From a virus, in the IMG/VR virus record IMGVR_UViG_3300025674_000056, positions 1 through 53,365 of that record: 53,365 nt of DNA; one strand, 5' to 3'. This document shows, one piece after another, positions 1-53,365 of this stretch (within the stretch, counting starts at the first letter, position 1; every line of letters starts with the position of its first letter). A program made the position numbers and the translations under genes. The notes under the pieces are model-generated. The model did no database searches. It saw nothing but the letters and a program-made list of their open reading frames with translations, and was not told the DNA's origin.

Positions 1-1928
1 GTATGCCCTTTGATTTGGCTTTTCTGAGCATCTGTCAGGACGCCATTACCGATCTCTCGATCCAGGGTCCTATCTACCAAAGCATCATAATGATCCCTGC
101 CTGTAGGCACTGATTCTCCATCAACTTCCCTGGTTGCGGAACCATACATCTTAGAAGCTTGTACTGAACCTGTTCTAGCAGTATCAGATTCGCTTTGCAT
201 GTTTTTAATGCTTGGCCCAATGATGCGAGTGCCCTCTAATTTCTCGTAAGGAAATCCTTGTAGAATTTTAGCTGCTTGACGGGCAATCTTCGCTTTACCT
301 TTTTTAGTACTTCTAAGCTTGGCCCATTGTTTTTTGGTATATCTGTCACGAACTCTTGCTAGAGCTAATGTTGTGAATAGCTCTCTATCATCCTCATTCT
401 CAAACTCTGGGCCATTTTCTCCCCTGGTAACCTTGCCTACAGTCCGCAACTCAACTTTTTGATCGGAGGTTCCTTGTAGGATTGTGGTATCAAGATTCGC
501 ATCAGGTGAAATAAACGAAACGGTATCCGCTCTCTCGGACATTATGCTTTCTTGACCCATGCCCATAGAGAGAACGATATCACCCTCTTGTAGGTTGAGA
601 GCCCTTTTATACTCATCATTTCCGCGAGCCATATCCCTCAAAAGATTCTTCAAAAAGATAGGCGCACTTTCATTATCCTCAATTTGTTGAGCAATGGATT
701 CGAGCGTCTCGTAGGTCTCAGAATCGACAGGGGTGTCAGGGTCTTTCATCAGTTCGGGGTTAACACCAAACTCCTCCAAAGCCTCCTTAAGTTTTTTAAG
801 GTGCTGTTTTTTTCGTCGGGGCGACGTTTCGTCTTCGGCAAGAGAGGCAAGGTGAACAAGCTCCTCTAGCTTTCCGATTGCATCGTTTCCTGAAGAAGCA
901 CCTGCTTTTGATTTTTGCACCGAATCAAAAGTATCAAGATCTTCTGCACTTACATTCTCAATATCAACTCCTTCAGGTACAATTTTAGCATCCCTTAAGA
1001 TAGCGCCAAGGGGGTCTAGAGAGTTCCCTAGAGAGAATCCGTAGTTACTGTCACCATACTCAGACGCATTTTCTTGAAGGACTTCGTACCCAGGAACTGC
1101 CTCTCCAGGACGGCCAAAGTATACGGAGCCGTTGTTTCTAACAGTGATGATTTTGAGGGCTTCTCTCTCTTCACCTGTAAGCCCTACAATGACCTTCTTT
1201 CCATCTACAGTCCTAACCTTTTGGGCGATGTTGACGAGCTGTTCAGTGGCGTTGGAGAGGGCTTTACGACCTTCCTTACTTATCTCGGGAGGATTATCTC
1301 CCATAATCCAACTTACAAACCTTCCAATCTTAGAGCTTTCGTTAGGGGTGTTGATTTTATTTTGAAGATTGGATAGGAACCCTACAACACCACCCTTTAC
1401 TCCAAGCTCCTCTAAAAAGGGAGTGGTATCTTCAATGAATCCTGGGGAAAACTCAATTCGCTCCTGGGCTGCTAACTCCTCGGGGGTTGGCGAACCGTCT
1501 CCACCTTCAGCGCCATCCTTCTTCTTTTTTTTGGGGTCTCCTGCCTCCTCACTCGCTCCCGCTATCAACTCCTCTAAAGCCGCCGTCACATCTGGTATTT
1601 TTGCCGCGGTAACGGATCGCGGCTCCCCAGGAGCGACTGAAAATGCGATGCCCGCAGTTGTCGCCTCAACCGCTCCGTACTCTTGACCTACTAATATCTG
1701 AATCGCCTGCTGGGGAGTGTTTTGGCCTTGACCAGCCTGTGCAGAACCTATGTTGTTTAGTAGAGTTTGATATTTCTGTACCGCAGATTGAGGATCCTTT
1801 TCGATGGACCCCAAGCCTAACTGCCCTTTCCACCACTTGGAACCCTCCTCGATTATCTGGAGTGACCAAGTTCTTTTCCGCATACCTGAGTAGGACCCAA
1901 GCAGCCTTTCAAACACGCTTTCAGACAT
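1..1928 (-). CDS. Large uncharacterised protein, open at left edge
   Basis: An uninterrupted minus-strand frame runs from an ATG at 1928 to the left edge, at least 642 codons with no stop in the window, so the C-terminus is missing. The protein begins MSESVFERLLGSYSGMRKRT. It has a lysine run (KKKKK) within an acidic, Ala/Gly-rich region near residues 130-150, and later a helical, charged region (RRKKQHLKKLKEALEEF). I do not recognise a catalytic motif or family. It lies just after the gp19 terminator, with only ten bases between the T-tract and its ATG. The nearest Shine-Dalgarno-like AGGAG sits inside the terminator hairpin about 15 bases upstream. Its position behind the tail genes suggests a virion-associated or late protein, but that is inference. 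The gene is certain as an ORF; its function is unknown. Confidence 0.85.
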   Translation of the reverse strand, partial: MSESVFERLLGSYSGMRKRTWSLQIIEEGSKWWKGQLGLGSIEKDPQSAVQKYQTLLNNIGSAQAGQGQNTPQQAIQILVGQEYGAVEATTAGIAFSVAPGEPRSVTAAKIPDVTAALEELIAGASEEAGDPKKKKKDGAEGGDGSPTPEELAAQERIEFSPGFIEDTTPFLEELGVKGGVVGFLSNLQNKINTPNESSKIGRFVSWIMGDNPPEISKEGRKALSNATEQLVNIAQKVRTVDGKKVIVGLTGEEREALKIITVRNNGSVYFGRPGEAVPGYEVLQENASEYGDSNYGFSLGNSLDPLGAILRDAKIVPEGVDIENVSAEDLDTFDSVQKSKAGASSGNDAIGKLEELVHLASLAEDETSPRRKKQHLKKLKEALEEFGVNPELMKDPDTPVDSETYETLESIAQQIEDNESAPIFLKNLLRDMARGNDEYKRALNLQEGDIVLSMGMGQESIMSERADTVSFISPDANLDTTILQGTSDQKVELRTVGKVTRGENGPEFENEDDRELFTTLALARVRDRYTKKQWAKLRSTKKGKAKIARQAAKILQGFPYEKLEGTRIIGPSIKNMQSESDTARTGSVQASKMYGSATREVDGESVPTGRDHYDALVDRTLDREIGNGVLTDAQKSQIKGH

Positions 1929-1931
1929 TAC

Positions 1932-1968
1932 AAAAAAATATAGCTCCTAATATATTTAGGAGCTATAT
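1932..1968 (-). terminator. Rho-independent terminator after gp19
   Basis: A perfect 13-bp inverted repeat (ATATAGCTCCTAA, 5-base loop, TTAGGAGCTATAT) lies at 1938-1968. On the minus strand it is followed directly by seven T (1938-1932). It starts 22 bases after the gp19 stop, the classical layout of an intrinsic terminator. The downstream arm contains AGGAG, the only ribosome-binding-like sequence before the next ATG at 1928, so the hairpin may also affect initiation of that gene. Confidence 0.9.
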
Positions 1969-1990
1969 TAAAGTCTGTTAGGTAATTAAA

Positions 1991-2668
1991 TCAGCCGATC
2001 GGAGCAAGAATATCTTCGAAGACCGAATCACCATTCTTGAAGTAGCCAACCATGTCGTAGCGAACAGTACACTCGATGGAGTGGAATTCGTTAGCGGAGT
2101 AGTTGAACTCAGCGAGTCGCCAGTTCTTGCAGTAGGCACCGTACATACGGGCCACGAACTGAGGCTTGCGGTTGTTGTCTAGCAGCACAACATCAATCGT
2201 GCGCTTGAAGCCGCCGCCTCCTTGCAGAGCAGCACCTGCCACTTCGCTTGTAACGGAAGTGGAGTGGGTGCCTGTGATGGGATCGTAGGTGGTCCGCATC
2301 CAGTTGAAGAGAGCTTTGGCTGCATCGCCTTTGAGCAGGTTGTCGAAGGTGATTACTGTTTCCTCGGTCGAGGGACGACCAGGATAGTAGAACTTATCGT
2401 TCACACGGTCAACCATGATGTCTTCAACGTTGTAGCCAATTTGGCCTACCTGCTTGGCAGCAAGGGTCAGAACGTTATCAGGATCGGTGAGACCTGTGTT
2501 CGCGAGAATACTGCCTACAACACCGCCGACTCCATTGATTCGGATTAGCCAGCTATAGGCGCGGTAAGAGTCGTATCGGTGGAAAAGCTCGGTTCCCGCT
2601 GTGGCTCCAGCAACATCAAGAACGCGACCTGTTTCCCCGAAGAAGTCTGATAAACTGACATTAACCAT
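1991..2668 (-). CDS. 19: Tail tube protein, gp19-like
   Basis: The 225-aa product is the inner tail tube subunit, which stacks as hexameric rings inside the sheath. It opens MVNVSLSDFFGETGRVLDVA and has the long beta-rich body of the gp19/Hcp-type tube fold. It ends in strands such as FHSIECTVRYDMVGYF, as expected for a subunit that pairs around the ring. It is longer than T4 gp19 (about 163 aa), so it carries insertions. It follows the sheath gene by 27 bases, the usual 18-19 order. The leader has a good Shine-Dalgarno (TAGGAG) preceded by CTATATAA. A strong terminator follows. Family assignment rests on order plus sequence character. Confidence 0.85.
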   Translation of the reverse strand: MVNVSLSDFFGETGRVLDVAGATAGTELFHRYDSYRAYSWLIRINGVGGVVGSILANTGLTDPDNVLTLAAKQVGQIGYNVEDIMVDRVNDKFYYPGRPSTEETVITFDNLLKGDAAKALFNWMRTTYDPITGTHSTSVTSEVAGAALQGGGGFKRTIDVVLLDNNRKPQFVARMYGAYCKNWRLAEFNYSANEFHSIECTVRYDMVGYFKNGDSVFEDILAPIG

Positions 2669-2695
2669 GTGTATTGTCTCCTAAATTATATAGCA

Positions 2696-4891
2696 TTAAG
2701 TGGTCGGGAGGTCAAGTCCCAGGGTTGCACTTGTGAGGTTAAGTTCGAAGACGATAACTTCCGCAGCCTTGGTGGGCTGTAGGATTACTTTGCACCACAG
2801 TTCGTTTCGGTCGATTCGAATCGGGGTGTTGGTAGTCGCATCGCAGATAACCTTGAAATCCACAACTCCTCGGCGGCTCTTGATATCGGCCATAAGGGGC
2901 TCGACAGCATTGGTGACCCGCTTCCAAGTTGCAGCGTCGTTGGGCTCGAAGACGAACTGGCGGGTAGAGGCCAGAAGCATCTTGCGAATAACAATCATCA
3001 GGCGTCGAACGTTGATGCGGTCAAGCGCCGTAGCTGCACGCTGCGTAGTACGCTGACCCCAAAGAACAATGCCTTCAGTGAGGAACTTCTGAACAGGGTT
3101 GATGACGTTGCCAGGACCGTAGAGAGCATCTCGGTCGCCCTGTGTAAGTACAAGCTCGACATCGACGGGCTTCGTGAGGCGACCGCGAACCAGACCCGCA
3201 GGAGCGAACCAAGCATCAAAGTTAGCATCAGTGAAGGCCATCTGACGGATGGCGAAGATGTCGGGAGAGACGTACTCGTCAACCTGTGTGAAGGGGTTGA
3301 AGAGCTTAACCCAAGGCCAGTACACAGCAGCGTAAGAGCTATTCAGAGCGGCTGTACGACCTTCTGCCGCGCCGTTAGACCAAGCAATCGCGTTCTGCGG
3401 AGAGCTAATACCAAAGGGCGGGTTGGTTACAAAGAGATACTCCTGAGAGGTCTCAGCGATCGAGACGGCGTTGTTTACAATGTTCTGCTCTGTGCAGCCA
3501 GGAATGACGAGCAGGGAGATATCGACATCCTCTTTGAGGTAGGAGTAGATTCCAGTGTTTTGCGCGGCATCACCAATCACAGCCGCCTTCACATCAGCGT
3601 CGGAGAAGGTCTTACCGCTCAGGTCACCATTCACACCCCCCGCGAAGCTGTAGGTTCCGTCAACAAGTTTGGCGTAAACAAAACCTGAGGGAGCGCCACT
3701 TGCATTTGTCCCTGAATTGTTAACTGCTGAGAGAGTATCAGTTCCGTTTTCACCGAACCCGCCGCCCCATGCAGAGGGCAAAGTCCAAAGAACATCATCT
3801 CGGCTGGACAAGTCTACGGCAAATTCGCCAACGATGTAGTCAGAGGTTTTGTTTGTTTCGTCTGTAGTGCTGTTGATAACAGCCTCAGGGTTCAGGTCGA
3901 TCCCTGTAGTATCCTTAACTAGCTGGACTCGGTTAGACTCTTCAGCACCACCGCCAATCAACAAGTTGAATGTGGTGTCTGCGGCCTGAGAGGCTACTAC
4001 GCTATCTTGAAGACCTGTAGTTTTTAGACCGTAAGAGGTAACTAGAGAACTGTAGTTATACCCAGCACCAGGGTACAGGGTGCGTGTAACGTAGGCTCCT
4101 CCTGAGAGGTTATCGGGGATGAGGGTAAGGCCAGAGCTAGTAACCCCGCCACTACCATCGCCCGACCCGACGTAGCCAAAGCCGCTGTGCGAGCTAAGGG
4201 CTACTGAGTTGGTTGAAGAGAAAGCAGTAGCGTCAAAACTTGCAAGATCTGAGATGGCCGTGCCCGCAGGAATGCTTGGGAATGCGGAGTCGTGCTGCCA
4301 AGCGTAAACCTTTACGGTCGCACCAGAGCCCGCGTAGCTTCCAATGAAGTCTCCAGCCGAAGCAGCGGTCTTACGGAAACTGAAGGGTGAGGTCGGGCTA
4401 GTTGACTGGTTTACAGCCGTTACTACAGCGTCTGCTGCCGTCGCGCCGGAGAAGTAAGAACTCGCCTGAAGAACGCTCACGAACTGAGGGGTAGTTGTTT
4501 TCGAGTTACCCGCACCGTCTTCTACCTCAATGGCGAAGAAGCTGAACTTAGCGGGATCAAGATCCTGGGCTGTGGCAACATGAGGGCAGTTACCGATATG
4601 AACGCCAACATCGGCCACTTCAGCATCGTCGGTGTTTACGCGAGTGAAGTATACCGTGTTCGTGCGATCAAGAATGTGATACGCACCAATGATACCTTGA
4701 CCGCCTTCGACATCATCAGGACGGCCAAAGGTGGTGAGTAGTTGGTCAGCGTTGGTGATGAGGGTTGCCTTTCCGGTAGGACCTTGAGAGGCGAAACCCA
4801 TTACACCAACGTTTGTTGAGTTTAGAGAGGGGCTGTAGTCTGACCAGTCCTTCTCAATTACATAGACTCCGGGGCTTACATATGCGGGCAT
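2696..4891 (-). CDS. 18: Contractile tail sheath, gp18-like
   Basis: The 731-aa product begins MPAYVSPGVYVIEKDWSDY, the characteristic start of phage tail sheath proteins, which contract to drive the tube through the envelope. The conserved C-terminal half is visible: a region around INVRRLMIVIRKMLLAST, then FVFEPND..TW and a final beta domain ending ELNLTSATLGLDLPTT. The variable middle (roughly residues 120-450) is the surface-exposed insertion typical of sheath proteins. It is somewhat longer than T4 gp18 (659 aa). An AGGAG Shine-Dalgarno precedes the ATG, and the gene lies between a small ORF and gp19. The assignment is secure. Confidence 0.97.
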   Translation of the reverse strand: MPAYVSPGVYVIEKDWSDYSPSLNSTNVGVMGFASQGPTGKATLITNADQLLTTFGRPDDVEGGQGIIGAYHILDRTNTVYFTRVNTDDAEVADVGVHIGNCPHVATAQDLDPAKFSFFAIEVEDGAGNSKTTTPQFVSVLQASSYFSGATAADAVVTAVNQSTSPTSPFSFRKTAASAGDFIGSYAGSGATVKVYAWQHDSAFPSIPAGTAISDLASFDATAFSSTNSVALSSHSGFGYVGSGDGSGGVTSSGLTLIPDNLSGGAYVTRTLYPGAGYNYSSLVTSYGLKTTGLQDSVVASQAADTTFNLLIGGGAEESNRVQLVKDTTGIDLNPEAVINSTTDETNKTSDYIVGEFAVDLSSRDDVLWTLPSAWGGGFGENGTDTLSAVNNSGTNASGAPSGFVYAKLVDGTYSFAGGVNGDLSGKTFSDADVKAAVIGDAAQNTGIYSYLKEDVDISLLVIPGCTEQNIVNNAVSIAETSQEYLFVTNPPFGISSPQNAIAWSNGAAEGRTAALNSSYAAVYWPWVKLFNPFTQVDEYVSPDIFAIRQMAFTDANFDAWFAPAGLVRGRLTKPVDVELVLTQGDRDALYGPGNVINPVQKFLTEGIVLWGQRTTQRAATALDRINVRRLMIVIRKMLLASTRQFVFEPNDAATWKRVTNAVEPLMADIKSRRGVVDFKVICDATTNTPIRIDRNELWCKVILQPTKAAEVIVFELNLTSATLGLDLPTT

Positions 4892-4906
4892 TTTAGTGTT
4901 CTCCTA

Positions 4907-5095
4907 TTAGACGTTTGTAATCTTCACCATTTGGCGTTGCTCGATATTCCGAATGAGTTGAGTAACGGCGTTAGCGGGAATGACGACAGATTTCTTGGAC
5001 TCCAACCAAATGTGGTCGTACTGTCCAGAGGGTTGGCGTGCAACAATCTCAAGACCTTGGTGAGTTAGGTTTTTGATTTTTACGTGATTGGTCAT
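4907..5095 (-). CDS. Small unknown protein between gp15 and gp18
   Basis: A 62-aa protein starting MTNHVKIKNLTHQGLEIVA, predicted as short beta strands with no membrane segment. It lies where T4-like phages often carry the terminase genes between gp15 and gp18; no terminase is present here. It is preceded by a 55-base gap containing GAGG as ribosome-binding site and an upstream TCTAAATA. In size and layout it resembles the 78-aa ORF upstream of gp13; both may be small virion proteins. The start is well supported by the leader. Function unknown. Confidence 0.75.
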   Translation of the reverse strand: MTNHVKIKNLTHQGLEIVARQPSGQYDHIWLESKKSVVIPANAVTQLIRNIEQRQMVKITNV

Positions 5096-5112
5096 TAGAT
5101 TTACCTCTATTG

Positions 5113-5120
5113 TATTTAGA
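5113..5120 (-). promoter_or_regulatory. Possible late-promoter element TCTAAATA
   Basis: On the minus strand TCTAAATA differs from the T4 late promoter core TATAAATA at one position. It lies in one of the few real intergenic gaps (5096-5150), upstream of the 62-aa ORF and gp18. A GAGG ribosome-binding site follows after five bases, so a start site from it would leave a very short leader. The call is tentative. Confidence 0.3.
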
Positions 5121-5150
5121 CAGGATAGTGTCCAGGTAACGTAGATTTTT

Positions 5151-5891
5151 TTAACTTGATTTAGGCAAGGGGGCTCCTTTACCTAGAAAACTTTCCAATG
5201 TCTCAAGACCGTTTGTCTCTTCGAGGTAGACCTCGTAGTTCATCGTAACGATTTCTCCTGTATTGGTAAACTTAAAAACCTTGCTTGGTATGTAAGATTC
5301 CACATTGAAACGAACGATCCTTTTGAGAACGCGATCTTTTTTATCACCAATGTCTACCTGAAAAGAATCAGACACATCCTTGATGAAGGACTGGTAGACT
5401 TCATCAGGTCGAATATCAATCGGAAGGTTAGGACGGAACTTGAGAAGTACCTGCTCCGTAAGTTGGTTCACCTCTTCGACGTACTTACCCCAGATATTGA
5501 CAGCGAAGGATAAGTTTGCTGCCACAGGCGCAAGCGCCATGTAACGCACGGCTCTCTGCTTATCAGAAAGCCAATACTTTTTTTCGACCAAAGCCTCCAT
5601 GGGCTTTCTACGATCATTGGCAAGTTCAATGCCATCTAGTTGCAAAGACAGAAGAGGTAGCTGAGTAGACTTACCCTCCATGATCTTAGCGATGGCTCGC
5701 TCAGGGTTGGCGTAAATGATGTCTACAGTACGCAGCGTCTCATCGCCTTTCAAAACTTGAAGGTCGCCAAAAAGCTCTTTGATTCGTCGTGTAAATGCGC
5801 GATAGAAATCAGGCTTTTGAAACGTTGCAGTGTCTCGCAATGCCTGCATCTCATCACGGATCGCATCAATTGTCCAGTATGCGCCAGCCAT
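5151..5891 (-). CDS. 15: Tail terminator / sheath stabiliser, gp15-like
   Basis: The 246-aa product matches the gp15 family, which caps the tail tube and sheath and joins the tail to the head. The region LPLLSLQLDGIELANDRRKP (about residues 77-96) and the following strand-rich segment with a YMALAPVAANLSFAVNIWG core are the family hallmark. So is the later QLTEQVLLKFRPNLPIDI segment. T4 gp15 is 272 aa, a similar length. It shares one base with the gp14 stop (TAATG at 5891), so the two are probably translationally coupled. The order gp13-gp14-gp15 supports the call. Confidence 0.85.
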   Translation of the reverse strand: MAGAYWTIDAIRDEMQALRDTATFQKPDFYRAFTRRIKELFGDLQVLKGDETLRTVDIIYANPERAIAKIMEGKSTQLPLLSLQLDGIELANDRRKPMEALVEKKYWLSDKQRAVRYMALAPVAANLSFAVNIWGKYVEEVNQLTEQVLLKFRPNLPIDIRPDEVYQSFIKDVSDSFQVDIGDKKDRVLKRIVRFNVESYIPSKVFKFTNTGEIVTMNYEVYLEETNGLETLESFLGKGAPLPKSS

Positions 5892-6445
5892 TAGTACACC
5901 TCATCCTGCGGGAAAGCTTCATCTGTGCGAAGAATATCTTCATCGTCGCGAAGGACCCTTGCAGCACAGCTTAGATGATAAACGCCATAAACATCGAACT
6001 GATCTTCTTGAACCTCGAAGACTTCGTACTTGAGGTTTTGGAACTGAGGCTGTAGAATATCTCCTGGGATGAGAGGGCGTCCAACAAGTTTCTCGATATA
6101 ACTTTTGTTAAACGTAAAGATCTGCTCGCTAGTAACTTCGATGCCAAACTCAGTAAGGTTTTCTTCTAACGCCTGAGGCTCGTAATGGCCTTGAAGTACG
6201 ACGGGGGTATTAGAGATCGTCTTCTGGGAAGCCTCTCCATACAGATCGTCAGCCATACTCTCTCGCCGGAAAAACTTATACAGCAGAATCTTGGAGCCGC
6301 CAAGACGAATAAGCTCGTCGTCCACCATATTAAACAGTTCAATGTCGGGGTTCTCCAGGTCGTATAGATTCAACATATCGTTGAACTCCGACGCGGTGTC
6401 CCCTACGATTTCATGATTCGTTCTGAACTGTTTTCTTTTCGACAT
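5891..6445 (-). CDS. 14: Neck protein, gp14-like
   Basis: The 184-aa product lies between gp13 and gp15 and fits gp14, part of the collar that connects portal and tail terminator. The segment YKFFRRESMADDLYGEASQK (about residues 56-75) corresponds to the conserved DxLYGE region of the family. Later parts are a mixed alpha/beta domain with GRPLIPGDIL. It is shorter than T4 gp14 (256 aa). Both ends overlap the neighbours by one base (TAATG at 5891 and 6445). The call depends on synteny and the LYGE motif. Confidence 0.78.
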   Translation of the reverse strand: MSKRKQFRTNHEIVGDTASEFNDMLNLYDLENPDIELFNMVDDELIRLGGSKILLYKFFRRESMADDLYGEASQKTISNTPVVLQGHYEPQALEENLTEFGIEVTSEQIFTFNKSYIEKLVGRPLIPGDILQPQFQNLKYEVFEVQEDQFDVYGVYHLSCAARVLRDDEDILRTDEAFPQDEVY

Positions 6446-7317
6446 TAGAAGGTACTAAATGCGGGAGGCTCTTCAATCTCGGTCATTAGCTGCTCGACAA
6501 GTTGCTCTTGCTCTTTATTGCCTTGTTCTATCAAAGCATCGCCGTTCAACGTCGCGCCTCCAGCAGGAGAAGGCAACTGCTGATACTTACCGCGAATCTG
6601 TCCCAGGATCACCTTGCAGATAGCAAGGCTGAATCGCTGAATCCAGTTAACAAAGTATGGGTGCAGAGAAGTACTATCAATCGCCTTGAACTCCACAAGA
6701 ACTTCTTCAGCAATGGTGGGAGGAGGTGCGATGTTTAGATATTTATTGTTTACAATATTAAACGTACCGTCGTTACCGAGAATCTTTCTCATCATCTCCA
6801 GGTGTGAGATGGTGACATAGTAATCTCCTACAGAGAAATCCCTGAATAAGAAGTTATCTTGAAAGTACTTGATAAAGAAATCAAACTCTAGAGTTCCATT
6901 ACCTTGGCTGAGACTTAAAAGATTCTTTCGGTATACTGCGTTTCTAAAGTTATTTGTTACTACCGAAGGTAGTTCGTACAAAGAAACACCGCTCCTAGTT
7001 GCAAAGGTGCAGAATTGAGTACACCAGTCAGGTGCATGGTAGTCTAGCTTTGAGATAGCCTCGTCAATTGCCGTCTGGATCTGAAAATCCGTAAGCTCTA
7101 CTCGAACAACAGGAAAGCCTAAGCGCGCTAAAACAAAATCTTTAATCGACTCATAGAAATCTGAGAAATGGGCCTCATTCTTAAATCGACGACGATTCAT
7201 ATTATCGTAATCGACATCGCCAGGATAGTCCCATTGCTCTAGGATCGAATAACTTCCGCTCACTTGACCGAAAGTATTGCCATACCTAGTTTGAGGTTTG
7301 AAGGGCCTATAACTCAT
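6445..7317 (-). CDS. 13: Neck protein, gp13-like
   Basis: The 290-aa product resembles the gp13 neck protein, which binds the portal and completes the filled head. Visible features are an N-terminal helix pair with LGFPVVRVELTDFQIQTAID (about residues 69-88), the typical LGxPxxxxELxxxQ block. A C-terminal helical domain contains LGQIRGKYQQLPSPAGGATL and NGDALIEQG, also typical. T4 gp13 is 309 aa. It lies four bases after the 78-aa ORF and one base overlaps gp14. The proximity of gp13 to gp23 is unlike T4 but seen in module-shuffled T4-like genomes. Confidence 0.85.
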   Translation of the reverse strand: MSYRPFKPQTRYGNTFGQVSGSYSILEQWDYPGDVDYDNMNRRRFKNEAHFSDFYESIKDFVLARLGFPVVRVELTDFQIQTAIDEAISKLDYHAPDWCTQFCTFATRSGVSLYELPSVVTNNFRNAVYRKNLLSLSQGNGTLEFDFFIKYFQDNFLFRDFSVGDYYVTISHLEMMRKILGNDGTFNIVNNKYLNIAPPPTIAEEVLVEFKAIDSTSLHPYFVNWIQRFSLAICKVILGQIRGKYQQLPSPAGGATLNGDALIEQGNKEQEQLVEQLMTEIEEPPAFSTF

Positions 7318-7321
7318 CTAC

Positions 7322-7558
7322 TCACTCCTTCTCAGTAGTGGTCTTGCGGCGGCGAGCTTTTGTCGTTTTTTCTACGGTGGTTTCTTCAGTGGTAGTTTCG
7401 GTTACAACAGGGGCTTTGGCTTTAGCGCCTTCAACTTTAACGAAGCTAGGAGTTGAAACAAGCTCATCCAGTTCAAGGGTGCAAAGACCGTCCAGTGTAA
7501 TTACGCCTTTGGATGTCCATAACCGAACGGGCGTTTGTTGGGTGTTAATATATTTCAT
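7322..7558 (-). CDS. Small unknown protein with Thr/Glu/Lys tail
   Basis: A 78-aa protein. The first 45 residues look like a small beta domain (MKYINTQQTPVRLWTSKG), and the rest is a low-complexity tail rich in Thr, Glu and Lys ending KARRRKTTTEKE. A strong GGAGG ribosome-binding site precedes the ATG. It is the first gene after the gp23 terminator and begins the neck-tail group. The basic/acidic tail could bind DNA or a partner, but nothing decides this. It may be analogous to the 62-aa ORF before gp18. Function unknown. Confidence 0.75.
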   Translation of the reverse strand: MKYINTQQTPVRLWTSKGVITLDGLCTLELDELVSTPSFVKVEGAKAKAPVVTETTTEETTVEKTTKARRRKTTTEKE

Positions 7559-7573
7559 AACATATCCTCCAAT

Positions 7574-7581
7574 GTATATAG
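7574..7581 (-). promoter_or_regulatory. Possible promoter element CTATATAC before the neck genes
   Basis: Between the gp23 terminator and the 78-aa ORF only about 30 bases remain. They contain CTATATAC on the minus strand, then GGAGG and ATG. If the terminator is efficient, a promoter must lie here or the neck and tail genes depend on read-through. The match to TATAAATA is imperfect, so this is tentative. Confidence 0.25.
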
Positions 7582-7622
7582 AGAAATAAAGAGAGCCGCA
7601 CTTGAAAAAGCACGGCTCTCTT
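7581..7622 (-). terminator. Rho-independent terminator after gp23
   Basis: A 10-bp inverted repeat, AAGAGAGCCG / CGGCTCTCTT (7589-7598 and 7613-7622), encloses a loop with a small inner CTT/AAG pairing. On the minus strand it is followed by TATTTCTC, a T-rich but interrupted tract. It begins 23 bases after the gp23 stop. This would separate the abundant capsid message from the neck-tail genes. Confidence 0.85.
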
Positions 7623-7645
7623 ATTAGTTAGTTAGTGGGGATTAC

Positions 7646-9244
7646 TCAGGAGTTACCACCAACAGCACCCGGACGGAAGAGGAAGTTGCTACCCGCACCG
7701 ATGATTCGGATGATACGGAAGAAGCGAGACTCGGGAGTCACAGCAGCCTTGCCGTAGCGAGTGAGCAGACCCTTGCGGGGCTGGAAGGTCTCAGGATCAG
7801 TGATCGTGGGAAGCATCTGGAGTGGGATGTACGGAGAGTACACGAAGCCCGCGTCCATTGGGGAGCTACCCTTGTAACCCATGAGAATTTCGTCATCGGG
7901 GTAGAGAGGATCGACGTAGACATCGAACATGCCCTGGAGTTTACCAGCGTAGTTGATGTTTGCGCCAAGCTGACCTTCCCAGTTACCAGCCCTGACACCG
8001 CCCTCAAGCTTGGAGGCAGAGTTAAGGATAGCAGCGACGAACGGAGAGGTGATGATGTAGTTACCAGCACCACGGTAGGTCGTCTTGTAGATGTCCTGCG
8101 AAGCGAAGTTCAGGGTAGCGAGAAGGTTCGCGTAAGCCTGACCAACGTGACGGGGAGCAAGGTTGAGCGCCGTCGAAGCAAAGTCTACGAAGAAGACGTT
8201 CTTGCGGGTCTGGTAAAGACCGCCGCCTGGAGCCTGTCCAGCACCAGTGATGTCATAGGTGAACGAGCTAGGATCGAAAGCCTGACCATTTCGACCAGCA
8301 CCCGTAATCAGGTTGCTGTTAGGCATGTCCATCAGGCTGCGCTCGAATCCACCACCAGTGATGTCGTAAGCAATACCGCGCATATCCTCGATAAGCTCAC
8401 GGTCAATCTCAAGGGCAACTTCCTTACCGAGAAGGTCAGTAAGTTCACGCTCAAGATCGAGGTTGTGGTAAGCACGAAGGTCCTGAGCCGCCTCAAGAGT
8501 CCACAGAGCGCGGAACTTACGAGTACGGGCAGTAACGGGCTGCTGCTCGATATGGAAGTTAATCTCAGGGATTACTCCGTTTGGAGTAGCGTCAAATGCA
8601 GAGATATCTGCAAGTGTGCTAAGTCCCGTGGGGAAGTTAATTGTTTTACCAAGAACCTCACCGCTCGAAACGTCGAAGCCGACAGTCGTCGAGGAAAGGG
8701 GGAACGAAGCAATTTGACCACCAACGGTAGCAGAAGGACGCGAAACGTCACCAGAGAGCAGGCCGCTCGTGGTGTTCAGCGCCGAAAGCTCGCCAGTATC
8801 AACAAGGTCATCGAGCGAGGACCCAGTAGCGTACTGAGAGCTTGCGTCAAGGATGGTCCGCTGAGCGTAGGTAAGGTCGTACTTGCCGTAGATAGTCTGA
8901 CGACGCTCATCAGTCAGGCGGTCGTATCCAAGATAGAAGATCTGGGAAACAGGACCCTGCATGGGCTGAACGCCAACAACTTTGTTAGCAATGAGTTCGG
9001 GGAAGACCCGACGAACAAGTGGGAAGGCAAATTTCTGGAACGTGCCAATGGAGCCAACGGTAGTTGGCCCTGCGCCTGGGGTCGCCTCGGAGAGCATTCC
9101 ATCCTTTTGAGACTCGTTCAGAATATGACGAGCTTGGTTCTCAAGTAGGACGGCGGTAGTCTCACGAGTGTACGAGTCGCTGACACCTTCGAGAATCGGA
9201 CTCCACTTATCAACTAGAGTTTGCGATGTTTCTTTGTTTAACAT
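7646..9244 (-). CDS. 23: Major capsid protein, gp23-like
   Basis: The 532-aa product is the T4-type HK97-fold capsid subunit (T4 gp23 is 521 aa). It opens MLNKETSQTLVDKWSPILEG with a helical pro-region. DGMLSE-A at residues 48-54 fits the T4 protease consensus (hydrophobic-x-Glu before a small residue), so maturation probably removes residues 1-53. The body contains family blocks such as FAFPLVRRVFPELIANKVVGVQPM and TRKFRALWTLEAAQDLRAYH, and a C-terminal RYGKAAVTPESRFFRIIRI. An AAGGAG ribosome-binding site precedes the ATG, 15 bases after gp22. A terminator follows. The assignment is secure. Confidence 0.98.
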   Translation of the reverse strand: MLNKETSQTLVDKWSPILEGVSDSYTRETTAVLLENQARHILNESQKDGMLSEATPGAGPTTVGSIGTFQKFAFPLVRRVFPELIANKVVGVQPMQGPVSQIFYLGYDRLTDERRQTIYGKYDLTYAQRTILDASSQYATGSSLDDLVDTGELSALNTTSGLLSGDVSRPSATVGGQIASFPLSSTTVGFDVSSGEVLGKTINFPTGLSTLADISAFDATPNGVIPEINFHIEQQPVTARTRKFRALWTLEAAQDLRAYHNLDLERELTDLLGKEVALEIDRELIEDMRGIAYDITGGGFERSLMDMPNSNLITGAGRNGQAFDPSSFTYDITGAGQAPGGGLYQTRKNVFFVDFASTALNLAPRHVGQAYANLLATLNFASQDIYKTTYRGAGNYIITSPFVAAILNSASKLEGGVRAGNWEGQLGANINYAGKLQGMFDVYVDPLYPDDEILMGYKGSSPMDAGFVYSPYIPLQMLPTITDPETFQPRKGLLTRYGKAAVTPESRFFRIIRIIGAGSNFLFRPGAVGGNS

Positions 9245-9258
9245 AATTTAAAAGCTCC

Positions 9259-9858
9259 TTATTGAAGTTTGGACAGTCGAATTACGTCCTCATTCAGGAA
9301 GAAATTCTCCCGAGCCGAATCGGGGAGACCTTGGGATTCATGATTCTCGTTGGTAATCATGACCGCCGACTCTGAGGACTTGAAAGGAACTTCGGCTTTT
9401 TCCTGTTCAACGACAAGTGCCTCTGAGAGTTGGCTAAGTTCAGTCTCTTGGTGATCCAACTTGGACTCCAGGAGGCTGACTGTTTTAAGTGATTCGTTGA
9501 GTTGCGATTGGACGGCTTCAAGCTCATCCTGCAACTTAGCGTTTGCTGCTTCATGAACTGCGACGGCGTTACCGAAGTCTTCGCCGTCAATCTCACCAGC
9601 GACGATGGTCTTGATGGCTTCGAACACCTTGTAGGCACGAACCATCTTGTCTTCCGACTCAAGTTCCTGCCGCGCAGATTCTTTGAGATCCTCAATCTTG
9701 GTACGAAGGAAAGCTTTGACCTTCGTCTCAATCATGACAACCTCTTCCGCAACACGCTCCTCAACGACCTCATCGAGTAAAGAAGCTACCTCCTCGATTC
9801 CAGCCTCGGTGAGACCTTCGGGGAGTGCTTCAACTAATTTATCGAGATTTGTGCTCAT
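9259..9858 (-). CDS. 22: Prohead scaffold, gp22-like
   Basis: The 199-aa product lies between the protease and capsid genes, where T4 has scaffold gene 22. It is acidic and almost entirely predicted helix and coiled coil (EELEAVQSQLNESLKTVSLLESKL-type heptads in the second half, about residues 110-150), as expected for a core protein that is degraded during maturation. LTE-A (about residues 16-19) and LSE-A near residue 145 fit gp21-type cleavage sites. T4 gp22 is 269 aa. The 58-base leader contains no strong Shine-Dalgarno. The assignment rests on synteny and composition. Confidence 0.88.
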   Translation of the reverse strand: MSTNLDKLVEALPEGLTEAGIEEVASLLDEVVEERVAEEVVMIETKVKAFLRTKIEDLKESARQELESEDKMVRAYKVFEAIKTIVAGEIDGEDFGNAVAVHEAANAKLQDELEAVQSQLNESLKTVSLLESKLDHQETELSQLSEALVVEQEKAEVPFKSSESAVMITNENHESQGLPDSARENFFLNEDVIRLSKLQ

Positions 9859-9911
9859 GATAATCTTGGGTTGCTACGAGTATGTACTATACGGCTGATG
9901 CGAGTGTATTT

Positions 9912-9919
9912 TATTTTTA
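9912..9919 (-). promoter_or_regulatory. Possible late-promoter element TAAAAATA before gp22
   Basis: On the minus strand TAAAAATA (one mismatch to the T4 late core TATAAATA) overlaps the gp21 stop and lies about 53 bases upstream of the gp22 ATG. The spacing would give a normal leader, and T4 also drives 22-23 from late promoters. Evidence is a short AT-rich match only. Confidence 0.3.
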
Positions 9920-10525
9920 AAGTTTGCCCAGCCGCCGCTTGAGTGCAGTGATGTAAATCCGATCATTGTGAAAATGCTCAAGCTCTTCCACGATAGGTTC
10001 ACGGAGTTCGTTTAGTTGTTTACTCTCGGAAAGGGAAGGGAAAGCGTCCTGGCTAGACGGCTCCGACACCATGTCGAAAGTAATCATGTTGTAGTTCTCA
10101 CCTACGACGTAATTCGAACCAGACTCGTCTAAGTCCATCGAACCCGTACCTCGCGATGAGATACCTAACTTAACACCCGCCCTCAGAAGCTCTGTAAGAA
10201 CTTTTCCGGCGGGTGTGTTCAGAACCTCACCCTCTCCCATTACGTGGTTACCTTGCATTGAAAGCTTGGTGATAACGTGAGAGACGTTTCCAAGGTGAAC
10301 AATCTCATCGGAGGGGTGGTCAAGCTCACCAAGAAGTTGGCGAGATTCGATCTTCGGCTGAAGCTTCTTTACTTCACGCTCAAGAAGGGGGCGATTATAG
10401 ATGCGCTTGTTGCCGTTCGGACGTTCGGCCTCAGAGAAGATACCTTTGAACTTCATGGGTCCCCCAGACTTCCCTTCGGAAAGAAGGGAGATTTCTCCGA
10501 ACGAAAAGATATCTCTAATAAGCAT
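9917..10525 (-). CDS. 21: Prohead maturation protease, gp21-like
   Basis: The product of about 202 aa is a herpesvirus-assemblin-type serine protease that cleaves core and capsid proteins inside the prohead. The conserved histidine block GELDHP (about residue 93) and the catalytic serine block KLGISSRGTGS (about residues 140-150) are both visible, along with FSEAERPNGNKRIYNR near the N-terminus. T4 gp21 is 212 aa. I prefer the ATG at 10525, which shares one base with the preceding stop (TGATG), over a GTG one codon upstream. It heads the canonical 21-22-23 series. The assignment is secure. Confidence 0.95.
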   Translation of the reverse strand: MLIRDIFSFGEISLLSEGKSGGPMKFKGIFSEAERPNGNKRIYNRPLLEREVKKLQPKIESRQLLGELDHPSDEIVHLGNVSHVITKLSMQGNHVMGEGEVLNTPAGKVLTELLRAGVKLGISSRGTGSMDLDESGSNYVVGENYNMITFDMVSEPSSQDAFPSLSESKQLNELREPIVEELEHFHNDRIYITALKRRLGKL

Positions 10526-11067
10526 CACTTAATCTCCTGGGTTTCGTTAAGAATAGCGTCGATGAAGAGTTCAAAAGACTCCTTCTTGACCTTCTTTTTC
10601 TTCTTAGCCTTGCCCTTCTCAACCTTGCTAAGAGCCTTGTCCACGGGCTCGATCTTTACAGTGTCCTTGCCCATATCAGCTCCGTGAGTGCTGTAGGCGC
10701 GAGAAGCGGTCATCTGAGGACCGACTCCGATACCGCCAACGCCCGTAACTTCACGAAGAATATCGCGAGCCTGTAGAAGGATCTGAACCTGCGCCTCCCC
10801 CAGACGGGAAGAGCCGCACGACTTCTTCTTGGCCGTCTTCTTCTTGGCGACCGCTTTCATCTTTTTCTTAGGAGCGGCCTCGTCATAAGATTGCTCCTCA
10901 TTGAGATGCTTTGTGGATTCGTTCATCATACTCTCGCGTAGCTTGTCCGAAAGCTCAGGAAGCTCCGGTTCGTTGTAAGGGTTAGAAAGTTGTGACTGAG
11001 CCTTGGACGGGCTGCTAAGGGCACCCCCAAGAATATCATCAGCCATTGCCATGATACTCTTATCCAT
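10525..11067 (-). CDS. Basic core-type protein at gp68 position
   Basis: A 180-aa protein with alternating charge: an acidic N-terminal part, two lysine-rich tracts (PKKKMKAVAKKKTAKKKS near residues 66-83, and GKAKKKKKVKKES near 150-165) and a helical C-terminus SFELFIDAILNE. It lies directly upstream of gp21, where T4 has prohead core gene 68. The highly charged, low-complexity nature fits an internal head or core protein that contacts DNA or scaffold. Sequence similarity to gp68 cannot be claimed by eye. It ends at TGATG shared with gp21 and begins four bases after the 187-aa ORF. Confidence 0.8.
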   Translation of the reverse strand: MDKSIMAMADDILGGALSSPSKAQSQLSNPYNEPELPELSDKLRESMMNESTKHLNEEQSYDEAAPKKKMKAVAKKKTAKKKSCGSSRLGEAQVQILLQARDILREVTGVGGIGVGPQMTASRAYSTHGADMGKDTVKIEPVDKALSKVEKGKAKKKKKVKKESFELFIDAILNETQEIK

Positions 11068-11071
11068 GTCT

Positions 11072-11635
11072 TCAGTCCTCGTCGCCGTCGTCGTCGGACA
11101 TGCCTGGCTTGGGCTTGTCGCCCATCTTAGCCTTCATCTTGTCGGCCATCATAGCCTTCATCTTGTCCTTCTTCTTGTCCTTCATACCTGGCTTGTCCAT
11201 GCCTGGCTTGGGCTTGCCGGGCATCATTTTTTCCTTCTTCATATCGCCGTCGTATGCCTCGTCAACTTCTTCATCATCAGCGAAGTCGGACTCGGAAAGC
11301 ATGCAAGCATAAAGATTGCCGTCGCCGTCTTCGAAAACACCTTCGAGGATGTAATCGACTTCATCGAACTCAACGAACTCAACGAGGACTTCTTCGCCGC
11401 TCTCATCGAGAGAGACGGTGAAGGTTTCATCAAGCTCCTGAAGACGAATATAGTGAAGACCGTCTTCAGCCTCAACGACCTCTTCGGTCAGGGCGAAGCG
11501 AGCATCTTCGAAAGCATATACGTCAACGTGAACTTCCTCCTCGGAGGGCACTTCATAGCCCGCGCTCTCCATGAGGCTTTTAGCGTGTGCATCGGAAACG
11601 CGAGTGAATTGCGATTCGTTGTTTAGGTATTTCAT
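11072..11635 (-). CDS. Acidic protein with Lys/Met/Pro-rich tail, gp67 position
   Basis: A 187-aa protein. Residues 1-120 are strongly acidic (many Glu/Asp blocks such as FVEFDEVDYILEGVFEDGDG). The C-terminal third is a low-complexity tail of Lys, Met, Pro, Gly and Asp with repeated KPKPGM and DKMKAKM units, ending DDDGDED. It sits two genes before gp21, where T4 has the small acidic prohead core gene 67. A core or scaffold role is plausible by position only. Its start overlaps the previous stop (ATGA). The tail repeats are visible in the DNA as reiterated CTTGTCC/CATC-type units, so length may vary between relatives. Confidence 0.8.
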   Translation of the reverse strand: MKYLNNESQFTRVSDAHAKSLMESAGYEVPSEEEVHVDVYAFEDARFALTEEVVEAEDGLHYIRLQELDETFTVSLDESGEEVLVEFVEFDEVDYILEGVFEDGDGNLYACMLSESDFADDEEVDEAYDGDMKKEKMMPGKPKPGMDKPGMKDKKKDKMKAMMADKMKAKMGDKPKPGMSDDDGDED

Positions 11636-12108
11636 TGTTCCTGTTCCTTATCGAGAGTGGAAATCATTCCCTCTAGTTTATTTAGTCGGTTCGTATATTC
11701 GTCTACTTCTTTTTTACTTGCTGTATCCGATAGACTGATAAAATTCTTTGCCCAGGCTCTTCCTCGCTTCGTTACAAGGGGTACGAGAATAAAGATAATC
11801 ACGTACCACCAACCCAAAGTATGGAGTAATGCACTCAGGCTGGATACGAAAGCTTGCCACGGGCTTTGAGGAATCTGAGCCGCAATATTCTGTTGCGCCT
11901 GCTTTTTAAGATCAACATTAGCACGTTCGGCCTGCTGTAGTTGCGAAGCCCCGATACCTACTGCCGCGCCAGCAGCAGCGCCCCCAGGACCAACGACGGA
12001 TCCAGCAGCAGCGCCTCCTGCACCATAAAGCATGGTTTCAAGGGACTGGCATGCAGGAGTTAGCATTAAACAAACACTAAGAGTTATATTCCGTAGTAAT
12101 GTAGCCAT
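11632..12108 (-). CDS. Lipoprotein-like membrane protein, possible u-spanin
   Basis: A protein of about 158 aa. It begins MATLLRNITLSVCLMLTPAC, resembling a secretion signal ending in a cysteine, although TPAC is a poor lipobox. Next comes a Gly/Ala-rich glycine-zipper region (residues 30-55), a clear membrane segment GWWYVIIFILVPLV near residues 98-111, and a charged coiled-coil tail. A signal cysteine plus one internal-membrane segment is the plan of unimolecular spanins, which fuse the membranes at lysis, but the 45-residue tail after the segment is unusual. Alternatives are a holin-like or other membrane protein. ATG 12108 is preferred over TTG 12111. It overlaps the 575-aa gene by about 30 bases. 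No other lysis gene is visible here. Confidence 0.75.
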   Translation of the reverse strand: MATLLRNITLSVCLMLTPACQSLETMLYGAGGAAAGSVVGPGGAAAGAAVGIGASQLQQAERANVDLKKQAQQNIAAQIPQSPWQAFVSSLSALLHTLGWWYVIIFILVPLVTKRGRAWAKNFISLSDTASKKEVDEYTNRLNKLEGMISTLDKEQEQ

Positions 12109-13804
12109 CAATAATTAAGGTGTGGTTAACATCATCGCTTCCGGTTGCATAGGTCTGAATACGTAGAACTACGGTGCCGTTAGCAAGTGATTTATTTACA
12201 GGGGCGTAGAAAGTATTGACACCTCCATAATTCCTTCGAAGATCTCCGCCCGACTGTGCGACTCCCCACATCGAAATTAGTCGGAACGGGAGAGACCCTC
12301 CCTGCATGTATACTCGGTTAACGTCGTCGGTATCATTACCTCCTCCGTCACTAAGAATTCTAAACTGCACGGCCACAATTCCTTGACGATCAAAAGGAGG
12401 GATCTTAGTAGTAATATCCCACTCCCTAGGATTGGCGGCAGTACCCAAGTTACTAACCCTTCCAAATTGAAATACAACCTCTTGCGTGGGTAGGAACTTA
12501 TGCCTTTCTACGGGAATCGAAATACCGCCGCCCACTGAGTTCTCCAGAGCCGCAATACGCCCTTCATGGTTTAGACCATTCGGAGTAGGTCCAGGTGCAG
12601 TGCCCTGAACATCTACCTTAAGCTGAGTTACATCCTCCACGACCTCAGTTACCGTATTATTGAGGGCGTCTACATTCGCGGTGTTTTGATTAACCTTACC
12701 CTCAAGCTCACTAACTTTCTGGTCGATTCGATCGACCTCAAACATCAGACGCGAATCAGTTACAAACGGGTTCGAACCAGCCGGGTTATTAGAAGTGAGG
12801 ATTGCAGCGCGCTCGTTGTAGGTAAGCTCAGTGCTACGAAGGAACGGACGAATATCAAGTACGTTCTCAATAGGGATTGGCTGTCCCGTAACATACCCTT
12901 GAGGAACTCGGACGTAAGCGACGGGAAGCGTGAATGCAGCTTGTGTTTCTACCTGCTGACCTAGAATGACGCCCTGAGATGTTCGGCCACCGCCTTGAGG
13001 GTGCCATGCAAAGTTCGTAAGGTCGTCGGGCGAAGGTACGCTGCCGAAGTTCGTACCAGTAGTAATCTCCGAGGATGCCATGCCAGTCATACGACCCGCC
13101 AAACGCCCAGTCTCAGTCTCAAACCTGCTTCCGTTAGCTTGAACTCCCGCAGCTTCGTCTGTCCTGAAATACGCGCCTTTGATAATGCCAACCGACGCTA
13201 GTGGAATGCCGATATTTGTATGATCGGTATCCAGCGCGCCTGTGGCTTTAATGTAAACTAGATCCAGACGTTCCGCAGGCGCACTATTGGCGTTGAACTC
13301 CGAAGGATCAAAAGACTCAATCACGACGGATTTATCAGAGCCGTCGCTGTTCTGATAGAGTTCCACTACGGAGGTACGGCCAACGCCTCGGGTAAAGCGA
13401 ACAAAATCGTCCGCAAGTGTCGTGGAATTTAGTCCCTGGGTTCCATCGAAAGAGGTGTTGTTGAAGTTAGCATCGCTATCTCGCATCATTCGCCAACCAC
13501 TTTCTCGACTCGCGGGAAGCTGCATGCGGGCGTTAAATTTTCCAGGACGAACGTAAACCTTTCCAAAATCTTCGGTTGCTCCCGTTGTAGGCTCAACCCA
13601 TGCCTTTAGATCGGCCAATGCTGTGAAAGGGAAAGCTCCTTTGTTGCTATCTCCAAAACCTCTTACGGTCGCTTCTAGAGCGCCGAGACGCTCTTCAAGA
13701 ACAATGTCGTTATCTAATAAATCAGTAAGAGGCAAGTTATCGACTTGCCAATAATAAGGATCGTTCGGCTGATAAAGCCTGATTGCTCTGTTAATGTTTG
13801 CCAT
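12077..13804 (-). CDS. Virion fibre/appendage protein with DNLP N-terminal module
   Basis: A 575-aa protein. The N-terminal stretch YYWQVDNLPLTDL (residues 17-29) resembles the start of the two giant proteins encoded next to it, implying a common attachment module. The middle is beta-rich. Residues about 340-400 form a coiled coil (MFEVDRIDQKVSELEGKVNQ, NNTVTEVVEDVTQL), suggesting a trimer. The C-terminal 150 residues look like a compact beta domain. This is the plan of a short tail fibre or fibre adaptor. It follows the 1363-aa gene with a TAATG overlap. No enzymatic motif was seen. A receptor-binding role is inferred. Confidence 0.85.
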   Translation of the reverse strand: MANINRAIRLYQPNDPYYWQVDNLPLTDLLDNDIVLEERLGALEATVRGFGDSNKGAFPFTALADLKAWVEPTTGATEDFGKVYVRPGKFNARMQLPASRESGWRMMRDSDANFNNTSFDGTQGLNSTTLADDFVRFTRGVGRTSVVELYQNSDGSDKSVVIESFDPSEFNANSAPAERLDLVYIKATGALDTDHTNIGIPLASVGIIKGAYFRTDEAAGVQANGSRFETETGRLAGRMTGMASSEITTGTNFGSVPSPDDLTNFAWHPQGGGRTSQGVILGQQVETQAAFTLPVAYVRVPQGYVTGQPIPIENVLDIRPFLRSTELTYNERAAILTSNNPAGSNPFVTDSRLMFEVDRIDQKVSELEGKVNQNTANVDALNNTVTEVVEDVTQLKVDVQGTAPGPTPNGLNHEGRIAALENSVGGGISIPVERHKFLPTQEVVFQFGRVSNLGTAANPREWDITTKIPPFDRQGIVAVQFRILSDGGGNDTDDVNRVYMQGGSLPFRLISMWGVAQSGGDLRRNYGGVNTFYAPVNKSLANGTVVLRIQTYATGSDDVNHTLIIDGYITTEYNS

Positions 13805-16800
13805 TATACTAACTGATTCAGTTCAAATATATTTAGTGATCTCACACCAACTCCAAAGGAAGTTAGGAAAGTATCCGTATCTCTAGCGATGCCGCCTTCA
13901 GTATCTGTGCTCTTGTGAATGGATAGTAAGTTTACTTTCTTACTGGCTGCATGCTTGGCGTTTGCAAACAGAGATGCAGCAGACTCATCAAGCCTGTTAT
14001 TGAAATACCCTTCCCAGTCAAGGCGAAGAGGAGGGATAGCAAACCCTGGGTGAAGCTGTCCATCGTACCACTTTAGAGGCGTACCTTCAGTCATTCTTGC
14101 GTGGGTTACTAGCCCGTTATTCTTACCCGGAGCCTGGTAATATCCTACGAGCCCTCTGCCAAAAGCGGGTAGTGCCGAGGTGTAGCTATACGTCGGGAGA
14201 TCAGTAAAATCATAATCTCCTACTGCTTGAGCGAAAGTAATATCGCTTAAGCTGTAAGCATAATCCGCAGGCATCTGATAACCTTGCGCGTTTACTTGGT
14301 CATAAGGCGAACCACCATCTAGAGAAGAGGTTTCAGTTAAGATATAAGTTCCTGAACCGCTTAAAGCATAAGAGGTCTCTTCGAGAGTTTTTAGATCACC
14401 GTCGCCTCCAACCATTAGACGGAATGGGCCATGGTTATCAAACTGTGATGAAGTATACTTATTCTCTGTGGCAAATCCATATTTTCCATAGTAGTCGCAC
14501 GCTGCCCCGTTCCACCACCGACCAGTTGGACCGTGCCAGTTATTGTTTACGCTTTCAGTTTTTGTATCATTACCATTTAAGAATGTTCTAAAAACTCGAA
14601 GACGAGAATCATTAGAAATATTCCAGATATGAATCCTAGAACCAAAGCCTGAGAGTACGAAGTCGTCTGCTGTAAGATAATCCCCATCTTCAGCGTAAGC
14701 GAACTGGCTGCCTCCCCCTTCAAACGGGTTTGGGGAGCCAGCCTCGCCCGGCGTGGTCGGGGTAGGTTCAATAACGCTAGTAGTTGTAGTAGTGGTTGTA
14801 GTAGTGGTTGTAGTAGTGGTTGTAGTAGTTGTCGTGGTTGTAGTAGTGGTTGTTGTGGAGGGGGTTGAAGTTGTAGTAGTTGGGGGTGTAGTAGTGGTTG
14901 TAGTAGTGGTTGTTGGGCTTGTAGTAGTGGTTGTTGTGGAGGGGGTTGAAGTTGTAGTAGTTGGGGGTGTAGTAGTGGTTGTAGTAGTTGTGGTTGTAGT
15001 AGTGGTTGTAGTAGTTGTGGTTGTGGAGGGGGTTGTAGTAGTGGTTGTTGTGGAGGGGGTTGAAGGTGTAGTAGTGGTTGTAGTTGTAGTTGTAGTAGTA
15101 GTTGTCGTGGTGGGAGGTGGAAGTGATGTAGTGGTTGTGGTGGTGGGAGGCGTAGTTGTAGGACTTGAAGTCGTGGGTCCTCCACCAGCGGTAGTAGTAG
15201 TAGTAGTTTGCGAAGTCGTAGTGTCACCCGGGCAGATACAACACTGATCCGCGATCCAACAAGTGTCCGTGGTGAAGGAAGCGGGGCCAAAGTTGTTCAT
15301 ATCGTCAATGAACTCGGTGCCCGATCCGTGCCAGTTATACATCACTCCTGACACGGAGGAGGCGGGCATTCCAAACTTGAAATTAACTAGCTCAACATCT
15401 ACGTCGCTACCGTCAACGGCACGAACACACATTCCGCCCGTGCTTCCACTAGGCTGCTCAGAGATGTCTGCCACGAGCCCTGAGTCTCTTTGGAAACGTC
15501 GAAGATCATCCCCAAGGACGACCGCTCTGTCTGTTGCTCTTAAGTTAGTAGCCACTGAGAAAGCATTAGGGAAGAACGCCATGTAACCGCCCGACGTTGC
15601 CCCGATAAACCTGTTACTCTCAACGATTGGGCCGTATGAGGATGAGGTATCAGCGGACGCACCAAGACCAAACATTCTAATTTTAGAGTCTTTTGATGCA
15701 ACTAAACAAGCGCGACTAGAGTGAAGCTCTACTTGGGTGTGGTTGGCCGAAGACTCAAGGCCAAACTTAGCTGTATCCAAGCCATTGATAAGTTCGGTAG
15801 GCGGTCCAAAATAGATCTCGGAGTTATCCTCGCATAGAGCATCAACGCCCCAACGCGAAATTTTGGTTGGCCCGATGAAACTAATCTTGGACGATCCTTT
15901 CGCGTATAGAGGAGTGGATACATAAAGATACCTAAGTTCCTTCGCGCTATCTACAACATCATTCGAGGTAATGGCTGTCCACCTGTCCGAGAAGCCTTGA
16001 AGAACAAGGTTAGAGCTTCTAGTTACGAGAGCCGCTGCACCCTGGCGCACGGAGCTTAAAGAGTTTCCCGTGTATGCAAGGCCAATGATATGCCCTCGTG
16101 AGTTGCTGTCTAATGTGATCGCGGGCGCTGGCTGATTTCCTGGTAGACCTCCGTTTCTCATAAACGAATAAGCCGACACATCAGTATCAGAAGAATCTAG
16201 CGGAGTGTTACCTCCCCAGGACCCGACATTAGAAAAGAGTTCTACATCAGGGTGTACAGCGATATTAGAGTTATTTTCCGCGATAACGTTGATGCCATTG
16301 TAATCACAATGGAAGAACTGAAAGCCAGACACGTTATCAGAAGTGCCTCCAAACTGTCCAATGAAATCTGCATGCTTACCGTACAGAAGATCAGATGAGT
16401 TTAGCTTGAAGCCGTAGTCTCGGTTATCGTCTACGCTGAACTGGGGGAGGCAGATCTTTGAGTGATCTGCCTTAACGCCTGAGAGGTTAAGGAAAGCGCC
16501 TAAGCGCCCATCGAAATCCAGAACGGAGTTTTTAAGCTTGAGTCCTAGTTTATGTCGGGTGGTTTGAAGGTGAGCAGTGATTGTGTCGCTGCCTCCCGCA
16601 TTCTTAGAGTACGTATTAGTGCTCTCTTGATCGCGAGTTCCGCCACAGATAAGAGAATTAGTTGCATTAATACCTATCTCCATACCGTCACTTACAATAC
16701 GCATATGACGCCCTGCGCGCGAAACAGAAGATGTATCAAAAACAAGTTTTGAATTGTAAAGGTTAATTCCAGCCCCACGACCCTCAGAGTCCAGAACACT

Positions 16801-17895
16801 ATCATCAACCTTAGCAATTCTCTGAACAACCAGAGACCCAGCCGAACTAATTTTACTATTAGTCGCAAGGATGCCGTTCGTTCGGCAGCGCGCTACGGCA
16901 AAATCCTCTAACAAAACATCGGAGTTGTTTAGTTTAAGTCCTACGTCTGCGCTGTAAGTTGCCGATGTTCCTACATTATCGAAACCGTCAATTAAAATAC
17001 CTTTTAGTTTTACTCGATTACAATCACGGATAGAAATCGAACTAAAGAAAGATCCATAAAGAAGAGCAGTTGCAGTATCCCCCGCCTGTACCGTATTACG
17101 CAACTCTATCAGATTAGCACTTGTGTCGTTTGAAGAGGGAGTAATTGAAGCACTCACGACTGGATCCGCGCCCGCGATGACTGTATACCCTCCAGTTGAG
17201 AAAGTTGAAGGTCCGCTACTAAAGCCAAAAGCGAACTTGCTTCCACCGGGCGTGGAATAAGATGACGCCATAAACTCACACTGCTGGCATTCTTTCTGCG
17301 AATCAGGCGATAGCTGAGAAAATGCGCGGCTTCCAGACGCCCAGAGCGAAGCGTCAAAGGTAGAATCTCCTGTTCTAGTGCTGCTGGCATTTAAGATACT
17401 TTGCTGCAAGGCAGTGGATTCCACGGACAGAATTGAAACTACGCCGTCACGAGTAAAGGTTCCGCTAACCTGCGCTTCAGTATCTGAGGCGTAGTTCAGT
17501 CCCCGAATTTCAATAGCGCCTCGTCCTTCACAGGTAATGCCAACGAGAGAGAGTGCGCCAAGCTCGTAGTAACTTGCGATCTCGATAAGAACAGGATAGT
17601 TTAGAATCCTCGGCAGCGCATCAACAGCTTCCTGCGCTGTTTGATAGACGCCTGCGCTAGGGTCTGTAGCCGCAGAAGAGGAAACAACAAGGGTAACGCC
17701 AGAGTATTCCTGACTGCCAGGAAATCCCGCGAACTGTTTGAGATAGTCGTAGCGAGACTCTAGGGTTGTGATTGACGAGTTGTCTTGCTCGTAGTTATAA
17801 AACGTGCTTGGGTCATAATGAAATACATCAACATAGTTCGTGTCAATGACTTGCGAACCTCCAGAAGCCTCATAGTATTCATATAACCTGTTCAT
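13804..17895 (-). CDS. Giant fibre-like protein A with long Thr-rich linker
   Basis: A 1363-aa protein. Order: an N-terminal module with YNYEQDNSSITTLESR (residues 33-48); about 850 residues of beta-solenoid-like repeats (recurring N-x-S-x-ll/i-x-f patterns such as NNSDVLLEDFAV); a Thr/Pro linker at about residues 891-1041, mostly uninterrupted threonine; then a C-terminal domain with HGPTGRWWNGAACDYYGKYG and a final block LDESAASLFANAKHAASKKV. It is paralogous to the 1261-aa neighbour, with near-identical C-terminal blocks. The architecture suggests a long stalk with a flexible mucin-like hinge and a distal receptor-binding or tail-attachment domain. Its stop and start overlap both neighbours (TAATG). 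The function as a fibre or appendage is inferred. Confidence 0.9.
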   Translation of the reverse strand: MNRLYEYYEASGGSQVIDTNYVDVFHYDPSTFYNYEQDNSSITTLESRYDYLKQFAGFPGSQEYSGVTLVVSSSAATDPSAGVYQTAQEAVDALPRILNYPVLIEIASYYELGALSLVGITCEGRGAIEIRGLNYASDTEAQVSGTFTRDGVVSILSVESTALQQSILNASSTRTGDSTFDASLWASGSRAFSQLSPDSQKECQQCEFMASSYSTPGGSKFAFGFSSGPSTFSTGGYTVIAGADPVVSASITPSSNDTSANLIELRNTVQAGDTATALLYGSFFSSISIRDCNRVKLKGILIDGFDNVGTSATYSADVGLKLNNSDVLLEDFAVARCRTNGILATNSKISSAGSLVVQRIAKVDDSVLDSEGRGAGINLYNSKLVFDTSSVSRAGRHMRIVSDGMEIGINATNSLICGGTRDQESTNTYSKNAGGSDTITAHLQTTRHKLGLKLKNSVLDFDGRLGAFLNLSGVKADHSKICLPQFSVDDNRDYGFKLNSSDLLYGKHADFIGQFGGTSDNVSGFQFFHCDYNGINVIAENNSNIAVHPDVELFSNVGSWGGNTPLDSSDTDVSAYSFMRNGGLPGNQPAPAITLDSNSRGHIIGLAYTGNSLSSVRQGAAALVTRSSNLVLQGFSDRWTAITSNDVVDSAKELRYLYVSTPLYAKGSSKISFIGPTKISRWGVDALCEDNSEIYFGPPTELINGLDTAKFGLESSANHTQVELHSSRACLVASKDSKIRMFGLGASADTSSSYGPIVESNRFIGATSGGYMAFFPNAFSVATNLRATDRAVVLGDDLRRFQRDSGLVADISEQPSGSTGGMCVRAVDGSDVDVELVNFKFGMPASSVSGVMYNWHGSGTEFIDDMNNFGPASFTTDTCWIADQCCICPGDTTTSQTTTTTTAGGGPTTSSPTTTPPTTTTTTSLPPPTTTTTTTTTTTTTTTPSTPSTTTTTTTPSTTTTTTTTTTTTTTTTTTTPPTTTTSTPSTTTTTTSPTTTTTTTTTPPTTTTSTPSTTTTTTTTTTTTTTTTTTTTTTTTTTSVIEPTPTTPGEAGSPNPFEGGGSQFAYAEDGDYLTADDFVLSGFGSRIHIWNISNDSRLRVFRTFLNGNDTKTESVNNNWHGPTGRWWNGAACDYYGKYGFATENKYTSSQFDNHGPFRLMVGGDGDLKTLEETSYALSGSGTYILTETSSLDGGSPYDQVNAQGYQMPADYAYSLSDITFAQAVGDYDFTDLPTYSYTSALPAFGRGLVGYYQAPGKNNGLVTHARMTEGTPLKWYDGQLHPGFAIPPLRLDWEGYFNNRLDESAASLFANAKHAASKKVNLLSIHKSTDTEGGIARDTDTFLTSFGVGVRSLNIFELNQLV
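14771..15222. repeat. Triplet-repeat tract encoding the Thr-rich linker
   Basis: On the plus strand the tract is built from GTA, GTG, GTT and GTC triplets, i.e. threonine codons on the minus strand. GGAGGGGGTTGAAG marks a Pro/Ser interruption at about 14857 and again at 14938, an 81-bp period (27 codons), with degenerate further copies near 15024 and 15052. All unit lengths are multiples of three, so expansion or contraction would keep the frame of the 1363-aa gene. Confidence 0.9.
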
Positions 17896-20800
17896 TAGAC
17901 AAGACGATTTAGATCAAACATGTTTAGAGATCTTACACCCAGGCCGAAAGTGGGGTTGCCCGAGTTTGTATCCCTACCTTCACCACCAATGCTCGGTGAG
18001 GTGCTGGCTCGATAGATCGAAAGAAGGTTTACTTTCTTACTAGCCCCGTGCCTAGCGTTGGCAAATACATTAGCCGCCGACTCATCCAACCAGTTTCGAA
18101 TGTAGCCCTGCCATCCCAAGTGTAGAGGTGGGAATGGGAAGATTGGATGTAGCTGACCCTCGTCCCATTTCATTCCTTGACCTTCAACCATGCGGGCATG
18201 AGTCATGACGCCATTAATTTTTCCGGGCTCATCAGCCTGCCCAGCTAGACCGCGACCGAAGACCGGCTCCGCACCAGACACAGATCCTGGCTCTAGCCCA
18301 ACATGGTAGGAGAGGGTGTCCTCTGCACCAGGAGTGTTAACAGCCAGATCAAACATTGTCTGATAGCCTTGGCTATTTACTTGATCCATGGGAGAACCCC
18401 CCTGCGTCATTTGAGTATTGAGGGCAAGACCTTGATAATCAACCTCAGAATATGTCTTAAGATACCCGCGATGAGACCCGACCACTCGGAAAACTCCTAA
18501 GTTGTAGAACCCGTTAACTTCAGACCCTAGCCCTTTTTCAGTAAGGGCGCTGGCAGCGAATCCGAACTTACCATAGTAATCACAGGCAGCACCATTTTGC
18601 CATCGCCCAGTAGGGCCGTGGTAATTATTATTGATGCAGTTTGTTTGGGGATTTTGGCCGTTTAGAAGCAAGTTAGCTGCATGCATACGTGAGGTATCAG
18701 CGATGTTCCACATATGGATTCGGGAGCCGATGCAGGAGAACTCATAATTCACTCCCGAGAACGTCGAGTTTTCCACATCAGCCCCTTCTTGGCTCATAGT
18801 CACAACAGGTTCATAGATATTAGCCTTCCAGGTTTCCGTAGGGGATGGGATTGTAGGAGGTATGACTGTCCCTGTAACTGTCGTAGTCGTAGTTGTAGTA
18901 GCAGGGGTTGTGGGTGCTGTGGTGGTAGTTGTCGGAACAGTGGTAGTCTGATCGCAGCAAGAGGTAACCAGATCGCAAATATTGAACGCAGGGGAGGCAG
19001 CAACTCCACTAGCAGCCGACCCGTCATATTCACAGCCCGTGCCGTTGTAGTTATAACAAACTCCAGAGACATCAGAAGGTAAGCCATCATTTCCTATGCG
19101 GAAATTAACCATGTTCACATCGACTTTACTCGCACCTACAGCACGTACACACATGCCTCCAGTGGTCACTCCGCTGTGATCGTTGTCGCTGAACGCGGCA
19201 TCGGTTCGTGAAAACAGACTAAAATTATCTGCCCCATAGAATGTGGAACTTAACTGCTCTGTAAATCCGTTAGGAGAAAAGCGCATGTAGCTTCCTGAGG
19301 TAGCTGATACGAAAGTGCTGGAAGCGTCAAAGGTTTGGTTAATGTCCGTGGAGTTGTCCGCATCAAGCGAGCTACCGCCCAGGGACTTGATTTCGATCAG
19401 AGATTTTTCATTCGCGACTAGGCATGCACGGTTGGCGTGAATATCAACCTTGGTGTGGTTATCGGTCGAAGATAGACCGAAACGTTCGTATGCAGGAGTC
19501 CATACGGTGTGATCTTCTGTAGGAGGTCCAAACGCGGCGCGAGAGTTATTCTGAGCGAGAACGCCAACACCTGCACGAGCGATCTTGGTCGGACCTGTAA
19601 AGACGACTTCGGAGTTGTCTAGAGCCGCTACAGCCGCAGTGGTCCAGTTGTTCTTGAGAGTAACAGTGCCGTAGGACCCAAAGCAGGTTGCGCCTCGCTC
19701 GGTTCCTCGGAAGACTCCCTGAGAGTTTTCGCTGACCTGGACACACGCTCCTGCAACGCCCGCTGCCGCTCCATTGAAAGCGACGGATAGATTGACGAAC
19801 TCAGCATCAGAGTTATTATTCAGGATGATGTTCGGAGCCTTGTAAGCCCCTAACCCGTATGTTCCATGATTGCTCATGATCCACATATCCGCTCCCGTTT
19901 TAACTCGATCTGTTTTACCGCCCCATCGCGCCATCAAAGGAACAAACTCTACGCCGTCATGCGGGGCGATGGAAGAATTTTTATCGACATGTACGTTGAT
20001 GCCGTTGTAGTCGCAAGTGAAGCCTGGTTTGGTGGTTCCACTAAAAGCTGAATACCCACTAAGATCGTCTGAGTCTTTCCCGTAGAAAAGATTAGAGTGA
20101 TTTAAGTAAAAGCCCTTCTCTTGATTCGTGTCTACGCTGAACTGTTGGAATGTGAGGTTTGATTGGAATGCTTCAATTCCATTGATGTTGCAAAATACTT
20201 CAGTGCGGCCATCCAGATCGTAAACCGAGTTTACCAGCTTAATACCCGTTTGGTTGTTGTGAATGTACAGACGAGTGGTTCGCGCATCTAGTACACCCGC
20301 ATTTTGACCCGTGGCTGCGACTGTATTTGAGTTGATAGCGCCGCCTGTAAGTAAGGAGTTATTAAGAGAGATGCCTACCCCGCACTTTGAGATGTTTCTC
20401 ATAGCGCCATAGCCCGTAACGTAGGCATACAGGTTGCTTGAATCCTCGGGGCTAAACACGATGTTTGAATCGGTTGCAAAGAGACCAACGCCTTCGGAGG
20501 GGCGAGTGCCGTCAAGATTCCTTTCATACACGCGGTGAATGAGGAAGTCGCCCCTGATACTCACCGTGGAGTCCTGCACATTGACGCCCGTTTTTCTAAC
20601 GCGGCAAATCGCAGTGTTCTCAAGTAAGACGTTTGAGTTCGTAATGTACAAACCCGTGTCGCACAGGTAGGACATTTGGTTAGGGTACTGGGAATCTAGT
20701 CCTGACGCCGAATCAATGCAAACGTTCTTTAGCTTAACCTTGGAGCAATTTTTGATCTCGACCTTATTGAAATACGCCCCCCACCAAACACTTTGGATTG

Positions 20801-21680
20801 GATCGACCGCAACGGGAACATCCCGCGCCTCAATCAAAGACTCACCCGCGCCGTTTCTAGTCTTGGGGCTAGGGTCCAGAGCAATCGTCGATTCCTCGTC
20901 TGTAGTGTAGTAACCTAAAGAATACTCATGGTTCGCTGTCGCTAACGAACCTCCAGGAAACAGAGAAGAAGCATCTCGATTGTATTGAGGGGAGAACGTG
21001 ATCGTTTGAGCTTCGTTTTGTGAATCAGGTAAGACGGAAGTAAAAATGCGTCCGTTCCGGCTCCACCCTTCCAAGGAAAAGCACGTAACCCCTAGGTTTG
21101 TTGAAGAGGTGGTTACGATATTAGCACTAATACTTGAGTCCGCGTAAGGGGAAAAAGTGCCAGGGGGGACGACGGTTTGGTCGTGGATCGACGTAATCAT
21201 AGTCTGAACTACGCCCGAAGGACCCGCCTCCGTAGTAGCTTGGACAGTGGATACATCTCCGTATGTATGACTCCTCGCAAGTTGGAGGCATTCAATCTGA
21301 AGAGCGCCGTCACCTTCGCAGTGAATATCCGCAAGATTAAGGTCACCGAGATTACCGTAATCACAGATCTCGATCAAAAGAGGGAACCGCAGCCTACGAG
21401 GCACAACCTCTAATGCATCCTGAACATTTTGGTATACGCCTAGAGCGGAGGCAGACTTAGGAGCGTCCGCACTTACGGTGAGAGTTACGCCAGTAACATC
21501 CGTCAGTCCCAGATATTGACGGAGCACGTTGGAGCGCGTCTCCAAGTCTAGGACAGGAAGGTTATCCTGCTCCCAGTTATAAAAAGAACTTGCATCAAAC
21601 TTATGCACTTCGGGGAAGGCATACCCTGAAAGGGTCTGACCTCCTCCTGTCACATCAAAGTATTCGTATAGCGGGCTCAT
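17895..21680 (-). CDS. Giant fibre-like protein B, paralogue of A
   Basis: A 1261-aa protein with the same plan as the 1363-aa neighbour. It has an N-terminal module YNWEQDNLPVLDLETR (residues 34-49), a long beta-solenoid-like middle (TNSNVLLENTAICRVRKTGV and similar), a Thr-rich linker, and the same C-terminal blocks (HGPTGRWQNGAACDYYGKFG; LDESAANVFANARHGASKKV). The linker is much shorter, about 40 residues near 908-950, and contains Ala, Val and Pro among the Thr. The pair clearly arose by duplication. The stop/start junctions at 17895 (TAATG) and 21680 (TGATG) suggest coupled translation and similar amounts. It could form a heteromeric or alternative receptor-binding fibre; this is inferred. 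Confidence 0.9.
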   Translation of the reverse strand: MSPLYEYFDVTGGGQTLSGYAFPEVHKFDASSFYNWEQDNLPVLDLETRSNVLRQYLGLTDVTGVTLTVSADAPKSASALGVYQNVQDALEVVPRRLRFPLLIEICDYGNLGDLNLADIHCEGDGALQIECLQLARSHTYGDVSTVQATTEAGPSGVVQTMITSIHDQTVVPPGTFSPYADSSISANIVTTSSTNLGVTCFSLEGWSRNGRIFTSVLPDSQNEAQTITFSPQYNRDASSLFPGGSLATANHEYSLGYYTTDEESTIALDPSPKTRNGAGESLIEARDVPVAVDPIQSVWWGAYFNKVEIKNCSKVKLKNVCIDSASGLDSQYPNQMSYLCDTGLYITNSNVLLENTAICRVRKTGVNVQDSTVSIRGDFLIHRVYERNLDGTRPSEGVGLFATDSNIVFSPEDSSNLYAYVTGYGAMRNISKCGVGISLNNSLLTGGAINSNTVAATGQNAGVLDARTTRLYIHNNQTGIKLVNSVYDLDGRTEVFCNINGIEAFQSNLTFQQFSVDTNQEKGFYLNHSNLFYGKDSDDLSGYSAFSGTTKPGFTCDYNGINVHVDKNSSIAPHDGVEFVPLMARWGGKTDRVKTGADMWIMSNHGTYGLGAYKAPNIILNNNSDAEFVNLSVAFNGAAAGVAGACVQVSENSQGVFRGTERGATCFGSYGTVTLKNNWTTAAVAALDNSEVVFTGPTKIARAGVGVLAQNNSRAAFGPPTEDHTVWTPAYERFGLSSTDNHTKVDIHANRACLVANEKSLIEIKSLGGSSLDADNSTDINQTFDASSTFVSATSGSYMRFSPNGFTEQLSSTFYGADNFSLFSRTDAAFSDNDHSGVTTGGMCVRAVGASKVDVNMVNFRIGNDGLPSDVSGVCYNYNGTGCEYDGSAASGVAASPAFNICDLVTSCCDQTTTVPTTTTTAPTTPATTTTTTTVTGTVIPPTIPSPTETWKANIYEPVVTMSQEGADVENSTFSGVNYEFSCIGSRIHMWNIADTSRMHAANLLLNGQNPQTNCINNNYHGPTGRWQNGAACDYYGKFGFAASALTEKGLGSEVNGFYNLGVFRVVGSHRGYLKTYSEVDYQGLALNTQMTQGGSPMDQVNSQGYQTMFDLAVNTPGAEDTLSYHVGLEPGSVSGAEPVFGRGLAGQADEPGKINGVMTHARMVEGQGMKWDEGQLHPIFPFPPLHLGWQGYIRNWLDESAANVFANARHGASKKVNLLSIYRASTSPSIGGEGRDTNSGNPTFGLGVRSLNMFDLNRLV

Positions 21681-22258
21681 CAGAATTCAATTGTCCATCG
21701 GAATAGCACAGAGAAGCTGTCCTTCTTCTCTAACGGTGTAAAATACCTATAGGCGCATAAGTAGCTACCATCGGTCGCAGAGCCGTCAGGGTTTCGGCTG
21801 AACAGACCGATCTCATTGAGTGTTTCTCCTTCGCAAGCTTGATCCCCCACAAAGATTTGATACATCACACGAGTTGGGCTGATCTTCTTGATATAAGGGA
21901 ACGGGATTACTCCGAACGCTTGGTCTGCGGCTGGCGTGCCTGAGCTTAGATCATGAATGCTTAGTTGGAAGTTGGCGGTGCCGTAATCCCCTGACGCTAG
22001 GGCAGAGGAAAGTTGTCCTGTGCCCGAGACCTGAAGGCTCGACGCCCCAGACACGCCTAGCTGAAAGTATACGATCTGAAATCCTGAAATATTATCCACC
22101 GCAGGACTGGAGAAAGCCTTGAGAAGCGTATGGCCCATGCCTGAGGTGATAACATTCTGCTCAGAAAAATGAACTTCCTCGCGACCGTCTGGGTAAAGTT
22201 TGAGGATCTCCAGATGCCCGCGAGGTGCCGAGTTTTCGTAGTTCAGTATTGTTTCCAT
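21680..22258 (-). CDS. Small beta-rich baseplate/fibre adaptor candidate
   Basis: A 192-aa, mostly beta protein. It starts with a segment (EILKLYPDGREEVHFSEQNV, residues 17-36, then ITSGMGHTLLKAF) that resembles the start of the 1208-aa protein encoded just upstream (DEKPIFEESNLIVDGFKEHI). Both end in a short strand pair (SVLFRWTIEF here, LRIVWEINFL there). The ENLI/V-type start is common in phage proteins that attach to baseplates, but I cannot name the family. The gene lies between giant tail proteins and shares single bases with both. It is probably a structural adaptor. Confidence 0.8.
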   Translation of the reverse strand: METILNYENSAPRGHLEILKLYPDGREEVHFSEQNVITSGMGHTLLKAFSSPAVDNISGFQIVYFQLGVSGASSLQVSGTGQLSSALASGDYGTANFQLSIHDLSSGTPAADQAFGVIPFPYIKKISPTRVMYQIFVGDQACEGETLNEIGLFSRNPDGSATDGSYLCAYRYFTPLEKKDSFSVLFRWTIEF

Positions 22259-25200
22259 TATAAGAAGTTAATCTCCCAGACAATTCGAAGAGATGGATTT
22301 GTAAGTCCACTTGCAATTGTAATAGGTTGCCTAAAAACTTTTTTGGCTAATAATTTAAATACAGGATTGCGATCAGTATCTGTTACGTTATATAGCTCTC
22401 CAGACGATCCGGGCTTATCGTAGACAGAACTTAGGCTGTACCCGTTATCCAGGAGCTTGGCGTAGGTTTTATCAATATCAAACGCCCACAGACCCATCGC
22501 TCCAATACCGCCTTGTAGATCGAAGAAGTTTACATCCGTCGCGGACAGATCAATCGTATGGACGATGGAGCTTGTCGTAGTGCTTACGGTGAATCCCGAC
22601 AGGTTGAAGTTGGCATCACCTTGCCCGCTGTACACAAACCCATCAGAGTTTACACAACCTGCAATATTATGTGTGCTCGCAATTACACCCGTAGACCCTG
22701 ACAGTGCCGAGGTTGCGGGGTCGGGTCCCCAGTTAGCTGAACCTAACGCACGAGCCTCGGATATACCAGATACGGGGATCTCAATGTTATTAGTGAACTG
22801 TCCTAGGCGTCCAGCAGGAAGCTTGGCAGGTTGTACCGTAGTTTCTTCGGGCGCAGGAAACGCTCCGAGATCAAACATCGCAGAAGCCGTGACATTATAA
22901 AACCGCCAATCGTTAAGAATGGTTTGCTTTGCAGTGCTAAAATCGGTTGTGACTATACTAAAAGTAATGACGGTATTATCATCAAAATCTTGATTAGTAA
23001 TATCCACCACGGGAGTTCTTGTAAATTTTTCCTGAAGGTTACTGAATTGTCCTGAAACTGCAAACGTAAAGTCGTTTCTAGTTTCTTCGCCTCTCTTACA
23101 CTCCCCCCAAGAAGAGGTAGTGGCGTCCCAATGCACAACCTTACCCGTAGAAGTGTTGGCATTAGCCGACCATTTTAGAGCGACAAGAGCTTCCGTGCTG
23201 AAAGCCTGGTAAGCTATTGAAAAGGCCATCCCCTCTGAATCTACAGGAAGAGTTAAATCGCTCAGGTTGAAGGACTGGCACAAAGACATGTTAGGAGCCT
23301 CTGGTACGGCTCCCGTAGTGCCTGGATTACCGGACAATATTATCCCCGTAGATCTGTCAGGCCAGATATAAAATTGTGCGGGGGCTTCCAAAACACCGAA
23401 AGATGAAGATCGAACAACGTCAGTTCCGTATAGGGATGAGAACGTATTCATCATGATGTAGGGCTTACCTATAATATCACGACGATGGTTTCTAAAATAA
23501 ACCTCAGAGGTAAGAGTGTCCTCTTCTACCTCGTCCTCAATGAAAGTAAGTGCAGCGTCTGTGCAGTATGCACCCGTAACTTTCGAAAGTTCCCCAGCGC
23601 CTGTTCCATGGGACGAAGTATCCCTACAGATCATAAATTGATAAACAGACTCGTTGGAATGAATACTACTTGGTGCAATATTCATTCCTTCAATCGCAAA
23701 TAAGTTTATCGGGGGCTCGTTTAGGAAATCCAAATATCCAGTAACCGAGCCGTCATCAAGAGGATTGGCTCTCATGGGCACAGCCACATCGTCCGCAACT
23801 AGTCCTGAAAATACATTGGTCTCTTCGTTAGGACGAGCCCAGCAATTTGCAACAGAGGATTTAAAGTTGAATAGCTCTTTTGGTTGTTGCGTAGCGGGGG
23901 GCGCAAGAGAATCCATTCGAAGAGATCTAACGAATCCGGGGTGATTGCCTAGGGCGCTTACGGTCAGAATAAAATCAAAAGCCCCCTCGGAGTTTAGAGG
24001 CACTCCTTCCCTAATCAGGGGTACTGGGTTGATGGTCGTAGATTCAAACGGGGAGAATCGGCCCGCGTTAAAAATCGAAGAGGAGTCCAATACCGTACCA
24101 TCTCCAGACGGCACCCAGTTCCCCGTCTCGAAGTTAAATTTTAAACGATCTCCGTTGGAATCAAGACCGGAAGTCTCTAGAATAAACCCTACGGGCGCGG
24201 CGGATAATCCATTGTTAAACTCTTTACACACCTCTCCGTTGAATATAAAGGTTCTGTTGGACGAGCAGGAGAAGGTTCCTGAGACTGAAGATGAAACTTG
24301 TAAGCACAAGTCGGAAGGTTTTACTAAAGTGCCTTGCGCGTCATAGTCTGTAAAGACAGCATTGCGGTTTAACTCTGGGGATATTGCATATGCAGGACCG
24401 TCCAATCTCGTCTCGTTTAACGCAGAGGCAGCGGGCGTTGCTAACAAATTATAACGCCCTTGGTTTCTCACATTCGAAACGTACCGTTTAAGAACGGCAC
24501 CCCGAAAGAAATCCTCATTAGAAGCATTAGAGTTAGGGTCTAGAGTAAAAAGGTACGAGTACACCTTTGAAGGTGCCATGCTCGCAAGCTGTGAGATGTA
24601 CGTAATATTGCTGAGATCCGTAGCCGAGAAGTTACTATTGACATTGCTTAGGTCAATAAACATCCCCGACGACTGAAAGTCGTTACCGCTAATGGTAGCT
24701 AAATCACCGCCAGACCAAATATTACCCACATACCAATCATCAATGATTCGAAGCGACGGGTTCCAGAAATAGCAGTTTAACTGATCGGACTCTGAGTTCG
24801 AGTAGAAAGAGTAAGAGATCTCAAGGGGGTGCTTCACCTTGCTCTTCGGCACGTTAATAAATTTGGAGACCGTACCTGAAACATCTGCCGAAGCATTCAC
24901 AACCAAGGCGGATCCACCGCCACCCCAGGAGTGTCGGCTATACTCTGGGGTCGTTCCGAAGTTGTAAGACTCTCCTGTAATTGTATCTTTTGCGGTTACA
25001 TGAATCTCCGCGCCAGCCACGCCCGAGATGGAGCTAAACTGAAACTTAATCTCTGCTACAACATCTAGCGCCGTCTCGTCCTCAATGGAAACCCAGGGCT
25101 CCATGTCCGTGCTGTAAACAGACGCAGTTTGACGAAGAACCACAGCGCCCGAACTGTCGCCACCTGTAGATGACGGGGCAAACGATCGAATGTACAGAAT

Positions 25201-25884
25201 ACCGTCGTCTGGTTCCGCGTATGTGGATGACGCCTCCGTACCCGAGAGCGCCGCATAAATGGTAGACACATCAGGCAGATTGGCACTCATATCATACCGA
25301 GCGCAGGAGCCGTACTCGTAGGTATCTTCAAACTCATTTGAAGAGGGGTTATAGCGAAGCTCACTTTGAATCCGCCAGTTAGGAAGCTCGTACAAAGATA
25401 GAAGTTGATTAACGTAGAACCCTGAAAGGGTGTAGTCTACCGTATAATCCTTAAAAGTAGTATTCCTGAAGAAATCGGTGGTTGATGAGAATGTGCCGTT
25501 AGTTAGGATACTGTTAGACGCGGGAGTACCTCGCCAGTTAACCGCAGAGAACTCTGGGTTAGGAATATCCTCTCGATAAGACCACGCCTTTCCGTCCCCT
25601 GGATCGACCGCTGTAAGGCCGCCCGTCGCATTTACATGAGCGGAAAGGCACGCGAGCGAGTGAATCCGATCGAAGTTTGATTCGTTTGGCGAGAAGGACA
25701 TCGCCTGTACGGTGAAGTTAGAGGTGTTGTACGATGCCGACACATCAGCAGATACAGCCGAGGGCGCAGGCACGCGCGTCATAATGTCTACAATATGCTC
25801 TTTGAACCCATCTACGATGAGGTTTGATTCCTCAAAGATGGGCTTCTCGTCATATGCCTGATATACTCTAACTGTACCTCTCAT
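22258..25884 (-). CDS. Large beta-sandwich baseplate/fibre protein
   Basis: A 1208-aa protein with no membrane segment and almost wholly beta character. It has an N-terminal start motif shared with the 192-aa protein. Residues about 280-390 look like a jelly-roll carbohydrate-binding-type domain (AEIKFQFSSISGVAGAEIHV, then an aromatic-rich CYFWNPSLRI strand). The C-terminal end FRQPITIASGLTNPSLRIVW matches the end of the 192-aa protein, so this may be that fold with a very large insertion. It is part of the fibre/baseplate cassette between gp7-type and giant fibre genes, with one-base overlaps on both sides. Glycan binding is a guess. Confidence 0.85.
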   Translation of the reverse strand: MRGTVRVYQAYDEKPIFEESNLIVDGFKEHIVDIMTRVPAPSAVSADVSASYNTSNFTVQAMSFSPNESNFDRIHSLACLSAHVNATGGLTAVDPGDGKAWSYREDIPNPEFSAVNWRGTPASNSILTNGTFSSTTDFFRNTTFKDYTVDYTLSGFYVNQLLSLYELPNWRIQSELRYNPSSNEFEDTYEYGSCARYDMSANLPDVSTIYAALSGTEASSTYAEPDDGILYIRSFAPSSTGGDSSGAVVLRQTASVYSTDMEPWVSIEDETALDVVAEIKFQFSSISGVAGAEIHVTAKDTITGESYNFGTTPEYSRHSWGGGGSALVVNASADVSGTVSKFINVPKSKVKHPLEISYSFYSNSESDQLNCYFWNPSLRIIDDWYVGNIWSGGDLATISGNDFQSSGMFIDLSNVNSNFSATDLSNITYISQLASMAPSKVYSYLFTLDPNSNASNEDFFRGAVLKRYVSNVRNQGRYNLLATPAASALNETRLDGPAYAISPELNRNAVFTDYDAQGTLVKPSDLCLQVSSSVSGTFSCSSNRTFIFNGEVCKEFNNGLSAAPVGFILETSGLDSNGDRLKFNFETGNWVPSGDGTVLDSSSIFNAGRFSPFESTTINPVPLIREGVPLNSEGAFDFILTVSALGNHPGFVRSLRMDSLAPPATQQPKELFNFKSSVANCWARPNEETNVFSGLVADDVAVPMRANPLDDGSVTGYLDFLNEPPINLFAIEGMNIAPSSIHSNESVYQFMICRDTSSHGTGAGELSKVTGAYCTDAALTFIEDEVEEDTLTSEVYFRNHRRDIIGKPYIMMNTFSSLYGTDVVRSSSFGVLEAPAQFYIWPDRSTGIILSGNPGTTGAVPEAPNMSLCQSFNLSDLTLPVDSEGMAFSIAYQAFSTEALVALKWSANANTSTGKVVHWDATTSSWGECKRGEETRNDFTFAVSGQFSNLQEKFTRTPVVDITNQDFDDNTVITFSIVTTDFSTAKQTILNDWRFYNVTASAMFDLGAFPAPEETTVQPAKLPAGRLGQFTNNIEIPVSGISEARALGSANWGPDPATSALSGSTGVIASTHNIAGCVNSDGFVYSGQGDANFNLSGFTVSTTTSSIVHTIDLSATDVNFFDLQGGIGAMGLWAFDIDKTYAKLLDNGYSLSSVYDKPGSSGELYNVTDTDRNPVFKLLAKKVFRQPITIASGLTNPSLRIVWEINFL

Positions 25885-28800
25885 TAGTCTTCTACTTGAA
25901 TTTCAACTATATCGTAGTCGGTGCTGGCAACCGTGACGGTGCTGCTGGCGGTGTAGTCTGTATATCCTACTAATTCTAGGTACTCTGCTCGACTACCGCC
26001 GCTGGTTTCGAAGTATCCACTTGAGTCCACAACTTCGCGAGAATACTTGCCGTCAGATAAAGTATCCCAGAAAGTGTAGATTCTGTCTACCTCAGATGCA
26101 TTAAAGTTATTCATGTTGTAGTTTAAACATTTATCTACAACAGAAATCTCATAAATGTTTAGACCGTCTTGGTCTGAAGGGGTTGTCGATTGGTTAGTAA
26201 CTCTAATCTGATATCCCGTTGAGCTTGTATGTACGCTGCTCGACATGAATGCGCTCACGCAAGGAATATCCTTGATAGTATGAATGTCCTGCGCGTGGAA
26301 ATCTACTCGGTAGGGTCTCACGCATTCTTCGTAAGCAGGCACCGTCAGTTTTTTCACAAGGTCATCCGTATTGGTTACCATGTCTGTCGGAATCCATTTA
26401 CTTGACGGCCAATGGAACGACCATTCACGACCAGTTCCGTCGTCCTGAGTCACTCCAGAGGTTACAAGGGAGATTCCGATCTGCTGGTCAACATTATTAT
26501 TCTGCGTCTTAGCGAAGACATCGACATAGAACTGCGACTGCGGGCGAAGCATGTTGTACGTTTGAGTGCCTTGAGTCGCGGGGTCAAACGGAACCACAAC
26601 CTCAAGGGGTACGCCATCCGTGTTGAATAGGGTGAGAGCGTTTCCTCGCAAGGTCGAATCCTTAGTAACGTCTAGACTGTTTACGACGATAAAGCTTTTC
26701 GAATTACGCCTTGGCTGGTGAATCTCGATGCCTGACAAGAACTCGCTTGTCTTCAAACGGTTTCCGTAGGTAATCCCTGACGGCGCATCAACAAAATAAG
26801 TTCTTGGGGCGACGGAGTTTATCTCGCCTTCGCTGTTCTGGTACTGCTGACCTTCGGACTTATTGCCGCCGACAACCTTGCGCCACTGTGAATCGTAGCC
26901 GTATCGCGAATCAGACCGCGTAGAGTCACCGCTCAACGTAAACGTGTTGGTAAGAGTTAAGGAGCTTCCGTCATGTGAAGTAACTGAAACGCGCACTTGT
27001 CGAGGTTGATCGTATGCTGAAACCTCAAAGCCCGCAACGGTCAATATTGCTCCTGTCGTGCCGTTAAGTAAGACGTTATCGGAACCTTCCACGGACCAGG
27101 AAGCATTTCCTCCAGTGCATCCAGTGGCGTCGTGCCAAAGAAGGCAAACATCATCTGTGCTATACCCAAGAGATGCCCAGTTACTCGGAAGGGCAAAATT
27201 TAGATCAGAGTTTTTTGGGCGTACTACAACAAAGTAATTAAGGTATCCACTAAAGCTGACGGGAGTGCCTGCACCTACATCCCCGTCGTCCAAGTCGAAG
27301 AACCCATTACGGGGAGTAGCCGCTAACATATACTCCCAGTTACCATACATCTCTACGTCCTCTCGCTGCCCTTGTATAGGCTGGACGGACGTATCTGTGA
27401 GCCCGGAGTCGTTTAAAGCGATTTGTGGGTACACGGCGGATGTCGCCGTCGTGATCTCACTAAACTGTGTAATCGTCCCTTTGTATTGGAAGTCGCTGTT
27501 CCATAAGGTTGGACCGAACGCATAGCTCAGGAAATTATGACCTCCGTAGTATGGCTGGTTTGGGCTCTGATTATTTTCTAGAGAACCGCTAAACTCGTTC
27601 TTGTAAATGCTATAGGATTCGTGTAGCGTAGTGCCAAACTCAAAACCACGATAGCTTGCATCCGTAAAATCAAAGAACCTATCCCCTTCGAGTGTGCGAT
27701 TGGTCATCACCTCCATAACGCCCTTCAAGGTGTCTCGATATACGGGCAAGGAGCTACATTCAAAATCCTCCTCACCTACAACACGGAAAGGGTACAGTGT
27801 AGACAACTCGAAATTACCCGAGGTCTTTTCAGATTCACATCCTGTGGAAGAGTAGAAACCACTGTTGTCCCATACAACTGAAGACGGCGCTTCAAACGCT
27901 TGTCTGTCGTACTCAAAGCCTTTGGCGATGTACTCGTCCGAGTTGAGATACGGATTACTTGACGATCCGTCGTAATAGTTCAAGGCAATGGGCATGCCCT
28001 TTCCCCCGCGCGTGTACGGGTAACAATCAAGAGCGTAGCGGTAGTTACGGCGGCGAGAGGCGTTGCGATCTAGGTCAGTCGCGCTCGCCTGCCAGAACGT
28101 ACTAGAGGCAGATTCGTAGCTTGGAAGGATTCGTCCGTCCCCGTTGACGTAGGTGGTGCTGAGATCGCCTGTGCCGCTCGCTCCCGCCCAAAAATTAGTC
28201 CTGCGGGACCCAAGCCATCCCGTGTTAAAATCGTCCAGACAGGCGTCCTGGAAGACGCACAGCGTACCGCTGGGAATGTAAGTATCCTCCAGGTCGAGGT
28301 ACAGAAGAATACGTACCACGGCGTGCAAGGGAACGAAGGTTCGTAGTACATCGCGATATGTTTCTAGAGCAGCTTTACTTCGGAAGGTGTCGTAGGCGTT
28401 TACAACGAAATCTAAACTTTCCGCATCGAATGTAGCGAACAGGTGCGAGCCTTTCGTATTCCAGATATCAAAATCAGAGAGCGAGTCGGTCTCACCATAT
28501 TCAACGTAATCAAGATAGTCGGGAGGCAGTATGTGGCCCGAGGTAAATAACCTGAACTTATTATTCTCGGCATAGACAGGAGTGCCTGACGCCGCATACG
28601 CGGAATTGATCGCTGTATTGGCTAGGTCGCTGAACGCCTGAACGACATACTCATCTACCTCAAACCCTCCATCATTCCTGGAACCAGATAGGACATCGCA
28701 GAAGAACGCGATTCTGTCGGTATCAATCTCAGTCTCGGTATAGAAACCATACTTCTCCCACGGCGGCACAGCAACATAGAACCCCTCGGAGTTCGAAGGA

Positions 28801-30257
28801 TCGTTCGGGTAGTTGCGGTGAAAAAATCCTCGTTGGCCTTCGGGCAGGCATGTCCAGATAGGAAGTTGTGTGAAGCTTTTACCTCTTATCCTAATCGCCC
28901 CGCCGAACTTGTTATGAAACCTCTCTAGAATCGAATCTACAAGGAAGCGATGGTTTCGGTCTTTTGCATCAGGAAGGTTTCGAGACGCTTGGTTGAAGCG
29001 GATGCCGTCAGGCCAGTTACTGCCGAAAGTAACCTCTAGTGGTTCAAACTCCAAACCCTCTTTGGCGATAAATGATCTATTCTTTACCATGTAGTAAAGA
29101 AGCTTGGGAACATAAGACTCCCAAGTCTCCACCACGCTTGAGGCTGCAAAGATGTTATCGGGGAAAATGAGTTTGCACGCCGCATCCAGACCGAGAACGC
29201 TGCCCTTGGACTTGTACATCAGCACAGCATTTCGTAGCTGTGCCCGCCACCGAGTATGCTCTCCTGTAAGAAGACGCCATCCGATATTATTTGCTAAAAG
29301 CTCAAGGAACTGCTCAGGACAATCATCAATACTGAGTAGGTCGCTGATCTCCTCAAGAATAAGGTTGATGTCCGCAACGCCCAAACTAAGGGCTTTGAGG
29401 AATCTTTGAAAGGGTCCTGCGTCTCGAAGTTTGGTCGGGAAGACTCCTGTGTTTGTGATAACCGCTGTAAGAGAGTCCTTGTAGAAGTCGTGGTTCTTAA
29501 GCCTCTTATCAGTCCAAGTTTCTAACTGTGCGCGAACCGCCTCATACAGTTGCGTTCCTGAAAGATGAATGTTTGCAGATAGATCAGAGTCGGGTAATCC
29601 GTACCCCTCGGGAATAAATCCTGCATAGAACGTGCTGTTCTCACGATTCTCCCAGAAGAACCTGAACAGAGCGTTCAACGCCTCTTGCTCAGTCGCCTCT
29701 TGGCCGTCGTACACCGCATCCGCTAAATACTCAACCTCGATAGCCGAAGCATAGGAAGATGCTACGGCGCCCTCAAGAGAAGAGGTGTTCATCATATAGA
29801 ACAAGCCCAGATTGTCTAAGAGATACTCATGCGTAAGCTCAAGACTACTGTAAGTTCCAAACCCATATGATGAGAGTTCCCCATAGAATCCAGTCGGATC
29901 ATTTAGAACCGCGTCTGGAAGAAAGGTGTTCGTTAGCCATCTTTTGAACTCAGTCTTCGATGCAAAGTCGTCATAAGTTAACCCATATATCGCTAAGACT
30001 TTTCCTTGAAAAGAGTTAGGAGTAACGTGGGTTCGGCTGTCGGGTACGAAATACTCTGCGACTTGTTCTTTTGTACGTCCGCTCACCTCGAAGAGCAGTT
30101 CATTTTGAATGGCGGCTTTCAGCAGCTTTCCAAGGAAAGTTAGACTAACATCCTCTTCCGATCCGTAGGTCCGGTAATCGGTAACGCGATAAAATTCAGG
30201 AACGCCACGATTGACGACCTCGATATAATCATGCTTGTTTGTTGAGGAGAAAGCCAT
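25884..30257 (-). CDS. Giant baseplate wedge protein, gp7/tail-protein-I type
   Basis: A 1457-aa protein directly after gp6. Residues about 290-400 show the pattern of phage tail protein I: an aspartate-rich helix, then CPEQFLELLANNIGWRLLTG, then LRNAVLMYKSKGSVLGLDAA. In T4 and other contractile tails gp7 (or gpI) pairs with gp6 (gpJ) to build the wedge core, so position and motif agree. T4 gp7 is 1032 aa; this protein has an extra C-terminal half (after about residue 750) of beta-rich segments, probably peripheral domains that hold fibres. One-base overlaps at both ends. Wedge role is likely; the C-terminal half is unassigned. Confidence 0.85.
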   Translation of the reverse strand: MAFSSTNKHDYIEVVNRGVPEFYRVTDYRTYGSEEDVSLTFLGKLLKAAIQNELLFEVSGRTKEQVAEYFVPDSRTHVTPNSFQGKVLAIYGLTYDDFASKTEFKRWLTNTFLPDAVLNDPTGFYGELSSYGFGTYSSLELTHEYLLDNLGLFYMMNTSSLEGAVASSYASAIEVEYLADAVYDGQEATEQEALNALFRFFWENRENSTFYAGFIPEGYGLPDSDLSANIHLSGTQLYEAVRAQLETWTDKRLKNHDFYKDSLTAVITNTGVFPTKLRDAGPFQRFLKALSLGVADINLILEEISDLLSIDDCPEQFLELLANNIGWRLLTGEHTRWRAQLRNAVLMYKSKGSVLGLDAACKLIFPDNIFAASSVVETWESYVPKLLYYMVKNRSFIAKEGLEFEPLEVTFGSNWPDGIRFNQASRNLPDAKDRNHRFLVDSILERFHNKFGGAIRIRGKSFTQLPIWTCLPEGQRGFFHRNYPNDPSNSEGFYVAVPPWEKYGFYTETEIDTDRIAFFCDVLSGSRNDGGFEVDEYVVQAFSDLANTAINSAYAASGTPVYAENNKFRLFTSGHILPPDYLDYVEYGETDSLSDFDIWNTKGSHLFATFDAESLDFVVNAYDTFRSKAALETYRDVLRTFVPLHAVVRILLYLDLEDTYIPSGTLCVFQDACLDDFNTGWLGSRRTNFWAGASGTGDLSTTYVNGDGRILPSYESASSTFWQASATDLDRNASRRRNYRYALDCYPYTRGGKGMPIALNYYDGSSSNPYLNSDEYIAKGFEYDRQAFEAPSSVVWDNSGFYSSTGCESEKTSGNFELSTLYPFRVVGEEDFECSSLPVYRDTLKGVMEVMTNRTLEGDRFFDFTDASYRGFEFGTTLHESYSIYKNEFSGSLENNQSPNQPYYGGHNFLSYAFGPTLWNSDFQYKGTITQFSEITTATSAVYPQIALNDSGLTDTSVQPIQGQREDVEMYGNWEYMLAATPRNGFFDLDDGDVGAGTPVSFSGYLNYFVVVRPKNSDLNFALPSNWASLGYSTDDVCLLWHDATGCTGGNASWSVEGSDNVLLNGTTGAILTVAGFEVSAYDQPRQVRVSVTSHDGSSLTLTNTFTLSGDSTRSDSRYGYDSQWRKVVGGNKSEGQQYQNSEGEINSVAPRTYFVDAPSGITYGNRLKTSEFLSGIEIHQPRRNSKSFIVVNSLDVTKDSTLRGNALTLFNTDGVPLEVVVPFDPATQGTQTYNMLRPQSQFYVDVFAKTQNNNVDQQIGISLVTSGVTQDDGTGREWSFHWPSSKWIPTDMVTNTDDLVKKLTVPAYEECVRPYRVDFHAQDIHTIKDIPCVSAFMSSSVHTSSTGYQIRVTNQSTTPSDQDGLNIYEISVVDKCLNYNMNNFNASEVDRIYTFWDTLSDGKYSREVVDSSGYFETSGGSRAEYLELVGYTDYTASSTVTVASTDYDIVEIQVED

Positions 30258-31879
30258 CAGACAAATTGAACGTTCATCTCAATGTTGTTGAGTTGAATAA
30301 TCTCGTTAAAGTCTACATAAATATCATTTTCGTAGTTATCAATGCTGAAGAAACGAGCGCCAGGATCTTCTAGGATATAGTTAATCAGATCAGAAAGAAT
30401 AAAAGGTGTTCCGAAATCTCGAGTCGTTACGGAAAAGAACTCTACAATTCGATTTGCGATTCTCTGTTTTACGTCTTCAGAAGATAATTTTTGGCTGCGG
30501 TCAATATACAAAGTGCCTGCGATATCGAGAGTTCGAACGATGCCATCCACAACTGTAAGCTCATCCGTAAGCATTCGATAGTTATTCAAGTATTCGAGAA
30601 GCTCTCGCTTGAACTCTGAGGAGGCACGCTCCAGGTGGTTTTCGGTAGCTCGCTGAAGAACATAGATATCAATCATGTTACCCGCGCTGCCGTTATCTCG
30701 CAGGACCGCCAGCCCTTTACCAGTCTTACCTGCTACGCTTCGAAACTTGTTTACAAAGGCTGTGTAGTCCTGTCCTGTAACTGCGCGGTATTGTGTGGCA
30801 AACCACATGGGACCAAATCTACGAGCTTCCTCCAGGGACTGGGCATCCACGCCGCCTGTCGCAGCGGACTTGTTGGTATAAGAAGCGTTAACTGTAGAGC
30901 CAAGACCCGCTGTTAGAGTAACGCTTTTATTTAAGTACTCCGAGGTGACGTTTCCGCGTAGACCACCGCCTGTGCGGTACATGACGGTGTACGCGGTGCC
31001 AGGAGGGGGGACCTTTCCGACATCACCGTCACCAAACATGAGACGACAAGAAAAGTCCTCGTTATTTTTTCGCTGGAAAACTTTAGCGCCTGCGGATGCA
31101 AACCATATATTTTCAATCTCGGTGTAAAACCCATCAAACGCAGATACAATCACACTTCCTTCGACCACAGAGGGTAACGGGATATCAATTGTTTGGTTTG
31201 TAACACTTTGCGCAAACGTTCCTTGCAGCGTCTGCATCTTACCTTCTAGAAGTAGAAGCCCATCCACAGAGCTACCGTCTGCATTGAAATCGTCATCCCG
31301 AGTTAATGTTAACGACTCAGACTGCATGTCAATATCGCCGTCCGAACCTACCTTGTATAAGGTGTATGTTAAGGGTAGGTTATCGCGCGTGCTTACCGTG
31401 TCTATTGACCTGTCGTCGCCAGAAAGAGTGATCGAATCCCCTGCCCCCAACACGTTATCAGTAGTTAAGGTGCAAGTTGCCTTTGCAGGGACAGAGCCTC
31501 GGATTTGAATACCGATAAGCTCAAGAAGTTTCATCAACCCTTCAGAGGTTTTAGCGGTTGCGATGTAGTTCTCCTGCGCCAGCGCATCCGCTTTGAACGA
31601 TAGCACGGCAGCCATATATGCAAAAAGCTCAGAGAGCATCTGTCCTAGATCAGATTCAACGAAGTTAGTGTAATCGTTTGGATAGACAGATTTAACGTAA
31701 TTATTGAACGACTCCTTGAACTCATCAAAATCAGCGGTAGAGAAATCAATTAAGTCTTTTCTTAACGCGGCAGGAATACCACCAAGGCGTAAAAAGTCTG
31801 ACGTTACCTGCCCATCAAATCCGCTAGGATTATAAATAGACTCAAATGCAGGGTTGAAACCGGGAATATTATTAGCCAT
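30257..31879 (-). CDS. 6: Baseplate wedge protein, gp6/gpJ-like
   Basis: The 540-aa product fits the baseplate J family, which forms the dimeric ring of the wedge. Typical parts are visible: an N-terminal helical region (FVESDLGQMLSELFAYMAAV, residues 57-76), a middle domain with FGDGDVGKVPPPGTAYTVMYRTGGG (the family signature), and a C-terminal region with VDGIVRTLDIAGTLYID and the DLINYILEDPG segment. T4 gp6 is 660 aa. It overlaps gp25 by eight bases upstream and the gp7-type gene by one base. The order gp25-gp6-gp7 is conserved across contractile tails. Confidence 0.93.
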   Translation of the reverse strand: MANNIPGFNPAFESIYNPSGFDGQVTSDFLRLGGIPAALRKDLIDFSTADFDEFKESFNNYVKSVYPNDYTNFVESDLGQMLSELFAYMAAVLSFKADALAQENYIATAKTSEGLMKLLELIGIQIRGSVPAKATCTLTTDNVLGAGDSITLSGDDRSIDTVSTRDNLPLTYTLYKVGSDGDIDMQSESLTLTRDDDFNADGSSVDGLLLLEGKMQTLQGTFAQSVTNQTIDIPLPSVVEGSVIVSAFDGFYTEIENIWFASAGAKVFQRKNNEDFSCRLMFGDGDVGKVPPPGTAYTVMYRTGGGLRGNVTSEYLNKSVTLTAGLGSTVNASYTNKSAATGGVDAQSLEEARRFGPMWFATQYRAVTGQDYTAFVNKFRSVAGKTGKGLAVLRDNGSAGNMIDIYVLQRATENHLERASSEFKRELLEYLNNYRMLTDELTVVDGIVRTLDIAGTLYIDRSQKLSSEDVKQRIANRIVEFFSVTTRDFGTPFILSDLINYILEDPGARFFSIDNYENDIYVDFNEIIQLNNIEMNVQFV

Positions 31880-32336
31880 TTATCTGTGCTCCTTGGGCGT
31901 TGACGGTGAGATTGATTGTTTGAGTAGAGAATACATCGTCCTTGATCGAAAAAACAAGCGAGATATCTACGCCTGAATTTTCTTCATTGGGAGTAACTTG
32001 TAAAGTTCGAATCGACACGCGCGGCTCAAAGCGTCGAATAGCGGTCTCGATTGATGAATTGATTTCGCTAATTAGCTGGCCGTCAAGTGGGGCGAACACG
32101 GAGTTTCGAAGGATAGTTCCGTAAGTATAGTTCATCGGGCGTTCGCCCTGTTGAGTCATTATGAGTTGGATCAGCCCGTCTTTGATCGCCTCCGCGTCAA
32201 AGTTACGAGCAAACATACCTCCAGTGTTAGAGGTGTTGACAGGAAACTGAAGACCCTTTACAGTTCGTGTGCTGTCTTTTGTTACGAAGCTAAGGTCTCC
32301 GTAAGTGCGCTTACCTGATCCAAATTGATTAACCAT
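31872..32336 (-). CDS. 25: Baseplate wedge protein, gp25-like
   Basis: The 154-aa product is the gp25/gpW-type wedge protein that links the sheath to the baseplate. The family signature QQGERPMNYTYGTILRNSVF is present at about residues 67-86, followed by FEPRVSIRTLQV (residues 108-119). T4 gp25 is 132 aa. It sits just upstream of gp6 in the usual order, and shares one base (TAATG) with the preceding 1027-aa gene. The assignment is secure. Confidence 0.95.
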   Translation of the reverse strand: MVNQFGSGKRTYGDLSFVTKDSTRTVKGLQFPVNTSNTGGMFARNFDAEAIKDGLIQLIMTQQGERPMNYTYGTILRNSVFAPLDGQLISEINSSIETAIRRFEPRVSIRTLQVTPNEENSGVDISLVFSIKDDVFSTQTINLTVNAQGAQING

Positions 32337-35300
32337 TACAGTAGGTGGTACGGTCTTTCGATTCCGCCGAAGAACGGACTTTGTGCGTTATAGTTTTTCT
32401 CCACCTCTAATTTAGATAGGGGCTTTGAGTACATCTTAAAACTTCCGAGGTGGCCGTCAAGACCGCTGCGAGCGAGCCTGTAATCTACTCCAGTCGGGAA
32501 ATAACCTCCAAGCCCCGCCACTCTATCGTCAGGGGGGTTCGTAATCGTATGTTGGCCCACAGGGCCACCGCTAATGTCCACCCCTAACGAAGAGAAATAA
32601 GAGGTGTTGGTATTCGTTCCTAAGAATCCTGGGAGTGTTGTTCGTGGGGTAGCGCCGGGTAGCGTGAAAGGGGATTCAGTAATACCATCCGTAAACCCAC
32701 CCCCTAGAATCCAGGGAGTGAAGATGGGTGTATCAGGAGCGTCACCGTCGTACAGCTTTTCGCCAAATAATCCAGTCCTATCGTGATAATGACCTTCTGT
32801 AATACGAGAAGGGATTTGAAGGGGGATTCCTGGCTTGTTATCAAACAACACGCTAGTATTGCCTGAGGCGAGGAACTCGCCATTCACATACATCGAGATG
32901 CTGTCCGTAGCAACGTCACATACAATATTATAATGAGTGAAGGCGCTTGAAGCATCAGCGATGCTATACCCACTCTCGGTGGTAGCGGACGCTGGAATCT
33001 TGAAGCCTAGTTCGGTGCGACATGCTTCACTGCTACCTTCTCCCGACACCGACTCAGCAATGGTAACGCTCTGGCCCCACTCTGGATCATTCTGCGCCAC
33101 GGTGGGAAGAACTACAAACTCCAGGCCAGCGGAGACATCCGTTCCTGGATCGCCCTTATCACGGAATCCTACAAGCATTCCTTTTGTTCTGAACTTTCGA
33201 GGAATGCCTTGCTGCTCGTCGATATTCGCGGCAGTAAAAATACTTGTTGAAAAAGTATTCGTTACGGGAACGCCACAGTTTTCATTCGCCGCCACGAGCT
33301 TATAGCGGTGATCTGTCGTCATGCCTGTATACAGGTCAGGTGCATAAACCCAGAAATCCATGCTCCACCCGCGAGGATTATACATCAGATCATCCAACGG
33401 CTGCGAGGCGGGGTAAGGAACATTCTTGCGGTAGTTGTTTGGCAGCCTGACGTAGGACCCTGAATCAATGTGCGAGTAACGAACCCCATATTTCTCACCA
33501 GGACGGTAAATAGAGCCTGTTAGGTATGGGATAGAGATACCAGAAACGAAGATGGAAGACGCTGCTCCCACCATCTTTGCGTTCAGCGGGTAACCCCTAT
33601 CTACGTAGTTCTTAACCTCGTACTCATCTGAGTCGGGAGTTGTGGGTGCCTTGGACTCTAAGAAGTTATAACAAACTACAAGAGAGTCCGTAACGATAGA
33701 GTCGTCAAGCGTTCGTAGGTATGGCGCAATTCCAGACAGCGTGGCAGAGGCTACCGCAGAAGCTCCAGTGCTTCCTGAGGTATTTACAAAATCAGCAGTC
33801 CCGTAAGGAGGCAAAGAAAGCTCTGGAATTGCATCATACTTCGCGCCTGGACCCTGCTCCAAGAATACAGGAACGATCGGTGCCGTGGTGTCGTCTAGAT
33901 CCGAGGAGTGAAGCATTACCTGATTCTGGGATTCCAGTTCGGGGATCAGTCCGATCTCTTTTAGGTAAGAGAAGTCGTTTATCGGGATCCTAGGGATGAA
34001 CTCGATCGACGATGTTTGAGGTCCGCCTGAGAAAGAAACTCTCTGGAACTTCTCCTGACTACCACAAATAGATTGGATCAGGGATGCTTGCTTCTTTTCG
34101 AACTCTTGGAAGAACAGCCCTTCTCCGCGAGGGTCGCCAGGAGGCGTCACGCCGAAGGGTCCGAACAGTGCAGCGATTTGCAACTGCTTTTTACGCTTCT
34201 TGATCTTTCTGTCGTAAGTGTGCGCCACTGAAGCGTAGCTCTCTTCGTAGTTCTTGACGATGGCCGAACTAGCATCGTACCCGGAGGCGATCAAATCCGC
34301 GACCTTACCCTTTACATCACGAACCTGTAGATCTCTATCGTTTGTAAGACTTACAAGTACATCGTCATACTTGTAGAACTCTAGAACCTTGGGCGTCTCA
34401 TTTTCATAAGCGTCCGAAAGAATCGTGTCCGCAAATCGAAGCGTACTATCTTCCGTATACGCCTGACCTCGACCGCCTCGATTGGCCTCATAACGTAACT
34501 GCCAAGAGGCTGAATCAATTGCCCGTGCTGTAACGTATGGGATGCTACCTGTTCTAGAGTCGTAATAGATACCGTCTTCAGACAGAATGAACTTACCTTC
34601 TGTCGATACAGGAGGTCCAAACACCGTATCGAAAACAGGCGCGTCTTCTTCCGCAGCCTGCTCCCCCAGCAACCGCGCCTTGATTATGTCCAGAGCGGCG
34701 CGGTTTTCAGCATAAGGTTGTACAATGTTATCTACGACGTACTTCTCAAAATTGTCCAAGGACCGACTATTAGCTACGCTTAATTGCTCACGAAATGCTA
34801 CGATCTGCTCTTCTTCAAAAGCGCCAGTCTCCTCAAGCTCATTAATAAAATTATCCAGGGCGGCGCCGACTAAAGAAACATTCAGAGACGGATTGGGTAA
34901 CTCCCCTGAAGCGCGCTTGGCGATAACGTCATTCACCTGGTTAAGAGTCTCTAAAGTGGCGTTGAGATCAGCTTGCATCTCACTAATCCTTGAGTTAGAC
35001 GCTGCCGTTTCAAGCTGGAGCGAGAGGGAGGTATCAGGATTGGGTCCTTTTAGCTCAGACTCCAGTTCCGAGTTCATCTGGTCGATTGAAGCGGCGTCAG
35101 CAGTTGTTCCTTCAGGAAGGCTATCTTCTGCGAAAGGCTCCTCGCCTCCGTCTACGAGAGTTTTTGCAAGTCGTCCAGCGGCCAACGCACCCGCAGCCAG
35201 CCCCGCGACCTTTGCGATACTTTTCGCTGTGTTAGCTAACTTCTTTACAGTCTTTCCGTTAATAAATGTATCAGTCTCTACGTTGCCTTCTAGACGATCC

Positions 35301-35419
35301 TTTCGTGCCTTCTCAGACGAAAGGGCAGCAGCCTGGTCTTCAGCCTTCATCGTCATAGAATCAGAGACCGAAGCCAGGGCTCCTGTGGGCAGCATATTAA
35401 GTGTGTCAGGTGAAAACAT
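32336..35419 (-). CDS. Tail/baseplate protein with C-terminal lectin-like (LamG) domain
   Basis: A 1027-aa protein. The N-terminal part has an Ala-rich helix (AKVAGLAAGALAAGRLAKTL near residues 69-88) and long charged helices up to about residue 250. The C-terminal part (about residues 690-1027) looks like a concanavalin A-like/LamG jelly roll. Signs are a WSMDFWVYAP strand, NIVCDVATDSISMYVNGEFL and the closing pattern GHLGSFKMYSKPLSKLEVEK, typical of LamG-type domains. Such domains bind glycans, so a surface-binding role on the baseplate is plausible. It sits between gp25 and the gp5-like spike. The leader has AGAGAG before the ATG. I do not know a T4 counterpart. Confidence 0.85.
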   Translation of the reverse strand: MFSPDTLNMLPTGALASVSDSMTMKAEDQAAALSSEKARKDRLEGNVETDTFINGKTVKKLANTAKSIAKVAGLAAGALAAGRLAKTLVDGGEEPFAEDSLPEGTTADAASIDQMNSELESELKGPNPDTSLSLQLETAASNSRISEMQADLNATLETLNQVNDVIAKRASGELPNPSLNVSLVGAALDNFINELEETGAFEEEQIVAFREQLSVANSRSLDNFEKYVVDNIVQPYAENRAALDIIKARLLGEQAAEEDAPVFDTVFGPPVSTEGKFILSEDGIYYDSRTGSIPYVTARAIDSASWQLRYEANRGGRGQAYTEDSTLRFADTILSDAYENETPKVLEFYKYDDVLVSLTNDRDLQVRDVKGKVADLIASGYDASSAIVKNYEESYASVAHTYDRKIKKRKKQLQIAALFGPFGVTPPGDPRGEGLFFQEFEKKQASLIQSICGSQEKFQRVSFSGGPQTSSIEFIPRIPINDFSYLKEIGLIPELESQNQVMLHSSDLDDTTAPIVPVFLEQGPGAKYDAIPELSLPPYGTADFVNTSGSTGASAVASATLSGIAPYLRTLDDSIVTDSLVVCYNFLESKAPTTPDSDEYEVKNYVDRGYPLNAKMVGAASSIFVSGISIPYLTGSIYRPGEKYGVRYSHIDSGSYVRLPNNYRKNVPYPASQPLDDLMYNPRGWSMDFWVYAPDLYTGMTTDHRYKLVAANENCGVPVTNTFSTSIFTAANIDEQQGIPRKFRTKGMLVGFRDKGDPGTDVSAGLEFVVLPTVAQNDPEWGQSVTIAESVSGEGSSEACRTELGFKIPASATTESGYSIADASSAFTHYNIVCDVATDSISMYVNGEFLASGNTSVLFDNKPGIPLQIPSRITEGHYHDRTGLFGEKLYDGDAPDTPIFTPWILGGGFTDGITESPFTLPGATPRTTLPGFLGTNTNTSYFSSLGVDISGGPVGQHTITNPPDDRVAGLGGYFPTGVDYRLARSGLDGHLGSFKMYSKPLSKLEVEKNYNAQSPFFGGIERPYHLL

Positions 35420-35435
35420 AGTAAACTCTCTTTAT

Positions 35436-37508
35436 CTAGGTATTATCAAGCGCAACTGATGCTAACCATGGACTCATAGCAGCGGCAACCCTACGACCCA
35501 AGGTACGCAGATCATCTCTACCGATGTGACGAGAATCCCATACTGGGAAATCATTCATAGTGGCTGTGCCCGCATTGGTAATGAAGTCGGGGGCAGACTG
35601 TTGCATGTTTAAAATCGCAGTACCATTACCGCCTGTAGCGGTATCAATTCCGCTAACCAGGGCTTGTGGCATATCACACTGAACCCAGAAAGCATTTTCT
35701 GCGCCATGAATACTAGAACGTAACTGGCTGGCAAGCCCAGCCAAAGCGCCGCTGAAGTCATTTGGAGCCATGTTATACAAAGCATCCGAAGCACCGAGGC
35801 TACACCAAATCACTGGAGTATAGTCTGGGTTTTGTAGCATAAAGGTATTGCAGTAGTCGATGGCCTTTTGCGTAAGCTTTCCAGTCGGCTCCCACTGATC
35901 CAGTCCCGCAGAAAGTGCTGCGCCGTCCTGTGCTCCACAGTAAACAGTAACTTCAGGAACCATGCTCGCATATAGTCTACGGATCTCTTTAGCAGCAGGT
36001 AGACGCATGCAAATGCCCCCTAAATCATCCTGGGCAGGGTGAGTGAAAACGTGACGCTGCCCTGCGGGTGCAATGTAGTGCTTATAGCGGTTGGCTTCGA
36101 TGCCTTGCGAAAGCTCGAAGATTGTAGGATCGGAAACATCCTCGGCTGTCAACTCGCCTGGCTCTTCCAGAAGACCGTTGTTGGACTGGCCGATCGAGAT
36201 AACGAAAAGCTTGATCGTTCGAGAAGCACTTGTCGTGCCGCCCACGCCAGCAGCCGTGGACACTTCATTCGCCGTAGGCGCTCTTCGGGAAACGAAGGGA
36301 GTGGAGGTGCCGTCGAAGAAGGTATTACCAGTATCGGGATCTTCTACTCGGGACTCGGCAGTACCAGGGAGCGGGGGAGTAGTGAAAGGAGATCCAGGTT
36401 GCTGCTCTCCGTGAATATGAGTGCCAAGCCCAATACCTCCAGCAGTTATCGCCTCCCCAGTAGAGGTAATGGTCAGACCGTTCAGATTAATCAGGGGAGC
36501 ATTTATTTGGACAAGGGCAGGGGAAAGGGTAATAGTTGATCCTCCGCAAGTCAATACAATTTGATTTGAAGCTTCAGCAATCACAGTACCATCTTCTGCG
36601 ATGTAAGAAATATCCCCGTCACGAGAAACTTCAATAATACCACCTTTAGAAGCAGTGCGTCGAATCCCATTTTCAGCTTCAATGATGTGTTGACCTTTGT
36701 AAGCTTTATCCACGATATCGCCTGAGCCTCTATTATCCCTGCGCTGACTGCCGCTTCCTTTTGCGATCTCATGCAGTTGGTTTCCTTTGTGCGAAATATG
36801 AGTTTGATCTCGTTCAGTCTTGAGCCATGCGGTGTCCGCTTTCTCGCCACCTGAGATAATCTCGAACATGTTAGGACCGCCTTCGTTGGAGACCTTCTCA
36901 TCACAAATTTTAATCCTATCGTGGGCACCTGCCTCTGGGTGGCCGTCGTTAATATGGATATGCTTGCCTGACGAAGATTGAACAAGGATACCCGTATCAT
37001 GAGTTCCCTTATCTGTAATCTTATGAGACATGATAATCTTATGCCCTTTCTTGTGCTTCCACATATCCTTTTGCGGAAGATCGTTATCAGAGTATACTAG
37101 CTGACCTTCAGGGATTCCCGAGTCGTAAATGTGCTTACTGTCGGAAGGCGTTCTAGCTAAAGGATCTTTTTGAGTGTTGTTCGACTCGTCTGCGTCATTC
37201 TTATCGTGGGATAGAGACGCCCGCCCCATTGTCTGAAGCATCGGCAGTGCAACGGCACCTAACCAGATATACTGTACTGGCACACGAACTTTATTGATCC
37301 TGATAGGAGGAGCTTCCACATAAATCACAAGGCTCCCTGGCCCTGGAACGGACAAGAAACCGTGGCCGTCCCCAATGTTTGGGCTGGAGGCGACCGCTTG
37401 AATAGTTGTACCGCTCTCGTCCCCGTTAGAGTCCAAAGGAGCGATGGTCAACTTCCCGCCAGCGGTGTCGTCGCTAGTGTCTACTACTCTGCCTAGTTTA
37501 GTTATCAT
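35436..37508 (-). CDS. 5: Central spike, gp5-like, with C-terminal SGNH esterase-like domain
   Basis: A 690-aa protein. Residues 1-100 resemble the OB-fold of gp5/gpV spikes. Residues about 270-360 form a repetitive beta-helix (SNQIVLTCGGSTITLSPALV), ending in GTHIHGEQQPG with the HxH (364/366) of metal-binding spike tips. Unusually, a further 260 residues follow. They start with FVISIGQSNNG (GQSN at 440-443), contain a GASD block near 572-575 and end with DSRHIG (D658, H661). These are the landmarks of SGNH hydrolases of the sialate O-acetylesterase (SASA/CE6) type, with Ser442 the likely nucleophile. No T4-type lysozyme domain is seen. It overlaps the gp27-like hub gene by 11 bases. The role of the added domain, cutting acyl groups from surface glycan, is inferred. 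Confidence 0.9.
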   Translation of the reverse strand: MITKLGRVVDTSDDTAGGKLTIAPLDSNGDESGTTIQAVASSPNIGDGHGFLSVPGPGSLVIYVEAPPIRINKVRVPVQYIWLGAVALPMLQTMGRASLSHDKNDADESNNTQKDPLARTPSDSKHIYDSGIPEGQLVYSDNDLPQKDMWKHKKGHKIIMSHKITDKGTHDTGILVQSSSGKHIHINDGHPEAGAHDRIKICDEKVSNEGGPNMFEIISGGEKADTAWLKTERDQTHISHKGNQLHEIAKGSGSQRRDNRGSGDIVDKAYKGQHIIEAENGIRRTASKGGIIEVSRDGDISYIAEDGTVIAEASNQIVLTCGGSTITLSPALVQINAPLINLNGLTITSTGEAITAGGIGLGTHIHGEQQPGSPFTTPPLPGTAESRVEDPDTGNTFFDGTSTPFVSRRAPTANEVSTAAGVGGTTSASRTIKLFVISIGQSNNGLLEEPGELTAEDVSDPTIFELSQGIEANRYKHYIAPAGQRHVFTHPAQDDLGGICMRLPAAKEIRRLYASMVPEVTVYCGAQDGAALSAGLDQWEPTGKLTQKAIDYCNTFMLQNPDYTPVIWCSLGASDALYNMAPNDFSGALAGLASQLRSSIHGAENAFWVQCDMPQALVSGIDTATGGNGTAILNMQQSAPDFITNAGTATMNDFPVWDSRHIGRDDLRTLGRRVAAAMSPWLASVALDNT

Positions 37509-40335
37509 TAGTTAAGAATGTGTAGTTATACTTTAGCATCTCCTCCGCAGTATTCCCTGAGGTAGGAATAAGAGTAATCTCGCTCGTATACCCTCCATTG
37601 ACAGAGACACTGTGAGTAACATTAGTAATTGTGTATATTCCCGTCAACCAATGAAAGGTGCCTGGGACGCGAGGCTCGGAGATCCAAATGGCGCACTCTC
37701 GCTTGCCCGTCTCGTATGCCAGAATATCCATCTCAGGAATACCAAGAGTTTTGAGCTTGATATCACTGACGTTCTTTTTGAACGCAAAGAGAGAACGCAT
37801 TTTCGCAGCCAATACAACGGCCTCTTCCGCTGACCCGTCTACCCCTAGCTTGGCTTGTAGCCGTGAAAGAGGAGCGTTAGTGACATAACGGAAGGAGGAT
37901 TCCTTGGTTATCTCCTCTCCGTCAACGTACATCTTCTGCCTCATACTGCCGAGATAAGAGCTTGAGATTTCAGGAAAGAAGATATCCATAAAACCTTTTT
38001 GTCTGATAAATGTAAGATCTTCTATAATCTGTTTCTTAATTTCCTCACGAGATAAATCGCTCAAAGCACTGTCAAGAACTTCATCATCTAGACCGTCTAC
38101 AATACGTGAAACTTGCGATATACTTTTTTCAGCAAGCCTCGCAGGGAATGCTTCGCTGGAGATAGTGCTGTCTAAAGTCTTTAGAGCTTTGGAGATTGCG
38201 ACTCCATCTCGATGCTGCTCAGGGGCGACAAGATTCGGAGCCGCTACACCTGCACGACCTGTAAGCGGGTTACCGAATACATCAGTCGTATTTGTAACAA
38301 GACCAAGGCTAAAGACTTGGCTCACAGCATCCCTATACCCAGAACTCTCAAATCTTTGAATCACATCGTACAGCTTTGGAGCCATAGTAGGCATAGTAAG
38401 CATGGTATTATAAAACGAATTTTTAGATATACGATGCTCTAGGCTGACAATAATATTATCCTTTCTTTGGTTGAATCCCGTCGCCAAAGAAATTACATCA
38501 GGACGGTTTTCAACCTGGATCGGGAAAGAATTAATATCTCTATTGAACTCCAGGGCTCTTTGAATTTTGGTAAGAGTTCCGATCATGCAGATAGTGTCAG
38601 CTTCATCCCAATTAACTTTGCCGATCACATCTTCAACCTCAGGTCGTAGTTTTTTAGGAACAACCGTTGTATCCAAGAACCGCATGTCAATATACTCACC
38701 CGCATTATCGAAGAATGTCTCGTTAAGACCGTCGATAAAGCCCCTTAAATGTGCGTACCTATCAGAGCACACAACGGATATGAAACTCCGGTCCTTGGCG
38801 GGCTCTTGCGGCTTCTCTACTTCATCAGCAGTATTCTCGTCAATCACCTTTTGATCTTCTGTACCTTGCTGAAGAGCATCACGAAGCTCGGCAGCCTTTT
38901 CAACAATCTCCCGATGCTTGGCCTCCATCTGATCTGCAAAGATCCTAAGGCTCGTGGCGAGTGTAGGGTTTAAGCTCAAGCTATAAAAATTGTTAGGGGC
39001 ACCTTCCGTGTAAGACTCCACAGCTAGGAACTGCTCTCTGAAAAACGTATCAGTGGTTTGAGAATCGAATCTCGACGGTGAATTAACGTAAGCGGTAAGA
39101 ACAGAATTTTGAAGGGTAGGGTCTGTAGGCAAATTCAAGAGTTTAACTCGACCACTATCAATTATTGACCGTAACTCATTTAAAGTAAATTCAAGAGGCA
39201 GGTTGAAATAGTCATCATTAACTAGCACATAACTTTGAATATCAGTCTCCTGAAGATTAAGCAGACCTGGATAAAGGTTTGCGAACGGGTGGAAGCGGTT
39301 CTTGTCGAGCACCCTAAACGGAGCTAAATTACCAAAAACCTGAAAGACTTCCTTGTCTGCAAGAATTGCGGCCTCTTTATTTCGATCTACCGCAAGAGCG
39401 TCCGTCTGTCCACCTGCCACACCGTTTTGATATTTGTTAGGCTTCTCAGCAGGGACTGTTGGATCCGAAGCTTCAGGGGGCTTTTCAATATCAGCAACAA
39501 AGTTTACATCCAGATACTCGAAATATTGCTTCGCGATATCAAGAGTGATTTGCTTGGATTTAGAGATCGTTGGATTAGCCCTGTCTTTTGGAGAGGTCGT
39601 TGCTTTTTCTTCAGGGGTAGGGATCTGTTTATTCGCGCCTGGGTGAATTTTATCAAACTCTTCATTGAGCGTTTGCTTATGTTCATCGCTAAGAAACACA
39701 TGTGTTTCTATCGCATCTCCCGCTGCTAACGTGCCCAACAGTTCAGAAATAATTTCCGCAGGAGGTCTCATTCCTGAATCGTTGGAAATTTTTACGCGGT
39801 ATGTATTGGTCTCTCCTTTCCTTCTTTTTGCAACCTGTCTTGTAATACCAATGCCGTGCTGATTCTGAAGTCTAAGCGTTATGATTCGTTCTTTCCTATC
39901 ACTGATATTAAACTGAACATCAATAATCTTAGTTTTATGAACATGCGAAAATGCGTTCTTAATATTCGCATCCCGATCAATATTATCGTTTTGATAACCC
40001 CAACGAAGGAATACGGTAGCGGCTTGCCCAGCACTAAACGTCCACTCCTCCGGCGTTGCCTCTTCAGATGCCCTCCATGTGCGTGGGTTAATGGCGCAGT
40101 ACCAACTAAAAATCTTTTCCTCGACCGCTTGCGACGGGTTAATTAGCTTTACATTGAATACGCCTGCCCCTCCTTTTCCTGCCAATGCGTAATCAAATGA
40201 CATAAACGAGTCCTTCAACTCAAAAGGATCTTGAATCCCCGTAAGAATTCCGTCCTCCAGAAGATCGAGAGGATCCCTTGAGAACTCCATGTAAAGCTTT
40301 ACAGGAGCAGTATTTCTATACCCAGGCGAAGACAT
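37498..40335 (-). CDS. 27: Baseplate hub, gp27/gpD-like
   Basis: A 945-aa protein directly before the spike gene, as gp27 precedes or neighbours gp5 in contractile tails. The N-terminal 170 residues look like a tube-type beta domain (AGVFNVKLINPSQAVEEKIF; ATVFLRWGYQN). The C-terminus ends with the tube-like pattern FHWLTGIYTITNVTHSVSVN and YTSEITLIPTSG, which recurs in gp27 and gpD proteins. T4 gp27 is 391 aa, so there is a large central insertion (about residues 220-750) of mostly helical, charged sequence. It shares one base with gp53 (TAATG). Hub identity is inferred from both ends and order. Confidence 0.82.
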   Translation of the reverse strand: MSSPGYRNTAPVKLYMEFSRDPLDLLEDGILTGIQDPFELKDSFMSFDYALAGKGGAGVFNVKLINPSQAVEEKIFSWYCAINPRTWRASEEATPEEWTFSAGQAATVFLRWGYQNDNIDRDANIKNAFSHVHKTKIIDVQFNISDRKERIITLRLQNQHGIGITRQVAKRRKGETNTYRVKISNDSGMRPPAEIISELLGTLAAGDAIETHVFLSDEHKQTLNEEFDKIHPGANKQIPTPEEKATTSPKDRANPTISKSKQITLDIAKQYFEYLDVNFVADIEKPPEASDPTVPAEKPNKYQNGVAGGQTDALAVDRNKEAAILADKEVFQVFGNLAPFRVLDKNRFHPFANLYPGLLNLQETDIQSYVLVNDDYFNLPLEFTLNELRSIIDSGRVKLLNLPTDPTLQNSVLTAYVNSPSRFDSQTTDTFFREQFLAVESYTEGAPNNFYSLSLNPTLATSLRIFADQMEAKHREIVEKAAELRDALQQGTEDQKVIDENTADEVEKPQEPAKDRSFISVVCSDRYAHLRGFIDGLNETFFDNAGEYIDMRFLDTTVVPKKLRPEVEDVIGKVNWDEADTICMIGTLTKIQRALEFNRDINSFPIQVENRPDVISLATGFNQRKDNIIVSLEHRISKNSFYNTMLTMPTMAPKLYDVIQRFESSGYRDAVSQVFSLGLVTNTTDVFGNPLTGRAGVAAPNLVAPEQHRDGVAISKALKTLDSTISSEAFPARLAEKSISQVSRIVDGLDDEVLDSALSDLSREEIKKQIIEDLTFIRQKGFMDIFFPEISSSYLGSMRQKMYVDGEEITKESSFRYVTNAPLSRLQAKLGVDGSAEEAVVLAAKMRSLFAFKKNVSDIKLKTLGIPEMDILAYETGKRECAIWISEPRVPGTFHWLTGIYTITNVTHSVSVNGGYTSEITLIPTSGNTAEEMLKYNYTFLTNDN

Positions 40336-40640
40336 TATCTAATAATAGGAATATTAATTTGTTTTCCAGCAATTAATTCTGTCATTGGATCAATAATACC
40401 GTTCGCGGTACAAATTAACCACCATAACTTTTCTGATCCAAAAGCAGCTAACGCAATCAAGTCCGCGCGATTCTCCATATTCGCAGGAACAATCGCTACT
40501 TTATACTCATACGATTCTAGATCCTCCACCAAGAAACTCTTCCACTCCTTGGAATTTACCAAGTCCTGAAGAGGCTTGCCTCGATGGCTACGCTTGATCG
40601 AATCGAAAGTTGTGTATCGAGATGTGAATGCTTTTACCAT
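40335..40640 (-). CDS. 53: Baseplate wedge protein, gp53-like
   Basis: A 101-aa protein. The second half, ENRADLIALAAFGSEKLWWL then ICTANGIIDPMTELIAGKQI, matches the gp53 family pattern (NRxDLIAxxxxGxxxLWWxI, DPxxELxAGxxIxIP), also related to LysM-like folds. T4 gp53 is 196 aa, so this is a short form holding only the conserved domain. The ribosome-binding site GGAGG is strong. It lies one base after the tube-initiator gene and overlaps the hub gene by one base. Confidence 0.85.
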   Translation of the reverse strand: MVKAFTSRYTTFDSIKRSHRGKPLQDLVNSKEWKSFLVEDLESYEYKVAIVPANMENRADLIALAAFGSEKLWWLICTANGIIDPMTELIAGKQINIPIIR

Positions 40641-40641
40641 A

Positions 40642-42024
40642 TCAGCCTCCTAAGCCTCTACGACGGTTAGTAACGGGAAGAGTAGGGTTCGAAGTCTTGA
40701 TAACAAGATCAACGATCTGAGATGCGTCAGGCACTAGCTCGTTCACATCGCCATGATGGCTGCCGTTTGTTTGGTGGAACTCCTCTAACGTTAGCGAGAA
40801 CTTGACCTGACGAGGCATGAGAGTTCTGTACTCAAACCCTTTGTCTGTTGGGTAGTCAATGCTGAAGTTCTTAACAATGAACGGAGACTCGTTAAATACA
40901 GTACCGTGACGGAAGCGAACGATCGGAGGTCCTACGGGTCCTTTTGTAAGCTGATCGCCTACGACGCTGGCGCGAATCGTGTCGATTGCAAACTGTGTGT
41001 AGTAGGTTGCCATCATGCCATCGGATCCAAGATCTTCATCATTCTTTGATAATGCTCGTAGAAGACGCTGCTCGTTATCGTTTGTTTTGTTGTTGTTATA
41101 CCCGTCTTTTGGTTCCTGAAGCTGCGGCTCGTAAGCGCGAGGACCTGTGATCCTGTCTTTGTTAGTAAACGATAATCGAGATCCTGTATCAACTTCGAAT
41201 GAAGTTCCAAAGAACTTATCAAGGTATGCTTTTACAAACCTTCGATGGTCCCAGTGATTACCGCCCCGTAAAGGCTGTCCTTGAAGTCCTGCGATAGTTG
41301 AGCCCGCGCCCGTTTTAGGATTGCTCATAAATCCCGCCAGAGCAGCAGTATTACAGAGGCGGAAGAAGTACTCGATGTGAGGAATAGTGTACGTGAAATC
41401 AAGCTTCAGCTTACGAGCATCCGCTCCAGTGAATAGGCGTACAGGTTCATTTCTAGCGACGATGTTCTGGGATGAGTATCGCGAAGAGCGATCCTCGCGA
41501 ATCTTAGCGTTCTCAAAGAATGCGATACGACGAATACCGTCTCCGCTTCCCATTCGCGTATTTGGAAAGTAGAAATCAATGTAGGACCGCTCTTCCAAAA
41601 CGGAGTTGATCCGCACTTGAGGCTCTAAAATATCAACATCCCATACCCGCTGCTCATTTGCAGCCGCGTAACCGCCGAGCCCTGCGGCAATACCAAAACC
41701 AGCTAACCCAGCTACAGGAGGGGTTCCGTCTGTAAAACCATACCCTCTAGCTTTAGCCATGTCCTTGTACATTCCATACTCGTGAACACCTCCACCTTTC
41801 TTTTCGGGATCCCCGATATTAGCATAGTTATTATCCTTCTTGGCAAACGGACTAACATCAGCAATGAAGTCTGTAGCTACTCCAATCGCATTGTTCGCGA
41901 CTGCTCCAAGCCAAGCTTCACCAGTCTGTTTGAGGCCATTGAAAATAGCGTTACCGTCAGCACCAGCCCAGTTCTCGTCCTTGCCTTGTAGAATTTCTTT
42001 GATTCCTTTTTTAATTAAGGGCAT
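40642..42024 (-). CDS. Tube initiator, gp48/gp54-like
   Basis: A 460-aa protein. After a helical, Gly/Ala-rich N-terminal part (to about residue 125) it has a long tube-type beta domain (DVDILEPQVRINSVLEERSY; ADARKLKLDFTYTIPHIEYF; a final strand FKNFSIDYPTD-type segment and RQVKFSLTLEEFHQ). Such domains occur in gp48 and gp54, which seat the tail tube on the hub. Which of the two it represents, or whether it replaces both, cannot be told. It lies next to the tape measure, as in T4 (29-48-54). The call rests on order and fold character. Confidence 0.75.
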   Translation of the reverse strand: MPLIKKGIKEILQGKDENWAGADGNAIFNGLKQTGEAWLGAVANNAIGVATDFIADVSPFAKKDNNYANIGDPEKKGGGVHEYGMYKDMAKARGYGFTDGTPPVAGLAGFGIAAGLGGYAAANEQRVWDVDILEPQVRINSVLEERSYIDFYFPNTRMGSGDGIRRIAFFENAKIREDRSSRYSSQNIVARNEPVRLFTGADARKLKLDFTYTIPHIEYFFRLCNTAALAGFMSNPKTGAGSTIAGLQGQPLRGGNHWDHRRFVKAYLDKFFGTSFEVDTGSRLSFTNKDRITGPRAYEPQLQEPKDGYNNNKTNDNEQRLLRALSKNDEDLGSDGMMATYYTQFAIDTIRASVVGDQLTKGPVGPPIVRFRHGTVFNESPFIVKNFSIDYPTDKGFEYRTLMPRQVKFSLTLEEFHQTNGSHHGDVNELVPDASQIVDLVIKTSNPTLPVTNRRRGLGG

Positions 42025-42029
42025 GATAA

Positions 42030-44156
42030 TTACCTATTAGTTAGTCCAGTTTCGAACTCCATATCAGCGGCACCGCCAGTAAAGCTGCCTTGGCCGTTCA
42101 TGTAAATTCCCTCAGACATCTCAAGCTCGGCTTGCTGTAAAAGAAATGAGTCCTCCGCAATCGCCGCGATTCTTTCTAGAGTATCGTCCTGAACGACTCC
42201 TGGAACTACGCCAGAGGACAGTGCGGCGGGAGCCTCCGGGGGTGCGGGTGCGGGGGCTGGAGATGGGCTAGTGCTATCGCCTCCAAACAAGTAATCGTAG
42301 AAGGCTCCCATTGCCTTATCACCTCCAATACCTCCTGCGACGGCACCTACTCCCGTTCCAACTCCAGGGGCAACAGCGGTGCCTAGCGCACCTCCCCCGA
42401 TAGATCCGCCAAAAGCTCCCGCAGCACGGAACAAGCCGCGACCAAGACTACCGTCTTCCATCATCATCTCTTCAATTATGGGCAGCCCAGCACTGAGAAC
42501 GGGAACTCCTTTTAGATTTCTCATGGCAAAGCTTCCTGCTCTGCCAAGTTGTTTACCTGCGAAATCTTTTGCCCCGCCCAAGATGCGACCTGCGCCGCTA
42601 GTGAAGTTAGAGATACCTCCACCAATAAAGTTCTTTGCAGATGTAAACCCTCGACCGATAGAGCTTCCCATACGCGAGAATACGCCAGGCTTTTTCGGTC
42701 CAATGAAGCCGCCACCTTTGCCAAAAAGTCCCTTGAGCCCGCTGCCCATCCCTCTAATCATACCTCCGAGCGGGTTCAAGACGTTCGTAAGCATGCCAGC
42801 AAACAAGGCAGCAGTAAACGCCTTAAGACCTCTAACTGCCTCCATGGCACTAGAGCCCACAGTCTGTAGAGGAATATCAATGTCTGCGAACTTATCCAGG
42901 AAACCACCAAACTTTTCCCTGATCTCCTCGGCGGTAGGCATACCTTCACGGAAGGCTTCGGCGGTCGCTCCGATCGCGTCTATGTAAGACGGCGTAGCCG
43001 CCATCGCCATGTTAAAGTCCTTTAGAACCGTAGCAGCCTCAAGAGAAGCGCCAGTAACATTTTTCTGCGCGGTATCAAGCTCTTCTGCCGTCATCTTCTG
43101 GAAATTAAACATTTCCGCGAGAGGCGTGCCAGACCCAGCAAGTAAGTCGGCTGTTTGGAAGCTTTCTAGGGAGAACATGTCTCCGAGCATTTGCTGTAGT
43201 TGCTGAGAAAGCTGCTGTCCGGTAATTGCGTCTTGCCCAAGAATTTCCGTCTGGCCCATCGTGGCGATTGCGCCAACTGCCTCGGTCAGGAATTTCTCCA
43301 TCTGTCCCGCATCTCGAACATCAGTAGGCGCTTCAATACCTAACCTGCCTGCGACAGCAGGCATGTTCAGAAGAGCTTCAGGGCTAGTTAGAGCGCGAAT
43401 TAGATTAGCAGTACCCGCGCCTGGAGCCGCTGCCTCTGCGCCCGCAACGAACCTTTGAATCATGTTCGCAGTTTCGGAGCCAAACAGAGCAGTCTGCTGT
43501 CTCGTGGTCTTAGTGAAAGCATTAACCGCTTCAATAATTGAATCGGCCAGAATACCGTTTGACGACGCTAATCCTATGATATCGTTTCCAAACTCAATAG
43601 ACGCTTGAGATGACCTACCTAAAACGTTTGTTTGCGTAGCTAAAAATGTGTTTGTCGTCGCTAGGCTGTTGCCAAGACCCTGAGAGGTTGCAAGGAACTT
43701 CTGCGCTGTCTGGCCCGAATTCTTGATATTGGCGCGAATCGCGTCATCCAAGATCTTTGCCGTCTGCGTGTAGCTGATTCCGAACTTTCTAAATGTGCTG
43801 TTAACATCAGGAAGCCCAGTAACGATCTTACCCTGCTCATTGATCGTTTTGGTAGCTAGAAGTTGAGTTCGGTTTGTCGCGGCTGTGGAGCGCGCTAGAG
43901 TATTGCCAAACGTAATTGCATCGCTCGTAGCCTTTTGAAGTTGGCCTGCGGCGATATCAAAAGTCTTTCCAATACCCTTCGAAAGCCCGCCTTTAATACC
44001 TGCAACAATCTTCGAGCCTAGACCTACACCTCCAGCGCCGCCTCCACCACCACCGCTGTCCTTAGGTCCCGCTTTGGCTAATGCAGACTCAATGCTTTTG
44101 GCTAGATCATTATTGAGATTCTCAAAGAATTCTCTATCTGAGTTACTTAAATTCAT
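42030..44156 (-). CDS. Tape measure protein, gp29-like
   Basis: A 708-aa, largely helical protein that sets tail length. It has a Gly-rich stretch near residue 36-50, long helical regions full of Ala, Gln and Asn (about residues 60-430), and a C-terminal Gly/Ala region (FGGSIGGGALGTAVAPGVGT, near residues 600-620) like the membrane-active ends of tape measures. At about 1.5 angstrom per residue it would give a tail of roughly 100 nm. It is close in size to T4 gp29 (590 aa) and lies just before the gp48/54-type gene. The start overlaps the preceding stop (ATGA). No lytic domain seen. Confidence 0.8.
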   Translation of the reverse strand: MNLSNSDREFFENLNNDLAKSIESALAKAGPKDSGGGGGGAGGVGLGSKIVAGIKGGLSKGIGKTFDIAAGQLQKATSDAITFGNTLARSTAATNRTQLLATKTINEQGKIVTGLPDVNSTFRKFGISYTQTAKILDDAIRANIKNSGQTAQKFLATSQGLGNSLATTNTFLATQTNVLGRSSQASIEFGNDIIGLASSNGILADSIIEAVNAFTKTTRQQTALFGSETANMIQRFVAGAEAAAPGAGTANLIRALTSPEALLNMPAVAGRLGIEAPTDVRDAGQMEKFLTEAVGAIATMGQTEILGQDAITGQQLSQQLQQMLGDMFSLESFQTADLLAGSGTPLAEMFNFQKMTAEELDTAQKNVTGASLEAATVLKDFNMAMAATPSYIDAIGATAEAFREGMPTAEEIREKFGGFLDKFADIDIPLQTVGSSAMEAVRGLKAFTAALFAGMLTNVLNPLGGMIRGMGSGLKGLFGKGGGFIGPKKPGVFSRMGSSIGRGFTSAKNFIGGGISNFTSGAGRILGGAKDFAGKQLGRAGSFAMRNLKGVPVLSAGLPIIEEMMMEDGSLGRGLFRAAGAFGGSIGGGALGTAVAPGVGTGVGAVAGGIGGDKAMGAFYDYLFGGDSTSPSPAPAPAPPEAPAALSSGVVPGVVQDDTLERIAAIAEDSFLLQQAELEMSEGIYMNGQGSFTGGAADMEFETGLTNR

Positions 44157-44668
44157 TGCCTAGTGTCTAACGAGCTTCGTAAGTATCCCGCATAGGTATC
44201 TAGGCGAACTTGCTTTAACTGGCGTAACTTGCTTCCACGCACATCGTACTTGCGAAAAATAGATGCTTCTTTCCCGCTAGGTAGATCTAGAGCAGATCGA
44301 ATCGCTGAATAACTGAGGCTCATCCCAGGACTCTCTTCAAAGATCTTCATAAGATCCTCAATCACTTTTAGACGACGCATAGGTGGAAGATAATTTAAAT
44401 TAAATCCATAGATGTAATTTTTGCCGTTCCTTGCTCTCCAGACCTTGCTTCCGCTTTTCACTGCTAGAAGAAGCAGAGGACTCTTATCCGTGTTTGAACG
44501 TTTTTTAGTTTTACTTGGCCCAAAGCTGTTATATCCGAACGAATAGAGCTGGCCCTCATACTTGGATATACGTTTAACGGACCCGATTCGATCCCCAGGC
44601 GTATTCTTTCGAAAGGTCAAGCTTGCCTGAACCCTCGCTTCTTTTTTTGGTTGTGATTTCTTCGCCAT
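44153..44668 (-). CDS. Basic protein upstream of tape measure, unknown
   Basis: A 171-aa protein rich in Lys and Arg, beginning MAKKSQPKKEARVQASLTFR. It contains YIYGFNLNYLPPMRRLKVIE (about residues 86-105), which from memory resembles a short family of uncharacterised proteins in T4-like marine phages. No catalytic motif is seen. It is the first gene of the tail-core run, followed by the tape measure with an ATGA overlap. A GAGG ribosome-binding site lies 12 bases upstream. It faces the plus-strand 100-aa gene across a 42-base gap with a late-promoter-like element. A baseplate assembly or DNA-contact role is possible but unproven. Confidence 0.8.
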   Translation of the reverse strand: MAKKSQPKKEARVQASLTFRKNTPGDRIGSVKRISKYEGQLYSFGYNSFGPSKTKKRSNTDKSPLLLLAVKSGSKVWRARNGKNYIYGFNLNYLPPMRRLKVIEDLMKIFEESPGMSLSYSAIRSALDLPSGKEASIFRKYDVRGSKLRQLKQVRLDTYAGYLRSSLDTRQ

Positions 44669-44701
44669 TTTCGAGATGCCTCGGACTTTTATCTTATATA
44701 T

Positions 44702-44709
44702 TATTTAGT
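44702..44709 (-). promoter_or_regulatory. Possible late-promoter element ACTAAATA for the tail core
   Basis: In the divergent 42-base gap, ACTAAATA on the minus strand (two mismatches to TATAAATA) lies about 33 bases upstream of the ATG of the 171-aa gene and 15-20 bases before its ribosome-binding site. This is the best-spaced candidate late promoter in the window. It could start the long tail-core transcript. The same AT-rich stretch also contains TATATT on the plus strand. Confidence 0.35.
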
Positions 44710-44710
44710 T

Positions 44711-45013
44711 ATGACCTTGAACCTAGACGACAAGATGGAGCTTGAAGAGTTCCTAGAACAAGTGAACTATGCACTATCGCTGGAGTTCAAGGAAAAGTGG
44801 AGACATAGGTATTCTGAAGCTTTTATCAATATCTTCCAGTCTCAGCTTATTGGAGCTTTCGAAGATCAGAAACCAATAAAAATCTCTCAGCTAGAACATG
44901 CCTTTACCAATAAGAATGGTTACGACATTGTTCTAGTGAGAGATTTTTTCAGAACAATAGATATTGCTTTATATTACCCTATTGTTTACCGAGACTCTTC
45001 TTTTTTTCAATAG
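44711..45013 (+). CDS. Small plus-strand protein, unknown
   Basis: A 100-aa, helical, acidic/aromatic protein beginning MTLNLDDKMELEEFLEQVNY. It stands alone on the plus strand between minus-strand genes and ends inside the 3' end of the nuclease gene (35-base convergent overlap). No good Shine-Dalgarno precedes the ATG. Coding is supported by the clear start just after the divergent gap and by the lack of any minus-strand gene over most of it. In T4 the uvsY gene lies near uvsW and gp25/26, but I see no similarity to UvsY. Probably an early or middle gene like the other plus-strand genes here. Confidence 0.7.
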   Translation: MTLNLDDKMELEEFLEQVNYALSLEFKEKWRHRYSEAFINIFQSQLIGAFEDQKPIKISQLEHAFTNKNGYDIVLVRDFFRTIDIALYYPIVYRDSSFFQ

Positions 45014-45755
45014 CCTCTTCCAGCATCTTCGGAGTTCCGCCATACTTAGGACAGAGGTTCTTGTAACCACACCAGTCGCAGAACTGGTTTACTCTCGGCT
45101 TGAATTCGTCAGCTTTCTTTTTTCGGATTCGCCACTTTTTTTCGTCTAGTCTCCGCAAAAAAGCTGTAATGTGGCTAGGCAGGTACTTGATGGTCACCAG
45201 ATTACCAGTGAGAGGGTAGTAGTGTGCCACGGTGATGTTACGAACATCGCACTTGTACATCTTGGCGATGGCCGCTGTATAGATCATTAGCTGCGGGTCG
45301 TTGTAAAGCTCTCGCTTCGTCTTCTCGCGCTTGGAGGTCTTATAGTCGATGACGAGGTAACCGCCCTCAGAGCCCTTCACAACGCGGTCAATGATCCCGT
45401 TAACCTCAAGGTCAGCAATAACCTCCACCTTGAACTTCATCTCCGTAGAGACGCTCTCAGTGAGTGCTCCGTTGAACTTGTGGAAGTTCTTGACGCATTT
45501 GACGATATCATCCTCACGACCCGTGAACTGGTAACTATTACGGAGTCGGGTGGCATGCTCCATTAGTTCTTCCACTGACTCCGCGTCCACGCCATCCTCA
45601 AAGATTTTGTGAATATATGAGCCGAATTGAAGTGCGTCCGTAGACAACCCCTCATTATACTCCTCTGGGAGGTAGTGGATGTACTTGTAGCGATACTTCT
45701 GCTCGCATTCGTCGAAAGTGTTCAGTTTTGAGGGGGAAAAGCCTTTTATATACAT
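44979..45755 (-). CDS. RecB/Cas4-like PD-(D/E)XK nuclease with Fe-S cysteines
   Basis: A 258-aa protein beginning MYIKGFSPSKLNTFDECEQK. The nuclease core shows H49 (LQFGSYIHKIF), D123 (VNGIIDRVV), the D137-x-K139 pair in YLVIDYKTSKREKT, and Q155 (DPQLMIYTAA). Cys17 together with Cys226, Cys229 and Cys235 (NQFCDWCGYKNLCP) form the four-cysteine iron-sulfur clamp of Cas4/AddB-type exonucleases. It is likely an exonuclease acting in recombination or replication. I prefer the ATG at 45755 because AGAAGG lies at good distance and the family begins there; an upstream extension to 45911 would overlap the primase. The start codon abuts that of the divergent primase in CATGATG. Confidence 0.9.
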   Translation of the reverse strand: MYIKGFSPSKLNTFDECEQKYRYKYIHYLPEEYNEGLSTDALQFGSYIHKIFEDGVDAESVEELMEHATRLRNSYQFTGREDDIVKCVKNFHKFNGALTESVSTEMKFKVEVIADLEVNGIIDRVVKGSEGGYLVIDYKTSKREKTKRELYNDPQLMIYTAAIAKMYKCDVRNITVAHYYPLTGNLVTIKYLPSHITAFLRRLDEKKWRIRKKKADEFKPRVNQFCDWCGYKNLCPKYGGTPKMLEEAIEKKKSLGKQ

Positions 45756-45756
45756 G

Positions 45757-46740
45757 ATGCTGCCTTCTAGTGTTATTAAAGAGTACCTGCTCGCGAAGTT
45801 CCCCGTAAATAAGGTCTTTGCTTCAGAATTTACTACAAACTCCATCTTTGTACCAGATGAGAAAATGCATTTATCCGTCAACTTGGAGTCTGGGCTTTGG
45901 CAAGATTTCAAGTCTCAGGAGAAGGGTAACTTTCCGCAGCTTGTAGCTGCCGTCGAGGATATTCCTTATGACCAAGCTCTCAAGTATCTACGTAGCAAGT
46001 TGTTCGACACCCCTGAACACCTTTTTGAAATCTCATCTATTCGCGTAGAGAACCAGAAGCCGACTCAGGAAAACACAGTCTCAGAGATTGTGAAGGGCTT
46101 TCAAAAGTTTGATCCAAAAAGTATTAACCCTAACAATCTCACAGAGCGGCTCGCCAGGAAGTTCATCTACTCTCGCAAGCTTCAGGACTTCAACTTCTAT
46201 CTCGCCACGCGGGGACGGTACGCGAACCGAATCATTATCCCGTATCAGGACAAGCGAGAGCGTATCTTCTACTTTCAGGCACGCAATCTGAGCATCATGG
46301 GCATGAAGTACCTGAACCCTTCTCGTCAAGTTACGGGTGTGAAGTCGTCCGAGATCCTGTACCCGTTTGAGCGCGATGCAGACTACGTGTTCATCACCGA
46401 AGGACCTATCGACGCCATGTCGCTACAGGCAAATGGAATCAATGCCACTTGTACTCAGGGAAGCCACCTCTCCATGGCTCAAGCACAGGAGATCAAGGAC
46501 AAGCAGATCATCTTTGCCTATGACAACGACGAGGCTGGTAAGATGGGTATTCAGCAAGCACGCAAGGCTCTTCTCAAGAAGAACAAGAACGACTTCTGCA
46601 TCTGCTCTCTGCCTGACGGCGTGAAGGACTGGAACGAGCTTCACATCGCGTGTGAGAACTCAAGGCAGTTCACGACGGCCATCAAGAATGGTCTCAAGGT
46701 CGTGGACTTCGAGTATGATATCACCGAAGCACTAAGTTGA
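45757..46740 (+). CDS. DnaG-type primase with TOPRIM domain, zinc motif lost
   Basis: A 327-aa protein. The TOPRIM domain is clear: VFITEGPIDAMSLQANGI (Glu215) and IIFAYDNDEAGKMGI (Asp256, Asp258), with the N-terminal primase core around RYANRIIIPYQDKRERIFYF (residues 154-173). Near the N-terminus, HLSVNLESGLWQDFKSQEKG (residues 38-57) aligns in spirit with the zinc-finger region of primases, but the cysteines are gone (WQDFKSQ where CFxC is usual). It probably makes RNA primers for lagging-strand synthesis. Start ATG 45757 or 45754; a GTG at 45718 would extend it into the divergent nuclease. It ends 20 bases inside the 298-aa gene. Confidence 0.88.
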   Translation: MLPSSVIKEYLLAKFPVNKVFASEFTTNSIFVPDEKMHLSVNLESGLWQDFKSQEKGNFPQLVAAVEDIPYDQALKYLRSKLFDTPEHLFEISSIRVENQKPTQENTVSEIVKGFQKFDPKSINPNNLTERLARKFIYSRKLQDFNFYLATRGRYANRIIIPYQDKRERIFYFQARNLSIMGMKYLNPSRQVTGVKSSEILYPFERDADYVFITEGPIDAMSLQANGINATCTQGSHLSMAQAQEIKDKQIIFAYDNDEAGKMGIQQARKALLKKNKNDFCICSLPDGVKDWNELHIACENSRQFTTAIKNGLKVVDFEYDITEALS

Positions 46741-47617
46741 ACTCGTCGCTGTAGAAGGTCTGCTCAAGAACCTGATACTTAACCTCTACAATGTAGTCGC
46801 CCTTCTCCAATGCGGCGGTATTCCACGTATACAGGAGAGTGTTGTCGGAACTGATGTCTACGCCTGAGGAAGTCCAGTCTAGAACAGTGCTGATCTCTCC
46901 TGAGGTATAGGGGTTGCGCTTACGGATCCTAATCTCCCCGTTCGTAAGAATGCTGTCCCTGAAGATCTCCTTCAGATCCCTAGACATATTGCGGTTAGCT
47001 ACAAAGGTGTCGGTGGTAACTCGCAGGGTTACAATAGAGCTTAGTTCCACGTACTTCTGAGTAAGTTTGCTCTTTGTTGTGATCTGGTATGGCTCTGTGA
47101 AGGTTACAACACGATCATTGAAAACCGTAAACTTGTTCCAATACAGCTTGTACCCTGCGGATGCGTCCGTGGCTGAGAAGTCCCGAACAAGCCATGCATC
47201 AAAGTATTCTCCATCAGAAATGCCTAGGGAAGAATACTCAGGAAAGAAAGATCCGTCCGCGATGATTGAATACTTACCCTCATCAACTTTGTAAATGGCA
47301 CTTGCACCCAAACCGCCATCTGGCGCAGTGTAGTCGGACACAGAGGAGATAGTTGTGTAGGTGGCGACTACGGACGACAGGCCAGTTTCGTTCAGTTTCC
47401 CGTATGCCGACGTTCCGACATCGCTCGCCGTGCGGTTGATATAGACATCAGGAGAGCCGTTAGTAGTACCAGTGTCAGGTAGAATGTAGCACGCACTAAT
47501 CTCGTCAGGGTCAAAGTAAGTTCCGTTATTGGTGAAGTACATCTCCAACTGAGTACGCTGGAGAATACTTGGACGGTTATACCGCTTGACTACAGAGTAT
47601 CCGTTGAAGCTTGCCAT
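46721..47617 (-). CDS. Probable virion structural protein, unknown
   Basis: A 298-aa protein starting MASFNGYSVVKRYNRPSILQ, predicted as beta-rich with no membrane segment or catalytic motif. Sections like TLLYTWNTAALEKGDYIVEV resemble immunoglobulin-like strands. It follows gp26 and the 63-codon ORF (eight-base gap) and overlaps the 3' end of the plus-strand primase. The ATG lies shortly after CTAGATA in a small leader. By position among baseplate and tail genes it is probably a virion or assembly protein. Function unknown. Confidence 0.8.
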   Translation of the reverse strand: MASFNGYSVVKRYNRPSILQRTQLEMYFTNNGTYFDPDEISACYILPDTGTTNGSPDVYINRTASDVGTSAYGKLNETGLSSVVATYTTISSVSDYTAPDGGLGASAIYKVDEGKYSIIADGSFFPEYSSLGISDGEYFDAWLVRDFSATDASAGYKLYWNKFTVFNDRVVTFTEPYQITTKSKLTQKYVELSSIVTLRVTTDTFVANRNMSRDLKEIFRDSILTNGEIRIRKRNPYTSGEISTVLDWTSSGVDISSDNTLLYTWNTAALEKGDYIVEVKYQVLEQTFYSDEFNLVLR

Positions 47618-47625
47618 ACTAATAT

Positions 47626-47817
47626 CTAGCGTTTACCGCTGGATTGAATCTTTTTCAAGTCCTCTTTTTGCTTCTCATTTTCCTGTTGAAGGATCTCTAA
47701 GAAGGCTAGGCGCTCTAAAAAAGTTAGCTGACAGACATCCCTGAAACTGAACCCGATATGCTTTACTAGAACATATGCTTGGTGTTCGAGTCCCTGGTCA
47801 CCCCACTGCGCTGTCAA
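47626..47817 (-). CDS. 63-codon ORF, likely frameshift extension of gp26
   Basis: A 63-codon frame with no ATG: its first in-frame start candidate is TTG at 47817, overlapping the gp26 stop, with no good ribosome-binding site. The peptide (TAQWGDQGLEHQAYVLVKHI, then a helical segment ending QQENEKQKEDLKKIQ) is helical and short. Its frame stays open upstream through the seven-T run in gp26, and a -1 slip there gives a direct in-frame fusion of about 342 residues. The layout matches gpG/gpGT-type tail assembly chaperones and may be the counterpart of T4 gp51 downstream of gp26. Independent TTG initiation is the alternative. Confidence 0.8.
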   Translation of the reverse strand: MTAQWGDQGLEHQAYVLVKHIGFSFRDVCQLTFLERLAFLEILQQENEKQKEDLKKIQSSGKR

Positions 47818-48653
47818 CTCGCGGTAAAAAAATTGGATGTGAGTTCGATCGGCACCCTGTTCTTAGTTCCGCATGCGTTGCAAGAGTAGAAGAAGTGGTT
47901 CTCCATTCCGTACTTAGGACTGAAGATGTGAGTTCTAATCATGTCCACATCTCGAACGGTAGTTTTCTGAATGAAGGCTTCGATGACCGTCTTGTCGCTC
48001 ACACCTGCGATATTATGAATGAACATATGCATGTTCTCGTGCATCTTATCAATCGTATCGACAAGATGCATATCCTGAGTTCGTGGAAGCTTGATCTGGA
48101 TCTCTTGCTGCGAATCGGGAAGAACAAAACGCATATGCTCTTCTTTAAGGGGCGTGGTTTTGAGAGTGTTGATCGAAAGGTCTAGCTTACTTCTAGTCCC
48201 ACAGTTCTCACAGTCGTGCTCCAGGGTGTAGGTATCACCGTATGAAATTCCTCGAAGACGGTACAGTACATAAAGCTTATCCTCGGGCGTCATCTCCGAA
48301 ACGTCAATACCTCGAATACAGTTACGAAGAAGTTTCTCTAGAGTGCCCTCTGCATCGCGGCTTCCTTGTGTTGATTTAAGCATGCGCTCATCATCAAATG
48401 TGATAGGACGAATATCTACGACCTTTTGGGCTTCGGGGTATAGGAGACCTTGCGAAGGTAGCTCCACCTGAATCCACCGCATCTTATCGGTGACGTTCTG
48501 AAGAAGCTTCTCAAGAATCTCTTCAGTGTGGCGATCGGCGGGCATAGCTTCCGCCATAACCGCAGCCTTTTGAGCCACTTCGGCACTCTCAGGGGCGTTA
48601 GAAGCCTGAGCTTGGTGATGTTTTACAAGGTCAACAATTGATTCGTCACTCAT
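47814..48653 (-). CDS. 26: Baseplate hub/tail assembly chaperone, gp26-like
   Basis: The 279-aa product matches the gp26 family of T4-like phages. The signature RWIQVELPSQGLLYPEAQKV (residues 59-78) and VVDIRPITFDDERML (residues 78-92) are clear. It also has a zinc-ribbon pair: CENC (148-151) and CNAC (258-261). T4 gp26 is 208 aa and, with gp51, is thought to act in baseplate hub/tail assembly. It ends in a slippery seven-T run just before the stop (see the site at 47826-47832). The start is divergent from uvsW across 17 bases, with no clear Shine-Dalgarno. The pairing of gp26 with uvsW follows the T4 order. Confidence 0.9.
   Translation of the reverse strand: MSDESIVDLVKHHQAQASNAPESAEVAQKAAVMAEAMPADRHTEEILEKLLQNVTDKMRWIQVELPSQGLLYPEAQKVVDIRPITFDDERMLKSTQGSRDAEGTLEKLLRNCIRGIDVSEMTPEDKLYVLYRLRGISYGDTYTLEHDCENCGTRSKLDLSINTLKTTPLKEEHMRFVLPDSQQEIQIKLPRTQDMHLVDTIDKMHENMHMFIHNIAGVSDKTVIEAFIQKTTVRDVDMIRTHIFSPKYGMENHFFYSCNACGTKNRVPIELTSNFFTAS
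47826..47832 (-). other. Slippery run of seven T: probable -1 frameshift site
   Basis: On the minus strand the gp26 codons read AAT TTT TTT ACC GCG AGT TGA. The seven T form T-TTT-TTT, an X-XXY-YYZ slippery heptamer in the correct phase. After a -1 slip the ribosome reads TAC CGC GAG TTG, directly entering the 63-codon ORF, which lacks an ATG. No downstream RNA structure was evaluated. Resembles the G/GT frameshifts of tail chaperones. Confidence 0.7.
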
Positions 48654-48670
48654 GGTAAAAAAATAAAGTT

Positions 48671-50026
48671 TTGGACTATAATAGTTACGATTTGAAGATT
48701 ATCGTAAAAAATGTGAGTTCTTTGCTGCAAACTACAAACAAAGAACTACTTACCATCCTTCGCAAGAAGTACAGTGCCAAGATTCCTGGCGCTAGGTATA
48801 GCCGAGCTTATCGGAAGGGCTGGGACGGTACGAAGTATTTTATTTCAGAGAAAGGTAAGTTTGGAACAGGTCTACTGCCATTCATTCTCAAGGACCTAGA
48901 ATTGGCCGAGCTTGATTACGAGCTTGAAGATCACCGAGATCCTGTAGTAGATAGTCACGATATCGCCCTACCTAAAATTGAGTACCGAGACTACCAAAAG
49001 TCCTTAATTGAATTGGCGCTCAAGAAGCGTATGGCGCTCATCAAGGCTCCTACAGGCGCGGGCAAGACTGTTGTCCTGGCAGGCATCCTGAAGGCGTTAG
49101 AGGACAAGACGGGGCTGATCTTCTTCACCCAGAAGGGTCTACTACTACAGACGTATGAGTTCCTCAAGAACCTAGGCTTCGATGTGGGGGTTGCCTTTGG
49201 CGACGGGGTAGAACTCAAACCAATCACGCTCTGCACCGTCCAATCCGTACATAAAGTTCTCGACAGCCACCTCGATCAATCTGAGTTCATTATCTTTGAT
49301 GAGGTTCATGAGTTCGCCAAAGGTAAGATTTCTACCAAGGTGGTCAAGTCGTTTCCCAATGCAGTGTATCGGTTTGGCATGTCTGCGACGATGCCTAGCG
49401 AGAAAATGGCGAAGCTGAACCTTGTAGCCTACCTTGGGGATATCATCTCTCAGGTGGACGTAGAGAAGCTTGTGGACGAAGGATTCCTCACACCTCCAGT
49501 GGTTACGTTTCTGGACCTTCCTGAGTACAAGGATCATTCGCTCCTTGACGCTAAGTATGCAGATATCTACGAACAGTACATCGTCAACAACGAGATTCGT
49601 AACGAGAAGATCAAGAAGATCTGCGACGGAATCACCAAAGGTCGTATCCTGATCCTGGTCAAGAACCTTAAGCACTTGGAGCTTCTACGTGATATGATCC
49701 CAGGAGCACAAACTCTTGAAGGCAAGGATGACCTATCTCTTCGAAGTGAGCGTATTAAAGGCTTCAAGGGGGAGGCACGTTCAGTTCTGATCGGCACCAA
49801 GATTCTTCAAACTGGTATCGACATCCCAGAGATCACTCACCTCATCAACGCACGAGGTCTCAAGTCCGAGATCGCCACTCTACAGGCACTTGGTCGTGCT
49901 CTTCGTATTCATGAAAGCAAGAGTAAAGTCTACATTTACGACTTCAACGACCAAGTACCGTATCTAAAGGAGCACGCAGCAGCACGCAAGCGCGCATACA
50001 AATCTCTCAAGATTGAAGTAAAATGA
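48671..50026 (+). CDS. uvsW: UvsW-like superfamily 2 helicase
   Basis: A 451-aa protein. Helicase motifs in order: Q-type YRDYQ (residues 105-109), Walker A APTGAGKT (126-133), DEVH (210-213), SAT (238-240), and motif VI QALGRALR near residue 400. The N-terminal 85 residues form the substrate-binding domain seen in T4 UvsW (RYSRAYRKGWDGTKYFI). UvsW remodels forks and R-loops and controls the switch to recombination-dependent replication. The start is TTG at 48671 (no ATG in frame nearby), 17 bases from divergent gp26, with no good ribosome-binding site. The partner uvsW.1-like gene overlaps its end by four bases. The assignment is secure. Confidence 0.93.
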   Translation: MDYNSYDLKIIVKNVSSLLQTTNKELLTILRKKYSAKIPGARYSRAYRKGWDGTKYFISEKGKFGTGLLPFILKDLELAELDYELEDHRDPVVDSHDIALPKIEYRDYQKSLIELALKKRMALIKAPTGAGKTVVLAGILKALEDKTGLIFFTQKGLLLQTYEFLKNLGFDVGVAFGDGVELKPITLCTVQSVHKVLDSHLDQSEFIIFDEVHEFAKGKISTKVVKSFPNAVYRFGMSATMPSEKMAKLNLVAYLGDIISQVDVEKLVDEGFLTPPVVTFLDLPEYKDHSLLDAKYADIYEQYIVNNEIRNEKIKKICDGITKGRILILVKNLKHLELLRDMIPGAQTLEGKDDLSLRSERIKGFKGEARSVLIGTKILQTGIDIPEITHLINARGLKSEIATLQALGRALRIHESKSKVYIYDFNDQVPYLKEHAAARKRAYKSLKIEVK

Positions 50027-50253
50027 TTAAAAACAAAGACGATTTTATTAAGTCCCTTAGCAGACTTCGCCCCGAAGACGAAGATGATCTTAAGTTCGCG
50101 ATTGACCGTGTACAAAAAATCATCGACTCTTCTAGCGTATCAGAAGAGTCGATGAAAGAATTATATAATACTGTTCAGCTACTGCTAAGTGTGTATGGTA
50201 AATTTGTTACATACAATATCTTGTGGTTGAAACAGGGGTATATGGAAGATTAA
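50023..50253 (+). CDS. uvsW.1: Small helical protein, uvsW.1 position
   Basis: A 76-aa, acidic, all-helical protein immediately after uvsW with an ATGA overlap. In T4, uvsW is followed by a helical protein of the same size, uvsW.1 (76 aa), so position, length and character agree, though sequence similarity was not checked. It is likely co-translated with the helicase and may modulate it. Its stop overlaps the stop of the convergent 559-aa gene in TTAA. Confidence 0.75.
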   Translation: MIKNKDDFIKSLSRLRPEDEDDLKFAIDRVQKIIDSSSVSEESMKELYNTVQLLLSVYGKFVTYNILWLKQGYMED

Positions 50254-51929
50254 GCTTCTTCGTCGGGCGACTCGGGGTCATACTCTTCTTCTTCCTTAGA
50301 AAGGGCTTCCCAATCAATATCCTTAAACAGACCTTCTAACTCTTTCATTAGATCGGTCATATCTTCGTCCCCAAGACCCATTCCCGTATCGGCTTCAGGC
50401 TCTTGAGGCTCTTCAGCCTCGTCGGTGCGGGTTTTATCATCTACGTCGTCTTCTTTTTCCATCTTCTTCTTTCCAACCTTCTTCTTACCCATCGCCTTGC
50501 CGATTGCATTACGGCGGTTCTTTAGGTACTTGTCTGTGGAATCGGAATCCCCATCGTTATCCATGTCTGCGTCACCTTTACCAACGGGATCTAGAGAGTC
50601 ATCCGTGGTGGCACCGTCGTCATCGGTCGGGTTTTTGGCCTTTTTCTTGTCCTTTGCTTCAAGAATACTCTCTACCACGGTATCGAGATCGACAGCCTTG
50701 AAAAGCTCTCCGTCAAGCTCAACTTCAGCCGCCTGGAAGACTTCGAAGATAAAGTCGTTTACGTCGAGGGTTTGAATACCTCCCTTCTTGCGAAGAGTTT
50801 TGGAGAAAGCTTCGAACACATCACGGACAACACTATCTTTCTCGGAAGTAGCAGCGAGCGCCTCGAAGAGAACGGATTGAGCCTTGGCAAGGTTGCTGAA
50901 GGTAGGGACGAACTTTAGGTTCTGGACGTTGATGCCGTAAGACTCGTTAAGCTCGGAGAGGATGTCCTGCTTGATGGGCTTCTTGAACTCGAAGATGCGA
51001 GCCACGTACTCGCGAATGTCCTTCTGGGAGATGTTGGCTACATCAGACGCCTCGTAGATTGAACCGAAGACCGTCTTGATATCAGCCTTGGAAGCAAGTG
51101 CAAGGTACGGGACATCAGCAATCGCAGCGTGAAGAGCTTCGAGAACAACGTCGTCCTCGTTGTAGATGCAGGAAGCGAGGGCAGCGATCTTGTCGTTCTT
51201 GACCCAGGACCCCGCAAAGTTCTCCTTGGACTCGTTTAGTTCGTGGCGAATAAGCTCTTGAGCGCAAACCATCTCGAATACGGTGCGTTGTGTATCGAGA
51301 GGAACTTCAATAACACTTTCTTTTACGACCTCATCCCAACCACGACGGGGAGTGTTGAAGGCGCGTCCTAGGGCATTGGACAGCTTGAGGGAGTTTACAA
51401 CGTCCTCATAAGAAAGAAGAGTATCCTTTTTTTCATTAAGATACTCCGTAACCTTGTCTTTGACCTCTTGTAATTTGGCATACTCCGCGCTCTCAAGAAT
51501 ATTCTGGGTATCACCAAATGTGGAGTTACGACGCTCAAGTTTTGCGCGAACTTCGTTTACCTGACTGCGGCTTTGGAAAGCGCCAAGCAGGGTGTCGAAG
51601 CTGGACTCGGCATCGCGATATTCGTCCTCGCGAAGGTTGCTGATAAACGAGCGAACGCTCTCATTCACTCGGGTATCGACGCTTTCGTCCGAGTAGAGCA
51701 CTGCCGCATCGTTGACCGACATGTCCTGTAATGAAATGTTGCCGCGCTCGTCAAAGGCGGCAACACAATCTACCATCAGGTTGTTTTCAGTCAGGAAGGA
51801 GACTTTAGAGGTCCGTGCGTCGTAGTTAAAGAGAACCATGTTCTCACGAACGACACGGCTTAAATAATTCATTGCCATGTTGATTTTGGCAATAGATTGA
51901 TCGCGTGTGGAGAAAGTGTTTGTAACCAT
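50250..51929 (-). CDS. Large acidic head/core-type protein with EF-hand-like loop
   Basis: A protein of 559 aa from ATG 51929 (a TTG three codons upstream is less likely). It is helical and acidic. The C-terminal 130 residues are low complexity, with Lys-rich and Asp/Glu-rich blocks (GKKKVGKKKMEKEDD; ending DPESPDEEA). At about residues 453-468 there is a calcium-loop-like DADMDNDGDSDSTDKYLKNR (EF-hand/dockerin pattern). Motifs such as SILEA and LNE fit possible gp21 cleavage sites. It follows the portal gene, where T4 carries core gene 67, so an internal head or core protein is plausible. I do not know the family with certainty. A leader with an imperfect hairpin precedes it. Confidence 0.8.
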   Translation of the reverse strand: MVTNTFSTRDQSIAKINMAMNYLSRVVRENMVLFNYDARTSKVSFLTENNLMVDCVAAFDERGNISLQDMSVNDAAVLYSDESVDTRVNESVRSFISNLREDEYRDAESSFDTLLGAFQSRSQVNEVRAKLERRNSTFGDTQNILESAEYAKLQEVKDKVTEYLNEKKDTLLSYEDVVNSLKLSNALGRAFNTPRRGWDEVVKESVIEVPLDTQRTVFEMVCAQELIRHELNESKENFAGSWVKNDKIAALASCIYNEDDVVLEALHAAIADVPYLALASKADIKTVFGSIYEASDVANISQKDIREYVARIFEFKKPIKQDILSELNESYGINVQNLKFVPTFSNLAKAQSVLFEALAATSEKDSVVRDVFEAFSKTLRKKGGIQTLDVNDFIFEVFQAAEVELDGELFKAVDLDTVVESILEAKDKKKAKNPTDDDGATTDDSLDPVGKGDADMDNDGDSDSTDKYLKNRRNAIGKAMGKKKVGKKKMEKEDDVDDKTRTDEAEEPQEPEADTGMGLGDEDMTDLMKELEGLFKDIDWEALSKEEEEYDPESPDEEA

Positions 51930-51945
51930 AATATACAAAAGCCCT

Positions 51946-51968
51946 AGGTATCCTTATGTAGGAGACCT
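51946..51968. other. Imperfect hairpin between portal and 559-aa gene
   Basis: AGGTATCCT and AGGAGACCT (one mismatch) flank a five-base loop TATGT. On the minus strand it lies about 31 bases after the portal stop and about 16 bases upstream of the next ATG. Only a short T run (TTTT) follows, so it is a weak terminator at best. It may instead be an RNA processing or translation-control element, or chance. A TTTTTTTAAAAAA stretch lies next to it. Confidence 0.4.
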
Positions 51969-51999
51969 ATTCTGCATTTTTTAAAAAAATATGGTTTTT

Positions 52000-53365
52000 T
52001 TACTTAGGCTCTTTGGGAGGTTCGTCAGCTTCCTCGTCCCCCGCCTCTTCTTCTCCTTTAGGGGGAGGGGGAGGCGCTCCAGCGGGACCTGACGGGACGG
52101 GGGGACCGCCAGCCCCAGGAGCACCTCCCATTTGATTTTGCGCTTGCTCTTCGGTTTGCTTCTTGACGCGGTCTTTCATTTCCTGAACCTGAGCGTCAGT
52201 CATGTTGAAGTATTCTTTGTATAGATACTCGTCATCGAAAAGCTGAAGACCTTTTACAGCCTGAACAATTCGAACCTTTTGCTCGTCAACCTCAAGACGC
52301 CGCTTCTCGAACATATCAGAAGGCGAAGTAAGTTTGATATCAACTGATTCGATCAGGCTTTTCGGCATACCGACAAGCGTAAGATGGCGCTTGAGCAGAA
52401 CGTTGAGACCAAGCTCTACATCACGCTGCAACCGCTGAACAGCCTTGGCAAACTTAACGTCAAGCTGAGATAGGTTTGCTTTACGTTCAGGGGACTTGTC
52501 CTTCTCTACGATGAAGTCCTTCGGAATCTTCAAAGCAGCGAGAAGCTTGTCGCGGAAGTACTTAACGTCGTCGGTTTCGCCCAGGTTCTGAGCACCAGGA
52601 AGAACGTCAATTTTGGTTCCCTGACCGTTACGAATCGGAATAAAGAAGTCCTCTTCTACGGTTAGCGGATTGTACTGGTAGTCGATACTGTTTGTACCTG
52701 CATTCCACATCGGCTGCTTCTTGAACTTGGCTTTGATTCGCTCTACGAAAGCCTCGACCTTGGACTGAGGGAGGTTACCTGTTTCGAGGTAAAAAGCACG
52801 GCGTTCAGGTGCGCGTTGAATCCGATAAATAAGCATCGCATCTTCCATCATCATAAGAGACTTGAAGATGCGAACAGCGTATGCGAGGACGCCTTTTCCG
52901 TAGGGATAATAATCCGAATCAGAGGTCATTCGACGGAAGTGAACAATCTGATCTTTGTTTAGTTTGATGATGTTCTTTTTCTTCTTGTCGGGAATGAACG
53001 TCTGAGAGGCGTCGGTCGCGGATCGACGACTAGGAATCTCTTGCAGGAACTCTTTCAGGTAACCGTATTTATCCTCTACACGGAAGATGTAGTTAGGATT
53101 GAGAACCTTGAGCCTCATGATACCCTTCTCGATATTGTTTAGGTCCACAACGTTTTCAACAAAGCAATCACCGTACTTAGCAACGTTACGAACAATATCC
53201 CAGATGTGCTTATCAAGACGGCACTGCTTGATGAAACGATCTACTTCGCGCTTGAGAACTTGGTTATCCGTGTTTAACTCAAACAGTTCCTGGCGAGTGT
53301 TCTCCTGGGTCGCGTCATCGGAATAGATATCAAGAGCCGCTCCAACTTCAGCCTCTTGATCCATG
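52000..53365 (-). CDS. 20: Portal vertex protein, gp20-like (5' end outside window)
   Basis: At least 454 residues of the portal, the dodecameric ring that nucleates the head and channels DNA. The block YRIQRAPERRAFYLETGNLP (about residues 180-199 of the visible part) is the hallmark of T4 gp20 (RITRAPERRxxYxDTGNxP). Also KYGDCFVENVVDLNNIEKGI and a later DVELGLNVLLKRHL. T4 gp20 is 524 aa; the visible Met at the edge (MDQEAEVGAALDIYSDDATQ) corresponds to an internal position, so roughly 80-100 N-terminal residues lie beyond the window. The C-terminus has a Pro/Gly/Glu-rich tail. The assignment is secure. Confidence 0.95.
   Translation of the reverse strand, partial: MDQEAEVGAALDIYSDDATQENTRQELFELNTDNQVLKREVDRFIKQCRLDKHIWDIVRNVAKYGDCFVENVVDLNNIEKGIMRLKVLNPNYIFRVEDKYGYLKEFLQEIPSRRSATDASQTFIPDKKKKNIIKLNKDQIVHFRRMTSDSDYYPYGKGVLAYAVRIFKSLMMMEDAMLIYRIQRAPERRAFYLETGNLPQSKVEAFVERIKAKFKKQPMWNAGTNSIDYQYNPLTVEEDFFIPIRNGQGTKIDVLPGAQNLGETDDVKYFRDKLLAALKIPKDFIVEKDKSPERKANLSQLDVKFAKAVQRLQRDVELGLNVLLKRHLTLVGMPKSLIESVDIKLTSPSDMFEKRRLEVDEQKVRIVQAVKGLQLFDDEYLYKEYFNMTDAQVQEMKDRVKKQTEEQAQNQMGGAPGAGGPPVPSGPAGAPPPPPKGEEEAGDEEADEPPKEPK

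Follow-up and report, generated by a model that had tools for sequence, protein, structure and literature searches.

A predicted -1 frameshift would extend a T4 gp26-like probable tail assembly chaperone with a hidden C-terminal domain in a clade of uncultured phages

We examined a 53,365-nucleotide stretch of viral DNA (IMG/VR record IMGVR_UViG_3300025674_000056, positions 1 to 53,365; hereafter, the window), whose minus strand carries a homolog of T4 gp26 that overlaps a second reading frame at its 3' end. The features that concern us are:

47814..48653, minus strand: gp26-like ORF of 279 amino acids, family PF12322 (T4_baseplate), the putative short form of a tail assembly chaperone (TAC-N)
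47826..47832, minus strand: slippery heptamer T TTT TTT, read directly within the 0-frame codons AAT TTT TTT, four codons before the stop
47814..47825, minus strand: dual-coding overlap, ACC GCG AGT TGA in the 0 frame and TAC CGC GAG TTG in the -1 frame
47629..47826, minus strand: -1 frame of 66 codons lacking an ATG and ending at the stop TAG (47628-47626), the putative C-terminal part TAC-C (T domain)
42030..44156, minus strand: candidate tape measure protein of 708 amino acids, with a weak match to PHROG 167 (E=1.3e-5)

A profile search placed the gp26-like protein in PF12322 with E=3.7e-20 and 73.0 bits, exceeding the curated cut-off of 24.5, and it also matches PHROG 150, 'baseplate hub' (E=6.1e-25). 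Its AlphaFold2 model (279 amino acids, pLDDT 84.8) resembled the baseplate hub protein of phage SP-15 when compared by Foldseek with viral PF12322 models (E=2.8e-17); against the PDB the top match was 3klu (B. subtilis YqbN), with E=0.42, below significance. The protein contains zinc-ribbon-like pairs of cysteines. Several genes separate gp26 from the candidate tape measure gene, which lies approximately 3.5 kb downstream and whose product would be the expected client of a chaperone. In SP-15 and LIS04 the gp26 homolog sits exactly between the tail tube and tape measure genes, which is the classical place for a chaperone. Elsewhere in the window (50250-51938, minus strand), a 562-residue protein contains a dockerin-like, Asp-rich stretch (GDADMDNDGDSDSTDKYLKNRR) and matches several PHROG families, mostly of unknown function.

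The gp26 ORF ends ATC GAA CTC ACA TCC AAT TTT TTT ACC GCG AGT TGA, so that the seven T at 47832-47826 fall in the X XXY YYZ phase of the gp26 frame, as the original prediction had described. A slip of one base backwards would continue as TAC CGC GAG TTG, the first T of TAC being the heptamer's last base, and the frame entered in this way translates without interruption as YRELTAQWGDQGLEHQAYVLVKHIGFSFRDVCQLTFLERLAFLEILQQENEKQKEDLKKIQSSGKR. The predicted fusion of 276 plus 66 residues thus comes to 342, the frame and length originally put forward. The overlap at 47814..47825 encodes the conserved 'xEL' with which the T domain begins. The hidden frame contains no Met codon, its single start-like codon being TTG at 47817, and no Shine-Dalgarno-like motif was found near the gp26 stop in the window, in agreement with the earlier claim that the downstream ORF has neither an ATG nor a ribosome-binding site. 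An AlphaFold2 model of the T domain consists of three helices (pLDDT 79), and its fold matches to annotated tail chaperones were weak and non-significant.

In-phase slippery heptamers are found at 26 sites in the main ORFs of the window, and the gp26 site alone is followed by a -1 frame that runs far beyond the stop (61 codons, compared with 16 at the next best site). Shuffled sequences contain a -1 frame that stays open for 55 codons or more with P of about 0.02 per sequence. A separate 100-codon ORF without a PHROG match (44711-45013, plus strand) carries two in-phase T-rich heptamers, at codons 77 and 96; its -1 frame closes just 16 codons beyond the stop, and the occurrence is probably due to chance.

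Searching viral contigs with the gp26 protein as query returned zero matches, and relatives were instead reached with a portal protein query, which gave 80 loci. Counting the window, these gave 36 gp26 sequences whose junctions could be used, of which 31 were non-redundant, at 27-62% identity to the window gp26; a nine-member alignment was set aside as too diverse. In all 31, TTT TTY lies three sense codons ahead of the stop. The full heptamer reads T TTT TTY in 30, and G TTT TTT in the remaining one (L077). The first codon of the heptamer encodes a varying residue (Asn, Ser, Asp, His or Tyr), yet the base preceding TTT TTY is T in 30 of 31, whereas elsewhere T and C are about equally common at the end of such codons (879 T vs. 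816 C). Past the gp26 stop, every relative has 50-61 open codons in the -1 frame, against 0-32 in the +1 frame. The conserved heptamer and open -1 frame in 31 of 31 relatives support the original reading of the site as a programmed -1 frameshift.

Conservation of the encoded residues points in the same direction. Across the clade the T domain follows the consensus YSEL/LSEL...AYxLVKH..FS..DV..L...ER..., and the E-L at its start is kept in all 31 relatives. Changes in the -1 frame fall mostly at third codon positions, with a median omega of about 0.2, and by this measure its residues are under purifying selection. Since the codons for this conserved EL lie ahead of the gp26 stop or span it, translation must enter the frame upstream of that stop.

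Alternatively, the 63-codon ORF might encode a separate small protein that is translated by stop-start re-initiation at the TTG overlapping the TGA (TTGA), with no frameshift. The window does have a TTG at 47817 that overlaps the gp26 stop, and other phages suggest that a stop-start arrangement is feasible: TAATG overlaps in PP35, of the Ackermannviridae, and in Vibrio phage K364 indicate that a separate T protein is workable elsewhere, and TGATG occurs beside the slippery run in YB07 and RHph_I9. However, this TTG is missing from nearly all other relatives, which have CTG or CTA at the same position (TTA in L077), and 16 of the 31 lack any start-like codon near the junction in the -1 frame. 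No conserved junction start codon was found among the 31 non-redundant relatives, and Shine-Dalgarno-like motifs near the stop are sporadic and lacking in most. Re-initiation would also not account for the EL encoded across the stop, nor for selection that keeps T TTT TTY, a sequence of no use to a re-initiating ribosome. We consider this explanation improbable and have rejected re-initiation at TTG because the codon is not conserved. A universal slippery run and open -1 frame with no shared start codon point to a fused protein instead of one made by re-initiation. One observation named beforehand as counting against frameshifting was an ATG and ribosome-binding site in the relatives together with the absence of a slippery run; the outcome was the reverse, the slippery run being present in all 31 and no junction start codon being conserved.

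Still less probable is that RNA polymerase slips on the T run, giving some mRNAs with an altered number of U that are read through into the T domain. Although a stretch of 7-8 identical bases could allow some slippage of this kind, in roughly half of the relatives the site is T TTT TTC, a run no longer than six T, and in one it is G TTT TTT. What is kept is the ribosomal heptamer and not a long homopolymer, and the exact codon phase is conserved even though transcriptional slippage does not need it. That many relatives have only six T makes this mechanism unlikely. A single gene interrupted by a sequencing error in the homopolymer or by a genuine indel, with no recoding, can be dismissed as barely credible: T runs are indeed prone to error in some sequencing methods, but the identical layout is common to 31 distinct sequences from many metagenomes, recurs in isolates (cyanophages and Stenotrophomonas phage YB07) and persists through T runs of differing length in the same phase.

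A downstream RNA stimulator, which the original prediction had suggested, was sought by folding and alignment, and no conserved helix emerged: single-sequence folds, RNAalifold and a hand-built helix all failed to reveal a conserved stem downstream of the heptamer. The window itself gave z-scores of +0.7 for 60 nt and -2.2 for 100 nt of downstream sequence, and the clade means were about -0.8 to -1.0, compared with -0.2 for a control region. Joint folding of eight close relatives with RNAalifold found no covariation support, and the hand-built 9-bp helix was no better than shuffles, being strong only in two relatives (L018 and L020). An upstream Shine-Dalgarno-like stimulator is lacking in 28 of the 31. 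A stimulator, if there is one, is weak, lineage-specific or something other than a simple stem. The near-invariant bases right after the heptamer may be a mere consequence of dual coding.

We consider it very probable that the locus is the tail assembly chaperone gene of a T4-like phage, from which one gene would give two products through a -1 slip on T-TTT-TTT; the slippage, its efficiency and the chaperone function are all deduced from sequence. Most ribosomes would stop at 47814 and release the 279-residue TAC-N (gp26). A minority, whose P and A sites hold Phe-tRNAs paired with TTT TTT, would move back one base on T-TTT-TTT and translate 66 more codons to give the 342-residue TAC-NC, with its additional helical C-terminal (T) domain. 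On the model of lambda gpG and gpGT, many copies of TAC-N and few of TAC-NC would coat the tape measure protein, the T domain would recruit tail tube subunits, and both proteins would be expected to be missing from the finished virion.

Sites of the same type occur in known phages: T TTT TTY followed by an open -1 frame is found in BUCT-ZZ01, S-SSM7, Syn33, Melnitz-3 and phiM19. The cyanophages among these (Kyanoviridae; S-SSM7 and Syn33) are like the window in having T TTT TTC before the gp26 stop and a homologous T domain in the open -1 frame, and the T domains of the window clade and of cyanophages match in profile comparison (E=2.8e-6). The spacing differs: the window clade has three sense codons between heptamer and stop, the cyanophages a single codon (GCC or GCA). 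Public cyanophage records give the T ORF as a separate gene, and in S-SSM7 and Syn33 this short ORF is labelled gp51, 'baseplate hub assembly catalyst'. In two cyanophage loci (L089:1914-2105 and L090:1956-2093) the extension is annotated as 'gp51', its assigned start codon lying downstream of the point at which ribosomes probably enter the frame. The short 'gp51' ORFs of cyanophages and related phages make better sense as frameshift extensions, and for annotation the consequence is that both frames should be joined.

Other members of PF12322 appear to reach the T domain differently. In Listeria phage LIS04, Bacillus phage SP-15 and Streptococcus phage GXN1, the T ORF overlaps the gp26-family gene in the +1 (or -2) frame, and all three share NCC CGA TTY shortly before the stop (L001:2986-3931, L002:2971-3910, L003:2980-3997), which suggests a +1 slip at this sequence. 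The ATG that overlaps the gp26 stop in Dickeya phage PP35 and Vibrio phage K364 (L093:1138-2090, L094:952-1955) suggests coupled translation of a separate T protein and not a fusion. Genes 51 and 26 of phage RB43 lie in tandem on one strand with an overlap of a few bases (L101:101-914), whereas they are divergent in T4. We tentatively propose, as a possibility somewhat less likely than not, that T4-like phages arrive at the short and long PF12322 proteins by four routes, of which the +1 switch, and the tandem 51-26 of RB43 as a split relic, may be undescribed:

Route 1: -1 slip on T TTT TTY, in the window clade and cyanophages
Route 2: slip into the +1 frame near NCC CGA TTY, in SP-15, LIS04 and GXN1
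Route 3: ATG overlapping the stop, in Ackermannviridae and Vibrio K364
Route 4: two paralogous genes, 26 and 51 of T4, adjacent in RB43

Lambda G/GT and other siphovirus and myovirus tail assembly chaperones, among them that of Pseudomonas phage Adele with its GTTTTT motif (PMC12846349), are produced by -1 programmed frameshifting. Family searches detected no sequence relation between lambda G and the window gp26. Unlike lambda G/GT, the window gp26 has Cys pairs and is separated by its ~3.5 kb from the candidate tape measure gene, rather than lying directly upstream of it.

The closer comparison is with T4. PF12322 covers both T4 gp26 (208 aa) and T4 gp51 (249 aa), the latter being a paralog of gp26 with about 48 extra C-terminal residues. 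T4 and the window share not only the family but also, on the reading proposed here, the pairing of a short protein with a longer one that carries an additional C-terminal domain, and the last ~45 residues of gp51 are homologous to that domain in the window: hhalign aligned the T domain with the gp51 C-terminus (residues ~208-249) with E=3e-5 for the window clade alone and E=3.5e-9 for a combined profile of window-clade and cyanophage T domains. From this homology and the shared PF12322 family we infer that T4 gp26 is the counterpart of TAC-N and gp51 that of TAC-NC. These results strengthen the originally suggested link to lambda G/GT and T4 gp26/gp51, but not its novelty, as the link has already been published. 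The reading of these proteins in T4-like phages as tail assembly chaperones is that of Vladimirov, Gautam & Davidson (2022, Virology 566:9-15), as presented in PMC10885494 and PMC12846349. Some T4-like phages have one short and one fused gene in place of frameshifting (PMC10885494), and poly-T -1 signals are known in T4-like TAC-N genes (PMC12846349). Because such frameshifting is already known in tailed phages, some T4-like groups among them, the window is a well-supported further example of an established mechanism; with it, a large uncultured clade joins those T4-like phages that appear to use frameshifting for their tail assembly chaperone. It also supports the view that T4 gp26 and gp51, long called a baseplate hub subunit and an assembly catalyst, are a split tail assembly chaperone, for which T4 has separate genes 26 and 51, whereas the window would obtain both forms from one gene with a -1 slippery site.
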